From Thermoclostridium stercorarium subsp. stercorarium DSM 8532 (GTDB lineage: Bacteria; Bacillota; Clostridia; DSM-8532), in NCBI RefSeq assembly GCF_000331995.1, contig NC_020134.1, forward strand, positions 1,835,465 through 1,899,464: DNA of 64,000 nt. The letters are read 5' to 3'. Each line of letters starts with the position of its first letter. Position 1 is the stretch's first letter. The notes under the pieces are model-generated. The model was not told the DNA's origin, did not search any database, and saw nothing but the letters and a program-made list of their open reading frames with translations. Below are positions 1 through 64,000 of this stretch, in pieces. A program made the translations under genes and the position numbers.

Positions 1-670
1 CGTTCTGCACTCCAACTTTAGTATCTTTTCCCATGCCTGAAAGAATTGCCTCAACATCTTCGGCGGTTTTACAGTTATCAAATGTCGTATCATTCTCTTT
101 CACTATAATCTTTTGCGACGCGTTATAATATTTGTCCGAAAAGTTTACATACTCTTTCCGGTCTTCTTTAATCGTGAGCCCTGCCATTGCAATATCGGCC
201 TTTCCCTGCCCTACCGCCAGACAAACGGCATCAAAATCCATATTGCTGATTACAAGCTCTTTTCCGAGACGCTCTGCCAGAAGTCTGGCAATTTCCATAT
301 CGATACCGTAATATTTGTTGCCCTTCATGTATTCAAAGGGCTCAAAGGCTGCATTTGTAGCAACCACAAGCTGATCTTTCGACGGATTCAGCTCTGCCGA
401 TTCCACCGGCTCAGGTTCACCGTCACCGAAATATTTATTTAATATCTCATCAAATGTGCCGTCGGACATTATATCAGCTATAAGCTTGTTTACTTCCTCA
501 AGAAGTTTGGGATCACTTTTATTCACCCCGAATGCATATTCTTCCTGAGTTAACGGAATATCAATAACCTTCACCTTTTGGCTTTTGCTTTCCGAACTAC
601 AGCCCGAAAACACTGCAGCAACCGTCGCCACAATCATTATAACCGTCAAAAGTTTTATAATTTTTTTCAT
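1..670 (-). CDS. Amino-acid-type ABC substrate-binding lipoprotein, C-terminus cut by window edge
   Basis: Translating the minus strand from the ATG at 670 gives about 223 residues with no stop before the edge. The ATG is preceded by a GGGGGAG ribosome site. The N-terminus is a lipoprotein signal ending in a FSGC lipobox. Residues around 90-200 are the first lobe of a periplasmic-binding-protein family 3 domain (LVVATNAAFEPFEY, then GIDMEIARLLAERLG and DIAMAGLTIKEDR). Such proteins bind polar amino acids or similar small solutes outside the membrane and deliver them to an ABC permease. Odd: residues about 35-85 (EYAFGVNKSDP through ILNKYFGDGE) read like the last segment of the same fold, placed before the full domain. 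The transporter partners would lie to the left, outside the window. Confidence 0.85.
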   Translation of the reverse strand, partial: MKKIIKLLTVIMIVATVAAVFSGCSSESKSQKVKVIDIPLTQEEYAFGVNKSDPKLLEEVNKLIADIMSDGTFDEILNKYFGDGEPEPVESAELNPSKDQLVVATNAAFEPFEYMKGNKYYGIDMEIARLLAERLGKELVISNMDFDAVCLAVGQGKADIAMAGLTIKEDRKEYVNFSDKYYNASQKIIVKENDTTFDNCKTAEDVEAILSGMGKDTKVGVQN

Positions 671-733
671 TCATTTACTCCCCCTGTAATTGAATATTTA
701 TGTATAATTATAAATTGTTTTTGTATATTTATA

Positions 734-762
734 AATTTACAGTATAAATATGCATTTGTCAA
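734..762 (-). promoter_or_regulatory. Predicted sigma-A promoter of the binding-protein gene
   Basis: Minus strand TTGACA at 762-757, a 17-base spacer and TAAATT at 739-734, about 65 bases before the start codon. The 671-1028 gap is AT-rich and otherwise holds only this promoter and the opposing one for the two-component operon. Confidence 0.5.
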
Positions 763-901
763 TAGTTTTATAAAAATTTTTCATAAGTTTTGAACTTCTA
801 TTTACCGGTGAAATCCCGGGTTGAAATATTTAATAACGCTTTTGGATTGTAAGCTTATAATTTAATGGTATAAATATACATATGATATAAAAGCAATACA
901 A

Positions 902-931
902 TTGACAAGCCATTATTTTAAATGATATTAT
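902..931 (+). promoter_or_regulatory. Predicted sigma-A promoter of the two-component/sugar transport locus
   Basis: TTGACA at 902-907 and TATTAT at 926-931 with an 18-base spacer, about 100 bases upstream of the response regulator start. Pattern match only. Confidence 0.5.
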
Positions 932-1028
932 TATTATGCCAACAATTGCTCCCCGGAAATGATCATGTCAAAAATATGCCTTGCCGTTTCATATGTGCCG
1001 GCTAATCTTTCGTGCAGGAGGATTAGAA

Positions 1029-1784
1029 ATGATAGGCATGGTAATAGCTGACGACGAACTTATTATAAGACAGGGGCTTACGTCAATTGACTGGAACAGG
1101 TATGGGATTATGGTTCTTGGTACAGCGGAAAACGGCAACGAAGCGCTTTCGATAATAATTTCCAAGCACCCGCAGATTTTAATAACCGATATCCGAATGC
1201 CCGGTATGGACGGTCTGAAGCTAATAGAAGCCGCAAAAGAACAGGTCCCTGAAATTCAGTCAATCCTCCTGACAGGATATGAAGATTTCAACTATGCAAA
1301 AACTGCCATCAGCCTGGGAGCGATAGATTACATCCTCAAACCTTCTGATCCCGATGAAATAATAGAAGCGGTTTTAAAAGCGAAAAGCAAAATCGACGAA
1401 ATCATTCAGCTGCGAAATCTTGGAAACCAGTGTAAACAGCGGAAAATCAACAACAGAATTGTACGGGAAGTACTGGATTATATCGAAAATCATTATTCCG
1501 AAGACATCAGCCTTTTTACCGCAGCCGAACATGTGCATATGAATCACGTCTATTTAAGCCGTCTTTTCAAAAAAGAACTGGGAGAAACATTTCTTGAAAA
1601 CCTTACGAAATACAGATTACAAAAGGCCTGTGAGCTGCTTTCCAATTCTGATTATAAAATTTATGAAATATCGTCCATGGTGGGCATTTTTGATCCGGGT
1701 TATTTCAGCCAGGTTTTTAAAAAATATTACGGACTCACCCCTTCAGAATACAGGGATAAGCTTTCTGCCTCAAAAGGAGTATGA
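1029..1784 (+). CDS. Response regulator, CheY-like receiver plus AraC-type DNA-binding domain (YesN-like)
   Basis: A 251-residue cytoplasmic transcription factor. The start is placed at ATG 1029 because AGGAGG lies at 1016-1022; the longer in-frame start at 981 has no such site. The receiver domain covers residues 1-120, with the acidic pair at 8-9, the phospho-acceptor Asp54 in TDIRMPG, Thr82 and Lys104. Residues about 150-245 form the two helix-turn-helix motifs of an AraC/XylS domain (SLFTAAEHVHMNHVYLSRLF; IYEISSMVGIFDPGYFSQVF). The gene lies 6 bases before the sensor kinase, so they are co-transcribed. Pairs of this kind usually switch on a sugar importer next door, here the genes at 3701-6878. 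It is shorter than many YesN proteins because the linker is brief. Confidence 0.93.
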   Translation: MIGMVIADDELIIRQGLTSIDWNRYGIMVLGTAENGNEALSIIISKHPQILITDIRMPGMDGLKLIEAAKEQVPEIQSILLTGYEDFNYAKTAISLGAIDYILKPSDPDEIIEAVLKAKSKIDEIIQLRNLGNQCKQRKINNRIVREVLDYIENHYSEDISLFTAAEHVHMNHVYLSRLFKKELGETFLENLTKYRLQKACELLSNSDYKIYEISSMVGIFDPGYFSQVFKKYYGLTPSEYRDKLSASKGV

Positions 1785-1790
1785 AACAAA

Positions 1791-3575
1791 TTGACTAAGC
1801 TGTATGCCATCCGCAAACATTTTCGCGATCTTCCGATTTATAAAAAGCTGGTTTTTTCATTCGTCTTCCTTGCAATCTTCCCCGCGCTTTTTATCGGAAT
1901 TCTTTCCTACTGCCGATCCAGTGAACTTATAAAACACAAAACCGAGCAATATACCAATGATATACTGATGGAAATGGGCAATAATATAGAAAACAAACTG
2001 CGTGAAGCCGAACGTGTCACCTTCCAGGTGCTTTCAAATTCAATAATCCAGAACAGTTTAAAAAAAAGCAACAGGGGTTTTGCCAATGAACAGGAAAAAA
2101 TTACTGCCGAGAAAAACATACATTCGCAGCTCAGTGGGCTTATTTCTTCAGTTTCGGATATAGCCGCAATACAGATAATTTCAAATAACGGAACGATATA
2201 TTATGTAAATCCTGCGTCAATCTCCCTAAATGACAACGAAGAGGAAAGGAAAATTGTGGAGAAAGGTTTGGGAAGACCGTACTGGTTTAATACCGATCCA
2301 TCCACACAAACCTTAATGGTGGGAAGGGTTATAAACAGCCTCGACGCTCAGAAGAAAATCGGCTATGTGTTCGTATACCTGCGTGAAAGCAGTATCATAA
2401 ACACATTTAAGGAAACCGAACTTTTCAATAACGGTAAGCTGTATATTATAGACCAACAAGGTTATATTGTTCTGGCAAGGGACAGAAATCTTCTTGGAAA
2501 AAGAAATGAATTCACGTCAAAGGCAATAAACGGTTTTATGGATAATAACACCTTTACAACGGCCAAAATAGCAGGTAAAAATTATTATGTCTCATACAGG
2601 GATATAAAGGGTACGTCATGGAAAATGGTCTGTTTCATACCTTCACTGGAATATGAATGGGAAGTAATATTGCTCAGAAACTGGATATTTTTAACTATTT
2701 TGTTATGTTGCCTTTTGTCATTTGTTCTGTCCGTAGTGATTTCAAAAGACATTTCAAAACCTGTTCAGGATCTTTCAAAGAAAATGCAGGAAGTCGGTAA
2801 GGGAAATTTCAGTGTATATATTGATTATGACGCAAAGGATGAAATTGGCGTATTAAGCAGGCGTTTCAATGAAATGGTAAGCCAGGTGAACCTTCTTATT
2901 AAAAAAGTTTATCAGGAGGAACTGCTTAAGCAGAAAGCCGAACTGAAATCTTTAAGAATGCAGATTAATCCCCATTTCCTCTATAATACACTGGAATCCA
3001 TCAACTGGATGGCAAGAATGCACGGAGTTCCTGAAATCGGCAGAATGGTCAAAGCCCTCGGTGACCTTATGCGTGCGAGCATTAACGGCGAAGACTTCAT
3101 TTCCGTCAGGGAGGAAATCAGAAATATTGAAAACTATCTGACCATTCAGAAATTCAGATACGGCGACAAAATAAGCGCAGAAATGGATATAAATCCCGGG
3201 ATACTGGATGTAAAAATACCAAAGCTGATTCTTCAGCCAATAGTTGAAAATGCAGTAATACATGGAATAGAAAATAAAATCGGCAATGGAAAAATATCAA
3301 TAGAAGGCTTCAGCGAGAACGGGACAGTCATTTTACGGGTGAAAGACGACGGAATAGGAATGGACGAGGAACTGTGCTCAAAAATACTTTCGGAAAACCA
3401 CGACTCCGGCAAAACCGACAGACATACCCATATAGGACTGAAAAACGTGGATAAAAGGATAAAAATGTATTATGGCGAAAAATACGGGATTAAAATTCAA
3501 AGCCGCAAGGGATGCGGCACTTGCGTAAGCATATCCATCCCCTCAAATCATACGGTCAATTCATCGGATTCATAA
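1791..3575 (+). CDS. Two-component sensor histidine kinase, LytS/YesM type
   Basis: A 594-residue membrane kinase. The start is TTG 1791, behind a GGAG about 11 bases upstream. Residues about 18-42 and 290-315 are membrane helices flanking a roughly 245-residue extracellular sensor of the Cache kind. Then come a HAMP segment (KDISKPVQDLSKKMQEVG), the His_kinase domain with His395 in MQINPHFLYNTLESINW, and an HATPase domain with N-box QPIVENAVIHGI and G-box DDGIGMDEE. This protein probably senses an extracellular carbohydrate or binding protein and phosphorylates the regulator encoded just upstream. The family assignment is firm; the ligand is unknown. Confidence 0.93.
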   Translation: MTKLYAIRKHFRDLPIYKKLVFSFVFLAIFPALFIGILSYCRSSELIKHKTEQYTNDILMEMGNNIENKLREAERVTFQVLSNSIIQNSLKKSNRGFANEQEKITAEKNIHSQLSGLISSVSDIAAIQIISNNGTIYYVNPASISLNDNEEERKIVEKGLGRPYWFNTDPSTQTLMVGRVINSLDAQKKIGYVFVYLRESSIINTFKETELFNNGKLYIIDQQGYIVLARDRNLLGKRNEFTSKAINGFMDNNTFTTAKIAGKNYYVSYRDIKGTSWKMVCFIPSLEYEWEVILLRNWIFLTILLCCLLSFVLSVVISKDISKPVQDLSKKMQEVGKGNFSVYIDYDAKDEIGVLSRRFNEMVSQVNLLIKKVYQEELLKQKAELKSLRMQINPHFLYNTLESINWMARMHGVPEIGRMVKALGDLMRASINGEDFISVREEIRNIENYLTIQKFRYGDKISAEMDINPGILDVKIPKLILQPIVENAVIHGIENKIGNGKISIEGFSENGTVILRVKDDGIGMDEELCSKILSENHDSGKTDRHTHIGLKNVDKRIKMYYGEKYGIKIQSRKGCGTCVSISIPSNHTVNSSDS

Positions 3576-3639
3576 CAAAAAGTTTATTTTTTCAAATATT
3601 TAGTTTATTTAATCAAATCTATTAAAACAGGAAAACCTC

Positions 3640-3645
3640 TATAAT
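3640..3645 (+). promoter_or_regulatory. Possible -10 element for the sugar-binding protein gene
   Basis: A perfect TATAAT at 3640-3645 sits 55 bases before the binding-protein start. No good -35 box stands 16-18 bases upstream, which would suit a promoter that needs an activator such as the upstream AraC-type regulator. Confidence 0.35.
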
Positions 3646-3700
3646 AAAAACGTGGCATTTCTGTAAGCCGCAAAAACAAAATAACAGGGGGAAAAACAAA

Positions 3701-4993
3701 ATGAGAAGGATTCCGTCTCTGTTTTTGTGCCTTGTTCTTTTAATTTCTTCTCTGTTAACAGGCTGCAGCACTTCAAATGTCGACACCGGTACAGGCGGAC
3801 AAAAAACCAAACTGAGAATTGAGGCCTGGGGAATAGAAACAGACCCGAATTCAAAAATCATTAAAGAAGCGGTAGATTTATACAACAAAAGAAGTGAAAC
3901 AGCAGAAATAGAAATTGCGTTTACCGAATCGGAACAGTACAAGACAAAAATAGCAACACTGATGGCGGCCAATGAAGCTCCGGATTTGTTTAATACATGG
4001 GCTGCAGGGTTTTTGAAGACTTTTGTCAATTCAGGAAAAGTATACAGTATCAGCGAAGACCTCGAAAATGATCCCGAATGGAAAAACAGTTATGTAAACG
4101 GCATTTTCGATGCACTCACCTTTGACGGCAAAATTTATGCGGCCCCAACCACTCAAACCGTTGTATGCCTGTTCTATAACAAAGAGATTTTCGACAGGCT
4201 GAATCTGAAAGTTCCCGAAACATACTCCGAACTAAAAGAAGTGATCAGGGTGCTCAATGAGAACGGCATTATTCCGTTTGCACTCGGAAACAAAGCCCCC
4301 TGGGTGGGTGCAATGTACAGCGAAATTATCGCCAACCGTATAGGCGGGGGTGAACCGTTTAAGAAAGTATACGAAGGTACCGGGACATGGCTTGATCCGT
4401 CTTTCATCCGTGCAGGCGAAATAATGTATGAGCTGGCGCAGATGAATGCTTTCCCGGAAGGCTTTAATGCACTGGATAACGATCCTGCCCAGGAACTGTT
4501 CAAGGAAGAAAAAGCGGCAATGCTGGTTATGGGCAGCTGGGCAATCCAGCAGCTGACCAATGATGAATCGCCGGTTAAGGATAAAGTTGATGTTGCAAAA
4601 TTCCCCATAATAGAAAACGGTAAAGGAAGCATTAACAGCTGGCTGGGTCAGCCCGACCAGAGTTTTGCCATAAGCGCGAACTGCAAAGACAAAAAAGCCG
4701 CCGTCGAATTCCTGAAGACCATAGCGTCACAGGAAATCCAGGAAAAATTTGCAGAAGCGGGAAACCTTGTAGTGACAAAAATCTCGCTTCCTGCTGAAAA
4801 GGCAAATCCTATTGCAATAAAGGTCACGGAACTTCAGAAGGACATGGAAGAGTTTTTCCTGTTCTATGACGTCGCACTGGGAAATACAATAGGCGATGAA
4901 TATAACAATACAATCCAGGCGATTACCGCAGGAAAAAATCCGGAAGAAGCGTTTCGTGCGTTGCAGGAATTTACCGAACAAAACAGGGAGTAA
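3701..4993 (+). CDS. Extracellular sugar-binding lipoprotein of a CUT1 ABC importer
   Basis: A 430-residue family 1 solute-binding protein. The N-terminal signal ends in the lipobox LTGC, so the protein is lipid-anchored outside the membrane. Typical features include LRIEAWGIETDP near the mature N-terminus, KIATLMAANEAPDLF, a KIYAAPTTQTVVCLFYNKEIF segment, and the late KKAAVEFLKTIASQE. GGGGG precedes the ATG. It captures a mono- or oligosaccharide and passes it to the two permeases encoded downstream. No ATPase gene is in this locus, so a shared MsmK/UgpC-type ATPase elsewhere probably energises it. The substrate cannot be read from sequence; the neighbouring regulator pair suggests induction by it. 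Confidence 0.92.
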   Translation: MRRIPSLFLCLVLLISSLLTGCSTSNVDTGTGGQKTKLRIEAWGIETDPNSKIIKEAVDLYNKRSETAEIEIAFTESEQYKTKIATLMAANEAPDLFNTWAAGFLKTFVNSGKVYSISEDLENDPEWKNSYVNGIFDALTFDGKIYAAPTTQTVVCLFYNKEIFDRLNLKVPETYSELKEVIRVLNENGIIPFALGNKAPWVGAMYSEIIANRIGGGEPFKKVYEGTGTWLDPSFIRAGEIMYELAQMNAFPEGFNALDNDPAQELFKEEKAAMLVMGSWAIQQLTNDESPVKDKVDVAKFPIIENGKGSINSWLGQPDQSFAISANCKDKKAAVEFLKTIASQEIQEKFAEAGNLVVTKISLPAEKANPIAIKVTELQKDMEEFFLFYDVALGNTIGDEYNNTIQAITAGKNPEEAFRALQEFTEQNRE

Positions 4994-5012
4994 ATTCAGT
5001 TAAAAAGAATAC

Positions 5013-5053
5013 CATCCTGTCAGCGGCGGGTATCTCCCGCCGACCTGACAGGA
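5013..5053 (+). promoter_or_regulatory. Strong intercistronic stem-loop after the binding-protein gene
   Basis: ATCCTGTCAG (5013-5022) pairs with 5044-5053 and CGGCGGG (5023-5029) pairs with 5035-5041, around a 5-base loop with a 2-base bulge. No T-run follows. The hairpin therefore more likely protects or partly attenuates the transcript, giving more binding protein than permease, than ends it fully. Confidence 0.7.
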
Positions 5054-5116
5054 TTACAAAAGATATGGAGTCTGTTCATAAAATAATCATATCATACCGG
5101 TCAAGGTGAAATTACA

Positions 5117-6001
5117 ATGGAATTCATGCTGCGAAACAAAAAAACAATTCTTTCTTTTATTCTACCGGCACTGATAATATATACAATAATTGTAATAGTG
5201 CCTATCTTCAGCTCTGTATATTACAGTTTTTTCAGATGGAATATTCTTGACACCATCAAATTTACAGGGATAAACAATTATATCAGTCTTTTTACGAAAG
5301 ATGACGTTTTTGTCATAAGCGCAAAAAACACTTTCCTGCTGATGTTTTGGACAATTGTAATACAAACACCTCTTGCAATTGCCCTTGCCATAGCCATCAG
5401 CGGCAGTATAAAAGGAAAAAGATATTTTAAAACGGTTTACTTTCTTCCAAATATCCTTTCAAGCGTTGCAATAGGCCTGCTGTGGTCATTTATATACAAT
5501 CCCGACTTTGGAATTGTCAACCGTCTCCTTACGTCCGTAGGACTTGAGAATTTAACCCGGTTATGGCTGGCCGACGAAAAAACCGTAATGGGTTCGGTTG
5601 TGGTAGTTGTATGCTGGCAGTTTGTGGGATATCACATGATTATTTATCTTGCAGCGATAGAAAACATTCCTTCGGAATTAAAAGAGGCTGCACTCATTGA
5701 CGGCGTAAATCAGGGTAAAATGATCCGATACATTACTCTGCCCCTGATAAAACCCATAATAAGAATTGATACGATTTTAATGGCTACAGGCTCGCTGCGG
5801 TTTTTTGATCTTATCTATGTTATGACCTACGGAGGCCCAAACCATGCCAGCGAAGTGATAGCCTCGTACATGTACTATAAGGCTTTCAGAACTTATCAGT
5901 ACGGATACGGCAGCGCAATTTCGGTGGTTTTGCTGCTGCTCTGCCTTATTGTCACCGTTATCCTGAAAAAAATGTTCAGCTCTGAAGAAATACAATATTA
6001 G
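5117..6001 (+). CDS. CUT1 sugar ABC transporter permease, MalF/UgpA-like
   Basis: A 294-residue inner-membrane protein with six predicted helices; the first starts at residue 12. The cytoplasmic EAA loop reads KEAALIDGVNQGKMIRYITL, the contact site for the ATPase. AAGGTG precedes the ATG. It forms the translocation pore together with the permease encoded 28 bases downstream, receiving sugar from the lipoprotein at 3701-4993. Family membership is clear; the transported sugar is not known. Confidence 0.93.
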   Translation: MEFMLRNKKTILSFILPALIIYTIIVIVPIFSSVYYSFFRWNILDTIKFTGINNYISLFTKDDVFVISAKNTFLLMFWTIVIQTPLAIALAIAISGSIKGKRYFKTVYFLPNILSSVAIGLLWSFIYNPDFGIVNRLLTSVGLENLTRLWLADEKTVMGSVVVVVCWQFVGYHMIIYLAAIENIPSELKEAALIDGVNQGKMIRYITLPLIKPIIRIDTILMATGSLRFFDLIYVMTYGGPNHASEVIASYMYYKAFRTYQYGYGSAISVVLLLLCLIVTVILKKMFSSEEIQY

Positions 6002-6029
6002 CAGTCAGTTACAGGGAGTGCGAAATTAA

Positions 6030-6878
6030 ATGATGGTTATTGCACGAAAACGTAAAAAAATAAAATTAGGAACTGTTATATTATACACAGTACTCATTGT
6101 TTCTTCCATAACATGCCTTTACCCTTTGATTTGGCTGATTCTTAATTCCTTCAAAACCAATTCGCAGCTTTTTAACGATCCATGGGGAATCACCTTTTCA
6201 CCTGTGTTTGGGAATTATATCACCGCATGGACTTCAGGCAAAATAGGCACCAGCTTTCTTAACTCCGTGTTTGTGTCAGCAAGTTCGATGCTAATTACAA
6301 TAATCATCGCGAGTATGGCTGCTTTTGCAATAACCCGCCTGAAATGGAAGCTGTCGGGTGCGGTTCTGGATTTCTTCCTCCTGGGGGTAATGATACCAAT
6401 TCATTCCACATTGATACCCCTTTTTCTGATGTTTAACAAAATAAAACTGACAAACAACTATCTTTCCCTCATCCTTCCCTATGTGGCTTTTGCCCTTCCG
6501 ACCTCCATTTTCATACTTACAGGTTTCATGAGCACTATCCCGAGGGAAGTGGAAGAGGCCTTTATAATCGACGGCGGCAGCATGGCCGGGGTATTTTGGA
6601 AAATCATTTTTCCGCTGTCCAAATCACCTATTGCCACAATATCCATTTTCAATTTCGTATCCATGTGGAATGAACTTATGTTCGCATTAATATTCATGTC
6701 CGATCAGAATAAAATGACCCTTCCGGTATGCCTGACCCGTTTCAAGGGGCAGTATTCCACCAACTGGACGGTGCAACTGGCTGCAGTGGTTATTATGGTA
6801 ATTCCAAGCATTGCAGTGTATCTTCTTCTGAGCGACAGGATTATTGAAAGCATGACAGTGGGAGCGGTAAAAGGATAA
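6030..6878 (+). CDS. CUT1 sugar ABC transporter permease, MalG/AraQ-like
   Basis: A 282-residue membrane protein, second half of the heterodimeric pore. It opens with a basic segment and a membrane helix (ILYTVLIVSSITCLYPLIWL), contains the NSF element typical of the MalG side, and has the EAA loop EEAFIIDGGSMAGVFWKIIF near residue 180. AGGGAG lies ahead of ATG 6030. It is the last gene of the uptake operon; its stop codon lies inside the stem of the terminator that follows. Confidence 0.93.
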   Translation: MMVIARKRKKIKLGTVILYTVLIVSSITCLYPLIWLILNSFKTNSQLFNDPWGITFSPVFGNYITAWTSGKIGTSFLNSVFVSASSMLITIIIASMAAFAITRLKWKLSGAVLDFFLLGVMIPIHSTLIPLFLMFNKIKLTNNYLSLILPYVAFALPTSIFILTGFMSTIPREVEEAFIIDGGSMAGVFWKIIFPLSKSPIATISIFNFVSMWNELMFALIFMSDQNKMTLPVCLTRFKGQYSTNWTVQLAAVVIMVIPSIAVYLLLSDRIIESMTVGAVKG

Positions 6879-6907
6879 TTTTCCAAAGCCTTTTACCGCT
6901 TTTGTTT
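6865..6907 (+). terminator. Rho-independent terminator of the sugar transport operon
   Basis: GCGGTAAAAGG (6865-6875) pairs perfectly with 6890-6900, followed by TTTGTTT. The left arm overlaps the last codons of the second permease, and the tail reaches the stop codon of the convergent ABC exporter gene. Confidence 0.85.
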
Positions 6908-8639
6908 ATATCTGCATTTCCTTATACAGTGACGCGTAGACCCCGCCTTTATTAATAAGCTCATCATGGGTTCCCTCTTCTTCAATACCATTGGATGTCA
7001 GAACCACAATTCTGTCGGCATTTTTTACGGTGGAAAGGCGGTGAGCTATTATCAGCGTGGTCCTTCCCTTTGCAAGTACATCCAGCGCCTGCTGAACCAG
7101 TCTCTCGCTTTCATTGTCCAGCGCGGAAGTCGCTTCATCAAGTATCAGGATGGGGGGATTTTTCAGAAAAGCCCTTGCTATTGATATTCTCTGTTTCTGA
7201 CCTCCCGACAGTTTTACTCCTCTTTCACCTACAAACGTGTCATACCCGTTTTCCAGTTCCATTATAAAATCATGGGCGTTGGCAAGCTTTGCGGCCTGTA
7301 TTACTTCCTCATCGGTCGCATCAGGTTTTCCGTATAAAATGTTCTCCTTTACCGTTCCTGAAAACAGGTATACATCCTGCTGGACCATTCCTATATTTCT
7401 GCGTAGTGATTCCAAGGTAACCTTCCGTATATCCTTTCCGTCAATGGTTATTGAGCCTTCATCGACCTCATAGAACCTGGGTATCAGATTGCAGAAGGTG
7501 GTTTTTCCGCTCCCCGACGGGCCCACCAGCGCAACTGTTTTTCCTTTCGGTATTGTCAGATTAATGTTTTTTAAAACTTCCTTCTTGCCGTTATAACTGA
7601 AAGACACGTTATTAAACCTTATTTCCCCCTCCACATTGGTCAGCTCTTCGGCATCTTCGCTATCCTCTATTTCTGGTTTTGTATTCAGAATTTCAAGGAA
7701 CCGCTCAAATCCTGCCATTCCCTTCTGATACTGCTCTGTAAAATTCACCAGCTTGTCAATGGGATTTAAAAATACGTTTATAAAAAGAATATACGCTACA
7801 AGCTCGGACGAAGATATACTGCCGTGGCTCAGGAATATGCCTCCAATCACCAGTACCGTCAGGTACAGCACACCCTGAAGAAACTGGTTACCCGAAAAGA
7901 ATTTCCCCATTATTGTATAATTGGACTCTTTTGAGTTCAGAAACTCATGATTGCTCCTGTCAAACTTCTGCTGCTCAATTTTTTCATTGGAAAAAGACTT
8001 AACTACTCTTATTCCCTCCAGCGTATCCTGCGTCTGGGCGTTTACCAATGCTATTTTTCTGCGGTTGTCGGCAAATACGGCCCTCATTTTAAGGTTGTAA
8101 TTGGCTGTGAATACAATTATGAATGAAATAAGCAACAAAAGGATGATCGTCAATTTAACATTCATTGTAAGCATAATAACCACAGCCCCGGCAATCTTTA
8201 TTACTGAAATGAACAGATCCTCAGGGCCATGGTGCGCAAGCTCCGAAATGTCAAAAAGATCGTTTGTCATGCGGGACATCAGTGTTCCGGTATTTGCATT
8301 GTCATAAAAGGAAAAGGAAAGTTTCTGCAGATGGCTGAACAGATCCCTGCGCATATCCGCTTCCATGCGTGCCCCCATTATATGTCCCTGCGCGGTTATA
8401 TAGCGCTGGCAGAAATACCTGATAATATAAAGCGCCAAAAGCCCCAAACCCGCAAGAAGTATGATTTTAATCATATCAGGCGGGCGCTTGCCGTATACTT
8501 CATCCAGCAGATACTGAACAAGCTTCGGGAAAAAAAGATCAATGGCTGAAAGTACCAAGGCACAAAACATGTCCATAAAAAACATACCCTTGTAAGGGCG
8601 ATAATAAGCTATAAAATTTTTAATTTTTTCCATCCGCAT
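6906..8639 (-). CDS. ABC exporter half-transporter, fused membrane and ATPase domains (MsbA/BmrA type)
   Basis: A 577-residue protein. Residues about 15-300 carry six membrane helices (exporter transmembrane domain type 1) and 335-577 the ATPase: Walker A GPSGSGKTTFC, Q-loop VQQDVYLFSG, signature LSGGQKQRISIARA, Walker B ILILDEATSALD and the H-loop histidine in IIAHRLST. All catalytic residues are present, so a homodimer is likely, unlike the paired exporter at 58322-61799. Substrates of such pumps are lipids, peptides or drugs and cannot be predicted here. It is a single gene, convergent with the sugar operon and separated from the next gene by 113 bases. Confidence 0.92.
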   Translation of the reverse strand: MRMEKIKNFIAYYRPYKGMFFMDMFCALVLSAIDLFFPKLVQYLLDEVYGKRPPDMIKIILLAGLGLLALYIIRYFCQRYITAQGHIMGARMEADMRRDLFSHLQKLSFSFYDNANTGTLMSRMTNDLFDISELAHHGPEDLFISVIKIAGAVVIMLTMNVKLTIILLLLISFIIVFTANYNLKMRAVFADNRRKIALVNAQTQDTLEGIRVVKSFSNEKIEQQKFDRSNHEFLNSKESNYTIMGKFFSGNQFLQGVLYLTVLVIGGIFLSHGSISSSELVAYILFINVFLNPIDKLVNFTEQYQKGMAGFERFLEILNTKPEIEDSEDAEELTNVEGEIRFNNVSFSYNGKKEVLKNINLTIPKGKTVALVGPSGSGKTTFCNLIPRFYEVDEGSITIDGKDIRKVTLESLRRNIGMVQQDVYLFSGTVKENILYGKPDATDEEVIQAAKLANAHDFIMELENGYDTFVGERGVKLSGGQKQRISIARAFLKNPPILILDEATSALDNESERLVQQALDVLAKGRTTLIIAHRLSTVKNADRIVVLTSNGIEEEGTHDELINKGGVYASLYKEMQI

Positions 8640-8752
8640 CTACCCTGTTCTCTCAATGATTTTTTAAAAGAATTTGTCGAATTGCATTATTCATTATAAA
8701 AGAATTGAACAAAATTACAAGCAGGAATTTGCAATATGAAATGTTTTGGGTA

Positions 8753-9817
8753 TCAATTCAAATGCTTTTTTTTCGCTATATACATATTCACGACAAGGGC
8801 TGCAAGAATGATAATCCCGCAGTAGCCTATAAGGGGGTATAGAAACTTAACCAGATTTGAAAAACCCAAACGGCTTGACAATAAAGCCACAACGGTTGAA
8901 GCCGCCACTATGTACCTTCCCTTTACGGGTTTTTTCTCCATATCGATAACCCTTGAGGTAAATCCGTAAAGGGAACTGACTGCAGTTGTGTAAATTTCGG
9001 CAATCAGAACAATTGCATACACAACCTGCAAAAGCGGCGAAATACCTCCCGCAATATGGAGCATCGGAACTTCAAATTTATCTATAACTGCCATATATCC
9101 TGACAGCGCAAGGTAAATCATACCGGCTCCAGCACCAAGACCCAGACCACCGAGTATTGCCCCGTTCCTTATTGTTTTTTCATCCTTCGCCTCATTTCCC
9201 AATGGTCCGAGTATCGCAACCGATGTAACGGTATTATACGACACATATAAAACAGAGGCGGCAAGCCAGTGATTTACCAGTCCGTCCTGGCTTATTACCG
9301 GAAATACCGGTTTTACAGGATTCTGAGCAAATGAAAACACACTGACCGCCATAACCACCGTCAATAAAAAGGGCACTACAAAGCTTATCGAATTTATAAC
9401 CCCATTAATCCCCGTGAGCACCGTAAGGGCAGTAAGAACGGCCATAACCGTATTCCCCGCTATTGCAGGAAGCCTTAACTGCTGTTCAAACAGTGCGCCG
9501 TTCCCGGCTATCATTACCGAAAAGGTGCCAAACAGAAAAAAGGTTATTATTGTGTCAATTACCGTTCCAAGAAACTTTCCCCCTGAGAAGCGGATAATCT
9601 CCAAATGGGATCTGGCATGCAGCTTATTTCCCAAATCCATGATTATAAAACCGAAAAAAATAAACAAGCCCGTTGCAACCAACAGTCCGCCCGCGCCGTA
9701 TATCCCAAACCTTGCGAAAAACTGCATGATTTCCTGTCCGGTGGCGAATCCCGCACCTACAACGGTACCTATATATGTTGCAGCCACTTTAAAAGCAGAA
9801 ATCCTTTTTCTTTTCAC
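8753..9817 (-). CDS. YkvI-family multi-pass membrane protein
   Basis: A 354-residue protein with about ten membrane helices. The start is GTG 9817, with AGGG in good position. The opening FKVAATYIGTVVGAGFATGQ and the EIMQFFARFG that follows are characteristic of YkvI-like members of the amino acid/polyamine transporter superfamily, where the GAGFATGQ loop corresponds to the unwound first helix. A role in uptake of an amino acid or related solute is reasonable by family but unproven. No transport partner genes adjoin it. Confidence 0.8.
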   Translation of the reverse strand: MKRKRISAFKVAATYIGTVVGAGFATGQEIMQFFARFGIYGAGGLLVATGLFIFFGFIIMDLGNKLHARSHLEIIRFSGGKFLGTVIDTIITFFLFGTFSVMIAGNGALFEQQLRLPAIAGNTVMAVLTALTVLTGINGVINSISFVVPFLLTVVMAVSVFSFAQNPVKPVFPVISQDGLVNHWLAASVLYVSYNTVTSVAILGPLGNEAKDEKTIRNGAILGGLGLGAGAGMIYLALSGYMAVIDKFEVPMLHIAGGISPLLQVVYAIVLIAEIYTTAVSSLYGFTSRVIDMEKKPVKGRYIVAASTVVALLSSRLGFSNLVKFLYPLIGYCGIIILAALVVNMYIAKKKHLN

Positions 9818-9907
9818 ACTTCATGTCCCTGAAAAGTGTCCGTAAAATTGTATGACTGCAAATATCATTTTATGCCATTGCAAACTTCAGCTTATATATT
9901 TGAATTT

Positions 9908-9942
9908 GAAAAAGAACCCTTTTTGAAAAAGGGTTCTTTTTC
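9908..9942. terminator. Perfect bidirectional terminator between ferredoxin and YkvI-type genes
   Basis: A 17-base arm GAAAAAGAACCCTTTTT (9908-9924) and its exact complement (9926-9942) around a single base. A- and T-runs at both ends make it work either way; it mainly serves the ferredoxin gene that stops at 9945. Confidence 0.9.
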
Positions 9943-9944
9943 AA

Positions 9945-10142
9945 TTAATCTTCTTCATCAATTTTTATAGCTCCAACGGGACACTGCTCTGCGGCTTCTC
10001 TTGCTGCATCCTCCGTATCCTCGGAAATTTCTTCATCTATTGCAGTGGCTGTTCCGTCATCGTCCATGCTGAACACTTCGGGGCACAAATCGGTGCAAAG
10101 CCCACACCCTATGCATACGTCCTTATCAACAAAAGCTTTCAT
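9945..10142 (-). CDS. Ferredoxin with one [4Fe-4S] cluster
   Basis: A 65-residue acidic electron carrier. The start is ATG 10142 because GGAGGTG sits five bases upstream; a longer in-frame start gives no added family sequence. The cluster motif CIGCGLCTDLCP near residues 10-21 plus the distant CPVGAI near residue 55 match the monocluster ferredoxins of Clostridia and thermophiles. It probably serves oxidoreductases of fermentation. It is monocistronic, with its own terminator. Confidence 0.93.
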   Translation of the reverse strand: MKAFVDKDVCIGCGLCTDLCPEVFSMDDDGTATAIDEEISEDTEDAAREAAEQCPVGAIKIDEED

Positions 10143-10471
10143 AAATACACCTCCCATCCCCTTATGATGAAATTTGCTGACAGTATTTCCATTTTAAAAA
10201 ATTTTCAGCAAACTTCAATACCCTTTTTATAACAAAACCTATTATACTACATAATTAATTGTATTTCCGTATCCTGCGCAACAAAATTTATTTTTCTGAA
10301 AAAATCATCTTGCTGTTAAAATATATCACATAACCGGGCAGATTATGTTTTTTACAGTATGTTTTTTCATGTGCGGACTTTGGGTTAAAACGTCTTGTTT
10401 TTACGGAAATCAACGGCCGTAACGAAAATAATTGTCTTTTCCGATAAATAACACGGCAGTCCTTGTCCTTA

Positions 10472-10500
10472 TTGTTAACAGGAGGATCATATTATATAAT
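10472..10500 (+). promoter_or_regulatory. Predicted sigma-A promoter for the secreted Pro/Thr-linker protein
   Basis: TTGTTA (10472-10477), 17-base spacer, perfect TATAAT (10495-10500), 89 bases before the start codon. The rest of the 10143-10588 gap shows no reading frame, hairpin or known RNA that I could recognise. Confidence 0.6.
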
Positions 10501-10588
10501 GTTGATATACGCTTAAATACTGCCGGGAATCATTATAAAACATCCTGAACGTCACAAAAGGTTTAAAATAAAAAAAGGTGGTTTAGGC

Positions 10589-12121
10589 ATGAGGAAAGAT
10601 CTCCGTACCGTTGTTCTTGTTCCGTGTATACTGACCTGCATACTTGCAGTTCTTGTGATATTTGACATAAAGGGTATCTCGCTGGTTCCGGCAAAATCCA
10701 AGGGCTCTAAAAAAGTGGCAGTTACCGTTACTCCCACACCGGCAGCCCAACCAACCCTGGCCCATGATACCGTTGAAGCACCGGCACACGAACCTGAGCC
10801 GACAGACTGGGAGTCCGAAATTCCCTCGGTTTCCATCACCCCTACTAACGCGCCCACACCTGAACCCACTCCGGCTTTGACCCCGGCGCCCACCGAGGCT
10901 GCGGCAAACAATCCTGAGCATGCGCCGTCTGGTACACCGGCGGATGAACAAAAAATAAACTTTAATGCCGTTTACAGGGCAGACGGAAAAAATTATTCTT
11001 TAATAGCCGATAAAAATACAATGACTTACCTGATTTTGAACAAAAAAGACAATTCGGTAAGAAAAACCGGTTTTCCGTTTCATTCCGTATATGCAGAGTT
11101 CCCCGGAGAACAACTTGGGCCGATTATAGGTCATAAGGATGATCGTTTTGTGTTTATGTCAAACAATAAAGTTGTCGCATCGGACGGAATACAGGAGGAA
11201 GTTCTGCTTGAGCTGGATGAAATTCCGAACATTAATGCGATAACGAAAAGTGAAAACAGGGTTTTGGCTGCCTTCTCAACTTCCGCAGGACAAACGGTGT
11301 GCATTGCCGACCTGAGGAATTTTTACGCGGAAATATACTATGAAAAATCCGCTATCAATTATTCATATATGGTACTAACCGATGAGAATTTCAGTTACAG
11401 CAAAAAACGCAGAATTCCGGCAGGGCCGTATTATGAGTTTCTCTATACCGCAAGGGACGGAAAGGTCAAATTGCTGGCAATGGTAAATGAAATAACCGAT
11501 TACACCCTGGATACCGGAAATAATACTGTCACCATCAAGACTGTCGGAAATGACAGCTTCAAGATTGATTTAAAAACCGACAAACTGACGACAAGCAAAT
11601 CCATAAGTAAGGAACGTACACTTTATTTGCCTGCATATGGCGACGGTATTATTGAAAACCTTACCGATATCCGCTTTATAAACAGGAACGATCCCGACGA
11701 ACCGGTGGTTCTGAAAGTATTGCCCACTTCATACAAGGCCGATGTCTATTATAATTCATATTATGATACTTTTTATTTCAACTTTTATCTGCCCGGGAAA
11801 GAAAATCTCCTGCCTTCATCCGGCGTTGCGGGCTCGTTTACGGTGATAGATTATTCGGTTATTTCACTCGTTGAGAATAAATTTTTCAGAGGATCGACTG
11901 TAAAAAATCTTCTGTTTTCAGGTCAGACCGGCATTGGCAATGCTGAAATATATCTTATGGAACAATACGTGTCTTATAACAATGAGTATGTGCCTTTTGA
12001 AATGGTTTACGCATGGATACCCATTAAAAACAGCACAAAAGCATATCAGATATACATGTATGTTCCGTATGGCGAAAGCCATGAGCCGTATCTTGATTTT
12101 ATAAAGCAGCTCATATCATAA
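10589..12121 (+). CDS. Membrane-anchored extracellular protein of unknown function
   Basis: A 510-residue protein that I do not recognise. AAGGTGG precedes the ATG. Residues about 6-27 form one hydrophobic helix after a short basic stretch, so the rest should be outside the cell, either anchored or released. Residues about 45-120 are a low-complexity Pro/Thr/Glu/Ala linker with TPTPA and PTPEPTPA-like repeats. The remainder is rich in beta-type sequence, Tyr, Asn and Asp (for example DVYYNSYYDTFYFNFY near the C-terminal third), suggestive of a beta-propeller or beta-sandwich surface domain. No cysteine-rich, catalytic or SLH motif is visible. It has a clear own promoter and no functional neighbour. 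Confidence 0.75.
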   Translation: MRKDLRTVVLVPCILTCILAVLVIFDIKGISLVPAKSKGSKKVAVTVTPTPAAQPTLAHDTVEAPAHEPEPTDWESEIPSVSITPTNAPTPEPTPALTPAPTEAAANNPEHAPSGTPADEQKINFNAVYRADGKNYSLIADKNTMTYLILNKKDNSVRKTGFPFHSVYAEFPGEQLGPIIGHKDDRFVFMSNNKVVASDGIQEEVLLELDEIPNINAITKSENRVLAAFSTSAGQTVCIADLRNFYAEIYYEKSAINYSYMVLTDENFSYSKKRRIPAGPYYEFLYTARDGKVKLLAMVNEITDYTLDTGNNTVTIKTVGNDSFKIDLKTDKLTTSKSISKERTLYLPAYGDGIIENLTDIRFINRNDPDEPVVLKVLPTSYKADVYYNSYYDTFYFNFYLPGKENLLPSSGVAGSFTVIDYSVISLVENKFFRGSTVKNLLFSGQTGIGNAEIYLMEQYVSYNNEYVPFEMVYAWIPIKNSTKAYQIYMYVPYGESHEPYLDFIKQLIS

Positions 12122-12129
12122 AAATGCCC

Positions 12130-12153
12130 GAGGCAGAGCTTCGGCCCTGCCTC
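12130..12153 (-). terminator. Hairpin with cTTCGg loop between convergent genes
   Basis: GAGGCAG (12130-12136) pairs with CTGCCTC (12147-12153), and an inner GC pair closes a TTCG tetraloop. On the minus strand GGGCATTTTT follows, so it could terminate the small gene at 12161. The T-run is offset, hence only moderate support. Confidence 0.5.
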
Positions 12154-12160
12154 AAAATGT

Positions 12161-12355
12161 TTAATACCCTCTTTTTCTGTAATCACTATAAAGGTTTTCT
12201 ATGGATCGGTCATAGGTTTTTTCTCCGTCCTTTGAGAAAAAACATCCCGGCACTTCGCCGTTTCTGCGGTGGTACGCCACGCATTCGCAGCATTTGCCGC
12301 GCCGGGAGCAGGGATATGTACAGGTACAGCTGATCTTATTATATTCACAAGCCAT
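12161..12355 (-). CDS. Small cysteine-rich protein, DUF6485-like
   Basis: A 64-residue cytosolic protein with GGAGGG six bases ahead of ATG 12355. Cysteines at C11[13 protein letters not shown] and GC near residue 37, with the conserved-looking [16 protein letters not shown] and NGEVPGCFF segments, match a small family found in anaerobes and archaea. The spacing suggests metal binding, perhaps zinc or an iron-sulfur cluster. Function is not known. Confidence 0.75.
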
Positions 12356-12532
12356 TTTAAACCCTCCGGAACAGTTTTATTACCATTTAATTATAGAAAT
12401 TACTTTTATACTTTTCAATAAATTGGGGCTGGTATATTTTAACGGAAAGGCATTTCACGCCCGTCAGAAAATATCCCAGGGCAATTCAGAAACTCACTCC
12501 ACGCGAAAGGATTGGCTAAAGAAAATCCGGCC

Positions 12533-13072
12533 TTAAATCAGCTTACCGCAAAAATGCCTTTCGTACATATTGATGGCCTCCCTTATTATGTTTTTTGCCT
12601 CCTCAGGGCCAAGAACTTCGGTTGCTGCCGATACTTTGTTTTCAAGACTTTTATAAACTTCAAAAAAGTGCTTTATCTCGCTGGATATGTGCGGAGGAAC
12701 GGCATTAATATCCTTATAGAAATTCCATGTAGGATCTTTCACAGGTATTGCAATTATTTTATCATCCACTTCGTCACAGTCAACCATCCGTACAACACCT
12801 ATAGGATAACATTTTACCATTATCATCGGATCCAACGATTCACTTGACAAAACCAGCACATCAAGTGGATCCCTGTCATTCGCGTAAGTTCTGGGTATAA
12901 AACCATAATTGGCGGGATAATGGGTGGATGTATAGAGAATTCTGTCCAGTACCAGCAATCCCGTCCGTTTGTCAAGTTCATATTTCTTTTTGCTACCCGC
13001 GGGTATTTCAATCACAGCAGTAAACTCATGAGGTTTTATTTCTTCCGGATCTATATCATGCCAAATGTTCAT
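12533..13072 (-). CDS. ppa: Inorganic pyrophosphatase, family I
   Basis: A 179-residue soluble enzyme that hydrolyses pyrophosphate to phosphate with Mg2+. The start is ATG 13072 behind GGAGGGTGG; a longer in-frame start adds 14 unlikely residues. Family features: AVIEIPAGSKKKYELDK with substrate-contacting lysines, YPANYGFIPRTY, and the signature DRDPLDVLVL with metal-binding aspartates, then DCDEVDDKIIAIPVKDP. The length is normal for the bacterial family. It is monocistronic and convergent with nothing close by. Confidence 0.95.
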   Translation of the reverse strand: MNIWHDIDPEEIKPHEFTAVIEIPAGSKKKYELDKRTGLLVLDRILYTSTHYPANYGFIPRTYANDRDPLDVLVLSSESLDPMIMVKCYPIGVVRMVDCDEVDDKIIAIPVKDPTWNFYKDINAVPPHISSEIKHFFEVYKSLENKVSAATEVLGPEEAKNIIREAINMYERHFCGKLI

Positions 13073-13249
13073 GTAATACCACCCTCCGTTCTTTACCTTC
13101 GGTAAATCATGCAAGTAACAAATTATGCTAACATTTCAACGGTTACATATCAAGACAATTTATTTTTTGCTTTTTTTATTATAAATTGCAATATTAAATG
13201 CCGTGAAAAATTTGGTAAATCCATTGCTTACTGGAATAAATTCTATACA

Positions 13250-13437
13250 TCATACCGCCATTTCTATGGCTGACCTATAACCAAACATTCTTCTTGGATA
13301 TTCATTAATCCATCTCTCTATACTTTTTATTTTTGCTTTACTTACTTTTGATATATCTGTTCCTTTTGGTATAAATCTTCTTATCAGTTTATTAATATTT
13401 TCGTTCGTTCCTCTTTCCCAAGAACTATAAGGATGAG
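13250..13437 (-). pseudogene. IS30-family transposase, C-terminal stump
   Basis: The minus strand reads SSWERGTNENINKLIRRF, then IPKGTDI, WINEYPRRMFGYRSA and a stop at 13252-13250. These are the last roughly 60 residues of an IS30 transposase, including the catalytic-glutamate region (ERGTNEN). The upstream part is missing: the frame runs into the left end of the IS256-family element. No matching 5' half lies beyond the right end of that element, so this is a truncated relic. Confidence 0.85.
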
Positions 13438-14731
13438 GGGTGTTAAAATAAAATTGTGTCTGGTGTATAATAAAATCACAAAGGAGGCTGGTAATTATGG
13501 ATAAAAATACCTATTATGAAACAGTCAAAAATATGGCGGTTGAAAAAGTATTAAACCAGTATTGCTCTGATTCAGATCCATCACGCCCTGCCCTCAAAAA
13601 GTTGCTGGAGGATTTGCTCGACTGGTTTATGTTGTCTGAACGCCAAATCTATCTCTTGAAAAACGAGAACGACAAAGGCAACGGCTTTTATGATAGAAAA
13701 CTTGGTACACCTATGGGTAACCTGGACATCTCTGTCCCAAGAACTCGCACTGGCGATTTCAGACCCCACATCCTACCTGAACCGTATAAAAGGGTGGATG
13801 AATCCTATACAGACCTTCTTATGTCCCTTGTTGTCAACGGTTATTCAGAATCTTCTCTCTTAAATACCCTCAAAAGCCTCAACCTTCCTTACTCTGATGA
13901 TGAACTCAACAAAATCAAAGATGACCTAAAAAGTGAATTAGACCTTTTCAAACAACGGGAATTACCCGAATCGGTGTTTGCTTTATTAATCGATGCTTAT
14001 CATTGTGAGATAAAAGACGGCTCAAAAGTGAAGAAAGCCGCATGCTACATAATCCTTGGCGTTGATATGGAAGGTAAGAAAGACATCTTTGGCCTTTACA
14101 CCTTCTTCGGCAAAGAAAACAGAGCCGATTGGAACAAGGTCTTTGAAGACTTGATAAACCGCGGTCTTAAACGAGTTTTAGTGGTTGTAAGTGATGATTT
14201 CCCAGGTATTATCGAGACCGTCAAAGCTGTATATCCATATGCTGATCATCAGCTCTGTTTTGTACACCTTCAGAGAAATATCCGCAAATACATGACCAAA
14301 GCTGATGCCGCAGAATTCAATAAAGAACTCGATAAAATAAAATTTGCTTCTTCCTTTGATGAAGCTGTTCAAAAGTTTTATGACCTTTGCAGTAAATTTA
14401 AGAGTAAATATAGCCGATATATGAACATTCTCATGGAGAAAGCAGAACATTATATGGCTTTCATTAAATACCCCGAATCCTTGAGGAAGCATGTTTATAC
14501 TACCAACAGTGTAGAGAGTATCAACAGTCTAGTTGAAAAAATTCGGATAAGATCGGGTGGTTACTTTAACTCTGTCGAAGTATTGGAAATTAACATATAT
14601 TTACAGAGGGAGAACTTGAGGCGGACAAAATGGAAAAAAGCGGTACCAATGATAAATGCTCACATTTATGAAATACAACAAATTTTCCAGTTACGTTACT
14701 TTAATCAGACACAAAATTCTTGACAACTCTC
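13438..14731 (+). mobile_element. IS256-family insertion sequence
   Basis: One transposase gene framed by imperfect inverted repeats of about 25 bases. The left end reads GGGTGTTAAAATAAAATTG followed by TGTCTG; the right end read inward is GAGAGTTGTCAAGAATTTTG followed by TGTCTG. The shared inner core is TTGTGTCTG (13455-13463 on the left, its complement at 14706-14714). Exact outer limits are uncertain by a few bases. I see no 8-9 base target duplication: the left flank is IS30 sequence, the right flank is not. One side was probably deleted or recombined after insertion. Confidence 0.85.
13497..14723 (+). CDS. IS256-family transposase
   Basis: A 408-residue DDE transposase of usual length. 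AGGAGG precedes ATG 13497. The catalytic triad fits Asp166 (LLIDAYHCE), Asp233 (VVVSDDFPGI) and Glu340 (TTNSVESINSLVEK). The family's C-H signature is present in HQLCFVHLQRNIRKY. Conserved IS256 elements such as DRKLGTPMGNLDISVPRTR and GYSESS are intact and there is no frame break, so the enzyme may still be active. Confidence 0.96.
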   Translation: MDKNTYYETVKNMAVEKVLNQYCSDSDPSRPALKKLLEDLLDWFMLSERQIYLLKNENDKGNGFYDRKLGTPMGNLDISVPRTRTGDFRPHILPEPYKRVDESYTDLLMSLVVNGYSESSLLNTLKSLNLPYSDDELNKIKDDLKSELDLFKQRELPESVFALLIDAYHCEIKDGSKVKKAACYIILGVDMEGKKDIFGLYTFFGKENRADWNKVFEDLINRGLKRVLVVVSDDFPGIIETVKAVYPYADHQLCFVHLQRNIRKYMTKADAAEFNKELDKIKFASSFDEAVQKFYDLCSKFKSKYSRYMNILMEKAEHYMAFIKYPESLRKHVYTTNSVESINSLVEKIRIRSGGYFNSVEVLEINIYLQRENLRRTKWKKAVPMINAHIYEIQQIFQLRYFNQTQNS

Positions 14732-14904
14732 GTTTTTTCTTGTTTCTGTGTTATTATTCATATATAACTCATGGTACTCCTTTGCTAATGTTTTTCTTTG
14801 GTTATTAAACATTTTACAATGGATTACCATGAGTTTTCTATATATTACGGCATTTTATTTTACAACTTCCCTTTTGCTTTTTTTATCACTGTTAATAAAT
14901 TGTT

Positions 14905-14932
14905 TAAAATTTTCACAGCTAATTGTCGAAAA
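14905..14932 (+). promoter_or_regulatory. Degenerate sigma-D-like promoter of the decayed chemoreceptor
   Basis: TAAA at 14905-14908, a 16-base spacer and GTCGAAAA at 14925-14932, against the consensus TAAA-N15-GCCGATAA. It lies in the same relative place as the better site before the paralogous gene at 22851. The rest of 14732-14986 shows no convincing gene. Confidence 0.35.
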
Positions 14933-14986
14933 AATAATAAGCTCTATATTTAACTTTCTAAAAAGGAAGGCAGGTACGTCTCAATT

Positions 14987-17084
14987 ATGCAAGTAAAACA
15001 AATTTTTTCCAGGCTACCTGAAATATTCAGTTTTAAAACCATCCGTTCAAAACTTCTGACCGCTTTTCTTATTAACATTATTCCAGTCATAGTGTTGGGA
15101 AGTGTTTCATATCATATTTCAAAAAAGATCGGTCAAGGAAATGGCACAGTCAACCATAAACGATGCACTTACCCAATCAAGGAATTACCTTGAACAGGTA
15201 TTCAGAAACATAGACGCATTATCCAGACAAGTGTTAAGTGACGCATATATACAGGAGTATTTAATCCTAAGCAATGACAACAAGATGAAATACATTAACC
15301 TTCAAAGCGAAGTAAACAAAAAATTGAGCAATATAAGCTTCAATTATGATTTCGTGGCGTCGGTAAGCATTATTGCCGACAATAAAAAATCCATATCCAC
15401 GGCTGATTACAGTTTGTCCAATATTGATTATTCAGAATTTCTTGAGGACGAATTGACCAAAATGGCTACCGAAAAGGACGGTCAGCTGTATTTTGCCAGC
15501 AAGCATGAATTTTTGGATAAATACAAAAGGACAAATGTCAAGGCCAATGCATATGCTTTTACCGCGGTACGCGCATTAAAAAATATTTCCCGAGGGGCGG
15601 TCACAGGCTACGTTTTTATTGACGTTAAAGAATCAAGCATTCAAAACATGCTTAATGAACTTGAGAATGGTATTGAAGGGGAATACTACCTCATCTCCCC
15701 TGACGGACGAGTGCTGTCTTCAAAATCCAATTCCAATGAGACAGAAGAAAACAGCGAAAATATTAATGAACAGCATTTTATACGGGAAATTCGCCAGAGC
15801 TGTCTGGAAGAAGGAACAATGTTCGTAACTTTCAAAAAGCAGCCGTATATGTTGGCATATACCCATATCGGCAATTCAAACTTTTTACTTCTTTCCCTTG
15901 TTCCTGAAAAAGTTTTGTTTAAAGCATCCCGCAGTATATTAAAATCGACGTTAATTCTTGTAATTCTGGGTTCGGCTTTCGCAGTGGGAATAGGCCTGTA
16001 TATGTCCATGAATATGGGCAGGAGCATTAACAGTATCATTAACACAGCAATACAGGCAGCTTCAGGTGATCTGTCGGTAAAATTCACATCAAACAGAAAA
16101 GACGAACTCGGTCTTCTCGCAAAATCTATTGACACAATGATTACGAATACAAGAAATCTCATTGCAAATACCATTGAAATTTCGAACAAAGTGGCAGATT
16201 CAGCCACAACCGTTGCATCGACAACCCATTATGTATCGGAAATTTCAAAAGATATAACAGTCGCAATTCAGGAAATTGCCAAAGGTGCTTCCGATCAGGC
16301 AAGCAACGCCGAGGAGAGCGTAAACCTGATGGACCAGCTTGCAATGAGAATAAACAAAGTGTCCGAAACGACAAACGAAATAGAAAAACTTTCAAAGGAA
16401 GCCATTGAGATAACTGGCCAGGGTCTTTCAACGGTTGGAGAACTTGAAAGGAAAACCGTTGAGACAACCGACAATACCAATGCCATTACAAAAGATATAC
16501 AGGCTCTTGACACCCATTCCAAATCCATTGGAAAAATTGTGAATGTTATAAGAGCAATAGCAGATCAGACCAATCTTTTAGCCCTGAATGCAGCCATTGA
16601 GGCTGCAAGAGCCGGTGAAGCCGGACGCGGGTTTGCAGTGGTTGCGGATGAAGTCCGGAAACTTGCGGAACAATCCATGGAAGCCACAAAAGAAATTTCA
16701 ACTATAATAAATAATGCCCTTAAGCAGACAGAACTGACCGTACAACGCTCAGTGGAAATGGAAAAGTCATTAAGGTCCCAGAATGAAGCCGTTAATAACA
16801 CAATTGAATTCTTCAGGCGTATAAATGCTGCAATGCAGTCTCTCGCCGAATGAATAGAGGAAATAAGAAAAGAAACTGCTGAGATGAATTCCTGCAAGAC
16901 TGATACCATTGAATCCATTCAGAATATATCGGCCGTTTCACAGGAAACCGCTGCATCATCCGAAGAAGCCAATGCTTCAACCGAAGAGCAGCTTGCAAAT
17001 ATTGAACATCTTGCCTCTTTGGCAAAAGAACTGGGTGAAGTGGCTCAGAAAATGAAAGAGTCAATCGGAGTATTTAAAATATAA
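14987..17084 (+). pseudogene. Methyl-accepting chemotaxis protein, broken by a frameshift and an in-frame stop
   Basis: The start at 14987 gives a first membrane helix ([20 protein letters not shown]) in the same order as the intact paralogue at 22851-24956. The frame breaks at the A-run 15121-15126: downstream homology ([20 protein letters not shown]) continues in the +1 frame to a TGA at 16851-16853. After that stop the same frame carries the missing tail to 17084, ending MKESIGVFKI. The paralogue has a lysine codon where the TGA stands. The sensor, HAMP and methyl-accepting domains, including [19 protein letters not shown], are otherwise well preserved, so decay is recent or the sequence has errors. 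A product starting inside would lack the first helix and the last 77 residues. Confidence 0.9.
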
Positions 17085-17122
17085 ATCAGTTGAGCGGGCT
17101 TAGCACTGAAATCATAAACATG

Positions 17123-17160
17123 AACAAACCGGGAAATGACGCATTTCCCGGTTTGTTTTT
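17123..17160. terminator. Rho-independent terminator between chemoreceptor relic and galactanase
   Basis: AACAAACCGGGAAAT (17123-17137) pairs exactly with 17143-17157 around the loop GACGC, with TTTTT to 17160 on the plus strand. It ends the plus-strand unit and may also stop the converging galactanase transcript. Confidence 0.85.
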
Positions 17161-17169
17161 CGCATTAAT

Positions 17170-20100
17170 TCATTGGGCTCTATGGTATATTCTGTAAAGC
17201 AATGCGGCGGCTTCGGCTTTTGTGGTCATGCGTCCCGGACTAAGGTTCTTTCCGTCACCTTTTATCAGGCCGTTTTTAACCAGCGTTGCCACATACGGGA
17301 CGGCATAACCTGATACTTCCGAAGCATCACCGAAACCCGCAATATCGTCTTCCGACCCTTTCGCCAGATTTATACCTGCCGCTTCCAGCGCTTTTGCGGT
17401 AAGCACCATCAAATCCTGCCTTGTTATTGTGTCATTCGGATTATATCTGTTATTGCCCGTTCCTTCCGCTATTCCTAATTTTCTGGCAATCCCCAGTTCG
17501 TGATAATATATGTCTTCCCTGGTTACATCGTCAAAGTTCCCGTCATATTTTGCAGTAAGGTCAAGGGTTCTAATCAGCCACATAATGTATTCCCCGCGGG
17601 TTATACCGGCATGGGGCTTAAATCCGGTATCGGGCATACCGTCAATAACTCCTTTCGACGCCAGAACCTCTATCGGCTTAACCGCCCATGGCACCGCCGA
17701 AATATCGTTAAATGTTACCTTAATCAGTTCAACCATGAAACTGCCGGTGCGGATTGTTCTGAATTTTAGCATCCCTGTTTCGGCGTTGTACCTTCCCCCG
17801 GGTATGGGACTTGTCGTTCCGTCGTCATTGATATACCTTACTGAAATATATTCAGTTTCTTCTGCCTCATCCTCCGCCGGTTCATACCGAACTGAAATCA
17901 GCACCGGAAAATCAGGGTTTTCCCATTTGATATCTTTTCCATTGACAGACAAGGTAAATGATATCACAGGTCTATTCCCTGATACCCCGCCCGTTCGGTC
18001 AAATACACCGAAACTCAGCTGCACATAATATGCATTTTTAATTTCCTCTTCAGTGAATATACATGCCGGCAAAACCAATGTCCCAAGTTTTGTATCAACC
18101 TCAATATTGACACGTGGATTATTCAGAGTTAATGCCATTTTTGGCAGAACAAGGGTATAAATTTTTGCGTTGTCAGCTTCAGGAACGTTAATAACAACGG
18201 TTTTTGCCCCGTCAGGTCCCGTCAGCGCGGAATCCATGGCACACTTAAATTCACTTTCGGTTATATAAGAGGCCTTAACCTCTCCCGCAGCAGTGTCGTA
18301 TTTAGCTATTTTTACGCTGATGCTTCCGTCCTTAACCGTGTTTACAGGTGTTTGAGATGAATCCGTCCCGTCCGCTTTTGGAGCCCGTCCACTGCGGCTT
18401 TCCGGTGCCGGCGTGGTGGTTGGTACGGGTACCTGAGTTGGCACCGGAGTAGGTTCAGGTTCAGGCGCCGGTTCTGGAAAAGGTGCAGGTGTTGGTACAG
18501 GTTCAGTTTCAGGTTCAGGTTCGGGTTCTGCTTCAACCGGTCCGGAATATCCGAGAGTAACTGCATCTATACAAGCCCAGTCTCCGGCATTTGCATCCTG
18601 ATAGAAGCCAATTGTAATCTCACCGCTTGTTACCTCGAAATCAAGGCTTACCTTTCTCCATCCGCCGGCGGGCGGGAAACTTTCCCTAACCTCTTTGCCG
18701 GTACCGTCCTTTGCATATATGTATGCGTTTTTGGTTATACCATGGTATATATACGCGGAAAACGTATATAAACCGTTCTCAAGTCCGGTTATTGTCTGAC
18801 AGACATCAGATACAAACGGTTCTTCCGACCATGTAGACAGCGAATAATATCCGTCCGGCGCATCGTTGCCGAAAAATCTCCTGTCCTGCCTGTACGTTGC
18901 GCCCTTGGTTCCGGTGAATGTCCATCCGGGTATAGGTTCATCGCCCGTTGGTTCCTCTTCAAAACTCCAGTTTTTAACCGGAATTTTATTCTGAAGTATA
19001 ATGATAACATTCAAAGTCGTTTTGTTTAATAAAACCTCTATATCTTCGACCTTGCCTTCAAAATAGCCGTCTTTGCCCGCAGTTATGGTATATTTCCTGC
19101 CCGCTTCCACTTCATTCAGCACAAAACGGCCTTTATCATCGGTGATTGTGGTATACCGTTCATTGCCTGAAACGGCCGTTACCTTAGCGCCGGCAACCGC
19201 TTTTCTGCCACTGTCAAGTACTATTCCTTCTATCGCGCCAATGTTATATATGACGGTAATGTCAATATTCTGTGTCGTTTCACCCACTTTTACCGTCACA
19301 TTTTCCCGGATCCCGTCCAGGTATTTTTCCTTGCTTGCTCTTACGGTGTATCCTTCCCCCGCCGTTACATGTTCTATTCTGTATTCTCCTGACGCATCGG
19401 TCACATCCGAAAGAACCGTATTATCAACTTCAACACTTACCGTTGCGCCTTCAACAGGATTACCAAACAAATCGGTAACTTTTCCGCTAATGGCTCCAGA
19501 ATTCAGTATCAAAGTCAGATTCACGTTCTGAACCCTGTCTCCCGTTACAATCCTACCGCTGTTTGCCTGATCCGGAAGATACCCTGTTTTTCCCGCGGTA
19601 ACTTTATATCCGGTATATGATTCGGGCAAATCCCCTATTATGTAGTTGCCGTCACTGTCGGTTACGGTTTCAAACAATTCTTCACCCGTGTCTATTCTCA
19701 CCCATGCATCTTTAACAGGGTTTCCCCTTTCGTCCGTGACTTTTCCCGAAACGGCACCTCCGGTAAGAATAATATCCTCCGTATAAGTTATTCTTCCTCT
19801 AACGACAGTTACTGAAGACACACGGCCACCTTTATAACCCGATTTTTCTGCGGCAATGTCTCCGTCCGAATTGGGTTCAACGCCGAAAAACATGTAATTT
19901 CCGTATTTGTCGGTTCTGGCTGTGTAATTTTTCCCTCCGATAGAAAGGGTTACCACGGCATCCGATATACGCCTGCCGTACTCGCCTTTTACAGTACCTG
20001 AAACAATCCCCGTCTCCGTCCCCTGTGTATTGAATTTGTAAGCCTGGAATACCGGAAGGGCTCTGCCATCAAAGTCGAAAAGAGTGGTGTTTGAAACAAC

Positions 20101-22596
20101 GTTTACATCGGCCTTGTCATCCCATTCTCTGAATGCCCATCCTACTCCGGGAACTTCTATCATAACGGGATCCCAGTAAAGATCCCCGATTATTCTTCCG
20201 TCTTTTCCGCTTTTCAGGCCGTTTAACAGTTCATACATAAAATCCCTCTGGCCTTCGGGACTGCTTGGATAGATATTTTCATAAGGGCCGTTGTGTGTCA
20301 GCTGCCCCGGAGTTCCGTCGGGAAGAACGGGATTCCATTTATAGCCTGTTTCCATAATAAGTATGTCCTTGTTGTATCTTGTTATCAGATTATTGCAGAA
20401 CGCAACTACGGTTTTTACATCCCTTCCCGTCCAGAATGGGTAATAGGACGGCCCTATTATGTCATACTCAACACCATATTTTTCACAGTTGTCAAAAAAA
20501 CTGTAGTATTTGCTGTAATTCCCGGCATCATCCAGGTGTATTATCACTTTTGTTGACGGTGATACTTCCTTGACTGCGTTGTACCCTGCCTTCAGGAACC
20601 TTGCAAGATTTGGCCACGTTGCCGACGCCGCCTTTCCATACGGGTATAGCATGCCTTCCTGTATCTCATTTCCAAGAGATACAAATTCAGGAGTTGTACC
20701 CTGTTTCGCCATAGCTTCCATTATTTCCTTCGTATAATCGTATACAAGTTCCTCGAGTTTATCCACCTTTCCTTCGTCGTCGGGTATGCCTGCTATAATT
20801 TTCTGCCAGTCGTGAGGAATAATCTGTGTTGCGCCGTTTGTCCAGTAATCACTGTAATGAAATGTCAATACTATCTTAAAACCTGCACTTTTTGCCCGTC
20901 TTGCAAGCCTCAGTATGTCGTCCTTGTTCATGAAATTCTCGGCAAGATAGTACGATCCGTCGCCCCGTCCCTTGCCCGGGTTATTGTATATCCTTAATCT
21001 CACAACATTATGACCGTTTTCCTTTAAAATTTGAAATACATCCTTTTCATTGCCGTCGGTATCATAGAATTTTCCGCCCATCGCCTCAACGTAACTTACC
21101 TGGGACACGTCACCCCCTATAAGAAAATCAAAAGACCTGTCATCCTTCACAAGCTCCATTTTGTCCACCTTCACCCAGCTTCCCTCCTTTCCTTCGCAGT
21201 AAAGCCCTATCCTCAAAGTACCGTCGGTTACATGAATGCCTCTTATAAATACCTGGGTCCAGCCTTCGGATTTTGGAACGCCAGTCCTTGATTCGGACAC
21301 CCACGCCGGTTCCGCATACAGATAGCATGCATCATGAGAACCACCGCTGTATGTCCATGCTGTTAAAGTATAATACCCGTTTTCAAGCCCGGTAATGATC
21401 TGATACGTATCCACCGTATAATCGTCATCATACCAGTACCCAAGGCATTTTTGGCCTTCATACGGCGAATTGTAATCAATAAAGGCAGCTCCTGCATCAC
21501 CCTTTACTACCCAATTATCAAAATCCTTTTCAAAGTCACCGTTGGGTACACTAATTTTTTCAGACTGCTTTTCTCCTTCCAGTTCGCCTTTTTTTATCAG
21601 CGTTATATGATCAACCGCCGCCCACGCTTTTGCATTGCCTTTATAGTAAAATCCGACGGTAAGCTTGTTGTCAGCAACTATTACATCGACGGTATTCTGT
21701 CTCCATTGTCCGTTTTTTACGCCGATTTTCACGCTTGAAAAGCCATGGTCCTGAACATACATGGTATATTCGATTCTGCCGTCATCATCACAAGTCCAGG
21801 CCGATACGGTATATAATCCATTTTCCAGCCCCGTTATGGTCTGGCGTATATCCACTTCAAAAGCTTCCTCACTCCAAAAGTTCAGCTTTTTTCCCGTTCC
21901 AATCCCTTCTCCGTTCCAGTCCCATCCGCTGTCGACGTTATATGCGTCACTGTAGACATAATCTGCCACAGTTATCTCCCACGACTCCGTATCATTTTCA
22001 AAATCTCCGTTGGGTACAGGAATTTCGACAGGCAATTCAAGCAACTCAATTTCTTTCTCCCTTACAAGTGTCACCGTATCCGCATTGTACCACGCATTTG
22101 CCTCTCCGTCATCGTAAAATCCTATTGTCATCTGTCCGTTTGTAACTCCTACTCTGAGGCTTATTTCAACCCAACGGTTTGAAGTATCCTTAATGTCAAC
22201 CCTTTCAACTGATTCTCCATCACAAAAGTCCTTAACGTACATATAACTCTCCCTGTGTGTTTCCCCGCACATTACGTAGGCCTTCAGCGTATAAATTCCG
22301 TTTTTAAGCCCTTTTATTGTCTGCTCGGCCGTTGCGGTGTAAGGCTCACTGTGCCAGAACGCCAGTCTTTTTCCTTCTGTTCCGCTGTTGTAGTCATAAT
22401 CCCAGTATGGCTTAATCTCAACACCGTCCCCTTTCAGAACCCACGCTGTATTGACTTCGTCCTCGAAGTTGCCGTTCGGAACCGGTATTTCTTCTTCAGC
22501 GCTGACCACTGCAGGAGGCAAAACAATCACATGAACCAACAGGAAAAATACCAGTAGACCGGCCAGTCCTTTTAATTTCGGATCTCTGTTTCTCAT
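17170..22596 (-). CDS. SLH-anchored multimodular arabinogalactan endo-beta-1,4-galactanase (GH53)
   Basis: A 1808-residue secreted enzyme that cuts beta-1,4-galactan side chains of pectin at the cell surface. GGGGTGAT precedes ATG 22596. Order: signal peptide 1-33; three CBM61-like carbohydrate-binding modules (about 36-485, each opening like IPVPNGDFE); GH53 catalytic domain about 488-855, with acid/base Glu644 in SLGNEI and nucleophile Glu749 in IMETGY; four carboxypeptidase-regulatory-like beta-sandwich repeats (about 860-1200, SGKVTD.GNPV type); a fourth CBM61-like module (1204-1353); a Pro/Glu/Thr linker to about 1416; an unassigned domain; three SLH repeats (about 1628-1808) that hold it to the cell-wall polymer. 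It is convergent with the chemoreceptor relic and divergent from the intact paralogue. Confidence 0.95.
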   Translation of the reverse strand: MRNRDPKLKGLAGLLVFFLLVHVIVLPPAVVSAEEEIPVPNGNFEDEVNTAWVLKGDGVEIKPYWDYDYNSGTEGKRLAFWHSEPYTATAEQTIKGLKNGIYTLKAYVMCGETHRESYMYVKDFCDGESVERVDIKDTSNRWVEISLRVGVTNGQMTIGFYDDGEANAWYNADTVTLVREKEIELLELPVEIPVPNGDFENDTESWEITVADYVYSDAYNVDSGWDWNGEGIGTGKKLNFWSEEAFEVDIRQTITGLENGLYTVSAWTCDDDGRIEYTMYVQDHGFSSVKIGVKNGQWRQNTVDVIVADNKLTVGFYYKGNAKAWAAVDHITLIKKGELEGEKQSEKISVPNGDFEKDFDNWVVKGDAGAAFIDYNSPYEGQKCLGYWYDDDYTVDTYQIITGLENGYYTLTAWTYSGGSHDACYLYAEPAWVSESRTGVPKSEGWTQVFIRGIHVTDGTLRIGLYCEGKEGSWVKVDKMELVKDDRSFDFLIGGDVSQVSYVEAMGGKFYDTDGNEKDVFQILKENGHNVVRLRIYNNPGKGRGDGSYYLAENFMNKDDILRLARRAKSAGFKIVLTFHYSDYWTNGATQIIPHDWQKIIAGIPDDEGKVDKLEELVYDYTKEIMEAMAKQGTTPEFVSLGNEIQEGMLYPYGKAASATWPNLARFLKAGYNAVKEVSPSTKVIIHLDDAGNYSKYYSFFDNCEKYGVEYDIIGPSYYPFWTGRDVKTVVAFCNNLITRYNKDILIMETGYKWNPVLPDGTPGQLTHNGPYENIYPSSPEGQRDFMYELLNGLKSGKDGRIIGDLYWDPVMIEVPGVGWAFREWDDKADVNVVSNTTLFDFDGRALPVFQAYKFNTQGTETGIVSGTVKGEYGRRISDAVVTLSIGGKNYTARTDKYGNYMFFGVEPNSDGDIAAEKSGYKGGRVSSVTVVRGRITYTEDIILTGGAVSGKVTDERGNPVKDAWVRIDTGEELFETVTDSDGNYIIGDLPESYTGYKVTAGKTGYLPDQANSGRIVTGDRVQNVNLTLILNSGAISGKVTDLFGNPVEGATVSVEVDNTVLSDVTDASGEYRIEHVTAGEGYTVRASKEKYLDGIRENVTVKVGETTQNIDITVIYNIGAIEGIVLDSGRKAVAGAKVTAVSGNERYTTITDDKGRFVLNEVEAGRKYTITAGKDGYFEGKVEDIEVLLNKTTLNVIIILQNKIPVKNWSFEEEPTGDEPIPGWTFTGTKGATYRQDRRFFGNDAPDGYYSLSTWSEEPFVSDVCQTITGLENGLYTFSAYIYHGITKNAYIYAKDGTGKEVRESFPPAGGWRKVSLDFEVTSGEITIGFYQDANAGDWACIDAVTLGYSGPVEAEPEPEPETEPVPTPAPFPEPAPEPEPTPVPTQVPVPTTTPAPESRSGRAPKADGTDSSQTPVNTVKDGSISVKIAKYDTAAGEVKASYITESEFKCAMDSALTGPDGAKTVVINVPEADNAKIYTLVLPKMALTLNNPRVNIEVDTKLGTLVLPACIFTEEEIKNAYYVQLSFGVFDRTGGVSGNRPVISFTLSVNGKDIKWENPDFPVLISVRYEPAEDEAEETEYISVRYINDDGTTSPIPGGRYNAETGMLKFRTIRTGSFMVELIKVTFNDISAVPWAVKPIEVLASKGVIDGMPDTGFKPHAGITRGEYIMWLIRTLDLTAKYDGNFDDVTREDIYYHELGIARKLGIAEGTGNNRYNPNDTITRQDLMVLTAKALEAAGINLAKGSEDDIAGFGDASEVSGYAVPYVATLVKNGLIKGDGKNLSPGRMTTKAEAAALLYRIYHRAQ

Positions 22597-22770
22597 GTAA
22601 TCACCCCGGACTTTTTATGTTAATTTTTCCGTTTAAATTGGATTTAAGGCAGGATGAAATTTATACAAATATATTTTATCAGCGGATACTGAGTAAAAAG
22701 TTAAGCAGAATCAGTAATATTTTCTGTATCTTTTATGGCTTTCAAATGTGGGTATTTTCCACGACTTCGT

Positions 22771-22797
22771 TAATTTTTTGTTAATTTTTTTCGATAA
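22771..22797 (+). promoter_or_regulatory. Sigma-D (sigma-28) type promoter of the chemoreceptor gene
   Basis: TAAT (22771-22774), exactly 15 bases, then TTCGATAA (22790-22797), close to the flagellar/chemotaxis consensus TAAA-N15-GCCGATAA. It lies 54 bases before the chemoreceptor start. This would place the gene under motility control. Confidence 0.65.
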
Positions 22798-22850
22798 ATA
22801 TATAGCAATATACATAAACAAAAATCATAATAAAGAAGGCAGGTTTTGTC

Positions 22851-24956
22851 ATGGACGTAAAGAATACCTTGAACAGAGCAGCGGAAATATTCAGGTTTAG
22901 GACCATCCGATCAAGGCTGCTGACCGCGTTTATTTTTACAATTATCCCGGTTATATTGCTGGGTTATGAATCTTACAAAATTGCAAACGACGCCCTTATG
23001 GACAAGGCAAAAACGGCCGTAATTGACACGTTTAAACAGACAAATAATTATTTTGAACTGATGTTTGATAATGTGGAGGCTATTTCCACACAGCTGCTGT
23101 CCAATAAGGATCTGCAAAAATATATTAAAGGAAGTGTAAGCAGCAAAGTGGACAACATTGAGCTGAAAAACAATTTATCCAGCAGCATAAGCAATATCAC
23201 ATTCACATATGATTTCATAAATGATATTGTCATTATTGCCGATAACGGTAAGTCTCTGTCCACCGTCACCTATTATTTGGGAAATCTTGACTATCAGGAT
23301 TTTCTACAGGACGAATTGACTAAAAAGCTTACCGAAAAACGCGGTCAGATACTATATCTTGGATGGCATGAATATTTGGACAAATTTCAGTCAAACCATT
23401 TCGAAAAAGTTAACTATGCAATTTCGGTCGCAAGGCTCTTGAAGGATATGAATACTTCCCAGAGCTTGGGTTACCTTTTTATTGATATTAAACTGTCAAG
23501 CATTCAGAAACTGCTGAATCAGCTTGCGGAGGGAAGTTATGCTGAATATCACCTGATAAGCCCCGAGGGAAGGGTTATCTCTTCTTCCAATGCCAATACA
23601 AATGATTCGGGAGATACATCCCAGTCGGAACAGCTTTATCAGCAGGATTTTATTCAAAAAATTTATGAAAGTGATGCAGTAAGCGGTTCCGAAATTGTCC
23701 ATTACAATAAAGAGAAATATTTACTTACATATACTTATGTGGGCGATACGGGGTTCGTACTGGTATCCCTCACACCGATGAAAATCCTTATGTCGGCATC
23801 GCGCAATATCATGTTCTGGACAATACTTATGGTTCTCGCCGGAGTAACATTCGCCGTTATTTTAGGGCTTTTCATATCCATAAGCACGGGCAAAAGCATC
23901 AACAAAATCATAACCGCTGCAAAACAGGCAGCTTCAGGTGATTTATCAGTCCTGTTCTCATTTAAGCGGGACGACGAACTTGGTCTGCTTTCCAAAGCAA
24001 TTGACACAATGGTTTCCAACACCAGGAATCTTATTGCAAACGCAATTGAGCTTTCAAACAAGGTGGCCGACTCGGCGATAACAGTTGCTGAAACTACTGA
24101 ATACGTATCTGAAATATCAAGGGATATTACACATGCAGTGCAGGAAATAGCAAAAGGTGCGTCGGAACAGGCAAGCAATGCCGAGGAAAGCGTAAATCTT
24201 ATGGACCAGCTGGCAATGAGAATAAACAGCGTATCCGAAACGACGAACGAGATAGAAAAACTTTCAAACGAAGCCATGGAAATTACAGGGCATGGGCTTA
24301 CCACAGTTAAAGAGCTTGAAAGAAAAACCATTGAAACAACCGACAACACCAACGCCATCACAAAAGAAATACAGACTCTTGACGCCCAGTCAAAATCCAT
24401 CGGCAAAATTGTGGATGTAATAAGATCGATAGCTGATCAGACCAATCTGCTGGCGTTAAATGCAGCTATAGAAGCTGCACGAGCCGGTGAATCAGGACGG
24501 GGATTTGCGGTAGTCGCCGATGAGGTTCGAAAGCTTGCAGAACAATCGATGGAAGCTACGAAGGAGATTTCAAATATAGTAAACAATACGCTTAAACAGA
24601 CACAAATAACCGTAAACCGTTCGATTGAAATGGAAGAAGCGCTGAAATCCCAGAATGAAGCAGTCAACAATACGATAGAGTTCTTCAATAGAATAAATAC
24701 CGCTATGCAGGCCCTTGCGGAAAAAATAGAAGAAATAAGGGTACAAACCAATGAAATGAATTTATGTAAAGCGGATACCCTTGCTTCAATCCAGAATATT
24801 TCGGCCGTATCCCAGGAAACAGCCGCTTCATCCCAGGAAGCCAACGCTTCCACCGAAGAGCAGCTGGCAAGCATCGAGCATCTTGCCACATTGGCCAAAG
24901 AACTGGGCGAAGTAGCAGCAAAGATGAAAGAAGCCATCAGTGTCTTCAAAATCTGA
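22851..24956 (+). CDS. Methyl-accepting chemotaxis protein
   Basis: A 701-residue membrane chemoreceptor. The first helix is near residues 20-42 ([20 protein letters not shown]), followed by an extracellular Cache-like sensor to about residue 300, a second helix ([20 protein letters not shown]), a HAMP domain (about 345-395) and a signalling domain ending in [10 protein letters not shown]. The hairpin tip that contacts CheA and CheW reads [20 protein letters not shown] with [18 protein letters not shown] after it. AAGGCAGG precedes the ATG. The close paralogue at 14987-17084 is broken, so this copy probably keeps the function. Its position beside the galactanase suggests a pectin- or galactan-derived attractant, which is inference. 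Confidence 0.95.
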
Positions 24957-24968
24957 CAAGATTAATAA

Positions 24969-25007
24969 AGGTCGGAGAGGATTTCCCTCTCCGACCTATA
25001 ATTTTTT
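24969..25007. terminator. Bidirectional terminator between chemoreceptor and MetRS-like gene
   Basis: AGGTCGGAGAGG (24969-24980) pairs with CCTCTCCGACCT (24986-24997); ATAATTTTTT follows on plus and TTTATTAAT on minus. Confidence 0.88.
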
Positions 25008-25023
25008 ATAATGCTTGAAAAGT

Positions 25024-27015
25024 TTACTCATTCTGACTAATCTGACTTGGGTGTTTCTTAAAGAAATCCACCCGTGGTTCAAGGAATTTCAGTTTGTGTT
25101 CTTCGGGATTTTCCATAAATTCATAAATGGGATCAAATATCCTGTCCCAACTCCACAGTTCTTCTCCTACCCTGAGATATTCCCTAATCATCTCGGTTCC
25201 TTTCGGAGCAATCGGATGCATCAGAACGGCAGCTGTCCTGACCATATGGAAGGTATCTGCAAGCACCTGCAAACGCAGTTCCTCATTATTGGTCGTGTCT
25301 GCTTCCCTGATCATTTTCGACCAGTATTTGTTCATGTTGCGGATATACGTATCCATAAGGTTCATAACCTGGTGGAACTCAAACCTGGCCATTAACCTTT
25401 CATATTCAAGTATGGTCTCGTTGGACTCTTTAATTACTTCTTCGCTTATTTTCCTTACAGGAATTTTACCGTCGGTATATTTCTGCGCCGTATAGAAACA
25501 CGACCTGACAGCGCGGTTGAAAACATTGGTGAGTAAATTGCCTTCTTTCAGCACCGGATCGCTGTCTTTTTCGGATGCTGACGGATTAAAGGGTTTTGGC
25601 TGGAAACTCACGCTTCTGATGCCAAGGCCCAGACCCAGAAAATGAGCCCTTAACTGCTCAGGGGTATAATATTCCAGCAAATCCCGCGCAGAAGGCGGTT
25701 TTATACTTCCGCTGCTGCTTGCTTTTTGATTCATGAACAGAATATGGTTATTAACAATCAGTTTCGGCAGCTGCAACTGACCTTCGGGCGGATCAACGGT
25801 GGGATTTTTCCCCTGCTGAGCCATGAACATTGCCATTTCGGCAGGTCCGTAGAAATAAACATTATCCTCGCCAAGGAACTGATAGACCTGTGAATCCTTT
25901 GAACACCACCATTCCTTCCATTCATTCTTGTCCCTGTTATTCATCTCAAGGTATGTCATTGTAAAGGATATGGGTGCCCACAGTGATTCAGGCCATACCC
26001 AAACGGTAAGACCATCAAGGCCTTCAATGCACGGAGCGGGTACGCCCCATTCCACATTTCCTGTAATTCTGAAAGGAACAAGGGTTTTACCTGTGCGGAA
26101 ACGCACTCCGTTTTCGGCAAGTATCAAAGAGGCTTTTTCCCGTTTTTCCAGCTTGTCAAAAGACATCACAGCAGAGGACTTGCCCTCGTCAATTAACGTA
26201 AAGTCAGGAAGCTTATCCTTTATTTTCTCAACCACGTCAAGAAATTCTCTCTTAACATAAATAACCGGTGGTTCAAGGAATTCTTTTATACTCTTTATCA
26301 TAAACTTCCTTGCGCTTTCGTCACTTTCAAGCCTTTCAACCCACTGAACCAAAAGGTCGCGGAAACCGTCGAGCCTGAAGTACCAGTTTGTAACATCCCT
26401 CATTTCAGGCCTTTTTCCGGTAAGGGTACTTCTGGGATCAATAAGATCCTGCGGCATATACTGATGCCCCAACGAGCATTCATCCGCATAGGCTCTTTCG
26501 GATTTACATCCCTCAATAGGGCATTTTCCCACCACCTGGCGGCCGTTAAGGAACATGCCAACCTCTGGATCATAGAACTGGGACGTGGTCATTTTGATCA
26601 GGTGCCCGTTCTCATAAAGCCTGGTTATAAACTCTTCCGAAAATTTTCGGTGATTTTCCGCGGCCGGCCCGAAACTTGAAGCCGCAAAAAGATTTATATC
26701 AATGTAATATTTGTCAAGTATCTCTTTCTGAAGTTTATGGTTCTGTTGTACAAACTCGTCGATTGTGCCCTTAAATTCACCGTTCTCAACCAACTGCCGG
26801 TAGTTTTCCAGAATCGGAGAGCCGTAACAGTCGGTGCCGGAAACAAATATTACATTTTCTTTTCCTATACGATCGCGCAAAAAACGCGCGAAAGTATCTG
26901 CATGGACAAAAACACCGCCTATATGGCCCAAATGCAGTTCTTTATTGCCATACGGCATCCCGGCTGTAACTACCGCCCTTTTGGGGAACTTAGGTCTGTC
27001 TGAATCCACTGTCAT
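25024..27015 (-). CDS. Methionyl-tRNA synthetase-like class I tRNA ligase with atypical KMSKS loop
   Basis: A 663-residue class I synthetase-type enzyme. The HIGH motif is HLGH at residues 28-31 within AGMPYGNKELHLGHIGG, of the archaeal/E. coli MetRS style. Zinc-type cysteines follow (CPIEGC, then ECSLGH near residue 150). The loop that should be KMSKS reads K431-A-S-S-S435, followed by GSIKPPS, so the second lysine that stabilises the transition state is absent. An anticodon-binding helical domain covers the last 200 residues. It should charge tRNA-Met if active; a divergent paralogue with another job is the alternative. It has its own promoter and a coupled leader peptide; the main metG may lie elsewhere. 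Confidence 0.8.
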   Translation of the reverse strand: MTVDSDRPKFPKRAVVTAGMPYGNKELHLGHIGGVFVHADTFARFLRDRIGKENVIFVSGTDCYGSPILENYRQLVENGEFKGTIDEFVQQNHKLQKEILDKYYIDINLFAASSFGPAAENHRKFSEEFITRLYENGHLIKMTTSQFYDPEVGMFLNGRQVVGKCPIEGCKSERAYADECSLGHQYMPQDLIDPRSTLTGKRPEMRDVTNWYFRLDGFRDLLVQWVERLESDESARKFMIKSIKEFLEPPVIYVKREFLDVVEKIKDKLPDFTLIDEGKSSAVMSFDKLEKREKASLILAENGVRFRTGKTLVPFRITGNVEWGVPAPCIEGLDGLTVWVWPESLWAPISFTMTYLEMNNRDKNEWKEWWCSKDSQVYQFLGEDNVYFYGPAEMAMFMAQQGKNPTVDPPEGQLQLPKLIVNNHILFMNQKASSSGSIKPPSARDLLEYYTPEQLRAHFLGLGLGIRSVSFQPKPFNPSASEKDSDPVLKEGNLLTNVFNRAVRSCFYTAQKYTDGKIPVRKISEEVIKESNETILEYERLMARFEFHQVMNLMDTYIRNMNKYWSKMIREADTTNNEELRLQVLADTFHMVRTAAVLMHPIAPKGTEMIREYLRVGEELWSWDRIFDPIYEFMENPEEHKLKFLEPRVDFFKKHPSQISQNE

Positions 27016-27017
27016 TC

Positions 27018-27056
27018 TTAAACCACCACTATTCCTTTCTGCCCCATTTTAATCAT
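27018..27056 (-). CDS. 12-residue leader peptide ahead of the MetRS-like gene
   Basis: Minus-strand ATG at 27056 directly behind a strong GGAGGAGAGG, reading MIKMGQKGIVVV and stopping at 27018, two bases before the synthetase ATG. The leader site is stronger than the one before the synthetase (GTGGTGG), which suggests translational coupling. Short, so support rests on the ribosome site and spacing. Confidence 0.5.
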   Translation of the reverse strand: MIKMGQKGIVVV

Positions 27057-27177
27057 CCTCTCCTCCGATTAATATTTTTTGATTGCGCCAAACATAAAAT
27101 ACCAAACATGCAACAATAGCTCTGAAAAAATCAGAGTTTTTTAAGGACGATAAAATTATCGGACATTTCAACTTAAC

Positions 27178-27206
27178 ATTATAACTCAGTAAATTACATT
27201 TTTCAA
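27178..27206 (-). promoter_or_regulatory. Sigma-A promoter of the MetRS-like gene
   Basis: Minus strand TTGAAA (27206-27201), 17-base spacer and TATAAT (27183-27178). The roughly 155-base leader downstream holds two short hairpins (CGATAA/TTATCG and CTCTGA/TCAGAG) and the leader peptide, but no T-box signature. Confidence 0.7.
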
Positions 27207-27398
27207 AATCTGGCCGACTTTACTCAATATATTATTGCACAGCTTGACTTCCAAATCAACAAAATAAATTAACCGCCGGCCTGTACCCCTTTTGGAACGT
27301 TGTCAGACGAAATGCAGGCTTATGTACGCCTTTTGAGCACAACAGCATATACTGAAAACAGAAAATAAAACGTTATTGTTTCAATTATGCGAAATCAT

Positions 27399-27426
27399 TT
27401 GCTTTTTAAAAAATATCTGCTATAAT
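27399..27426 (+). promoter_or_regulatory. Sigma-A promoter of the T-box/thrS unit
   Basis: TTGCTT (27399-27404), 16-base spacer, TATAAT (27421-27426) with an extended TGC just before it. The T-box leader begins about 25 bases downstream. The interval 27207-27398 between the two divergent promoters shows nothing else. Confidence 0.7.
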
Positions 27427-27449
27427 ATCAAAAAAATACAAACAAATGT

Positions 27450-27683
27450 GATGACGAGGACGAGTAAATTTTGCCCAGTTTACAGAGAGGAAGTGCCGGA
27501 AGGCTGAGAGCACTTCTAAACATGGAAAATTGAAAACCCCCTCTGAGCAGTGCACCGAAACTTAAAGTAAGTGCAACCGGTGATTCCGTTATAATCACAA
27601 TGAGTGACAGCCGTTTTATATGGCTGTAATTTGGGTGGAACCGTGAGAACTGCTCTCATCCCATTGCGGGATGGGAGTTTTTT
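27450..27683 (+). promoter_or_regulatory. T-box riboswitch, threonine-type
   Basis: A transcription-attenuating leader that senses uncharged tRNA. GACGAGGACGAGTAAATT opens stem I, and AGAGAGG (about 27484-27490) can pair with CCTCT (27539-27543). The T-box core TTGGGTGGAACCGTG (27631-27645) contains the TGGA that pairs with a tRNA acceptor end. The terminator is CTCTCATCCC (27653-27662) paired with GGGATGGGAG (27668-27677) and a T-run to 27683. The likely specifier is ACC (Thr) at 27554-27556, just before GAAACTTAAAGTAAG, which agrees with the ThrRS gene downstream. The specifier call is less certain than the T-box call. Confidence 0.88.
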
Positions 27684-27842
27684 ATTATACCCGGAAGGTG
27701 GTGCTGAACTGTGAGAAAAATACTGTTTGTTACCGCCTGCTTATCTTACGACGGCAGTACGATATTTTTCGCAGACAGTTCGGGAACTATAACCCGCAGC
27801 TCATTTATCGCTTAAGTCATCGTCTGCGGAAACTGGGCAAAA
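27469..27842. repeat. Exact 13-base inverted repeat enclosing the T-box and spacer
   Basis: TTTTGCCCAGTTT at 27469-27481, inside the 5' part of T-box stem I, is perfectly complementary to AAACTGGGCAAAA at 27830-27842, shortly before the thrS ribosome site. The right copy is preceded by a second pair, CGCAGAC (27770-27776) and GTCTGCG (27822-27828). Confidence 0.75.
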
Positions 27843-27850
27843 AACGTTAA
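27698..27850 (+). other. Overlapping small reading frames between T-box and thrS, unproven
   Basis: Two frames fit this spacer. GTG 27698 to 27850 encodes 50 mostly basic residues (ending SHRLRKLGKKR). GTG 27711 to 27815 encodes 34 residues opening MRKILFVTACLSYDG, behind AAGGTGG at 27695-27701. I recognise neither. They may be leader peptides, a small protein, or chance frames in regulatory RNA. Confidence 0.25.
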
Positions 27851-27898
27851 AAGATCGGTCTCATGCCTTTAAAAAAATATTATAAGGAGTGTTTTGTC

Positions 27899-29660
27899 AT
27901 GGCTGAAATAAATGAAAGACTGCACAAAGTAAAAACACAATGGTTCTTGTTCTTGCGTGCGCCGTCGGTGAAATTTTCGGTTCGGCAAAGCTGGGTACAG
28001 GCACAGTTTCAGAGAATGAATTCTTTTATGATTTTGAGCTTCCGAGGCCCTTGGTCCCGGAAGATTTGGAACTGATAGAAAATAAAATCGTTGAACTGAT
28101 AAATAAAGGATACCAGATAACAAAAGAATCCGTTGATTTTGACAAGGCAAGGAATATTTTCAGCGGGCAGCCGTATAAACTTGAATTGCTGGGCGAAATT
28201 TGCAAAAACTCTGAAAACCCTCAAATACCGGTCTGCAAAATCGGTGAATTTTACGATTTGTGCGGCGGTCCGGTACTGTCGTCATTGAAAGAACTGAATC
28301 TGCATGCTTTCAAACTGTTAAGTTTTTCAGGAGCATACTGGAAAGGAGACGCCGGCAGACCCATGCTGCAGCGGATATACGGCACGGCATGGGAAAGTAA
28401 AGAAGAACTTAAAACGTATATCAGTAAAATTGAAGAAGCAAGTAAACGGGATCATAGAATCCTGGGCAAACAGCTTGACTTTTTCAGTTTCTCCCAGGAC
28501 GTCGGTCAGGGGCTTGTTTTATGGCATCCCAAAGGCGCTATGGTCAGATACCTTCTGGAAAAATTCAGTCAGACGGCACACGTGCTGAACGGTTATGAGT
28601 GGGTATATACACCGCATATAGGAAGGGCGGAATTATGGAAAACTTCGGGTCATCTTCAGTTCTATAAGGATTCCATGTACAACCCCATTGAAATAGACAA
28701 CGAGAAATACTATCTGAAACCCATGAGCTGTCCTTTTCATGTCATGATTTATAACAGTTCGGTGCGTTCATACCGGGATTTGCCCATTCGCTATGCCGAA
28801 TACGCCGCGGTATACAGGTACGAGCTTTCGGGAACATTACACGGACTTACAAGGGTAAGAGGGTTTACTCAGGATGACGCTCATATTATCTGCACTCCTG
28901 AGCAGGCAAATGATGAGATTTTCAATGTTCTTAAATTTTCACTTTACATTCTTCAGTCATTCGGTCTTAATGACTTTAAGGCTTATATTGCAACAAGGCC
29001 TGAGAACAAGTCCATAGGCAGTACAGATGACTGGAACAGGGCGACAGAAATATTGAAGTCCGCCGTAATCAGGGCAGGTCTGGAATATCAGATTGATGAG
29101 GGCGGCGGAGCCTTTTACGGTCCGAAAATAGATCTGAAACTGCGCGATGCCTTAGGAAGAGAGTGGCAGTGCAGTACAATCCAGTTTGACTTCAATCTTC
29201 CTGAAAGATTCAATATGAAATATGTAGGCGCTGACGGTCTGAAACATACGCCGTTGATGGTGCACAGGGCATTATTCGGCAGCATGGAAAGATTTTTTGC
29301 AATGCTCATTGAACACTACAACGGAAAATTCCCGTTGTGGCTTGCACCCGTCCAGATAGGCATTGTGCCTGTAAGCAGCCGGAATAACGATTACTGCAAA
29401 GATTTATCGGTAAAATTAAAAAAATCAGGGTTACGCGTAAGTCTTGATTCAGGCGACGATAAAATGAATGCGAAAATCAGAAAAATGGAGATGAAAAAAA
29501 CACCAATCATATTTGTTGTCGGAGACAGGGAAATTGAAAGGAAAGGTTTTTCGGTGCGCTCAGAAAAGAAGGAAATCTTGGGTTCATGACTTTCGAAAGT
29601 TTCATGGAAAAAATCAAACCTGAACTGGATATGGGAGTTCCCAGATACATTATGAATTAA
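27899..29660 (+). pseudogene. thrS: Threonyl-tRNA synthetase without TGS domain, two frame breaks
   Basis: Translation should start at ATG 27899, which has AAGGAG well placed, reading MAEINERLHKVK. Around 27931-27938 the homology jumps to another frame (TMVLVLACAVGEIFGSAKLG), as if one base were missing. That frame runs to TGA 29587-29589, while the conserved tail (MTFESFMEKIKPELDMGVPR) continues in a third frame to TAA 29660, again one base short. The TGS domain is absent. Editing-domain residues are degenerate: the HxxxH site reads (N/H)TMVL, and CxxxH near 28261-28275 reads CGGPV. The aminoacylation core is kept: zinc-type Cys in KPMSCPFH, His in QDDAHII, and HRALFGSMERF in motif 3. T-box controlled. 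Either a decaying second ThrRS or a gene with sequence errors. Confidence 0.85.
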
Positions 29661-29665
29661 CCAAT

Positions 29666-29700
29666 AAAGGCGGGTTATAAAAATAATTCCCGCCTTTTTT
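29666..29700 (+). terminator. Rho-independent terminator of thrS
   Basis: AAAGGCGGG (29666-29674) pairs with CCCGCCTTT (29689-29697), followed by TTT. The following gap to 29918 contains a GC-rich inverted repeat (CCGCCCG near 29773 with CGGGCGG near 29816) that I cannot assign to a known RNA. Confidence 0.88.
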
Positions 29701-29918
29701 ACAATGTAAAGTGAGACATGCCATCCGCGATATAACTTTCCGGCAAGCCAGTAAAATTTTACGCTTCTGCTGCCGCCCGATACGGCCTTATCCGGCAAAC
29801 GGTCAGGGAACCTGCGGGCGGCCCGATTTTAACAGTAACGCCATTCATCAGACAAACACTTTTTGAAATTTTCCAAATATTATGATAATATGCAACAACA
29901 AAAAAGGGTGGGTTAATA

Positions 29919-30827
29919 TTGCTGCCAAATAATGAATTCATAAGGCTTTCCCTGGAAATAAACCTTTTCTTTCAAAGACTTATGAAGGAGCATCTGTTCT
30001 TTATTGAAACGGCTTTAGCACCGGTTAACGCCGACTACATAGCCGAAGCCAAAAACCTGAAAGAAGAATTTGAACGCCTTCTGGCCGAAACGGTGAGTTA
30101 TTCCGACCGGGCAATCTCAGTAAACGTTATCAGTTCAAATGAACTTGTTACCCCATTTACACTGACGGCTGAAGAATTGACATCGGCTTTAACAGGCGCG
30201 GAACTCAACACCGAAATAACAAAAGCCGAATACCGGTTAACAGGGCTCACTTCAATACCGGCTGATTATTACCGGGAATCGTCGGAAAATATAGTGGGTG
30301 ATCTCAATCAAAGAACCATTAATCTTCTGGAAGAAGTAATTGCATTTCAAAAAAGAATATCCACCCTTTCGGGAGAATGCAGGATATTTATAACTCTTTA
30401 TAACGAGTTGCTGGAGCATGTCACCCACGAAGCTGATTATTACGCCGGACTTTTAAAATCGCTGCAGAAAAAGGAGCTTCCGCGGAAAACCCTTTGCGAG
30501 GAGCTTAATTTCTGGAATCATCTGATGGGAGAACATGCATTGTTTATTGACGGAATGATGGATCCGTCCGAAAGAAAACTCAAGGAAACAGCGCGGAACT
30601 TTGCCGAAGGTTTTGAAAAACTGGCAAGGGACTGCGTAAGGACTGCAGAATATCAAATAAAACGGGACAGCTTAAGCCTTACCGAAGCAATAAGGAATTT
30701 CAAAAGGGCGGGAACCGACGGAATACTAAGATGCAGAATAAAATCCATAATTCCTCCCCTTCTGGCCGATCACGTATTGCGTGAAGCGAACCATTATTTA
30801 AGACTGCTTGAAATGATTAACGGATAA
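29919..30827 (+). CDS. DUF2935 family protein
   Basis: A 302-residue all-helical soluble protein with a TTG start behind GGGTGGG. It contains two tandem DUF2935 units, each a four-helix bundle resembling ferritin or hemerythrin, with acidic/histidine motifs: KEHLFFIETALAP in the first unit, HVTHEADYYAGLL in the middle and GEHALFIDGMMDPSE in the second. The EH pairs suggest a metal site. The family is widespread in Clostridia and Bacilli, and its biochemical role is not established. Flanked by terminators on both sides, so transcribed alone. Confidence 0.88.
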   Translation: MLPNNEFIRLSLEINLFFQRLMKEHLFFIETALAPVNADYIAEAKNLKEEFERLLAETVSYSDRAISVNVISSNELVTPFTLTAEELTSALTGAELNTEITKAEYRLTGLTSIPADYYRESSENIVGDLNQRTINLLEEVIAFQKRISTLSGECRIFITLYNELLEHVTHEADYYAGLLKSLQKKELPRKTLCEELNFWNHLMGEHALFIDGMMDPSERKLKETARNFAEGFEKLARDCVRTAEYQIKRDSLSLTEAIRNFKRAGTDGILRCRIKSIIPPLLADHVLREANHYLRLLEMING

Positions 30828-30841
30828 TTATAAAAAGCACC

Positions 30842-30878
30842 GTAAAAAAGCTGGGTTTTCAGCCCGAAAACCCAGCTT
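30842..30878 (-). terminator. Terminator of the ECF sigma/repeat-protein operon
   Basis: AAGCTGGGTTTTC (30848-30860) pairs with GAAAACCCAGCTT (30866-30878) around AGCCC. On the minus strand the stem is followed by TTTTTTACGG, making a canonical terminator for the gene ending at 30939. Confidence 0.85.
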
Positions 30879-30938
30879 CGGAATCTCTTCGTCAGTAAAT
30901 TGAAAACTTGACCGGCAAATGCTCCTGGCTAACCGCTT

Positions 30939-32156
30939 TTACAATGTGTAACTGGACGCATTGATTATTTTTGAATCGCTCAAATCTCCCAAATTGGGTA
31001 TAATTGCGCTGAGTATTCCCTTTATTCCCCTGCCCGAATCGTTAATATTAACCACATCTTCCGATACTTCCTCAACGGCGCTTCGCTGCCCGGGGAAACA
31101 GTTTATGTTAACACAATCTTTGAATTCAACGCGCTCAAGTATCAGTTCTGGCGGCACATCCTCGTCTATGCTTACATTCACGCAGTCAATAACCGTGATT
31201 CCGTCCCCGTTCTGATCCAGCATACGCCTGTCGATTTTAAGGCTTACCTTATCGATTATGCATTTTCCGCGCACAAACATTAAATTTCCATAGTGGGCAT
31301 CAATTTTACAAAATGACTCTTCAAGGGATTTAGGTATTCTTACAGTCCCGGTTACATGGAGATATTCAATCTTTTCAAGTAAATCGGCGGCTTTCAAATC
31401 AATCATTAAATCGCCGTTAATAAAAAGTTTCGGGCCATATTTTATCAAAAGTGCCCGGCTGAGCTCGGAACTTCCGTTTACAAAACTGCAGCCGTCGGGA
31501 ACGGTGACTATTCCGGTTGTATCGTCGAACAGCTGCAAAGCCGCATCAACGAGGGACTCTGCAATTACTGCGTTTTTTGTGAGAAATCTCACGCCTCTGT
31601 TCACCATCTCTGCAATATCCAATGAATTATCAAGTATAACCACACGCTTTCTGGCAAAATATCTGGCATTCTTACACCTTTTAATAAACGTCCTGTCCAC
31701 AACGAAAGTATTTTTAAGCAAAATGGCGTCATCAGGATAGGTTTCTATACTGCCGTTCACTTTAAGCGAGCCCAGATATGAAGACAAACTTTCGGGGTAA
31801 ATTACCATCCCGTTAACATAAATCCCCACAAACCGTTCGAGTGCCTTTTCGGCCCCCGGTTCTATTTCCAGAGCTCCGTTAACCATCAGATACACTTTTT
31901 TGCCACCGGGATCCGATGCCGATATAACAAAACGCCCGTTCTGAATCATAATATCCACATCGGAATCCTTGTCCAATTCCACGACATCGGAACAGTTAAG
32001 GGCCACACCGTAACTGTGAAGAAGGTTCTTGGACTCGGGTGTAATAAGAATCACAGCCGAATTAATTGTAATATTCTCATAATTGGCAAGGGTTTCTTCC
32101 TTTACGTTTCTTGCGTCGCAAATGGCAGCATTGATAATAAGTTTGTTTTTTGGCAT
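30939..32156 (-). CDS. Repeat protein of unknown function, partner of an ECF sigma factor
   Basis: A 405-residue protein that I cannot assign. GGAGG precedes ATG 32156. It has no signal peptide or membrane helix. It is built from irregular short beta units in which hydrophobic strands end in VNG or similar turns, such as GIYVNGMVIYPESL, LKVNGSIETYP, LFINGDLMIDL and LHVTGTVRIPKSL. The pattern suggests a beta-solenoid, or a leucine-rich-repeat-like fold, and recalls polymer-forming scaffold proteins. It lies 17 bases after the sigma factor gene, so the two are co-expressed. A classical anti-sigma factor would have a membrane helix or zinc motif, which this lacks; it may be a target, a structural protein or a cytosolic regulator of the sigma factor. 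Confidence 0.8.
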   Translation of the reverse strand: MPKNKLIINAAICDARNVKEETLANYENITINSAVILITPESKNLLHSYGVALNCSDVVELDKDSDVDIMIQNGRFVISASDPGGKKVYLMVNGALEIEPGAEKALERFVGIYVNGMVIYPESLSSYLGSLKVNGSIETYPDDAILLKNTFVVDRTFIKRCKNARYFARKRVVILDNSLDIAEMVNRGVRFLTKNAVIAESLVDAALQLFDDTTGIVTVPDGCSFVNGSSELSRALLIKYGPKLFINGDLMIDLKAADLLEKIEYLHVTGTVRIPKSLEESFCKIDAHYGNLMFVRGKCIIDKVSLKIDRRMLDQNGDGITVIDCVNVSIDEDVPPELILERVEFKDCVNINCFPGQRSAVEEVSEDVVNINDSGRGIKGILSAIIPNLGDLSDSKIINASSYTL

Positions 32157-32173
32157 AATAATACCTCCGGATA

Positions 32174-32626
32174 TTAATTTTCATTAAAATATTTTTTTAA
32201 TCTCGCCCGTGCGGAAGCGAGTCTGGCTCTTACCGTAGAAGGCGGTATGCCGAACATCTCTCCAAGTTCGGTGGAGTTATACCCATGCAAATACCTAAGC
32301 AGAAACAGTGTACGTTCGTTTTCGGGAAGGTGACAGCACATCATTTGTACCATGACTTTTGAATAATCATCCTCACTTGCCGGTTCCTGAGCAGGCTCAA
32401 TGCTCTTTGCCAGTCTTCTTACATGATCAATAAATATGTTCTTTGCGGTACGGTATAGCCACACTCTGCACTTTGCTTCAGGCAGTTCACTGAGTATGTC
32501 GGCATTTGCCAGAGCGCGAAGGTAAGTTTCCTGGACAATGTCCTCAGCAAACGCCACGTCATGGGAAAGTGAGACACAAAAGCGCAATAATTCATTATAG
32601 AACCTGGAATAAAGCAATTTAATCAT
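32174..32626 (-). CDS. ECF-type RNA polymerase sigma factor
   Basis: A 150-residue sigma-70 family member with only regions 2 and 4. Region 2 includes DVAFAEDIVQETYLRA and KCRVWLYRTAKNIFIDHVRR; region 4 includes LPENERTLFLLRYLHGYNSTELGEMFGIPPSTVRARLASARAR, with the helix-turn-helix that binds the -35 box. It directs polymerase to a small regulon, often after envelope stress. No membrane anti-sigma gene is adjacent, only the repeat-protein gene after it. Auto-regulation is common in the family, but I cannot identify its promoter here. Confidence 0.92.
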   Translation of the reverse strand: MIKLLYSRFYNELLRFCVSLSHDVAFAEDIVQETYLRALANADILSELPEAKCRVWLYRTAKNIFIDHVRRLAKSIEPAQEPASEDDYSKVMVQMMCCHLPENERTLFLLRYLHGYNSTELGEMFGIPPSTVRARLASARARLKKYFNEN

Positions 32627-32812
32627 AATGTCTCTTCCTTCACCCTGTGCCCGTTATCCGTCATGTGCATGTAACACATTTTCACATAACTTCTGTGCCA
32701 CGGCGATGAATTTTGCATACAAATTCATCTTGGGAATATTTTCGATAATATAACGAATAAAAAGGAAAAAGTGTTGATATGAAAAAAATTTTTTAAATAT
32801 TAATTATAAATT

Positions 32813-33589
32813 CTATGAGCCGGTGGATTTATAACGGTGCATTCCGATTTTCCATAAAATGTAGCATGGTATTATAAACAAAGAACCCACGGCAGGTAAA
32901 AGCATATATAATCCGTTATCGCTTCTACCGGTAAGATATAGCAGTGGATAATACTGAAATAACGCCATCGGAACCACATATGTAAAAAATTTCAGGATTC
33001 CTTCACCGTATATTGACAAAGGATAACAGCCGAATTCCCTGCCTCCGTCGGTAAAAATGTTCATAAACTCAAGCCCTTCGGTTGTGAAAAAACAGAGTGC
33101 GGCATAAACAAGAAAAAGTCCTGAAAATATAACCACTCCGCCTGTAATCATCAGAATTAGAGTTAAGATTTTATCCAGACTCCACACAATCCCGCCGGCA
33201 GGGATTGTATACGCAAAAACTATGACAGCCTGAAGGAATCTGCCTGCTCGCGTCAGCTCAATCCTGGATGCCAAAACCTGAAATATTTCATTCCTTGGAC
33301 GCACCAAAATTCTGTCAAATTCCCCGTTTCCAAGCATGGATTGGAAAGTATCAAACCCCCGCGCAAAACATTCGACAATGGAAAATGACATCAGAACGAC
33401 GGCAAAACATAAAAGGACTTCATTGTACGAAAAATCTTTCACACTGTGAAAGCGTGACATTAAAAAATAAATTCCTAAGAACACGCCAAATGAAGTCAGA
33501 AACTGTCCTGCCACAGTCATGAAAAAAGATGTTCTATACTGCATCTGGCTTTTTACATGCATTGACAGATACTTTAAATACAACCTCAT
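32813..33589 (-). CDS. ABC-2 type exporter permease, second subunit
   Basis: About 258 residues with six membrane helices, related to the DUF990/ABC-2 permeases that pair with daunorubicin-type ATPases. The start is ATG 33589, six bases after GGGTGG; an in-frame GTG at 33598 is possible. It begins one base after the stop of the preceding permease gene, so translation is coupled. Segments such as GFDTFQSMLGNGEFDRILVR and CYPLSIYGEGILKFFTYVVP are typical of this subgroup. It exports an unknown substrate with the permease and ATPase encoded upstream. Confidence 0.88.
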   Translation of the reverse strand: MRLYLKYLSMHVKSQMQYRTSFFMTVAGQFLTSFGVFLGIYFLMSRFHSVKDFSYNEVLLCFAVVLMSFSIVECFARGFDTFQSMLGNGEFDRILVRPRNEIFQVLASRIELTRAGRFLQAVIVFAYTIPAGGIVWSLDKILTLILMITGGVVIFSGLFLVYAALCFFTTEGLEFMNIFTDGGREFGCYPLSIYGEGILKFFTYVVPMALFQYYPLLYLTGRSDNGLYMLLPAVGSLFIIPCYILWKIGMHRYKSTGS

Positions 33590-33590
33590 A

Positions 33591-34396
33591 TTACCCACCC
33601 TGTAGGACCACTTTTTTCAAAGCCTTGGTCATCCAAAGCCTTCCGACTGCTATTAAGACAATAATCCAGAAGACCTGCAGCATTATTCCGGAAAGCACAT
33701 CCTTACCTGAAATGTTACCGCCGTATATTCTTAACGGCAGGTTCTGCATTGATGCAAAAGGGGTCAGAGATATAATTTTCAGAATTTTTTCGGGGAAAAA
33801 AGGCAAAGGAATTATCGCTCCGGCTAAAAACTCGGTTAACGCCGAAAACACAATACGGACCCCTATTGGTGACACAGTATAAAACGCCGAAATATATACC
33901 AGCATATTTAATGCCGTCAGACAAAACACTGCAAGGAGCATGGATATTATAAACATGAAAAAAGCAAACAGGCTTACGGGAGGGGAGATGCCGTAGGGTT
34001 CAGGCAGAAATACTGCAACCAGAAGAATCGGTAAACAGCGTAAAGCAGCCCTTGAGAAGCGCACTGCAAGATTTTTTGTGAACCAAATATTATACAGATC
34101 CATTGGCCGGGTCAGTTCATAAGCTACATTTCCGCTCGTTATGGACATAAAAATATCATTATCGTAAAACCACGTCATGAACAACGCGAGCAAAGCCTGT
34201 TGCAGCCATATATAAGATGTCAGCTGTGAAAACTCCATCGGAAAACTCTGCGGATTCTCCGCATAAAACGCCCTGAACATCAATATTTTCTCATGGACCC
34301 CCAGGCAAATTGTGTCATAATCCCTGCATACGCGGCGGATCTGTATTGCAGGCCGTTAATAAACCTTATTCTGAAAAAACTTATATATTTTTTCAT
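33591..34396 (-). pseudogene. ABC-2 type exporter permease, first subunit, frameshifted near the N-terminus
   Basis: The true start is ATG 34396, overlapping the ATPase stop as ATGA. It reads MKKYISFFRIRFINGLQYRS, then TQFAWGSMRKY and a premature TGA near 34282. The rest of the permease (FRAFYAENPQSFPMEFSQLT onward, about 228 residues to 33591) is intact in another frame. One missing base around 34290-34297, for example in a codon pair reading Met-Glu, would join the two parts. A rescue start (TTG 34283) exists but has no ribosome site and would drop the first helix. If the break is real the exporter is probably dead; a sequencing deletion is the alternative. Confidence 0.8.
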
Positions 34397-35367
34397 ATCC
34401 CCAGTTCCTCATACAGAGATACAACTATTTCGTCTATGCTTGCTTCTGTTACCGATAAATCTTTTATATCGGCACTTTTGGAAAGCAGCTCAATCGCCTC
34501 TCGAACCGAAATCACGGAAGTATCAATTTCAAACACCGCATGACCGTCAACCTGATTAATCAGGGAAATACCGTTTGTCGAACTAAACCGGCCCTTGCCA
34601 TAATGCAGTGTTATTTTTTTCTTTTTTGAACTTTTTGACTTCATATCGGAAAGAGAACCGTCAAACAAAATCTGCCCCCTGCCGATAAGCAGTATTCTTT
34701 CAGTTAAAGCCTCAATATCCTGCATGTCATGTGTTGTAAGAATTACTGTGGTTTTCTTTTCTTGGTTCATCTTTTTAATAAAACTCCGTACGGCTATTTT
34801 GGATACGGCATCAAGCCCTATCGTAGGTTCATCAAGAAATAATATTTTGGGGTTATGAAGAAAGGATGCCGCTATTTCACAACGCATTCTTTGCCCAAGG
34901 CTAAGCTGACGGGCGGGGGTTTTTATGATGTCTTTCAGGCCAAGCAGTTCCACAAGTTCTTCCAGGTTATTTTTAAATACACGTTTGTCCACGTCATAGA
35001 TATCCTTTAAAAGCTCAAAGGAATCAATTACCGGGACATCCCACCAAAGCTGCGAACGCTGCCCGAAAACAACGCCGATGTTTCTTACATGCTCGCGGCG
35101 GTTTTTATATGGAATCAAACCGTTTATAACACATTCCCCACTGTCAGGATAAAGAATCCCGCTCATAATTTTTACCGTGGTACTTTTTCCTGCTCCGTTC
35201 GGGCCAATGTACCCTACCATTTCACCGTCATTTATTTTGAAGGAAATGTCGTGAAGGGCCTGAATATATGTACAGTTACAGGTGAATAGGGAACGGAACG
35301 CTTCTTTTAAGCCGGCATTTCGCCGTGAAACCTTAAAGGTTTTGTTAATATTGATTAATTCAATCAT
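34393..35367 (-). CDS. ABC-2 type exporter ATPase, daunorubicin/CcmA class
   Basis: A 324-residue cytoplasmic ATPase. Walker A is GPNGAGKSTTVK, the Q-loop region reads GVVFGQRSQLWWDVPV, the signature LSLGQRMRCEIA, Walker B ILFLDEPTIGLD, and the switch histidine sits in LTTHDM. The last 80 residues form the extra C-terminal domain typical of the class. The FGQRSQLWWD variant is characteristic of ATPases paired with DUF990-type permeases, in agreement with the two genes after it. It is the first gene of a three-gene operon with an ATGA overlap to the first permease. Confidence 0.93.
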   Translation of the reverse strand: MIELININKTFKVSRRNAGLKEAFRSLFTCNCTYIQALHDISFKINDGEMVGYIGPNGAGKSTTVKIMSGILYPDSGECVINGLIPYKNRREHVRNIGVVFGQRSQLWWDVPVIDSFELLKDIYDVDKRVFKNNLEELVELLGLKDIIKTPARQLSLGQRMRCEIAASFLHNPKILFLDEPTIGLDAVSKIAVRSFIKKMNQEKKTTVILTTHDMQDIEALTERILLIGRGQILFDGSLSDMKSKSSKKKKITLHYGKGRFSSTNGISLINQVDGHAVFEIDTSVISVREAIELLSKSADIKDLSVTEASIDEIVVSLYEELGI

Positions 35368-35452
35368 AATAAATCCTCTGCAGAGAAAATGAAAAAAGTG
35401 GAAAATACTAATATTTTATCACAATGGTTATGTTTATTTCTACCATTCTCTT

Positions 35453-35479
35453 TTGACAATTATGTTACAATTTTATAAA
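35453..35479 (+). promoter_or_regulatory. Possible sigma-A promoter of the serine hydrolase gene
   Basis: TTGACA (35453-35458) with TATAAA (35474-35479) at a short 15-base spacing, or TAAATT (35476-35481) at 17. The leader of about 120 bases downstream shows no known RNA element. Confidence 0.45.
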
Positions 35480-35605
35480 TTCGATTCCGGGATAAACGCC
35501 TCTGTCAAAAACTCTGTGGTAACATTGTTTAAATTGATATAAAATCATTTATGGAAATATTAAACCATTAATTGAAAGACATTCTGGTTTCAGAGGGGAT
35601 GTACA

Positions 35606-36739
35606 ATGAACCGAAAAATACTGGAAGAATATCTGAATTCGCTTGAACAGCGCGGAATTCCCGGCTGTGACTGTGCGGTGATATATAAGCACGAACAGGT
35701 TTTCAGGCATACCGTTGGGTATGCCGATGCCCAAAGAAAAAAACCGTTAACCGCGAATACCACATACTGGCTTTATTCGGCCACAAAGCTGTTCACCTGC
35801 ACCGCAGTAATGCAGCTTATAGAAAAAGGGCTGATTGGCCTGGATTCTCCCGTTTCCGATTACTTGCCCGAGTATAAAAATTTAACGGTTAAAACCGACA
35901 GAGGCATAGTTCCGGCAAAGAATCCGATGACCATAAGGCACCTCCTTTCGATGCAGAGCGGCTTGAATTACAATCTCGACGCCCCTTCCATTCTCAAAAT
36001 CAAAAAGGAGACTAACAATCAGGCAACCACAAGACAGGTAATAGCAGCCCTTGCAAATGAACCGCTGGACTTTGAACCCGGAACTCATTTTCAGTACAGT
36101 TTAAGCCATGACGTTCTTGGCGCAGTAATCGAGGTGGTTTCAGGGCAAAGGCTTGGAGAATACTTTAAGAAAAATATTTTTGAACCTTTGGGCATGAAAA
36201 ATACTGGTTTTGAACTGACACCCGAACGCAAGGCCAACATGAGTGATCTGTTTTCGTTCGACATGAATACAATGACCTCCACACCGGTACCAAACCATAA
36301 CCGTTATGTGCTTACAAGAAACTATGAAAGCGGAGGAGCAGGCCTCATCTCAACGGTGGACGACTATTTGCTGTTCTTAGACGCGATGTGCCACGGCGGG
36401 ACAAGTAAAGACGGTTACAGGCTGCTTTCAAAAGAATCCATTGACCTTATGCGCCGTGATCAGTTGAATGAAGTTTCCAAAAAAGACTTTGATTTATTTG
36501 GAAGGCACGGCTACAGCTACGGTCTTGGGGTGCGTACCCTAATTGAAAAGGAAAAATCAGGTGTCAAAAGCCCTTTGGGCGAGTTTGGCTGGGACGGTGC
36601 CGCGGGAGCTTACGCCCTTATTGACGTTACAAACAACCTGGCAATATTCTACATACAGCACGTATTGCAATGCGGGTATGTTTACAATGTAATACATCCA
36701 AAAGTCCGGGATCTTACCTATGAAATGCTCGGGCTTTAA
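35606..36739 (+). CDS. Serine hydrolase of the class C beta-lactamase/esterase family
   Basis: A 377-residue cytoplasmic protein with no signal peptide, which argues against resistance to beta-lactams and for an esterase or peptide hydrolase role. The nucleophile motif is S58-A-T-K61, the general-base tyrosine is Tyr164 in YSLSHD, and the third motif equivalent is near GWDGAAG. AGAGGGG precedes the ATG. The fold markers HLLSMQSGLNY and FEPLGMKNTGF are typical. It is a monocistronic gene with its own promoter and a strong terminator. The substrate is unknown. Confidence 0.9.
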   Translation: MNRKILEEYLNSLEQRGIPGCDCAVIYKHEQVFRHTVGYADAQRKKPLTANTTYWLYSATKLFTCTAVMQLIEKGLIGLDSPVSDYLPEYKNLTVKTDRGIVPAKNPMTIRHLLSMQSGLNYNLDAPSILKIKKETNNQATTRQVIAALANEPLDFEPGTHFQYSLSHDVLGAVIEVVSGQRLGEYFKKNIFEPLGMKNTGFELTPERKANMSDLFSFDMNTMTSTPVPNHNRYVLTRNYESGGAGLISTVDDYLLFLDAMCHGGTSKDGYRLLSKESIDLMRRDQLNEVSKKDFDLFGRHGYSYGLGVRTLIEKEKSGVKSPLGEFGWDGAAGAYALIDVTNNLAIFYIQHVLQCGYVYNVIHPKVRDLTYEMLGL

Positions 36740-36752
36740 TAAACAGTCTTAA

Positions 36753-36793
36753 AAAAACTGTCAGACAGATTTCCCAGTCTGTCTGACAGTTTT
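36753..36793. terminator. Bidirectional terminator between serine hydrolase and cupin genes
   Basis: ACTGTCAGACAG (36757-36768) pairs with CTGTCTGACAGT (36779-36790), with A/T runs outside both arms, so it stops both converging transcripts. Confidence 0.88.
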
Positions 36794-36796
36794 ATA

Positions 36797-37147
36797 TCAG
36801 TTGTACAGCATAACTACCGCTATGAACTCCAACGGTTCATCACCGTTATTTTCTATTGAATGAGTTCCTCCGTCGCCTGTGAGTATTACATCTCCTGCCT
36901 GCACTTCGGTGGTTTGTCCGTTGTCAGTTACAATTCCTTTGCCTTTCAGAATATAGTAAGCCTCTTCCTCATCCACGTGCTCGTGCAGCCCTATCGAACA
37001 ACCAGGATTTAACACTATTCTTGCAAAAAGGCGGACCTTTCCTTTCATTTCCTCCCTGTTAAGAATGTGGATAAGCTCAACACTTCCTTTTCCGCCTCTC
37101 ATTTGTTCCCTCAGCTCGGTTTTCATCTCCGACGCCCGTTTGACCAT
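36797..37147 (-). CDS. Single-domain cupin protein
   Basis: A 116-residue double-stranded beta-helix protein. The metal motif is GLHEHVDEEEAYYILKGKG with two histidines and a glutamate, and the second motif GDGGTHSIENNGDEP supplies the third histidine. GAGGGG lies ahead of ATG 37147. Small cupins of this type bind a divalent metal and act as isomerases, dioxygenases or sensors; the reaction cannot be assigned. A related small cupin is encoded at 43571-43918. Confidence 0.9.
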   Translation of the reverse strand: MVKRASEMKTELREQMRGGKGSVELIHILNREEMKGKVRLFARIVLNPGCSIGLHEHVDEEEAYYILKGKGIVTDNGQTTEVQAGDVILTGDGGTHSIENNGDEPLEFIAVVMLYN

Positions 37148-37266
37148 TGATTATCCCCTCTTTACTTTAATTTATCAGTACTGAAAAAATTATACACTTT
37201 GTCAGCACAATATTGCAACCGGGCGGTTTAATTGCCCGGAAGGATAAACAGTACGGGAACACGTTG

Positions 37267-38310
37267 CTACGGGCGTTCAAGCTGGTTAAGATCAATCAGA
37301 CAAACCTGGGTTGTGCCGTTTTCAAACGGACGGTTGAACAAAATCATATCTCCCCTCCTGTTAAAAGAGGGATGCATGTGATCGGCACCCGTTTTTGGCG
37401 TGTCAGTGCTGGCCAAGGTAATATACTTGCCCGTTTCACCATTTATAAGATAAATCAGATTAGGGCTTTCAACTCCGAGATATCCGATACGATCGGCGCA
37501 GAACCACTTGGAATCTCGGGAAACACCGGGATGGAGGATTTGTTCTATTTCGGCGACAACCCGGAAATTATGCCCGTCTTTCGACCCCATCATCAGATAT
37601 CTCGGCAGTTTCATAAATACAACATGTTCACCGTCACATGTCCATACTTCGTGGGTGATCCAGTCGCCCTCAACTTCAACATAGTACGGCCTTGCGGTAC
37701 GAGTTTTCAAATCAAAAAGCCATGTTCTCTGCAGCGCATCACCGCCCGTCTCATGTATAAACAGAATTGTATTGGGATCGGTGGGGCAAACCTGCACATG
37801 TCCGAGATTGCAGTCGCTTTGGTAAACAACTTCGCTTTTTCCTGTCTTCGGATCAAATACTACCAATGCATAAATACAGTTCCACTGTTTATAGCCGCAA
37901 ACAATCGTGCCGTCTTTACTGATGGTAAGATGGCCTGTAATACTTCCTCCTTCAGGAAGGGCCCCCAGTTCGGTTATCTGATCGGTGTCACAGTCATAGC
38001 GGCATATTATATTATTGCCTTTCACCATAACACCGTAATTTTCATACCAGTGCATTGCAAACCCATGGTATTCGCTGCCTGCCACCACTTTCATTTCGCC
38101 TGTTTCAACTTCAACCTTCAAAAGCTCGCCCTTTCCTCTGTAGACTTCGTTTGCGCCCTCTGGGATTTGTCTGTTACAGAAAAAATAGCGATCGTCCACG
38201 GTGAAATTTTCTGTTGTAAAGTACAACTTTGTATACCTTTCAGGTCCATGTGTGTACTGGCGTATTTCATAACCCGTTACCGGATCTGTGTAAGTAGTGA
38301 ATTTTTTCAT
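37267..38310 (-). CDS. Oligogalacturonate lyase-like seven-bladed beta-propeller (PL22 type)
   Basis: A 347-residue cytoplasmic protein; GGGGGG precedes ATG 38310 and there is no signal peptide. The histidine-rich metal-site pattern of oligogalacturonate lyases is visible: GHVQVCPTDPNTILFIHETG, DWITHEVWTCDGE, ILHPGVSRDSKWFCADR and DHMHPSFNRRGDMILFNRP. Such enzymes cut unsaturated di- and oligogalacturonates from pectin by Mn2+-dependent elimination inside the cell. The MFS gene 15 bases upstream in the same operon would import the substrate. A related family of propeller proteins with other substrates cannot be excluded. Confidence 0.72.
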   Translation of the reverse strand: MKKFTTYTDPVTGYEIRQYTHGPERYTKLYFTTENFTVDDRYFFCNRQIPEGANEVYRGKGELLKVEVETGEMKVVAGSEYHGFAMHWYENYGVMVKGNNIICRYDCDTDQITELGALPEGGSITGHLTISKDGTIVCGYKQWNCIYALVVFDPKTGKSEVVYQSDCNLGHVQVCPTDPNTILFIHETGGDALQRTWLFDLKTRTARPYYVEVEGDWITHEVWTCDGEHVVFMKLPRYLMMGSKDGHNFRVVAEIEQILHPGVSRDSKWFCADRIGYLGVESPNLIYLINGETGKYITLASTDTPKTGADHMHPSFNRRGDMILFNRPFENGTTQVCLIDLNQLERP

Positions 38311-38325
38311 AAAAAACCCCCCAAG

Positions 38326-39528
38326 TCATACATTTTTTGTAATCCTGCTGTTTTTTATCATTAACAATCCCGTTAGCATTAATACGGGAAAAATCATAGC
38401 AGTCAAAAGCCCGGCACTTAACATTCCGCCTTTTGCATTAGCCACAAGCCCGACAAGAGTGGGGCCTGCCGAGCAGCCAAAATCACCTGCAAGCGCCATA
38501 ATTGCATACATTGCGGTACCTCCGGCTGGCAGCTTTTTGGCAGCAATACTGAACGTGCCGGGCCAAAAAATACCTACAGAAAAGCCGCACAGAGCACATC
38601 CGACAAACCCCAGAACCGCATTACCCGACAGGGCGGCCACGGAATAACTGACTATGCACAATCCTGCGCTTAACATCATCATATTTCTTAATGGAATGTA
38701 ATCGCTGAATTTGCCGTAAATGGCCCGCGCAATCCCCATTAATACCGCAAAAGTCATCGGGCCGGCCAAATCACCTGCCGTTTTAGACACTTTAAGCCCT
38801 GCTTCCGCGAATGCTGAAGACCACTGGCTCATTGCCTGTTCGGATGCCCCGGCACATACCATTAAAAGCAAAAACAGCCAGAACACTTTCCTGCTGAAAA
38901 GTTCCCTTACCGAAAGCCCTTCATCTCCTTCAACTATTGGATACAACGGTACCTGAGTAAAATAAAAAAGATTTGCAAAAGGTATAACAGCCCAAATACA
39001 CGCAAGGATTTTCCAATTGTCGATACCTGCGAACGCAAAAAAGGCGGTGGATACCAAAACCACACCAACCTGCCCCCAACAGTAAAAGGAATGGAGAAGG
39101 CTCATTGCCGCCTCTTTCTTTTCAGTGGGGCATGCCTCAACAATCGGGCTTATGATAACCTCAATCAAACCTCCGCCAATAGCGTACAGCACAACAGAGG
39201 CAATCAACCCCATATATGCATTCCGGCTGAGATCTGGCAAGAACGCCATACCAAACAAACCAAGGCCTGCAAAAAGATGGGCACATACAGCAGATACCCT
39301 GTATCCGATTTTGTCCACCAGCTTAGTTGATATCAGATCCACCAGCAACTGTACAGAAAAATTCACCGTGGTTATAAGCGTAATCCTGTCAATTGTAAGA
39401 TTATATGAATTCTGAAATGTCAAAAACAGCAACGGTGCGTAATTATTGATTATCGCCTGGGTTATGAAGCCGATATAGCAGGCATAAATCGTGTGTTCAT
39501 AGCTTGTACTTATATTTTTCGTCCTCAT
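38326..39528 (-). CDS. Major facilitator superfamily transporter
   Basis: A 400-residue protein with about twelve membrane helices. The A-motif loop between helices 2 and 3 reads STKLVDKIGYRVS, and helix 5-6 features (LLHSFYCWGQVGVVL) resemble the FucP/sugar-type MFS group. It is first in a two-gene operon with the oligogalacturonate lyase-like gene, which suggests uptake of pectin-derived oligouronides. The direction and substrate are inference. Confidence 0.88.
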   Translation of the reverse strand: MRTKNISTSYEHTIYACYIGFITQAIINNYAPLLFLTFQNSYNLTIDRITLITTVNFSVQLLVDLISTKLVDKIGYRVSAVCAHLFAGLGLFGMAFLPDLSRNAYMGLIASVVLYAIGGGLIEVIISPIVEACPTEKKEAAMSLLHSFYCWGQVGVVLVSTAFFAFAGIDNWKILACIWAVIPFANLFYFTQVPLYPIVEGDEGLSVRELFSRKVFWLFLLLMVCAGASEQAMSQWSSAFAEAGLKVSKTAGDLAGPMTFAVLMGIARAIYGKFSDYIPLRNMMMLSAGLCIVSYSVAALSGNAVLGFVGCALCGFSVGIFWPGTFSIAAKKLPAGGTAMYAIMALAGDFGCSAGPTLVGLVANAKGGMLSAGLLTAMIFPVLMLTGLLMIKNSRITKNV

Positions 39529-39686
39529 CCTTTAATACCTTTTTCCGTTTCCCCCGGATTTTAACCGAAAAATTTCTCCGGAAATTACATTTCCGGAGAG
39601 AATACAATCAATTTTATAACAGTTTTTTATGTAAATATCAAGTATTTTAGCTTTTACTTAATTATACAGCACTGCATAATTTGGCT

Positions 39687-41426
39687 TTACCTCTTTGCAG
39701 TCCCGTTTAAAATACTTTGCCATATATCAAGTTTGATGTTTTTTCCGCCTGTATTTTCATAATCGGGTATAATCCCAAGCCTCCACAGGGATATTCGGTT
39801 AACACCGAACATTTTCGCAAGCCTAATCTTGTCGCTGACACTTTCTGAGTTCTCATACCATATGACAGTACGCACCTGTCCGGTCTCATCGGTATATTCC
39901 ATGTATGGGTTGCCGTTGATTGGATAATAATATACGTCCGCGCCGGAGGAAAGCTTTTGATAAATCCTGTCATATCCCAGCTTTAGCGGTTCATCATTTA
40001 AAACTTCACCGTTTCTGACATTCCACTGTACAGAATCAAACGAGATCTGAAGCAATATTTTATCCGGATCGCTCACTCCGTTTTCCCTGTCCGTAATGGC
40101 TTTTAACGCATAATACAGTTCATCTTCCGGAGTAAGAGGAGTTAAAACATATCCTGCTTTCATCTCGGCCTCTGTAAGTTTTTTTGCGTAATAGTCATGC
40201 GCCATTAGTATCACTCTGTCAGCTATTTGTCCGATGGTTTTGTAATCATACGCATCATAATATTCCCGTCCGGGTATCCTTTTGGGATGAACAGCCACAT
40301 AAAGCTTTTTTCCGCTGACATCCAGTTCCTGTTTAAGTTCACGAAGAAAATCATTAAACGCGTTTTTAAGTCTTTCCCCCTTCATACTTTCAAAATCAAT
40401 GACAGCTCCGTCAAAGGATATCGAAATGCCTTCCTTTACCGTATTGTTAACATGTCCTGCGATTAATGAAACGGCCTGTTTTCTCAATTCCGGCCGTGTC
40501 AGTATGTATTCCAGCAACGGTATTTCCTCGCCGTCCGGGCATACAATGGAGTTATTGTCCGCATAGACCATCAGTTGCGCCGAAACATTGCTTTCCCTGG
40601 CCAGATTGAAAGGCTCCGTAAATCCCTCCGGAATGTAAAAGTCATTCCCGCCCGACGAAGCGGTATTAAGAACCACCCGCCCCTCGTCGCAATCAAACTC
40701 CATTCTGCTCCAGCCGAAACTGACCGAATTCATGTAAGGGATATAATTAATCTGGGGATAAGAGCGAATCGCATAAAAAGCGTGGAGTTCCTTTACAGGT
40801 GTGCTGATTTTCTCATACATTCTCATCATCATAACAGCCGCTTCTTCCCGCCTGGCCGTATCGTAAGGTTTGAACTTATTATCTCCCACTCCTTTTATAA
40901 TTCCAAAATCTTTAGCAATCGTTATGTACCCTTCATTTTCGCTGACATCGTCAAAATCGCTTCCAAAGGAATTAAGACTCTGCGCGAGCCCGCCATATCC
41001 GAGGGCGTTTACAAGCATTATCGCCATTTCTTCACGGGTAATCGGATCTTCGGGACGGAATTTATCTACTCCTTCGGGTATTACGCCGTTCCTGTATGCC
41101 GTCTCAACGTAAGGATAATACCATTTTGAAGGATCGACATTATCAGTGAAACTGCCTTTTTCAGGTGTTACCGTTTCCCATTTCATAAGCCTTACAAGAT
41201 ATGTAACAAACTCGCTTCTTTTTATCTCAAGTCCCAAACCAAACCTATTATTTCCAATGCCGTCGGTTATCCCAAGGGTGCGCAGTTCATTCACCGCAGC
41301 ATATGCCCAATGGTCTTCGGGCACGTCGTCAAACCGCACAACACTGTTTTCATTCGCAAAAGAAGGTATTACAACCATCAACAACGCTAAAGCAATACTA
41401 ACGCTTATCCCTCGCAGACTGCTCAT
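39687..41426 (-). CDS. SLH-domain GH18-type glycoside hydrolase
   Basis: A 579-residue exported protein. The start is ATG 41426 behind AAAGGGG; an in-frame TTG at 41444 is less likely. Residues 1-25 are a signal peptide, about 35-205 hold three SLH repeats (FDDVPEDHWAYAAVNEL; FTDNVDPSKWYYPYVETA; FDDVSENEGYITIAKD) that bind the cell-wall polymer, and the rest is a GH18 barrel. The catalytic motif is FDGAVIDFE, with Asp344 and Glu346, and YYAKKL and QISFDSVQW-type barrel strands follow. It resembles YaaH/YdhD spore-wall or peptidoglycan N-acetylglucosaminidases, so cell-wall remodelling is more likely than chitin use. The SLH block is N-terminal, opposite to the galactanase. Confidence 0.88.
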   Translation of the reverse strand: MSSLRGISVSIALALLMVVIPSFANENSVVRFDDVPEDHWAYAAVNELRTLGITDGIGNNRFGLGLEIKRSEFVTYLVRLMKWETVTPEKGSFTDNVDPSKWYYPYVETAYRNGVIPEGVDKFRPEDPITREEMAIMLVNALGYGGLAQSLNSFGSDFDDVSENEGYITIAKDFGIIKGVGDNKFKPYDTARREEAAVMMMRMYEKISTPVKELHAFYAIRSYPQINYIPYMNSVSFGWSRMEFDCDEGRVVLNTASSGGNDFYIPEGFTEPFNLARESNVSAQLMVYADNNSIVCPDGEEIPLLEYILTRPELRKQAVSLIAGHVNNTVKEGISISFDGAVIDFESMKGERLKNAFNDFLRELKQELDVSGKKLYVAVHPKRIPGREYYDAYDYKTIGQIADRVILMAHDYYAKKLTEAEMKAGYVLTPLTPEDELYYALKAITDRENGVSDPDKILLQISFDSVQWNVRNGEVLNDEPLKLGYDRIYQKLSSGADVYYYPINGNPYMEYTDETGQVRTVIWYENSESVSDKIRLAKMFGVNRISLWRLGIIPDYENTGGKNIKLDIWQSILNGTAKR

Positions 41427-41472
41427 CGAACAGGCCCCTTTCAACTTTTATAGATGAACCCCCGCCTTGCAC

Positions 41473-42507
41473 TTATTCCTCCCTGAGCCTTTTTATACTT
41501 TCAGTGAAAGGCGGGTAAAGTATACCTTTTTCGGTTATTATTGCGGTAATATAGCGGTTAGGCGTTACATCAAACGCAGGGTTTTTAACGTCCACCCCTT
41601 CAGGAGCAAGCCGGATATTCCCAATATGAGTGACCTCCCTGTGGTCCCTTTCCTCAATGACTATTTCATCACCGGTGGCTATGTCAAAATCGATGGTTGA
41701 AGTCGGCGCGGCCACATAAAACGGGATATTGTGCTCTTTTGCCAGCACCGCAATTGTATAGGTTCCTATTTTATTGGCGGTATCCCCGTTTGCCGCTATC
41801 CTGTCAGCCCCAACAATACAGCAGTCTATCTCGCCTTTCTGCATGAAATATCCTGCCATATTGTCACAAATCAGAGTTACCGGAATTCCGTCCTGCATCA
41901 GCTCATAAGCGGTAAGCCTTGCTCCCTGGAGGTACGGCCTTGTTTCATCGGCATACACACGGACTTTTTTCCCCGCCTCATGGGCGGCGCGAATAACCCC
42001 CAAAGCCGTGCCGTAATCGCATGTTGCCAGGCTTCCGGCGTTACAGTGGGTCAGAATTGTGTTCCCGGATTTTATAAGCCGGTTTCCGAACTCACCAATC
42101 CTGCGGTTGTTTTCCACATCCTCCCGATCCATCCGCCGGGCTTCTTCAAGTATTGTACTTTTTATTTCTTCAATGCTTCTGTTTCTGTTTTCATAAGCCG
42201 TTTTCACTATCCTGTCCACGGCCCAGAAAAGGTTAACGGCGGTAGGCCGGGTATTTTTCATAACTTCAGCCATCTGTTTTATTTGGGCAAAAAACTCGTT
42301 TTTGTCTTTGGTTTCAACGGCATTAGCACCTAAAACCATTCCATACGCAGCGGTAACCCCGATAGCCGGAGCACCTCTTACAATCATATTCCTTATGGCT
42401 TCCGCCACCTGCTCACATGTTCTGTATTCATGCCAGACCGTCTCGGCAGGAAGTTTTGTCTGGTCCAGCAATTTTAAAACTCCGTCTTCATAATACAGCG
42501 GTCTCAC
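41473..42507 (-). CDS. mtnA: Methylthioribose-1-phosphate isomerase
   Basis: A 344-residue cytosolic enzyme converting 5-methylthioribose-1-phosphate to the ribulose form in methionine salvage. GTG start with GGAGG nine bases upstream. Hallmarks: RNMIVRGAPAIGVTAAYG, catalytic cysteine in TILTHCNAGSLAT, catalytic aspartate in IVGADRIAANGDTANKIGT, and the PTSTID and PEGVDVKNPAFDVTPN segments. It could also act on ribose-1,5-bisphosphate-like sugars, as some homologues do. No other mtn genes adjoin it, and I see no SAM riboswitch in the leader. Confidence 0.96.
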   Translation of the reverse strand: MRPLYYEDGVLKLLDQTKLPAETVWHEYRTCEQVAEAIRNMIVRGAPAIGVTAAYGMVLGANAVETKDKNEFFAQIKQMAEVMKNTRPTAVNLFWAVDRIVKTAYENRNRSIEEIKSTILEEARRMDREDVENNRRIGEFGNRLIKSGNTILTHCNAGSLATCDYGTALGVIRAAHEAGKKVRVYADETRPYLQGARLTAYELMQDGIPVTLICDNMAGYFMQKGEIDCCIVGADRIAANGDTANKIGTYTIAVLAKEHNIPFYVAAPTSTIDFDIATGDEIVIEERDHREVTHIGNIRLAPEGVDVKNPAFDVTPNRYITAIITEKGILYPPFTESIKRLREE

Positions 42508-42634
42508 GGAATCTTGCCTCCATTTGTCAGATATTCGCTTTAATTATTAATTATATACTATCACATGATAAAGCGGAAAGTAAGCTGAAGCGCCGATATT
42601 AACCGCAATATGAAAATTCCACCGAACATTCGAC

Positions 42635-42671
42635 AAAATACCCGGCGTATTCACTACACCGGGTATTTTTT
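42635..42671. terminator. Terminator downstream of the rubrerythrin gene
   Basis: AAAATACCCGG (42635-42645) pairs exactly with CCGGGTATTTT (42659-42669) around a 13-base loop. It follows the rubrerythrin stop on the minus strand, with TTTTGTCG after the stem. Confidence 0.82.
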
Positions 42672-42691
42672 CCAGGAACGTTTTCTTAATT

Positions 42692-43354
42692 TTAGTAGTT
42701 TTCCTTTCTCACTTCAAAAAAGCTCCGGGAATGTTTGCATACAGGGCATACTTCAGGAGCTTTTTTACCAATTACCAGATGCCCGCATACACGGCATTCC
42801 CATATGGTTTCTTCGCTTTTTTCAAATACCTGCTGCATTTCCACGTTTTTCAGCAGTTTGCGGAAACGTTCCTCATGAGCTTTTTCTATAGCGGCCACCT
42901 TGCGGAATTTTTCCGCCAGTTCAGGAAATCCTTCCTCTTCGGCATCCTTTGCAAAACGTTCATACATATCCGTCCATTCGTAATTTTCGCCTTCCGCCGC
43001 ATGTAAAAGATTCTCAGCCGTGTTTCCTATCTTTGCAAGCTCTTCAAGCCAGATTCTCGCATGTTCCTGTTCGTTCCTTGCAGTTTTCAGAAATATCTCC
43101 GCCAGTTGTTCATATCCCTCTCTTTGCGCCACTTCAGCAAAATATGTATATTTATTTCTCGCCTGGCTTTCTCCTGCAAAAGCCTCCATAAGATTTTTCT
43201 CGGTTTTCGTTCCGGCATACCTGTTGTTCTTCTCGTTCTTCTCCTCCAGTTTAACAAAATAAGAAGCAGGTCTGCCGCATCTGGGGCATTTAAAATCCTC
43301 TGTCAGTTCCCCTTCAAAAATGTAACCGCATACAGAACAACGATATTTTGCCAT
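42692..43354 (-). CDS. Rubrerythrin with rubredoxin domains at both ends
   Basis: A 220-residue oxidative-stress protein that reduces hydrogen peroxide in anaerobes. AGGAGG precedes ATG 43354. Residues 1-35 form a rubredoxin-like iron site (C6xxC9, C23xxC26). The middle is a ferritin-like diiron bundle with carboxylate/histidine motifs [20 protein letters not shown] and NEQEHARIW, then [11 protein letters not shown]. The C-terminus is a second rubredoxin-like knuckle ([20 protein letters not shown]). Most rubrerythrins have one rubredoxin domain, either at the C-terminus or, in reverse rubrerythrins, at the N-terminus. It is monocistronic. Confidence 0.94.
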
Positions 43355-43570
43355 TTTTTCTCCTCCTCTTTTTCGGAATCCTATTCCGTTCCCACCAGCA
43401 CTTTAAACAACAACGTAAACCAAAATCTACGCGTTAAACAACAGCTGATGAAAACATGCTATTGTAGCCGATTATACATCAAATCGGTCTGAAAATAAAC
43501 ATTAAAATGATACTGTTCATTACACGAGTTTTGGAATATCTCCGTAAACAAAAAAAACTCACTTTTAACG

Positions 43571-43918
43571 TCATTTAGTTACTTCAAATACCAGTATTTT
43601 CAGATCGCCTTCAGAATTATTCACCAGACCGTGGCTGTCAAAGGGCTGATTGACGATTACATCTCCCGGTTTTACTTCGATTTCATCATCATTGACTTTC
43701 ATAATTCCGTTCCCATCCAGAATAACATAAATCTCCTCGTTATCACCGTGCTTATGAAATCCGATGGACGAACCTGAAGGCAAAACCATATATCTGAAAA
43801 ACCTCAGATTTGTCTGAAAATCATTTTCGTTAAACAGAACCACATCCCTGACAATTCCTTTTCCACTGTGGCTGGTGGTAAACTTGGGTTCTTTTTCATA
43901 AAAATTTGCAGTTTTCAT
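43571..43918 (-). CDS. Single-domain cupin protein
   Basis: A 115-residue protein. The start is ATG 43918, seven bases after GGAGG; in-frame codons upstream do not suit the ribosome site. Cupin motif 1 reads GFHKHGDNEEIYVILDGNG and motif 2 NQPFDSHGLVNNSEGD, giving a likely 3-His/1-Glu metal site. It is similar in plan to the cupin at 36797-37147. It lies 38 bases after the lytic transglycosylase gene on the same strand, so they may be co-transcribed. Reaction unknown. Confidence 0.9.
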   Translation of the reverse strand: MKTANFYEKEPKFTTSHSGKGIVRDVVLFNENDFQTNLRFFRYMVLPSGSSIGFHKHGDNEEIYVILDGNGIMKVNDDEIEVKPGDVIVNQPFDSHGLVNNSEGDLKILVFEVTK

Positions 43919-43956
43919 GTTCATTCCTCCGCTTGCCGGCACCGTAAAGACAGCTT

Positions 43957-45768
43957 TTATTTATAAAGCCATTTATAAATGAAATATGCATTTCTGACTT
44001 TTGTGACATATTCCTGTGTTTCGGAAAATGAAATAGCAGTCGGAAAATCTTCCTCAGAAGTCATTAAACCGCTTTCAAGCCACTTTTTCACATTTCCGGG
44101 GCCGCCGTTATATGCCGCCAGTGCCTTGTCAATGTCCCCGTTGAACATATTCATCATTGAATTAATGTAAAATGCGCCAAGCATTATGTTTATTTCAGGC
44201 TTAAACAAATCATTGTCCGTAATGCTCAGACCCATGCGCGATGCAATATCTTTGCCCGTTGCCGGCATAATCTGCATCAGCCCGATGGCTCCGGCTTTTG
44301 ATACGGCATCATACCTGAAATGGCTTTCCTCCCTTATAACCGCCCAGATTAACGCGGGATCCAGCTTGTACTCTTCCGCTTCTTTAATGACATACTTTTC
44401 AAAAAGCTGAGGATATGCAAGCTCGTAGCCTCTTCTTGTAGGCTGTTCGCTCAACGATCTGATACCCCATAAGATGGCGTTGTAATATTGTCCCCGTTTA
44501 AGGTACCAGTCACCCAGCGCCAATTTTTCTTCAAGGGTTGTGGTTTTTGAGCCAATTGCAACTTCTATCGCGGCAGCATCCAAAAATCCTTCGGCCTCAT
44601 AAATTTCGGCCTGCTTCAGATACTCTGGTACATGATAGTTTAATTCCGTCAACTCCGGCATCACCGGTTTCTCCCCTATTCTGTCCATCCATGCAGGATG
44701 AAAGGACAGAACGTCGAGAAACTTATCCACATCATCATTCCCGAGCCTTTTAGACAAAATATACGCCCTGTACGCGGCATCATCCTGATACATACTTGCA
44801 ATTGATGCTATACGTGTATACGTTTCCAGGGCTTTTTCAATCATTCCCGCGTTATCCCATATACGCGCGGCATGCCATAACGAAACGGCCTCGTTGCTGC
44901 CTGCAAAGGCATCGGCAGCCTCCAGTGCCTTTCCTTGCTTCTGTAAAATAAGCCCCAGTCGGTACGCCCCTTTTTCACCCATGACTGAATACAGTTTTAC
45001 CGCCGCGGATGTCTGACCCACAGCTTCCATACATCGTGCATAAAGCCAGGCAATACTCTGATCCGAATTATCCAGTCCGTAAAGTTTTTTATAAAAAGGC
45101 AGGGCACTTTTATAATCGCCCTGTTCAAACAAAGCCTGGGCATAATATTTCATCAGCGTAATATTGTCATTTTCCGCGGGATTATTTTCAAAGACCATTG
45201 TTAAAAATTTCCTTAAAGCCTCCCATTCTTTCTGCGAGGCATATGCTTCGCATATTTTTTCCGGAGCGGTTTTCATTGCCATTAAAACATCGAGCGCCTT
45301 TTCATTCGGGAGAAGCAAAAGATACTCTTTTTCAGCTTCACTTAGCTTTCCGTTTTTCAGCAGATGTTCAGCCAGCTTGAAATGAATTTCCTCCGTATAA
45401 TAAAGCTCAAGGGCAGTACGGTAATATTCAGAAGCATCCTTTCCTTCCTTTTCGGAACGGTTCGCAAGTATCAGGTTTGAATAATAACCCAAAGCGTTTT
45501 CTTCTTTTGCAAGTATTTGAAGAACTTCATCCTTAGCAGTTTTTATTCCTGTTTCAAGTTCCGCCAGCAATTCAGAAATCCCGGGGAATTCGGTATAAGC
45601 AGGCATAACCGTGACGGGAACCGAAGCGATTCCCTCCAGACTTTCCCATTCATAATATTCATAATTCCCGCCGTCCACAGGTTTGTTCTGTATTCCTGTT
45701 GTGTGCATCAGAACCAGAACCAAAACGGGAATTAAAAACAATAATCCTGTTGTAATTTTTCTTCTCAA
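43957..45768 (-). CDS. Membrane-anchored lytic transglycosylase with TPR-like repeats (GH23)
   Basis: About 603 residues from TTG 45768, which has AAAGGGG nine bases upstream and gives a classic N-terminal anchor (RRKITTGLLFLIPVLVLVLMH). A TTG at 45813 would add 15 residues but lacks a ribosome site. Residues about 80-430 are helical TPR/SEL-like repeats (SEAEKEYLLLLP, YKSALPFYKKLYG). The C-terminal 150 residues are an SLT domain: the catalytic Glu481 in REESHF, followed by GAIGLMQIMPATG and ALAAYNGGPGNVKKWL. The layout resembles Slt70. It cleaves peptidoglycan at the outer face of the membrane during wall growth or turnover. Confidence 0.92.
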   Translation of the reverse strand: MRRKITTGLLFLIPVLVLVLMHTTGIQNKPVDGGNYEYYEWESLEGIASVPVTVMPAYTEFPGISELLAELETGIKTAKDEVLQILAKEENALGYYSNLILANRSEKEGKDASEYYRTALELYYTEEIHFKLAEHLLKNGKLSEAEKEYLLLLPNEKALDVLMAMKTAPEKICEAYASQKEWEALRKFLTMVFENNPAENDNITLMKYYAQALFEQGDYKSALPFYKKLYGLDNSDQSIAWLYARCMEAVGQTSAAVKLYSVMGEKGAYRLGLILQKQGKALEAADAFAGSNEAVSLWHAARIWDNAGMIEKALETYTRIASIASMYQDDAAYRAYILSKRLGNDDVDKFLDVLSFHPAWMDRIGEKPVMPELTELNYHVPEYLKQAEIYEAEGFLDAAAIEVAIGSKTTTLEEKLALGDWYLKRGQYYNAILWGIRSLSEQPTRRGYELAYPQLFEKYVIKEAEEYKLDPALIWAVIREESHFRYDAVSKAGAIGLMQIMPATGKDIASRMGLSITDNDLFKPEINIMLGAFYINSMMNMFNGDIDKALAAYNGGPGNVKKWLESGLMTSEEDFPTAISFSETQEYVTKVRNAYFIYKWLYK

Positions 45769-45947
45769 ACTTATAAACCCCTTTGAGATTTTCTTAGAAA
45801 TTTTTGCTGACAATAAATCAGTTGTTTTTATTTTACCATAAATTTATTTCTGTTTTAAATAGTTTTATTATAATTCCTTGTTATTGTTTTTAATTCCCTC
45901 GTGTAAAACCGCCTGAAAGGTATTTGGCAAGCCGGCGCAAGATTTTT

Positions 45948-47111
45948 TTATTTAACATATCCATCAAGAAATTCTCTAAAATCATTATTTATTTCATATC
46001 TCGAAATAAAGCCTATGTTTCTGTAATACGGCGAATCATAATACAAACCATTTTTGTTATAAATCCTTATAGTTACCGGATTTGCCAGTGCATCATCGGA
46101 ATATCCTCTTAACGGCTGCACCGTTCCTGAGCCTGCAGCAGCCGTACCTGAAAATGCGGAAGACGACAAGGGTGTATCTGCAGATATACCTCCGGTATCA
46201 CCGTTACCAGTTAAAGGCAGATCTTCTGCGGTGGTTGTATCATCCGGTGCTGTACCGGGCCTGATACCGGTTTGACTGCCGGTTTTATCAGGAATATCGG
46301 TTTCCGGTACGGTATAATCCGATTCAATGCCACTGTTGCCGGTATTATTATAATTGAAAAGAATCTCAAAATATCTGTTGCTGGAATTCTTTAAGACCGA
46401 ATAATAATTATAGAACAGTTCGATTTCGTCCCTGTCGGTCATTTCAGCAATTATATCGGTATATCCGTTTTGCTTGCTCTGTTCAGAATGACGTATAAAC
46501 TGAATTTTTGATATATCGTCGGCCTTATATATGCCAAAAAGTTTCAGATATTCAGCCGAATCTTCATCCTGATTGTTATTATAGCTATCAAATACAAAAA
46601 ATCTGAAAAGCTGATACTCATTACCTTTTTTTACCGCAACAACAGCTTCGCAGCCTGCCGGAATATAATGGTACACTTCGCCGCCTAAAAGGCTTAAATC
46701 CGGGCTGGTTTCAATAATGCCAATCTTATCACCTAAATCGTTTTCGTTAATCACCGAAGGCAGTCCGAATTCCTCCCTTAAATCATCTGAAAGCAGTATA
46801 TAATGCCTGTCGGAAAGGCAGAACTGGTTCACGATCGGGGCCACTGCATCTTCTCTTCCCGTGTCTGAATAATCAGTCCCTCTATGATCGCGGAATAAAT
46901 TTTTACCATGGTTACCCGACAGATTATAAGTTAAAAGCCCTGCTACAATCACAACCACCGTGGCCATGGCAGGAATTGTTTTTCTGAAATTAAACGGCAT
47001 ATACATTCCCTCTTTTCCGCGTTGTTTTAAAATATTGTCAAGCATCCTCTTTTTTGCGGCTTCATCGGGTCTAATTTGCCCAAAAGCCGTCTTCAGGTCT
47101 TCTTTTTTCAT
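45948..47111 (-). CDS. Putative membrane anti-sigma factor
   Basis: A 387-residue protein. The ATG overlaps the sigma factor stop codon as ATGA, so translation is coupled. The cytoplasmic N-terminus (about 1-45, KTAFGQIRPDEAAKKRMLDN) would bind the sigma factor. One membrane helix follows (about 46-64, TIPAMATVVVIVAGLLTY), then a large outside part with a low-complexity Thr/Asp/Ser/Gly stretch at about 265-335 and a C-terminal globular segment. The opening matches the DUF4179-like anti-sigma proteins of Clostridia in arrangement. The signal sensed is unknown. Confidence 0.75.
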   Translation of the reverse strand: MKKEDLKTAFGQIRPDEAAKKRMLDNILKQRGKEGMYMPFNFRKTIPAMATVVVIVAGLLTYNLSGNHGKNLFRDHRGTDYSDTGREDAVAPIVNQFCLSDRHYILLSDDLREEFGLPSVINENDLGDKIGIIETSPDLSLLGGEVYHYIPAGCEAVVAVKKGNEYQLFRFFVFDSYNNNQDEDSAEYLKLFGIYKADDISKIQFIRHSEQSKQNGYTDIIAEMTDRDEIELFYNYYSVLKNSSNRYFEILFNYNNTGNSGIESDYTVPETDIPDKTGSQTGIRPGTAPDDTTTAEDLPLTGNGDTGGISADTPLSSSAFSGTAAAGSGTVQPLRGYSDDALANPVTIRIYNKNGLYYDSPYYRNIGFISRYEINNDFREFLDGYVK

Positions 47112-47596
47112 TTTTCATCACCTTCCAGTTCAATTTTAAGAATTTTCCTGCCATTGTGCAGATAACCTCTTATTGTGGACGGATTTTTCCTCAGTATTTC
47201 AGCTATCTCCACCGTTGAATATCCTTCATAGTAATACAGATATATCGCCATTTTATATTTGGGGGGAAGTTCCATAACCTTTTTTAAAATACTGTCAGAT
47301 GCAAAAGACTGCTCAATCTCGGTTTCCGGAACCTGATTTATGCCTATTGTCTTTGACCACCAGTGCCTGAAATGATCCTTGCACAGATTGGTCGCCGTTC
47401 TTATAAGCCAGGCTTTTTCATGCTCTTCACTCCGAAAAACCGTCCTGTCCTTTATAAGCCTTAAAAAAGTGTTTTGAACCATATCCTCAGCGTCATGCCT
47501 GTTTTTCATAAACAAAAAACAAATCCGGTAAACAGTGTCCACATGCCTGTTGTAAATTTGTATAAGTTCCTCACTCGTACGACATGAACCCTTCAA
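47108..47596 (-). CDS. ECF-type RNA polymerase sigma factor
   Basis: A 162-residue sigma-70 family protein starting at TTG 47596 behind AAAGGGGGAAG. Region 2 has DAEDMVQNTFLRLIKD and KAWLIRTATNLCKDHFRHWW; region 4 has LPPKYKMAIYLYYYEGYSTVEIAEILRKNPSTIRGYLHNGRKIL. It resembles the SigV/SigW-like group. It is held inactive, most likely, by the membrane protein whose gene overlaps its stop by four bases. This is a classic sigma/anti-sigma pair, unlike the locus at 30939-32626. Confidence 0.93.
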   Translation of the reverse strand: MKGSCRTSEELIQIYNRHVDTVYRICFLFMKNRHDAEDMVQNTFLRLIKDRTVFRSEEHEKAWLIRTATNLCKDHFRHWWSKTIGINQVPETEIEQSFASDSILKKVMELPPKYKMAIYLYYYEGYSTVEIAEILRKNPSTIRGYLHNGRKILKIELEGDEK

Positions 47597-47773
47597 TACG
47601 ACTTCCCCCTTTCACCTGAAATACGATCGGGGACGCAAAAACGTTTGGAGAATAAAAAAATAATTTTATATATTTTTTCTGAACGGACATCAGAATAAAC
47701 ACTCAACTGAAAGGCAAATTGCATTAAAAAAACGGAAAAACTCAGGACATGCTTTTAAGACGTGCCGGATAAG

Positions 47774-47849
47774 ACAAAAAGACTGTAACCGGCATCGCGC
47801 CGTTGTATCACAAAAACCGGCAACCGGCCGAAAAGTATATCACAGTCTT
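47774..47849 (-). terminator. Complex hairpin terminator after the GT4-PlsC gene
   Basis: On the minus strand AAGACTGT (47849-47842, overlapping the stop codon) pairs with ACAGTCTT (47786-47779), enclosing further CCGG-rich inner pairs, and TTTTTGTC follows. The large loop lowers confidence. Confidence 0.4.
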
Positions 47850-49786
47850 ATTGCGATAATCCTGACCACCTGGCTGGCAATGTACAGAATACATGCTATC
47901 CGGACGGCAACCGAAAAACTTATTCTTTCAGCTTCAACAGGTTCATTCATCATTTCATTCATAATTTGCCATGTCCGGTTTTTAAGTTCTGTTACCGATT
48001 CCTTCGGAGAAAGCTCACTGTTCGGGTACTGGGGTTCTCCTATGAAAAGATGCATACGCCTTCCTCCGGCTATGCGCCATATCCCCTGAGGATGAATGTT
48101 TACAAGCACCATCGGTATAACCGGGCAACCGGTGTGTACTGCCGTATAAAAAGCGCCGGGCTGAAATTCCCGCAATCCCTCATAATTACGAATCAGCATC
48201 CCCTCGGGATAAAAATGCACCAAATCGCCGTTTTGAATCCCATGTTTAATATGTTTCATAAATCCGACCAGTTTTCCCTTGCCGTTTGGAACAGGAAGCG
48301 CGCCGCAAAATCTTATAAGCCATCCCACCAAAGGAAGCTCAAGGTTATTAACAAGGCTCGTAAAATATATTGGCCGTGGAAATACCGCCAGTTTAACCAT
48401 TGTACAGTCCATCGGGTGTATATGATTCATAACGGTAACCGCCCCGCCCCTGACCTTTTTCAGCTTATCCTTTCCTTCTATCACCAGCCCGAAAAATACA
48501 GTATCAATAAAATAAATTATAATTGCAATTAAATTGGTGAAAACGTAAAACAAAGCCTGTCTGGCGGGTGTGCGCTTAGAATAGGCCACATTTACGGCAT
48601 CGGTATCCGGGTGGAGCAGCTTTCTCAGGCGGGATTTTTCGGGCTGTTTGTAACCGTTCTTATGATAATCCGAAATAACGTCTTTATACAGTCTTTCCAT
48701 TTCGGCCACACATTTGCTTACCCTTATGGTTTCGGCCTTTTCCGCATATATCCTGCTCATTTTGCTCCGTTCCTCGGGATGTTCAATCCAATAATCGATT
48801 TTTTCCGCCAAAGACCTCGCATCACCCGCTTTGAACAGACAATTGGGGTGCAAAGCGAAGGATTTTGTTGCTGAAAGGTGTGAATCCGAAATTACAGGCA
48901 CCGCTCCGCACGCCATCGCCTCAATGCACGAAATTCCTTCTATTTCCGCATCTGAGGTATGTATATAAAGATCGCATATATTATACATCTGTAGCAGTTC
49001 TTCCTGCGTAAAGAATCTGAATATGGGCTTATTCTTGAGATTCCTGCTCAGCTTTCGGTATTTTTTCTCCTTCGGGCCCATCCCTGCAAACACAAGCTGG
49101 ATTTTATCCCGGTATTTGCTATATTGAACAGCTTCTATAAGAAGATCCTGCCGTTTTTCTCCCGAAAGTCTTCCGACCATAAGCAGTACAATTTTCCCTT
49201 TAAGGTATTCAGGGCGTCTAACCTCGGCAGGTCTGAAAAGGTCATTTACACCGTTGGATATTACGCGGCATTCGGCATCATAACCATGCTGCATAAGCTG
49301 TTCGGCAATCATTTCACTGGGGCAGTGTATGAAACGGAAACGGTTATAGAAACATTTATAAAAATAGCGGTAAATCACATCATTGGCCCTCTTGCTCTTT
49401 CCCAAGCCTATACTGTAAGTTACGTTCTCAGGCTGCAGATGGAACGCAGAAACCGTAGGAATTCTCATCTGCCGCGCTATAAATTCCCCCCTCCGGCAGA
49501 ACCATGTGGGAAGGAAAAAATGTATTATATCCGCATTTCTGAATGCACGGTAATAGGCCTCATCATTAGGACGCGCAAAACAAAAACCCTGTTTTTCAAT
49601 CAGCGGCTGAAAGAACGGAATTCTTAACTTTCTAATCCCTGTTTTATTCCCGTCGGCTGAACCTGCTGCAAGAATGGTTACTTCATGTCCGCGTTTCCGC
49701 AGCTCTTCGGCATACCTGCGGGCAGTTGCCGCCGTGCCGTTGTTCAGGTTAAAACTGTCAATTACAAACACAATACGCATACCCAT
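47840..49786 (-). CDS. Fusion of a GT4 glycosyltransferase and a PlsC-type acyltransferase
   Basis: About 648 residues, starting at ATG 49786 with AAAGGGAG upstream. Residues 1-380 are a GT4 glycosyltransferase: N-terminal MRIVFVIDSFNLNNGTAATA, the ISNGVNDLFRP segment, VGRLSGEKRQDLLIEA, and the donor-binding SDAEIEGISCIEAMACGAVPV. Residues about 425-610 are an acyl-glycerol-phosphate acyltransferase domain with the HxxxxD motif in MNHIHPMDCTMV and FYPEGML, bordered by membrane helices (FYVFTNLIAIIIYFIDTVFF and near the C-terminus). The pair of activities suggests assembly or acylation of a membrane glycolipid. It is a single gene; the substrate is unknown. Confidence 0.9.
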   Translation of the reverse strand: MGMRIVFVIDSFNLNNGTAATARRYAEELRKRGHEVTILAAGSADGNKTGIRKLRIPFFQPLIEKQGFCFARPNDEAYYRAFRNADIIHFFLPTWFCRRGEFIARQMRIPTVSAFHLQPENVTYSIGLGKSKRANDVIYRYFYKCFYNRFRFIHCPSEMIAEQLMQHGYDAECRVISNGVNDLFRPAEVRRPEYLKGKIVLLMVGRLSGEKRQDLLIEAVQYSKYRDKIQLVFAGMGPKEKKYRKLSRNLKNKPIFRFFTQEELLQMYNICDLYIHTSDAEIEGISCIEAMACGAVPVISDSHLSATKSFALHPNCLFKAGDARSLAEKIDYWIEHPEERSKMSRIYAEKAETIRVSKCVAEMERLYKDVISDYHKNGYKQPEKSRLRKLLHPDTDAVNVAYSKRTPARQALFYVFTNLIAIIIYFIDTVFFGLVIEGKDKLKKVRGGAVTVMNHIHPMDCTMVKLAVFPRPIYFTSLVNNLELPLVGWLIRFCGALPVPNGKGKLVGFMKHIKHGIQNGDLVHFYPEGMLIRNYEGLREFQPGAFYTAVHTGCPVIPMVLVNIHPQGIWRIAGGRRMHLFIGEPQYPNSELSPKESVTELKNRTWQIMNEMMNEPVEAERISFSVAVRIACILYIASQVVRIIAIRL

Positions 49787-49953
49787 ACTCACAGCTCCCT
49801 TTGCATTTTGTCCTGAACCCTGCCGCCGGCCTGAAATCCCGAATTAACCGGCAAACAAAACCAAAGGTTTGTTGCATGAGATTATGAAAACCTGTCATTT
49901 GACCCATGATTATATGTAAAGCTGCCAATCATATTGGTTCAGAGCAAAAACAG

Positions 49954-50922
49954 TCAGTATTTTTTATTGAAATCAACCCGGTTAAGAAGAGGCCTCCCTT
50001 CGACATACCTTGAAAGGTTTTCGCGAATCAATTCCGCATGCCTGTTCCAGTTCTGCGGCGAAAAACCTGATGTGTGCGACGTTATGATAACATTCGGCAT
50101 CTTCCATAAAGGGCTGTCTGCAGGCAACGGTTCTGGATCGGTAACATCCAGGCCGGCTCCTGCAATCCTGCCTTCCTGTAACGCACGGATAAGTGCTTCC
50201 TGGCAAATTGCAGTTCCTCTGCCCACGTTAACGATAAAAACCTCCGGCTTTAATTTTTTAATTCTCTCCTCAGACAGAATTCCCCTCGTTTCGGGAGTGT
50301 TTGGAAGGGCTAATACCAAATAATCGGCTTTTGGTAATACTTTGTCAATTTCATCGGTTAGATACAGCTCGTCCACATACGGCGGGCATTCCCCTACTGT
50401 ACGCTTAACTGCAATAACTCTGGCACCCAAAGCCTTTCCGCGTATTGCAACTTCTTTTCCTATATCACCAAAGCCGATCACGCACAACGTTGAACCGTAA
50501 AAATCCCGCATTGGCAATACGGGAGACCATTTGCCGTTCTGCCTGTTCCTCTCGTACTGCATCAGATTCCTGTTAAATGCAAGAATCATAGCAAAAACAT
50601 GTTCGGCAATGGGTTTTCCATAAACTCCGCTGGCATTCGTAAGAATAATGTCATTGTTTGCATAAAGACTTGCATCGGCTACATGATCTGCTCCTACGCT
50701 GGTAAGCTGAACCCATTTCAGTTTCTTAGCCTTCTTAAGATATTTCGGATTGGGTTGCCCGATAATAACCTCAGCATCCAGATAGTCTTCCTGAACAGCT
50801 TCCCTGGTGTGTTTTACATCACATCTGAAACCATAACCATGAATCAAGCGTTCAATAAATCCCTTATCGGGTGTAAAAGCGATGTTATATAATACAAGTA
50901 TTTTCCTGTCGGTTTCAGTCAT
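49954..50922 (-). CDS. D-isomer-specific 2-hydroxyacid dehydrogenase
   Basis: A 322-residue NAD(P)-dependent oxidoreductase. The start is ATG 50922 behind GGGAGC; a TTG 18 bases upstream is less likely. The nucleotide-binding motif is VIGFGDIGKEVA, and the catalytic trio is Arg in NVGRGTAI, Glu in DVTDPEPLPADSPL and His in ITSHTSG. The substrate-binding half begins with LVLYNIAFTPDKG. Family members reduce 2-keto acids (glyoxylate, hydroxypyruvate, phenylpyruvate); the SHTSGF variant is seen in the glyoxylate/hydroxypyruvate group. No pathway neighbours. Confidence 0.92.
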   Translation of the reverse strand: MTETDRKILVLYNIAFTPDKGFIERLIHGYGFRCDVKHTREAVQEDYLDAEVIIGQPNPKYLKKAKKLKWVQLTSVGADHVADASLYANNDIILTNASGVYGKPIAEHVFAMILAFNRNLMQYERNRQNGKWSPVLPMRDFYGSTLCVIGFGDIGKEVAIRGKALGARVIAVKRTVGECPPYVDELYLTDEIDKVLPKADYLVLALPNTPETRGILSEERIKKLKPEVFIVNVGRGTAICQEALIRALQEGRIAGAGLDVTDPEPLPADSPLWKMPNVIITSHTSGFSPQNWNRHAELIRENLSRYVEGRPLLNRVDFNKKY

Positions 50923-51225
50923 TGTTCCGCTCCCTGCCAAAACTCAATAAGCCTGAGTCCGGATTTATGATTCGAGCTTCCGTAAAACGCCGCCATTCCC
51001 AGGCAACGCAGAAATGTATCCATATATTATATATATCACATTGTTCAAGCTCATAACAAGGTTTTTTAACATGCCGGTTCCCGCGTCTCTGTTTGGTTAA
51101 AACCACCAAAGTCCGCTCTTTTATACGTTTTTTTCCCGGCAAAATAGTTATTGTTTTTTTAAACACTCCTATTAGAATTCATATCTGTGCCCATATTGAC
51201 ACCAGTGAGAAGAAAAGAGGTACTT
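50923..51225. other. Intergenic region between divergent genes
   Basis: About 300 bases between the dehydrogenase and the SLC13-type permease. T-rich stretches are present, but I see no convincing promoter pair, hairpin, RNA or coding segment. Confidence 0.5.
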
Positions 51226-52425
51226 ATGAAAAACCACATATATACTGACGGTTATAAAATGACAATTCCAGCTCTTGCCGGACAGGAAGAAGAAACATCC
51301 GGTTTTTTCCACAAATTATTCTGCTTTATAAAAAAACAGCCAATGCTTTCAATAGCCGTTTTATGCATGCTTGTCACATGTATCTTTGTTCCGGTGGACA
51401 AGACATATGTTAATTATTTCAACTGGCCCACACTGGCGACGTTATACTGTACGCTCGCCGTGGTTGCAGCTCTGTCTCACATTCATGTGTTTGAAATTGT
51501 CAGCAGAGGCATTGTCCTGAGGCTGCACAACCTCCGCAATGTAACCATAGCCATTGTATTTATCACGTTCATAGGCTCAATGTTTCTCGCCAACGATATG
51601 GCATTGCTGACATTTCTTCCGCTGGGTTACTATGTATTAAGCAGCACCGGAAACAAAAAAGCCATGGCGTTTATGTTTATAATGCAGAACATTGCCGCCA
51701 ATCTCGGCGGAATGGTTACTCCCTTCGGTAACCCTCAGAACCTGTATTTATACGCTTTTTATAATATTGATACCGTCGAATTTACAAAAATAATGCTGCC
51801 TTCATTTCTAACGTCAATTACAATTATTTTCGTCATGTGCCTGTTTGTAAAACCCGTACCTTTGACGCTGAAAAAAGACGAACAGTACACCCTTGACAGA
51901 AAACTGACGGTTATTTACTCTGTCTTATTCATAATCAGCATATTGCAGGTTTTCCGCATTATCCCTCATTCGGTCGGAACAATATTAGTGACAGTTTCAT
52001 TGCTCATCCTCGACCGGAAGGCGATTAAGGAAGTTAATTACCCTTTGCTCGGCACCTTCTGTGCTTTCTTTGTTTTCAGCGGCAATATGGCAAGAATTCC
52101 TGCCGTAAATGAATTTTTCTCTAACGTGCTTCCTTTAAATACACTCCTTTTCGGTATTCTTTCCTGCCAGTTTATGAGTAATGTGCCAAGCGCCGTACTG
52201 TTATCCCATTTCACAAACGATTACAAATCCCTTCTTCCTGCCGTCAACATCGGCGGTTGCGGAACGCTTATTGCTTCACTGGCAAGCCTTATTACGTTTA
52301 CCGAGTATAAAAAACACAATCCTGAAAGCATTAAATCCTACCTGACCAAGTTTACCGTTATAAATTTTTCGTTTGTGATTGTCCTTTACTTTGTTCAGAC
52401 ATACGTAAGCAAATTCCTACCGTAA
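51226..52425 (+). CDS. SLC13/ArsB-like anion permease
   Basis: A 399-residue membrane protein; start ATG 51226 with AAGAGG upstream, rather than the in-frame start 39 bases earlier. About eleven helices. Conserved ion-transporter features include FLANDMALLTFLPLG, NLGGMVTPFGNPQNLYLY (the Ser/Asn-Pro type loop of the family, here FGNPQN) and the second-half equivalent FMSNVPSAVLLSHFT. This family carries dicarboxylates, citrate, sulfate or arsenite with cations. The length and the FGNPQN loop fit the CitM/ArsB superfamily; the exact substrate is not readable. 60 bases separate it from the hydrolase gene downstream. Confidence 0.85.
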   Translation: MKNHIYTDGYKMTIPALAGQEEETSGFFHKLFCFIKKQPMLSIAVLCMLVTCIFVPVDKTYVNYFNWPTLATLYCTLAVVAALSHIHVFEIVSRGIVLRLHNLRNVTIAIVFITFIGSMFLANDMALLTFLPLGYYVLSSTGNKKAMAFMFIMQNIAANLGGMVTPFGNPQNLYLYAFYNIDTVEFTKIMLPSFLTSITIIFVMCLFVKPVPLTLKKDEQYTLDRKLTVIYSVLFIISILQVFRIIPHSVGTILVTVSLLILDRKAIKEVNYPLLGTFCAFFVFSGNMARIPAVNEFFSNVLPLNTLLFGILSCQFMSNVPSAVLLSHFTNDYKSLLPAVNIGGCGTLIASLASLITFTEYKKHNPESIKSYLTKFTVINFSFVIVLYFVQTYVSKFLP

Positions 52426-52485
52426 CATATTATCCTTTCCCGCCGAATATTATATTCTGTAATTTATTTGCGGGAAGGATAATAT

Positions 52486-53304
52486 ATGGGTTATTATGTC
52501 AATGTAAGCAAGGATGTCAATATATACGTGGAAGATTTGAATCCCGAAGGCCAGAAGGCAATTCTCTTTCTGCACGGCTGGCCCGGCAGTCACAAACTTT
52601 TTGAATACCAGTTCAACAAACTTCCTCAGCTGGGTTTCAGGTGCATTGGAATAGACACAAGAGGATTCGGCGACTCCAGCAAACCATTCTTCGGATATGA
52701 TTATAATACCCTTGCGGATGACGTAAGATGCGTGGTTGAAGCCCTGGGGCTGCGTGACTTTACTTTAGCCGGTCATTCCACCGGCGGAGCAATAGCCGTA
52801 AAGTATATGGGACGCCACCGCGGGTACGGTGTGTCAAGGCTGGTTCTTATCGCAGCAGCAGCCCCGAGTTTAATCCGCCGTCCCAATTTTCCATACGGCA
52901 TTGACAAGGAAAAAGTATTGCAGATGATTGAGGATACTTACAACGACCGCCCCATGATGCTTCGCAATTTTGGAGACAATTTCTTTTACAGGCATATATC
53001 TCAGCCATTCTCAGACTGGTTTTTCCAGTTAGGTCTTCAGGCGGCGGGCTGGGCAACCGCATCAATAGCAAAAACGTGGATTAACGAAGTGTTGTTTTCC
53101 GAGACTGAATCCATTCATGTGCCCACTCTGATTATGCACGGCATTCATGACAGAATAGTTCCCTTTAATATAGCAGAAGTTCAGCACAGGCTGATTGCCA
53201 ATTCGGTTCTGGTGCCGTTTGAATTTTCGGGACATGGGGTTTTTTACGATCAGAAGGATGAATTTAATGAAGTCCTGGCGAAATTTGTTGCAAACAAACT
53301 TTAA
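52486..53304 (+). CDS. Alpha/beta-fold hydrolase
   Basis: A 272-residue cytosolic hydrolase of the arylesterase/haloperoxidase-like group. GGGAAGG precedes the ATG. The oxyanion-hole segment is FLHGWPGSHKLFEYQ, the nucleophile Ser98 in AGHSTGG, the acid Asp222 in HGIHDRIVP, and the base His250 in SGHGVFYD: a complete triad. RGFGDSSKP is typical of the family. It may be co-transcribed with the permease gene upstream. Ester or lactone cleavage is likely; the natural substrate is unknown. Confidence 0.92.
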   Translation: MGYYVNVSKDVNIYVEDLNPEGQKAILFLHGWPGSHKLFEYQFNKLPQLGFRCIGIDTRGFGDSSKPFFGYDYNTLADDVRCVVEALGLRDFTLAGHSTGGAIAVKYMGRHRGYGVSRLVLIAAAAPSLIRRPNFPYGIDKEKVLQMIEDTYNDRPMMLRNFGDNFFYRHISQPFSDWFFQLGLQAAGWATASIAKTWINEVLFSETESIHVPTLIMHGIHDRIVPFNIAEVQHRLIANSVLVPFEFSGHGVFYDQKDEFNEVLAKFVANKL

Positions 53305-53483
53305 CGATATTTTATACTGTTTCTTCCTGCGAAAAACATTTTTATTCCAATAATAAAACCCCGTAATACTGCATGAATATTTCCTCATCCTTTTCATCCG
53401 CCACAGCAGTATTAATAAAATCAGTTTATACCGGATAACCGGCGCCGGCCAAATTAAACTAAGCCATGCACGCAATAATAAAC

Positions 53484-53505
53484 GCCCTGCCTTTGCAGGC
53501 AGGGC
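53484..53505 (-). terminator. GC-rich hairpin after a gene remnant
   Basis: GCCCTGCC (53484-53491) pairs with GGCAGGGC (53498-53505) around TTTGCA. GTTTATTATTG follows on the minus strand: a weak terminator, perhaps left from the decayed gene at 53585. In 53340-53430 the minus strand also holds a short frame (ADEKDEEIFMQYYGVLLLE) preceded by a stop, a possible second remnant. Confidence 0.45.
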
Positions 53506-53584
53506 CGGATATGCAGGTAAACCGGATTCGGTAGTCTTAGTCCGAAAGTCAGTCCGGATTCATTTCCACGCTTTTGGCATGACA

Positions 53585-53825
53585 TCACGCTTTTATATCG
53601 CCGATCGTCCGCCTGAACATATCGGAGAACCTCTCCTCAGTATCAATCACAACCCTGTCCATCTCCGCTTTCATTGACAGCGAATTTTCGGTTTTGTATT
53701 TCCGGCTGTTGTAGATTATCTCCTTAAGGCTACTTCTATACTTCCGTCACGAAGATTTGCACCAGCCATCTTCTCTCTCTGCTTCGGGAAGCATATACTG
53801 CTCCTCATCATCGCCATTTTACACT
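53585..53825 (-). pseudogene. Remnant of the C-terminus of a class I aminoacyl-tRNA synthetase (ValRS-like)
   Basis: The minus strand reads SLKEIIYNSRKYKTENSLSM and then KAEMDRVVIDTEERFSDMF ending in RRTIGDIKA and a stop at 53587-53585. The pattern of a helix with RKYKTEN, then a beta strand, resembles the tail domain of ValRS-type enzymes. Upstream, related sequence (DDEEQYMLPEAEREDG) continues in a different frame and meets stops, and everything before about 53825 is gone. There is no start or ribosome site, so it is a relic. The family assignment is from memory of such tails and is tentative. Confidence 0.4.
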
Positions 53826-53917
53826 TATTCGTTTTTATATATATTATTTTACAAGACCAAAAAAGTCAACAATTTCTTACTGCGTCTTTTATTCCCAGTC
53901 AGTCTCCGAAACAACGC

Positions 53918-54844
53918 TTATGAAACAGCCTTTTCCATCTTCTCAAGGGCTTTTTCCTCGCATTCGCAGGAATCTTTCAAAAGTCCTATAATCCTTTCCC
54001 TAACGTTCCTGTCGTTTACGTCCTCATGCCTCTTTATATTGAAAGCCTTTATCCAGTTATCATGAACCCTTTTATACAAACCGGCCAGTTCAGCGGAGCC
54101 AGCTTTTTCAAAATACCTTGAGGCATATGATTTCAGTGCTCCGTACGTACCCAAACAGTATTCCATATTCCATGACAAATCCTGTGAGAATTTGTCATCA
54201 AAGAAGGATATTAAGGCAGGATAAGCTTCAAGGCCCGATTTGTTGCCGCCGCACCATTCATTTCCTTTCAGATGGGAAATGGCAATTTTCAGAGTATCAT
54301 GATATATCCGTTCATGAGATTTATCGGATTTGCCAGCCAACGTTAGTACCGACAAAATAGGTACTTCTCTTTTTCCCAGCACATCATAAGGCATATTCAG
54401 GTAGTCGCCCTGAACCGAAAGAACTTCAAAAGAATTTTCATCGTCGTTATAGCCGATAACCAGTCCCCATTCAGGTATGCCTATATCCCATGAAACCGCC
54501 GGAATTCCTCTGTTTATGGATTCCCTGATAATTTCTATGGCTTTTTCCCTGCGTTCTTTTTCAATATCATCCTGGTCCCAGTATCTTCCTATGTAGTTGC
54601 ATATGAGCCCGCAATTTTCCACCCATTTCTTCTGCGACTCAAAGTCCCAGATACTTGTCGCACTTGGGCATAATTTCTCCGGATCCACCCACATTCTGAA
54701 AGCAAATCCGCTTGTAGCGACAACATCTTCGTACAGCTCGGAATACGGACTGTTTTTCACTGCAGCAGCCAGTGATTTTGCGAACGAGAACAGAAATCCC
54801 GTAGAATCTTCTATTCCGCTCCAGTCAATATTCAGCCGCTTCAT
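53918..54844 (-). CDS. Unidentified protein, possibly of the BtrH/C39-peptidase-like fold
   Basis: A 308-residue cytosolic protein. The start is ATG 54844, five bases after GGAGGTGG; longer in-frame starts lack a site. I do not recognise it with certainty. SPYSELYEDVVATSGFAFRM, then INRGIPAVSWDIGIPEWGLV and IGYNDDENSFEVLS resemble the substrate-fold halves of BtrH N-terminal or cysteine-peptidase-like proteins that present or bind a peptide or aminoglycoside-like ligand. A clear Cys/His catalytic pair is not evident. The C-terminal half is helical, with ALKSYASRYFEKAGSAELAG. No partner gene adjoins it, so no function is proposed. Confidence 0.75.
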   Translation of the reverse strand: MKRLNIDWSGIEDSTGFLFSFAKSLAAAVKNSPYSELYEDVVATSGFAFRMWVDPEKLCPSATSIWDFESQKKWVENCGLICNYIGRYWDQDDIEKERREKAIEIIRESINRGIPAVSWDIGIPEWGLVIGYNDDENSFEVLSVQGDYLNMPYDVLGKREVPILSVLTLAGKSDKSHERIYHDTLKIAISHLKGNEWCGGNKSGLEAYPALISFFDDKFSQDLSWNMEYCLGTYGALKSYASRYFEKAGSAELAGLYKRVHDNWIKAFNIKRHEDVNDRNVRERIIGLLKDSCECEEKALEKMEKAVS

Positions 54845-55015
54845 TAACACCACCTCCGGAACCTGCAGGGCGAACTCCATTGTTCCCGACGCCCTCTGAA
54901 CAGGCATATTACTTTAGTCCCCCGTTTTAATTTAGATTAAAATCAGTATACGATAAAATTCCTTTAATGTAAATTAATATAATTCAAATTTAAAATAAAC
55001 CGATAACCAGAAAGT

Positions 55016-55660
55016 TCACTGAATTTTTATGTAACCGTCATGGACAATAATGGCATCCAGCTTGTACCCTGCTTTACACATAGGACACTCTGAAGGACTG
55101 AAAATTTGATAATCCGGAATATTCACATTGGTAAAGAGAGAATGAATTTTATGCTTATGCCTTTCCGGGAATGCGTTGAATAAAGCCGATATGCCGACTA
55201 TTCTGCCGCCGTAATAAGAAAGACAGTCCAAGGCGCCGTAGAGAGTAATGCCGCTTGATATTGATGACACCAGCAGAATTATATTGCGATTTACAATCAG
55301 TTCCTGTGTATTGCTGTGAAATATAAGCTTTCTGTGCACATTGCTGGCCGGCGTCACTACGTATATATCCTTTACCTGGTTGATGTACGCTATCCCCTTT
55401 TTCATAAGTTCCTGCGCCAAATATGCCCCCACTACTTCGGTTCCTTCCATGCATACAATTGTATCCGCCGGCGTGTCTGTAAGATAAGGTGCCGCCAGTT
55501 CAACTGCCACACTTCTGGCGATGGTTGCGCTGCTTTTCAGATTGTCAAGATCAAGATAACTGTTGGTATGAAAGTGGTTTGTGGTAAAATGTCCCGGAAC
55601 CACCTTAAGGTTTATTGCCGGATTTTTGGGATATGAAACAGTAAAAGACTGATTGAACAT
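55016..55660 (-). CDS. Phosphoribosyltransferase-fold protein with altered PRPP loop
   Basis: A 214-residue soluble protein; AAGGGGGT precedes ATG 55660. The order of elements matches orotate-type phosphoribosyltransferases: SYLDLDNLKSSATIARSVA, DTIVCMEGTEVVGAYLAQEL, the loop region NRNIILLVSSISSGITL where the PRPP-binding motif belongs, then ALDCLSYYGGRIVGISALF, and a CPMCKAG tail. The usual acidic pair of the PRPP motif (DD or ED) is replaced by Ser-Ser, so classic PRPP chemistry is doubtful; a nucleotide or nucleobase-binding role is possible. It is monocistronic. Confidence 0.7.
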   Translation of the reverse strand: MFNQSFTVSYPKNPAINLKVVPGHFTTNHFHTNSYLDLDNLKSSATIARSVAVELAAPYLTDTPADTIVCMEGTEVVGAYLAQELMKKGIAYINQVKDIYVVTPASNVHRKLIFHSNTQELIVNRNIILLVSSISSGITLYGALDCLSYYGGRIVGISALFNAFPERHKHKIHSLFTNVNIPDYQIFSPSECPMCKAGYKLDAIIVHDGYIKIQ

Positions 55661-56029
55661 ACTTTTACCCCCTTATATAAAGACTTTTTATTTTTAACAC
55701 TGATAAGTAAAGGCCTGCGTATCTTCCCGTCTCATAAAAAGACTAAATTTTCCCTTCAGACCTGAACCGAACAATAACCTGCGTTAAAATTCCGCTGCTT
55801 TTCAAATTATAAGAAACGGCACTCAGAGTTATTCCTGTAAAAATGAAATTTGCCTTGCAATATGAACAAATCAGCAAAGGATGTGTTACACCGATTTAAG
55901 CAGCCATGCTTTTTTTGGGGGTTATAAAAACAAAAACAAACAAAAAACACACGTATGCGGCAGCTTTGCCATTGGGATTTCTCACGGAAAACAGACACTG
56001 TTTCGGTTTTTCAGCCAGATTTCCTTTTT
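55661..56029. other. Intergenic region after the MFS gene
   Basis: AT-rich, no coding segment supported. On the minus strand, past the MFS stop, a small hairpin (GGCA/TGCC near 55960-55972) precedes a T-rich run at about 55923-55945 and may end that transcript. Confidence 0.35.
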
Positions 56030-57331
56030 TTACACCGGACTGTCCTCCGTTACCGATACATCTGAAAGGGACGAGGCTTCCTGTTTATTTCGGTAAAATA
56101 CCGCAGTCGCCAGCGCACCTAAAGCCAATAAGGCAATGCTCAATACAAACGGTAATTCTTTAGAAATATCGCTCAATACGCCGCAGATGTAGCCAAAAGG
56201 TATGCTTACCAGCATAACGATTGTCTGAAGAATGGCCAAAACAACAGAACGTTCCTCAGGATCGGCGTAAATAGCGGCAAGAGATTCCCTAACAGTATTC
56301 AAAACCGCCATTCCGAGCGCCTCGAAAAACAAGGAAACAAATAATACGGCGTATTCAAGAATTCCGGTATTCTTAACCGAAATAAGCAGCAAATAACCGG
56401 CCGTTGCACTGACGAATCCGCCATACAGCGGCTTTTTAAGTCTGTATTGATCTATTTTCGATATTACCGTGAAAAATAATATAATCGCCATTACGCTTTT
56501 GACCATGGGAAAAACAGGCAATAAAGTGTCGGGAACGCCAATGCGCCTGGAGGCAATAATCTGCCAGAAAGTTGTTCCAATCATCGACACAATTTCCACC
56601 AAAATGCTTATGATTATGGCAAATTTGGTGCCTTTGGAATGCGATATCCTATGTACCGCGTTTTTGTATCCTCCCAGCATTTTATGCAGGGGTATGTCCT
56701 GCGATTCCCTGCATCTTATTCTACCAACACAGGTCTCGGTTGAGAATTTATATAAAATTAAAATCTTCGCGGTCATTATGACAAAAGCATTGATATAGAG
56801 AATTCGCATGGCCGGCACCAATGTCAGCCTGGCAACAAGATATGAGGATATTGGGGCAAAAAGCGCCGAAAGGTTGCCGCAAATTAAAACCCACGAATAC
56901 AACTGGGTTATTTTATCCTTTGGCGCATCCTCCACCATTAAACAGTCCCATGATACAGTCGTTATTTTCATCATGCCGTTAAACAGCGCCGCTATTACAA
57001 AAAACCAGAAATCGCGGCTGAACGCCCATATGAGACATGGAATGCTCCATGCCAGAAAATCAAATATAGCGGTACTTTTTCTTCTGCCCAGTTTATCAAT
57101 AACCGCCCCCGATATAAATGCAAAGATTGTCTGGGAAAACATATATACCGATGTTACAATGCCAACCTGTACATCGTTTAATCCCAGCGCTATCATATAA
57201 ACGCTTGCATACGGAAGGCAAAGATTCATCGACAGCCCCCACATGGGTTCGGTGTATATGCACGCCCGCGGATTACCACGCAGTTCCAGAAGAGTGTGTA
57301 ACAACCTGTTTTTCTTTAATAATTTCTTCAT
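56030..57331 (-). CDS. Major facilitator superfamily permease
   Basis: A 433-residue protein with twelve predicted helices. The A-motif in the helix 2-3 loop is SGAVIDKLGRRKS and the second-half equivalent lies near FTVISKIDQYRLKKP. The first 28 residues are a cytoplasmic lead (LLELRGNPRACIYTEPMWGL) shared by a clostridial MFS subgroup. GGTGG lies ahead of ATG 57331. Probably a solute or drug exporter; no neighbouring gene hints at a substrate. Confidence 0.88.
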   Translation of the reverse strand: MKKLLKKNRLLHTLLELRGNPRACIYTEPMWGLSMNLCLPYASVYMIALGLNDVQVGIVTSVYMFSQTIFAFISGAVIDKLGRRKSTAIFDFLAWSIPCLIWAFSRDFWFFVIAALFNGMMKITTVSWDCLMVEDAPKDKITQLYSWVLICGNLSALFAPISSYLVARLTLVPAMRILYINAFVIMTAKILILYKFSTETCVGRIRCRESQDIPLHKMLGGYKNAVHRISHSKGTKFAIIISILVEIVSMIGTTFWQIIASRRIGVPDTLLPVFPMVKSVMAIILFFTVISKIDQYRLKKPLYGGFVSATAGYLLLISVKNTGILEYAVLFVSLFFEALGMAVLNTVRESLAAIYADPEERSVVLAILQTIVMLVSIPFGYICGVLSDISKELPFVLSIALLALGALATAVFYRNKQEASSLSDVSVTEDSPV

Positions 57332-57430
57332 ATCGCCACCGGTCTTGGTTCCTTTCTGTCGTTTATTCAGCAGTCTGCAGGTTTAGATTATATAATATGT
57401 CAGCAGCATAATGCAAACGGGATTTCGCAA

Positions 57431-57459
57431 ATAAAAAGCAGGTACCTGACATACCTGCT
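57431..57459 (-). terminator. Terminator of the FMN reductase gene
   Basis: AGCAGGTA (57437-57444) pairs with TACCTGCT (57452-57459). On the minus strand TTTTTATTT follows the stem. Confidence 0.7.
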
Positions 57460-57532
57460 AAATCCCTTCTTATTACAGGTTCATACCTGCAAAAATCATA
57501 CAACTGAATATTCCTCAACTCTCTAATGTTCA

Positions 57533-58111
57533 TTACTCCTGAACATGTTTTTTAACAAAATCGATAAATGAATCAGCCTGTGATTTAAGGAATGAATAAC
57601 TTTCATCGGACAAAGCCAGTTTCCCCTGGCTATCCGTATAATTCATTGCATACGGTATTGCCACCCTTGGCACATTCATTACATCCATGTTAAGGAAACT
57701 GATTAACGTAACCAGATGATCCTGTGCCACGGTTGTTCCGGACATTCCAAGGGAAACACCGCTTATTGTTGCAGGTTTGCCGTCAAGTACGTGGGTTTTC
57801 CCCCGGCTTTCAGGACGGGACAGCCAGTCAATCAGGTTTTTGAGAACCCCTGAAAAGAAATGGTTATATTCGGGAGTGAAAAACCAGATGCCGTCTGCGG
57901 CTTTTACCGCCTCACGGACACGTCTGACCGGTTCAGGCGCCGGAAATTCAATGTCCTCATTCATAAACGGCACGTCACTGTATTCCAGAATTTCAAAATC
58001 AGCCCTGTCGCCTATGATGGCTTTTGCCTCGAGAGCAAGCTGGCGGTTCAGCGAGCCTTTTCTCAGCGAACCTATGACAGCCAGGATTTTTATTTTTTTC
58101 AATTTAATCAT
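57533..58111 (-). CDS. NADPH-dependent FMN reductase-like flavoprotein
   Basis: A 192-residue flavodoxin-fold enzyme. The FMN phosphate loop reads VIGSLRKGSLNRQLA, and the conserved TPEYNHFFSGVLKNLIDWLSR segment binds the isoalloxazine ring. It transfers electrons from NAD(P)H to flavin, quinones or azo dyes. AGGGAG abuts ATG 58111 with no gap, so the TTG three codons later (58102), nine bases from it, may be the real start. It is monocistronic with its own terminator. Confidence 0.9.
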   Translation of the reverse strand: MIKLKKIKILAVIGSLRKGSLNRQLALEAKAIIGDRADFEILEYSDVPFMNEDIEFPAPEPVRRVREAVKAADGIWFFTPEYNHFFSGVLKNLIDWLSRPESRGKTHVLDGKPATISGVSLGMSGTTVAQDHLVTLISFLNMDVMNVPRVAIPYAMNYTDSQGKLALSDESYSFLKSQADSFIDFVKKHVQE

Positions 58112-58321
58112 CTCCCTGCAATTATTTGGCCATATCCCGGTACTTTTATTATAACACAGTATCAGATCTCTTTCACATTCATTGTTCCAAAAATTTCTGC
58201 AACCGGTATCACCCGTTCATTGCAGTTGCAAAAACTTTATGTTTCAGGTTTACACCCTGACAATGCTTATGGTATTATATAATAAAGTAACCGCGACATT
58301 CTGCAACATTCCGGAGGGACC

Positions 58322-60058
58322 GTGAAAAAGCTCTTTACTTTCATAAACGGCTACAGAAAAGAGGCGGTTCTGGCACCTCTTTTCAAAATGTTTGAGGCTT
58401 TGCTGGAGCTTTTTGTGCCTGTCATAGTAAAAAAAATAATAGACGTGGGAATTGCCGCGTCGGATACAACGTACATTTTTAAAATGTGTGCGTTACTTTT
58501 TTTATTGGCGCTGGTAGGGTTTATGTTTTCAATAACTGCACAGTATTTTTCGTCGAAAGCCGCCGTAGGCGCTTCTACCAGGCTCAGGCACGCATTGTTT
58601 GAACATATAGGCACTCTGTCCTATCCCGATATAGACAGGCTTGGCACATCAGGGCTTATTACCCGGATGACAAGCGATGTAAACCAGGTTCAGAACGGTA
58701 TAAATCTTACCTTAAGGCTTCTGTTGCGCTCGCCTTTTGTGGTTTTAGGCGCAATGGTCATGGCTTTTACCGTTGACAGCGTTTCTGCGTTGACATTTGT
58801 CGTTACAATACCTGCTTTGTCTGTTGTAGTATTTGCAATAATGCTGGCTTCAATGCCGTTGTACAGGCTTGTGCAGAAACGCCTTGACGAAGTCCTTATG
58901 TCCACGCGCAGCGCCCTAAATGGTGTAAGGGTTATACGCGCCTTCGGCAGAGAACAGGATCATATTAAGGAATTTAAAAATATCAATTCCGAACTTAATC
59001 TTGCTTCGCGTAAAGCGGGCCGCATATCGGCGCTGTTAAACCCGCTGACGTATGTCCTTGTAAATATTGCCATTATAGTTCTTATTTATGTCGGGGCCAT
59101 CCGGGTTGACGTCGGATTTATCACAAAAGGGTCGGTAGTTGCGCTGTACAACTATATGTCGCAAATACTGGCAGAACTTATAAAGCTTGCCAACCTTATA
59201 ATCAGCATATCAAGGGCCGTGGCGTCCGCAAAGCGAATAGAAGCCGTATTTGGCACAAAACCTGAGATTACCTATCCCGAAACGGGCGCAGAACCCGATT
59301 TGGCATCTGAAACAGCTGTGTCTTTCCGAAACGTCAGTTTTACTTACCCGTCTTCATTGGCTCCGGCCATTACCGGTATCAGTTTCAGTGCCAGAAAAGG
59401 TGAACGGATAGGAATTATCGGCGCAACAGGTTCAGGTAAAACGGCATTGATCAATCTTATTCCGCGTTTTTATGATCCCGATTCCGGTGAAGTCATTCTT
59501 TTCGGAAGGAACGTAAAAGAATATTCCGCCGATACGCTTAACAGACTGGTTGCCGTTGTACCGCAGAAAGCGGTAATCTTCAACGGCACCATACGCGACA
59601 ATCTTTTATGGGGTAACGGCAACGCCACCGATGAGGAACTGTATGAAGCCCTTGAGACAGCACAGGGTCTTGATATAATTGCCTCAAAGGCAAACGGCCT
59701 TGACGAATTAATCACAGAAAGCGGAAAAAACCTTTCAGGAGGTCAGAAACAGAGGCTTACGATTGCGAGAGCCCTTGTAAAAAAAGCTCCAATCCTTATT
59801 CTGGATGATTCCTCCTCGGCGCTGGATATGGTAACCGACAGGAATTTAAGAAAGGCTATTTCAAAGCTGCCTTATTCTCCGACTGTATTTATCGTTTCCC
59901 AGCGCATTTCCTCGGTTATCGACTGTGATAAAATCATAGTTCTGGATGACAGCTGTATAGCAGGAATCGGGACAAATGAGGAATTGCTTTCTTTTTGCGA
60001 AACTTACAGGGAAATATACCATACGCAGACAAAGGGTGGTATCGGAAGTGTCGGCTAA
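58322..60058 (+). CDS. Heterodimeric ABC exporter, subunit with degenerate catalytic site (TM287-like)
   Basis: A 578-residue membrane-ATPase fusion starting at GTG 58322 behind GGAGGG. Six helices occupy about 15-300. The ATPase has Walker A GATGSGKTALIN, signature LSGGQKQRLTIARA and Walker B ILILDDSSSALD, where the catalytic glutamate is aspartate; the switch position in FIVSQRISS is glutamine rather than histidine. Together these define the non-hydrolysing site of heterodimeric exporters. Its partner overlaps by 11 bases. Drug or peptide efflux is the usual role. Confidence 0.94.
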   Translation: MKKLFTFINGYRKEAVLAPLFKMFEALLELFVPVIVKKIIDVGIAASDTTYIFKMCALLFLLALVGFMFSITAQYFSSKAAVGASTRLRHALFEHIGTLSYPDIDRLGTSGLITRMTSDVNQVQNGINLTLRLLLRSPFVVLGAMVMAFTVDSVSALTFVVTIPALSVVVFAIMLASMPLYRLVQKRLDEVLMSTRSALNGVRVIRAFGREQDHIKEFKNINSELNLASRKAGRISALLNPLTYVLVNIAIIVLIYVGAIRVDVGFITKGSVVALYNYMSQILAELIKLANLIISISRAVASAKRIEAVFGTKPEITYPETGAEPDLASETAVSFRNVSFTYPSSLAPAITGISFSARKGERIGIIGATGSGKTALINLIPRFYDPDSGEVILFGRNVKEYSADTLNRLVAVVPQKAVIFNGTIRDNLLWGNGNATDEELYEALETAQGLDIIASKANGLDELITESGKNLSGGQKQRLTIARALVKKAPILILDDSSSALDMVTDRNLRKAISKLPYSPTVFIVSQRISSVIDCDKIIVLDDSCIAGIGTNEELLSFCETYREIYHTQTKGGIGSVG

Positions 60059-61799
60059 AAAGGTTCCCAAAGGCACAATTAAAAAAGTACTGTCTTATGT
60101 TTCCAAATACAGATTATTCATCGTACTGTCATTATTCCTGACCTTTATAAATGTCCTTTTAACTCTGTACATTCCTCTGCTTTTCGGAAATATTATAGAT
60201 TTAATCATCGGCACGGGTCAGGTGAAGTTCGGCGGCATAAGGCACGGCCTGCTGAAAGCGGGTATTCTTTCAGTTGTGTGCGCCGGCGCTCAGCTTATTG
60301 CAAATATGATTAATAACCGTATCACATTCAACACCGCCAGGGATATCAGGAATGATATTTTCAGTAAAATCAACGTGCTTCCCCTCGAATACATTGACAG
60401 GCATCCCGTCGGCGAGACCGTAAGCCGCATGGTATCCGATGTTGAGCAGTTTTCTGACGGTCTTCTTATGGGATTTACACAGCTTTTTTCAGGCGTGCTT
60501 ACAATAATCGGAACGCTTGTTTTTATGCTCAGGATTAACTGGAAAATCGCCCTCGTTGTGGTATTTCTTACTCCGCTTTCAATGTTTGTGGCAAGATTTA
60601 TAGCAAACCACACCTATAAGTTTTTCAGCGAACAGTCCCAAATAAGGGCCGAACTGACCGGAATAATAAATGAAGTCACCGGGAATCTTAAAACCGTTAA
60701 GGCTTTCAACAGGGAGAAAGCCGAACTGCAACGTTTTGATGAAACAAACAAACGGCTTGAAAAGGTTTCGCTAAAGGCGATATTTTATTCTTCAATTACA
60801 AACCCTGCCACCCGCTTTGTGAACGCAATTGTCTATGCCGCCGTTGCATTCGTCGGGGCAATGGACGTCATTTCCCCCGATACAGTTCTGACCGTCGGCA
60901 TGCTTACAAGTGTTCTGAGTTACGCAAACCAGTACACAAAACCTTTTAATGAAATTTCGGGCGTTATAGCCGAATTCCAGAATGCTCTTGCATGTGCCGC
61001 GAGGATATTTGAAATTTTGGAGCAGCCTCCTGAAATTCCTGACGCACCTGATGCTAAAATTCTGGAAAACCCCGAAGGGAACATAGATATTAATTCGGTT
61101 AGCTTTTCCTACGACAAAAACAGAGAGTTTATAAAGGATTTGAACGTAAGCGTAAAGAAGGGACAGAAGATTGCCATCGTCGGCCCAACTGGCTGTGGCA
61201 AAACCACGCTGATAAACCTTCTGATGCGTTTTTATGACGTTGACAAAGGAAGTATTTGCGTCGACGGAACCGATATACGGAACGTTACAAGGCATTCCCT
61301 CCGTTCATGCTTCGGCATGGTGCTTCAGGATACATGGCTCAAACCGGGTACAGTACGTGAAAATATCGCTTTCGGCAAACCCGATGCCACCGACGACGAA
61401 ATAATAGCCGCCGCGAAACAGGCTTATTCATATTCATTTATAAAACGTCTTCCCGACGGTCTTGACACGTTTATAGGCGAAGACGGGGGTTCCCTTTCCG
61501 AAGGACAGAAACAGCTTCTGTGTATTACCCGCGTAATGCTTGCGCTGCCACCAATGCTGATACTTGACGAAGCGACGTCGTCTATTGACGTGAACACCGA
61601 AATGCGCATTAACAAAGCCTTCGATAAACTAATGCAGGGAAGAACAAGCTTCATTGTTGCTCATCGTCTGTCAACGGTGCTTGACGCCGATAAAATACTT
61701 GTAATGAACAACGGCAGAATTGTTGAAACCGGGACTCACGAAGAATTGTTAAAAAAAGGCGGATTCTATGCAAAACTGTTCAACAGCAGTTTCTGCTGA
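60048..61799 (+). CDS. Heterodimeric ABC exporter, catalytically competent subunit (TM288-like)
   Basis: About 583 residues. The start is GTG 60048 inside the previous gene, with AAGGGTGG eight bases upstream; the more upstream in-frame ATG would encode 24 residues that read as an out-of-frame copy of its neighbour. ATPase motifs: GPTGCGKTTLIN, LSEGQKQLLCITR (the SEG variant typical of this subunit), Walker B MLILDEATSSID with Glu, and the switch His in FIVAHRLST. It supplies Walker B Glu and His for the active site of the pair. The gene follows directly by translational coupling. Confidence 0.94.
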   Translation: MSAKKVPKGTIKKVLSYVSKYRLFIVLSLFLTFINVLLTLYIPLLFGNIIDLIIGTGQVKFGGIRHGLLKAGILSVVCAGAQLIANMINNRITFNTARDIRNDIFSKINVLPLEYIDRHPVGETVSRMVSDVEQFSDGLLMGFTQLFSGVLTIIGTLVFMLRINWKIALVVVFLTPLSMFVARFIANHTYKFFSEQSQIRAELTGIINEVTGNLKTVKAFNREKAELQRFDETNKRLEKVSLKAIFYSSITNPATRFVNAIVYAAVAFVGAMDVISPDTVLTVGMLTSVLSYANQYTKPFNEISGVIAEFQNALACAARIFEILEQPPEIPDAPDAKILENPEGNIDINSVSFSYDKNREFIKDLNVSVKKGQKIAIVGPTGCGKTTLINLLMRFYDVDKGSICVDGTDIRNVTRHSLRSCFGMVLQDTWLKPGTVRENIAFGKPDATDDEIIAAAKQAYSYSFIKRLPDGLDTFIGEDGGSLSEGQKQLLCITRVMLALPPMLILDEATSSIDVNTEMRINKAFDKLMQGRTSFIVAHRLSTVLDADKILVMNNGRIVETGTHEELLKKGGFYAKLFNSSFC

Positions 61800-61838
61800 A
61801 ACTGTTTCCAATAAATATTCACAATAAATGCCTTTTTC

Positions 61839-61863
61839 CCCCTGCCTATATAATAGGCAGGGG
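61839..61863. other. Strong hairpin after the ABC exporter operon
   Basis: CCCCTGCCTA (61839-61848) pairs perfectly with TAGGCAGGGG (61854-61863) around TATAA. There is no T-run on either side downstream, so it is not a canonical terminator; it may protect the transcript end. Confidence 0.6.
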
Positions 61864-62049
61864 CTGGGGGGATTATACTACAGGCCAGATCGGTAAAACC
61901 CGATTTGGCTTCAATTGGGAAGATTATGTTAACTTTTGTTAATTATTTAACAATAAAATTATACTACAAAAATAAATATTTATCAAGTAAAATATGGGAA
62001 ATAAAGATTAAACCTTACAATGGTTTATTAAATCTTTAACGGAATAGAC

Positions 62050-62313
62050 TCATTTTATATTATTTTCCTTAAAAATTTTCGGTCGTAAAATAATTAGCAT
62101 GTCCGATTTGATCGCCCATAAAATATCCCGTTCCTTCCCTTTCCAAAAACGCATTCCGCGTTGTAACTTACATGTCCTGCCCCTCAAGTCTTGCAAGGTA
62201 ATCCGAAATCTTTCCGCCAGAAGGTTGTACGCTTCTTCTCCGTCACGGGCTTCAATAAAGTCAGCAAACCGTTCCAATCGTTCAATTGCAAACGGAACTG
62301 CACACGTTCTCAT
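62050..62313 (-). CDS. Small hypothetical protein, doubtful
   Basis: An 87-residue frame with a natural mix of charged and hydrophobic residues (ERLERFADFIEARDGEEAYN) but no ribosome site before ATG 62313, and no family I recognise. The region 61864-62049 and 62314-62545 around it is AT-rich with short broken frames on the minus strand (for example GRLKSDNGIVAFEAVE, then a stop), so this may be part of a decayed gene. Confidence 0.3.
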   Translation of the reverse strand: MRTCAVPFAIERLERFADFIEARDGEEAYNLLAERFRITLQDLRGRTCKLQRGMRFWKGKERDILWAIKSDMLIILRPKIFKENNIK

Positions 62314-62545
62314 CAGGTAAATTAACCAAAATCTTTTTCAGTTCAGAATTATTTTTTATTTGTTTTTTTGCCATATCAGCGTGTATAATGGAGATGTGGG
62401 ATTCCCGTAAAATATACCTTTTCAGGAATTATCACTATTCAACAGCTTCAAAAGCTACAATCCCATTATCTGATTTAAGCCTTCCTATAAGGATTTAAAA
62501 ACTTTTACATCTAATTTTCCCGGCTTTAACTCGTCTTTTAAGGGT

Positions 62546-62571
62546 AAGGCCGCCGTAAACGGCGGATCCTT
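62546..62571. other. Hairpin upstream of the iron/manganese regulator gene
   Basis: CCGCCG (62550-62555) pairs with CGGCGG (62560-62565) around TAAA, extended by AAGG/CCTT with a 2-base bulge. It could be a terminator remnant from an upstream gene. No clear promoter for the regulator gene could be fixed between here and 62690. Confidence 0.4.
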
Positions 62572-62689
62572 TAAATGTATTTTTATCAAATCAATTCCTG
62601 CAATTTTATTTTTTCTGCAATTATGTGTATAATGTAATATAAAGTGGTAGATATTTTTTCGGATTTAAACTGGTTGGCTGAGGTGTTGT

Positions 62690-63097
62690 ATGTCAAAACT
62701 CACTTTCACAATGGAAAATTACCTTGAAGCAATATATGAGCTTTCCAGCGAAAATACAGGCGTCAGGATTTCTGACATCTCTGAGCGGCTCGGCGTTTCA
62801 AAGGCGAGCGTAAACAGCGCAATGGCAACACTTGCAGAAAAAGGTCTTGTGATTAACGAAAAATACAAGGAAGTCTATTTAACGCCCGCCGGCCTTGAAA
62901 AGGCCAAACAAACCTCTCTGAAGCATCAGACAATCCAGAAATTCCTGATTGAGGTTTTAAATGTGGACAGGGAAATCGCCGACAGGGATGCGTGTCATAT
63001 AGAACACGTAATAAGCAATGAGTCGATTGAGGCAATGAAAAAGTTTATGGCATCCTATAATGTTTCTTCAAAAGCTGAAGAAAACCGTAAAAAATAA
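62690..63097 (+). CDS. DtxR/MntR-family metal-dependent transcriptional regulator
   Basis: A 135-residue repressor. GAGGTG precedes the ATG. Residues 1-65 are a winged helix (MENYLEAIYELSSENTGVRI, SDISERLGVSKASVNSAM), and 70-135 the metal-binding dimerisation domain, with KHQTIQKFLIEVLNVD and DRDACHIEHVIS supplying Glu, Cys and His positions of the primary site. It has no SH3-like third domain, as in MntR. With Fe2+ or Mn2+ bound it should block transcription from operators such as the two repeats before the feoA genes 336 bases downstream. Confidence 0.93.
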   Translation: MSKLTFTMENYLEAIYELSSENTGVRISDISERLGVSKASVNSAMATLAEKGLVINEKYKEVYLTPAGLEKAKQTSLKHQTIQKFLIEVLNVDREIADRDACHIEHVISNESIEAMKKFMASYNVSSKAEENRKK

Positions 63098-63143
63098 AAT
63101 TCATTTTATCGGAAATAAATAATAAAATAACTTGTCAAACTAT

Positions 63144-63176
63144 AAAGGGCATGGATTTCCGCCATGCCCTTTCTTA
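63144..63176 (+). terminator. Terminator of the DtxR/MntR-type gene
   Basis: AAAGGGCATGG (63144-63154) pairs with CCATGCCCTTT (63162-63172), followed by CTTAT, a short T-run. The rest of 63177-63424 shows nothing recognisable. Confidence 0.75.
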
Positions 63177-63424
63177 TCGGACTAAATATGAAACCGCATA
63201 CACGTCTCCGGCGATGTATGCAGCTATAATCGGCTGAAATCCATATCGTTCTTACAGACATACCTATCCGGCAAAAAAATTATGCATTTCAGCTCAATCC
63301 AGAAAAATAAATACACATAAAACTGACTTCAGCTTTTCAACGTACAGCATCGACGGACGTTTTTCCATAAATTTTTTTATACCACACATTGTTTATTCTC
63401 TGACAATAAATTTTGAAAATTCTA

Positions 63425-63453
63425 TTGACATTAAAGTTAGATAATGCTAACTT
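63425..63453 (+). promoter_or_regulatory. Promoter of the feo operon
   Basis: Consensus TTGACA at 63425-63430, with TAACTT at 63448-63453 after 17 bases as the likeliest -10. The first operator overlaps the spacer and -10. Confidence 0.6.
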
Positions 63454-63454
63454 T
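63433..63454. promoter_or_regulatory. DtxR-type operator 1 of the feo operon
   Basis: AAAGTTAG (63433-63440), six bases, CTAACTTT (63447-63454): a perfect palindrome with core GTTAGATAATGCTAAC. Like DtxR/IdeR boxes, which are built on TTAG...CTAA arms. It covers the promoter, so binding would repress. Confidence 0.75.
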
Positions 63455-63460
63455 ATAAGT

Positions 63461-63476
63461 GTTAGATTATTCTAAC
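63461..63476. promoter_or_regulatory. DtxR-type operator 2 of the feo operon
   Basis: GTTAGATTATTCTAAC, palindromic and differing from the core of operator 1 at two central positions. Its centre is 25 bases downstream of operator 1, about two and a half helical turns, so two dimers could bind independently or on different faces. Confidence 0.72.
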
Positions 63477-63537
63477 TTTTTTTAATCAACAGTAAGTCCA
63501 ATGATTAACTATAAAGGAATTTACGGGGGAATGAAAC

Positions 63538-63750
63538 ATGATGCCGTTAACAATGGCAAAGACCGGTGAAAAAAATCACATAAAAAAAATAGGCGGCAAG
63601 GAAGAAGTCAAAAAATTCCTTGAGCACTTGGGGTTCGTGGTAGGCGGTGACGTTACCGTCATCAGCGAAATGGCAGGAAACCTGATTGTAAACGTAAAAG
63701 ACTCAAGAATTGCCATCAGTCGTGAAATGGCAAGCAAAATAATCGTGTAA
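63538..63750 (+). CDS. feoA: FeoA-family protein, first copy
   Basis: A 70-residue SH3-like protein (FeoA domain). GGGGG lies nine bases before ATG 63538. The fold is shown by GKEEVKKFLEHLGFVVGGDV and VTVISEMAGNLIVNVKDSRI. FeoA proteins are small cytosolic partners needed for ferrous iron uptake by FeoB. It stands directly behind the tandem operator and 26 bases before the second copy. Confidence 0.92.
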   Translation: MMPLTMAKTGEKNHIKKIGGKEEVKKFLEHLGFVVGGDVTVISEMAGNLIVNVKDSRIAISREMASKIIV

Positions 63751-63776
63751 CAAATTCCGAAAGGGGTATTTTCAAT

Positions 63777-63998
63777 ATGCAGACACTCAGAGAAGCTAAA
63801 TGCGGTCAGACCGTCACGGTGGTTAAAATAACCGGTGAAGGCGCGACCAAACGCAGAATAATGGACATGGGCATAACAAAAGGAACTCAGATTTACATAC
63901 GAAAAGTTGCACCTCTCGGCGATCCTGTGGAAGTTACCGTACGCGGGTATGAACTGTCAATTCGGAAAGCCGACGCTGAAATAATTCTGGTTGAGTAG
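63777..63998 (+). CDS. feoA: FeoA-family protein, second copy
   Basis: A 73-residue FeoA domain protein with AAGGGG about ten bases before the ATG. Typical pattern: KCGQTVTVVKITGEGATKRR, then IMDMGITKGTQIYIRKVAPL and GDPVEVTVRGYELSIRKADA. The two copies differ clearly: this one is the canonical type, the first is more divergent. A FeoB GTPase gene probably follows beyond the window, which ends two bases after this stop codon. Confidence 0.95.
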   Translation: MQTLREAKCGQTVTVVKITGEGATKRRIMDMGITKGTQIYIRKVAPLGDPVEVTVRGYELSIRKADAEIILVE

Positions 63999-64000
63999 TT

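Follow-up and report, generated by a model that had tools for sequence, protein, structure and literature searches.

ECF sigma factors and their anti-sigma factors are usually encoded in one autoregulated operon, in which the gene for the sigma factor is followed by that for its regulator. In the canonical form of this two-gene unit the partner is a membrane anti-sigma factor, as in the pair found at positions 45948-47596 of the 64-kb stretch of DNA analyzed here (the window), where the hydropathy of the partner, itself without a Pfam match, reaches 1.91 at residues 46 to 64, a membrane-helix-like segment. Other partners are cytosolic: by prediction, about 35% of the class I anti-sigma factors are soluble (PMC7406223), and a review of non-canonical ECF systems covers soluble partners of the ZAS, NepR, CfrX, ECF121-like, and Asp23 types, none of which is described there as a solenoid (PMC8999054).

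The locus described in this study resembles several of these systems and differs from each of them: (i) the soluble ZAS systems (RpoE/ChrR, SigR/RsrA, and SigH/RshA) likewise combine an ECF sigma factor, an adjoining gene for a cytoplasmic partner, and autoregulation, whereas the present partner is a repeat solenoid of 405 amino acids with neither the zinc anti-sigma motif nor the helical anti-sigma domain; (ii) in ECF286 and ECF292 the sigma factor also adjoins a soluble, non-canonical putative anti-sigma factor (PMC8999054), which belongs to the Asp23 family, whereas none of 23 members of the present partner family has an Asp23 match in Pfam; (iii) SigX/CfrX of Pseudomonas (ECF102) likewise involves a soluble putative anti-sigma factor of an unusual type, but CfrX is described as a small protein in a mechanosensing complex (PMC8999054), in contrast to the large solenoid found here, which has no conserved porin or channel neighbor. 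The original prediction for this locus had regarded a sigma factor controlled by, or controlling, a cytosolic scaffold as a new regulatory arrangement. A cytosolic partner as such is not new (PMC7406223, PMC8999054); what is new is a partner family without an anti-sigma domain, its strict linkage to the sigma factor, a conserved and probably autoregulatory promoter, and a third small gene, of which the original prediction had taken no notice.

Results

The genes for the sigma factor and for the 405-residue partner were both found as open reading frames where they had been predicted (Table 1), the partner gene, present in a single copy in this genome, beginning 17 bp downstream of the sigma factor gene. 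The sigma factor matched Sigma70_r2 (PF04542; E value of 4e-13, 49 bits) and Sigma70_r4_2 (PF08281; E value of 1e-12, 48 bits) above the curated Pfam cutoffs and, with these two regions alone and fewer than about 200 amino acids, has the composition of an ECF sigma factor. Its orthologues are 148 to 165 amino acids long, except for a frameshifted copy in one genome (G024), and no extension of the ECF41, ECF42, or ECF56 type follows region 4 in the intact proteins. The convergent neighbor at 29919-30827 encodes a DUF2935 protein with two matched stretches, which is shared with the loci of G024 and G026 and absent from the other loci.

Table 1. Features of the sigma factor-partner operon in the window
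Feature	Positions	Strand	Remarks
ECF sigma factor, 150 aa	32174..32626	-	Sigma regions 2 and 4 only, without C-terminal regulatory extension
Solenoid partner, predicted soluble, 405 aa, no known family	30939..32156	-	
Ribosome-binding site of partner gene, GGAGG	32164..32168	-	
ECF-type promoter, AACACTTTTTCCTTTTTATTCGTTATA	32749..32775	-	Kept upstream of every sigma-partner operon

The partner gave no Pfam match at an E value of 1 or below, no meaningful NCBIfam match, no match in PHROGs or PADLOC, and no credible PDB match by sequence, so that the lack of a known domain, claimed originally, held also against these collections of characterised families. Across the 23 members of the family, neither an anti-sigma domain nor any other credible match was obtained with Pfam. 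PDB profile matches to pentatricopeptide repeat proteins were rejected, as they covered one 26-residue stretch and no stretch passed alone. The features of class I anti-sigma factors were all lacking, namely, the Pfam domain, the zinc motif HxxxCxxC (0/23 members), and the N-terminal helices, the N terminus being predicted by AlphaFold2 as strands. A membrane helix was not found either, the maximum 19-residue hydropathy being 0.98 in the window member and 0.67 to 1.74 over the 23 members. The claims that the partner has no zinc motif and no membrane helix, and that it differs in the latter respect from the partner at 45948-47596, were therefore upheld.

AlphaFold2 yielded a strand/helix solenoid for the partner, with a mean pLDDT of 86.2 and a pTM of 0.68 from 7 sequences and of 89.9 and 0.73 from 23 sequences, the order of the short strands and helices being identical in both runs. 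The strongest hydropathy period, averaged over the alignment, was 22 residues, and [VIL]NG occurred five times, compared with 0.5 expected from shuffles. The model fits a strand-turn-helix solenoid made of units of about 22 residues and LRR-like in outline. A VNG-type beta-repeat solenoid had been predicted; the solenoid is supported by AlphaFold2 and by the 22-residue period, but a short helix in most of the units means that it is not purely beta, and the VNG motif is confined to some of the units. Residues 379 to 391 are disordered and are followed by a conserved terminal strand, INAxxYxL. With LRR solenoids the partner shares the length and the strand-turn-helix form of its units as well as conserved N/G positions; on the other hand, no LRR match was obtained with Pfam, and no significant match to the fold was found with Foldseek among solved or viral structures. 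The top Foldseek matches were of the LRR type, including LRR and FNIP proteins, with E values of 0.04 or worse and TM scores of about 0.2 or lower; these, like the matches to TIM proteins and aldehyde dehydrogenases, were set aside as not significant.

Cysteines 13, 325, 348, and 353 are kept in 19 to 22 of the 23 partner members and are missing from the most divergent one (G474). Cysteines 325 and 348 are spaced by about one repeat and may have structural, metal-binding, or redox-active roles.

Searches for the partner, which covered the window's own family, class, and phylum and one further large family, returned 23 full-length members, including that of the window, from six families of Bacillota (f1, f27, f32, f50, f61, and f116). 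A sigma factor of the same kind lies directly upstream on the same strand at all 23 loci, separated from the partner gene by -35 to +144 bp (three loci with overlaps), while the remaining neighbors vary from locus to locus, close relatives excepted, and no further gene is conserved beside the pair across families. Separate profile searches with the sigma factor and with the partner in the window's family found both in 7 genomes and neither in 25, the sigma factor scoring 162 to 237 bits in the seven partner-bearing genomes and the next best sigma factor 92 bits; the naive probability of this co-occurrence is 3e-7, the true figure being weaker owing to the relatedness of the genomes. The same profile pair found the sigma factor together with a full-length partner in 10 of 200 genomes of f27; in G874 of that family the sigma factor gene is 44 bp away from the end of its contig, and a partner gene would be expected beyond that end. 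Neither an orphan sigma factor nor an orphan partner was seen with both profiles in these two families, and sigma factors that lack the partner as a neighbor, which the original prediction had named as a reason to doubt the pairing, are thus not common. Conservation of the two-gene unit across families and its pattern of presence and absence support the view that sigma factor and partner form a real, conserved, and exclusive unit.

Common departures from taxonomy were seen in the trees of the sigma factor and the partner: in both, G018 (f1) groups with f50 and G267 (f32) groups with G856 (f27), and the mirror-tree correlation (r) is 0.80 overall and 0.90 within f27. These parallel exceptions suggest that the two genes move together. 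No relatives were found on plasmids or viral contigs. Short partial matches to the partner in G055, G201, G453, and G839, the first two without a sigma factor neighbor, were treated as chance. At the G024 locus (L010 12122-12567) the sigma factor reading frame is frameshifted next to an intact partner gene. Together with the shortening of the small-protein gene in this genome, described below, this may reflect decay of the system or an error in the draft sequence.

Upstream of the sigma factor gene, a promoter of the form AACACTTT-N11-tCGTTATA or a close variant, in the style of AAC-type -35 and CGT-type -10 motifs, was found at 23/23 loci; in dinucleotide shuffles the pattern appeared in a mean of 0.04 and a maximum of 1 of the 23 regions, a contrast that is somewhat overstated, as the regions tested had themselves served to define the pattern. 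Its identity across families whose proteins share only 30 to 40% identity leaves little room for a chance origin, and the promoter of the operon is the only match in the window. The presence of an ECF-type promoter at the head of all the operons makes autoregulation probable, with the sigma factor reading its own promoter. The distance from the promoter to the sigma factor start ranges from 47 to 438 bp across loci and is 149 bp in the window, where the leader (32627-32775) holds the inverted repeat GATGAATTTGTATGCAAAATTCATC. The longest distance is that of G018 (L014 5142-5580), where, unlike at other loci, an extra 89-codon reading frame lies between promoter and sigma factor gene.

When 20 carrier genomes were searched with one mismatch allowed, exact matches to the promoter appeared at the operons; three more were found outside them, each in a member of the window's genus (G000, G026, and G024). 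In the window's genome and a close relative (G000 and G026), this sole additional exact match stands before a gene of about 100 codons, and in G024 (C72:20131-20157) about 11 codons of the reading frame of this small protein are left behind the promoter. A homologous gene of 77 to 90 codons is the third gene of the operon, after the partner, in three other genomes of the family; profiles built from either group retrieved the other among 14,604 peptides (E values of 2e-12 and 1e-4; in reverse, 4e-7 to 3e-5). The small protein, which has no Pfam match, was found in 5 of the 7 genomes of the searched family that carry the module and, credibly, in 0 of the 25 that do not; in most lineages, no copy of it was detected in the vicinity of the module. 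The fact that the same promoter is kept even where the gene is elsewhere in the genome is good evidence that the small gene belongs to the regulon. Just before the start codon, the three small-gene leaders (L105 1501-1575, L104 1448-1527, and L092, minus strand near 1450-1527) share ACGAATGG(A/G)GG, whose ACGAATG is the reverse complement of the CATTCGT (or close variant) that overlaps the -10 element.

Most of the other one-mismatch sites lie inside open reading frames or have no convincing gene behind them, and in eight genomes scanned with an alternative form of the motif the extra matches did not exceed those of a reversed-pattern control. Statements on the regulon are based on low-mismatch promoter searches, a whole-genome search with three mismatches having given fewer matches than its reversed control and hence being uninformative. 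With fixed spacing and one or two mismatches, the operon and the small gene were the only strong targets that emerged; weaker targets of the sigma factor may exist, since the search was limited to fixed spacing and few mismatches.

Discussion

We consider there to be an even chance that the partner acts as an anti-sigma factor or sensor of a soluble, non-canonical type. The order of sigma factor and then partner behind one autoregulated promoter, together with strict co-inheritance, matches that of sigma/anti-sigma pairs: the partner is encoded with the sigma factor and inherited with it. Moreover, because the sigma factor is without a regulatory extension, its control has to come from outside the protein. 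The mechanism that we propose would comprise the following steps: (i) the sigma factor would direct RNA polymerase to the conserved promoter before its own operon; (ii) sigma factor and partner would be produced together, giving a positive feedback loop, as the conservation of the promoter suggests; (iii) the solenoid would bind the sigma factor and hold it inactive, acting as a cytoplasmic anti-sigma factor or sensor whose fold differs from that of the anti-sigma domain; (iv) a cytoplasmic cue, presumably a ligand, a partner protein, or a redox or metal state, would alter the solenoid and release the sigma factor; and (v) in part of one family, the protein of about 80 to 100 amino acids that is encoded in the operon, or preceded by another copy of its promoter, would serve as an accessory or output of the loop.

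Several observations argue against an anti-sigma role: the partner has no anti-sigma domain or zinc motif, and its N terminus is modeled as strands; no other strong targets emerged from the promoter searches, although a sigma/anti-sigma pair should have further outputs; and the conserved cysteines are not universal, as G474 illustrates. The fuller proposition is that a soluble LRR-like solenoid, responding to a signal in the cytoplasm, holds and switches the sigma factor in a closed feedback loop, the regulon being almost only the operon itself and the small protein. It would amount to a new class of sigma factor control and is put forward as tentative, with a likelihood somewhat short of even.

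The small size of the regulon makes a serious rival of the possibility that the solenoid and the protein of about 100 amino acids are not controllers but products or effectors of the sigma factor, for instance a scaffold or receptor made in bulk, the sigma factor being switched otherwise (by transcription, a small ligand, or proteolysis) and its regulon being essentially its own operon and the small gene. LRR-like repeat proteins are usually binders or receptors, and the top Foldseek matches, though not significant, are of that type; the only exact promoter matches found are those of the operon and the small gene, and in eight other genomes matches outside the operon did not rise above the control level. 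The sigma factor would, however, then need a separate controller, for which no other gene conserved beside the pair across families presents itself, and invariant one-to-one linkage with joint transfer is more typical of a regulator that binds the sigma factor. We regard this explanation as unlikely, if far from negligible.

Exclusive linkage and co-inheritance would fit any binding partner, including a positive cofactor that binds the sigma factor or the holoenzyme and is needed for activity or stability. Such an arrangement is rare among ECF sigma factors, and nothing in the sequences favors it, which leaves it improbable. The confinement of the small protein to module-bearing genomes, where its gene either comes third in the operon or has a copy of the promoter at another site, could instead point to the solenoid as the hub of a partner switch, contested by the sigma factor and by the small protein or some other protein not yet seen; but in most lineages the small protein was not detected beside the module and is hence unlikely to be a core part, and, having no Pfam match, it shows no sign of being a sigma mimic of the PhyR type, so this reading is highly doubtful. 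That the two genes are mere chance or operon neighbors with no functional tie is contradicted by their linkage at every locus amid otherwise changing neighbors, by their matching presence and absence, and by the conserved promoter, and hardly deserves consideration.

Literature searches yielded no description of the sigma-partner pair, although it may already be covered by a numbered ECF group whose partner has not been named. Probably, the two proteins are a regulator and its controller that belong to a hitherto undescribed kind. To conclude, a soluble solenoid strictly linked to a sigma factor would widen the set of folds able to control one, and, with the pair, the promoter, and a candidate target all defined, the system is easily tested. 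If the regulon consists of the operon and one small gene, it would represent a closed loop of a rare sort, producing its own regulator as output.
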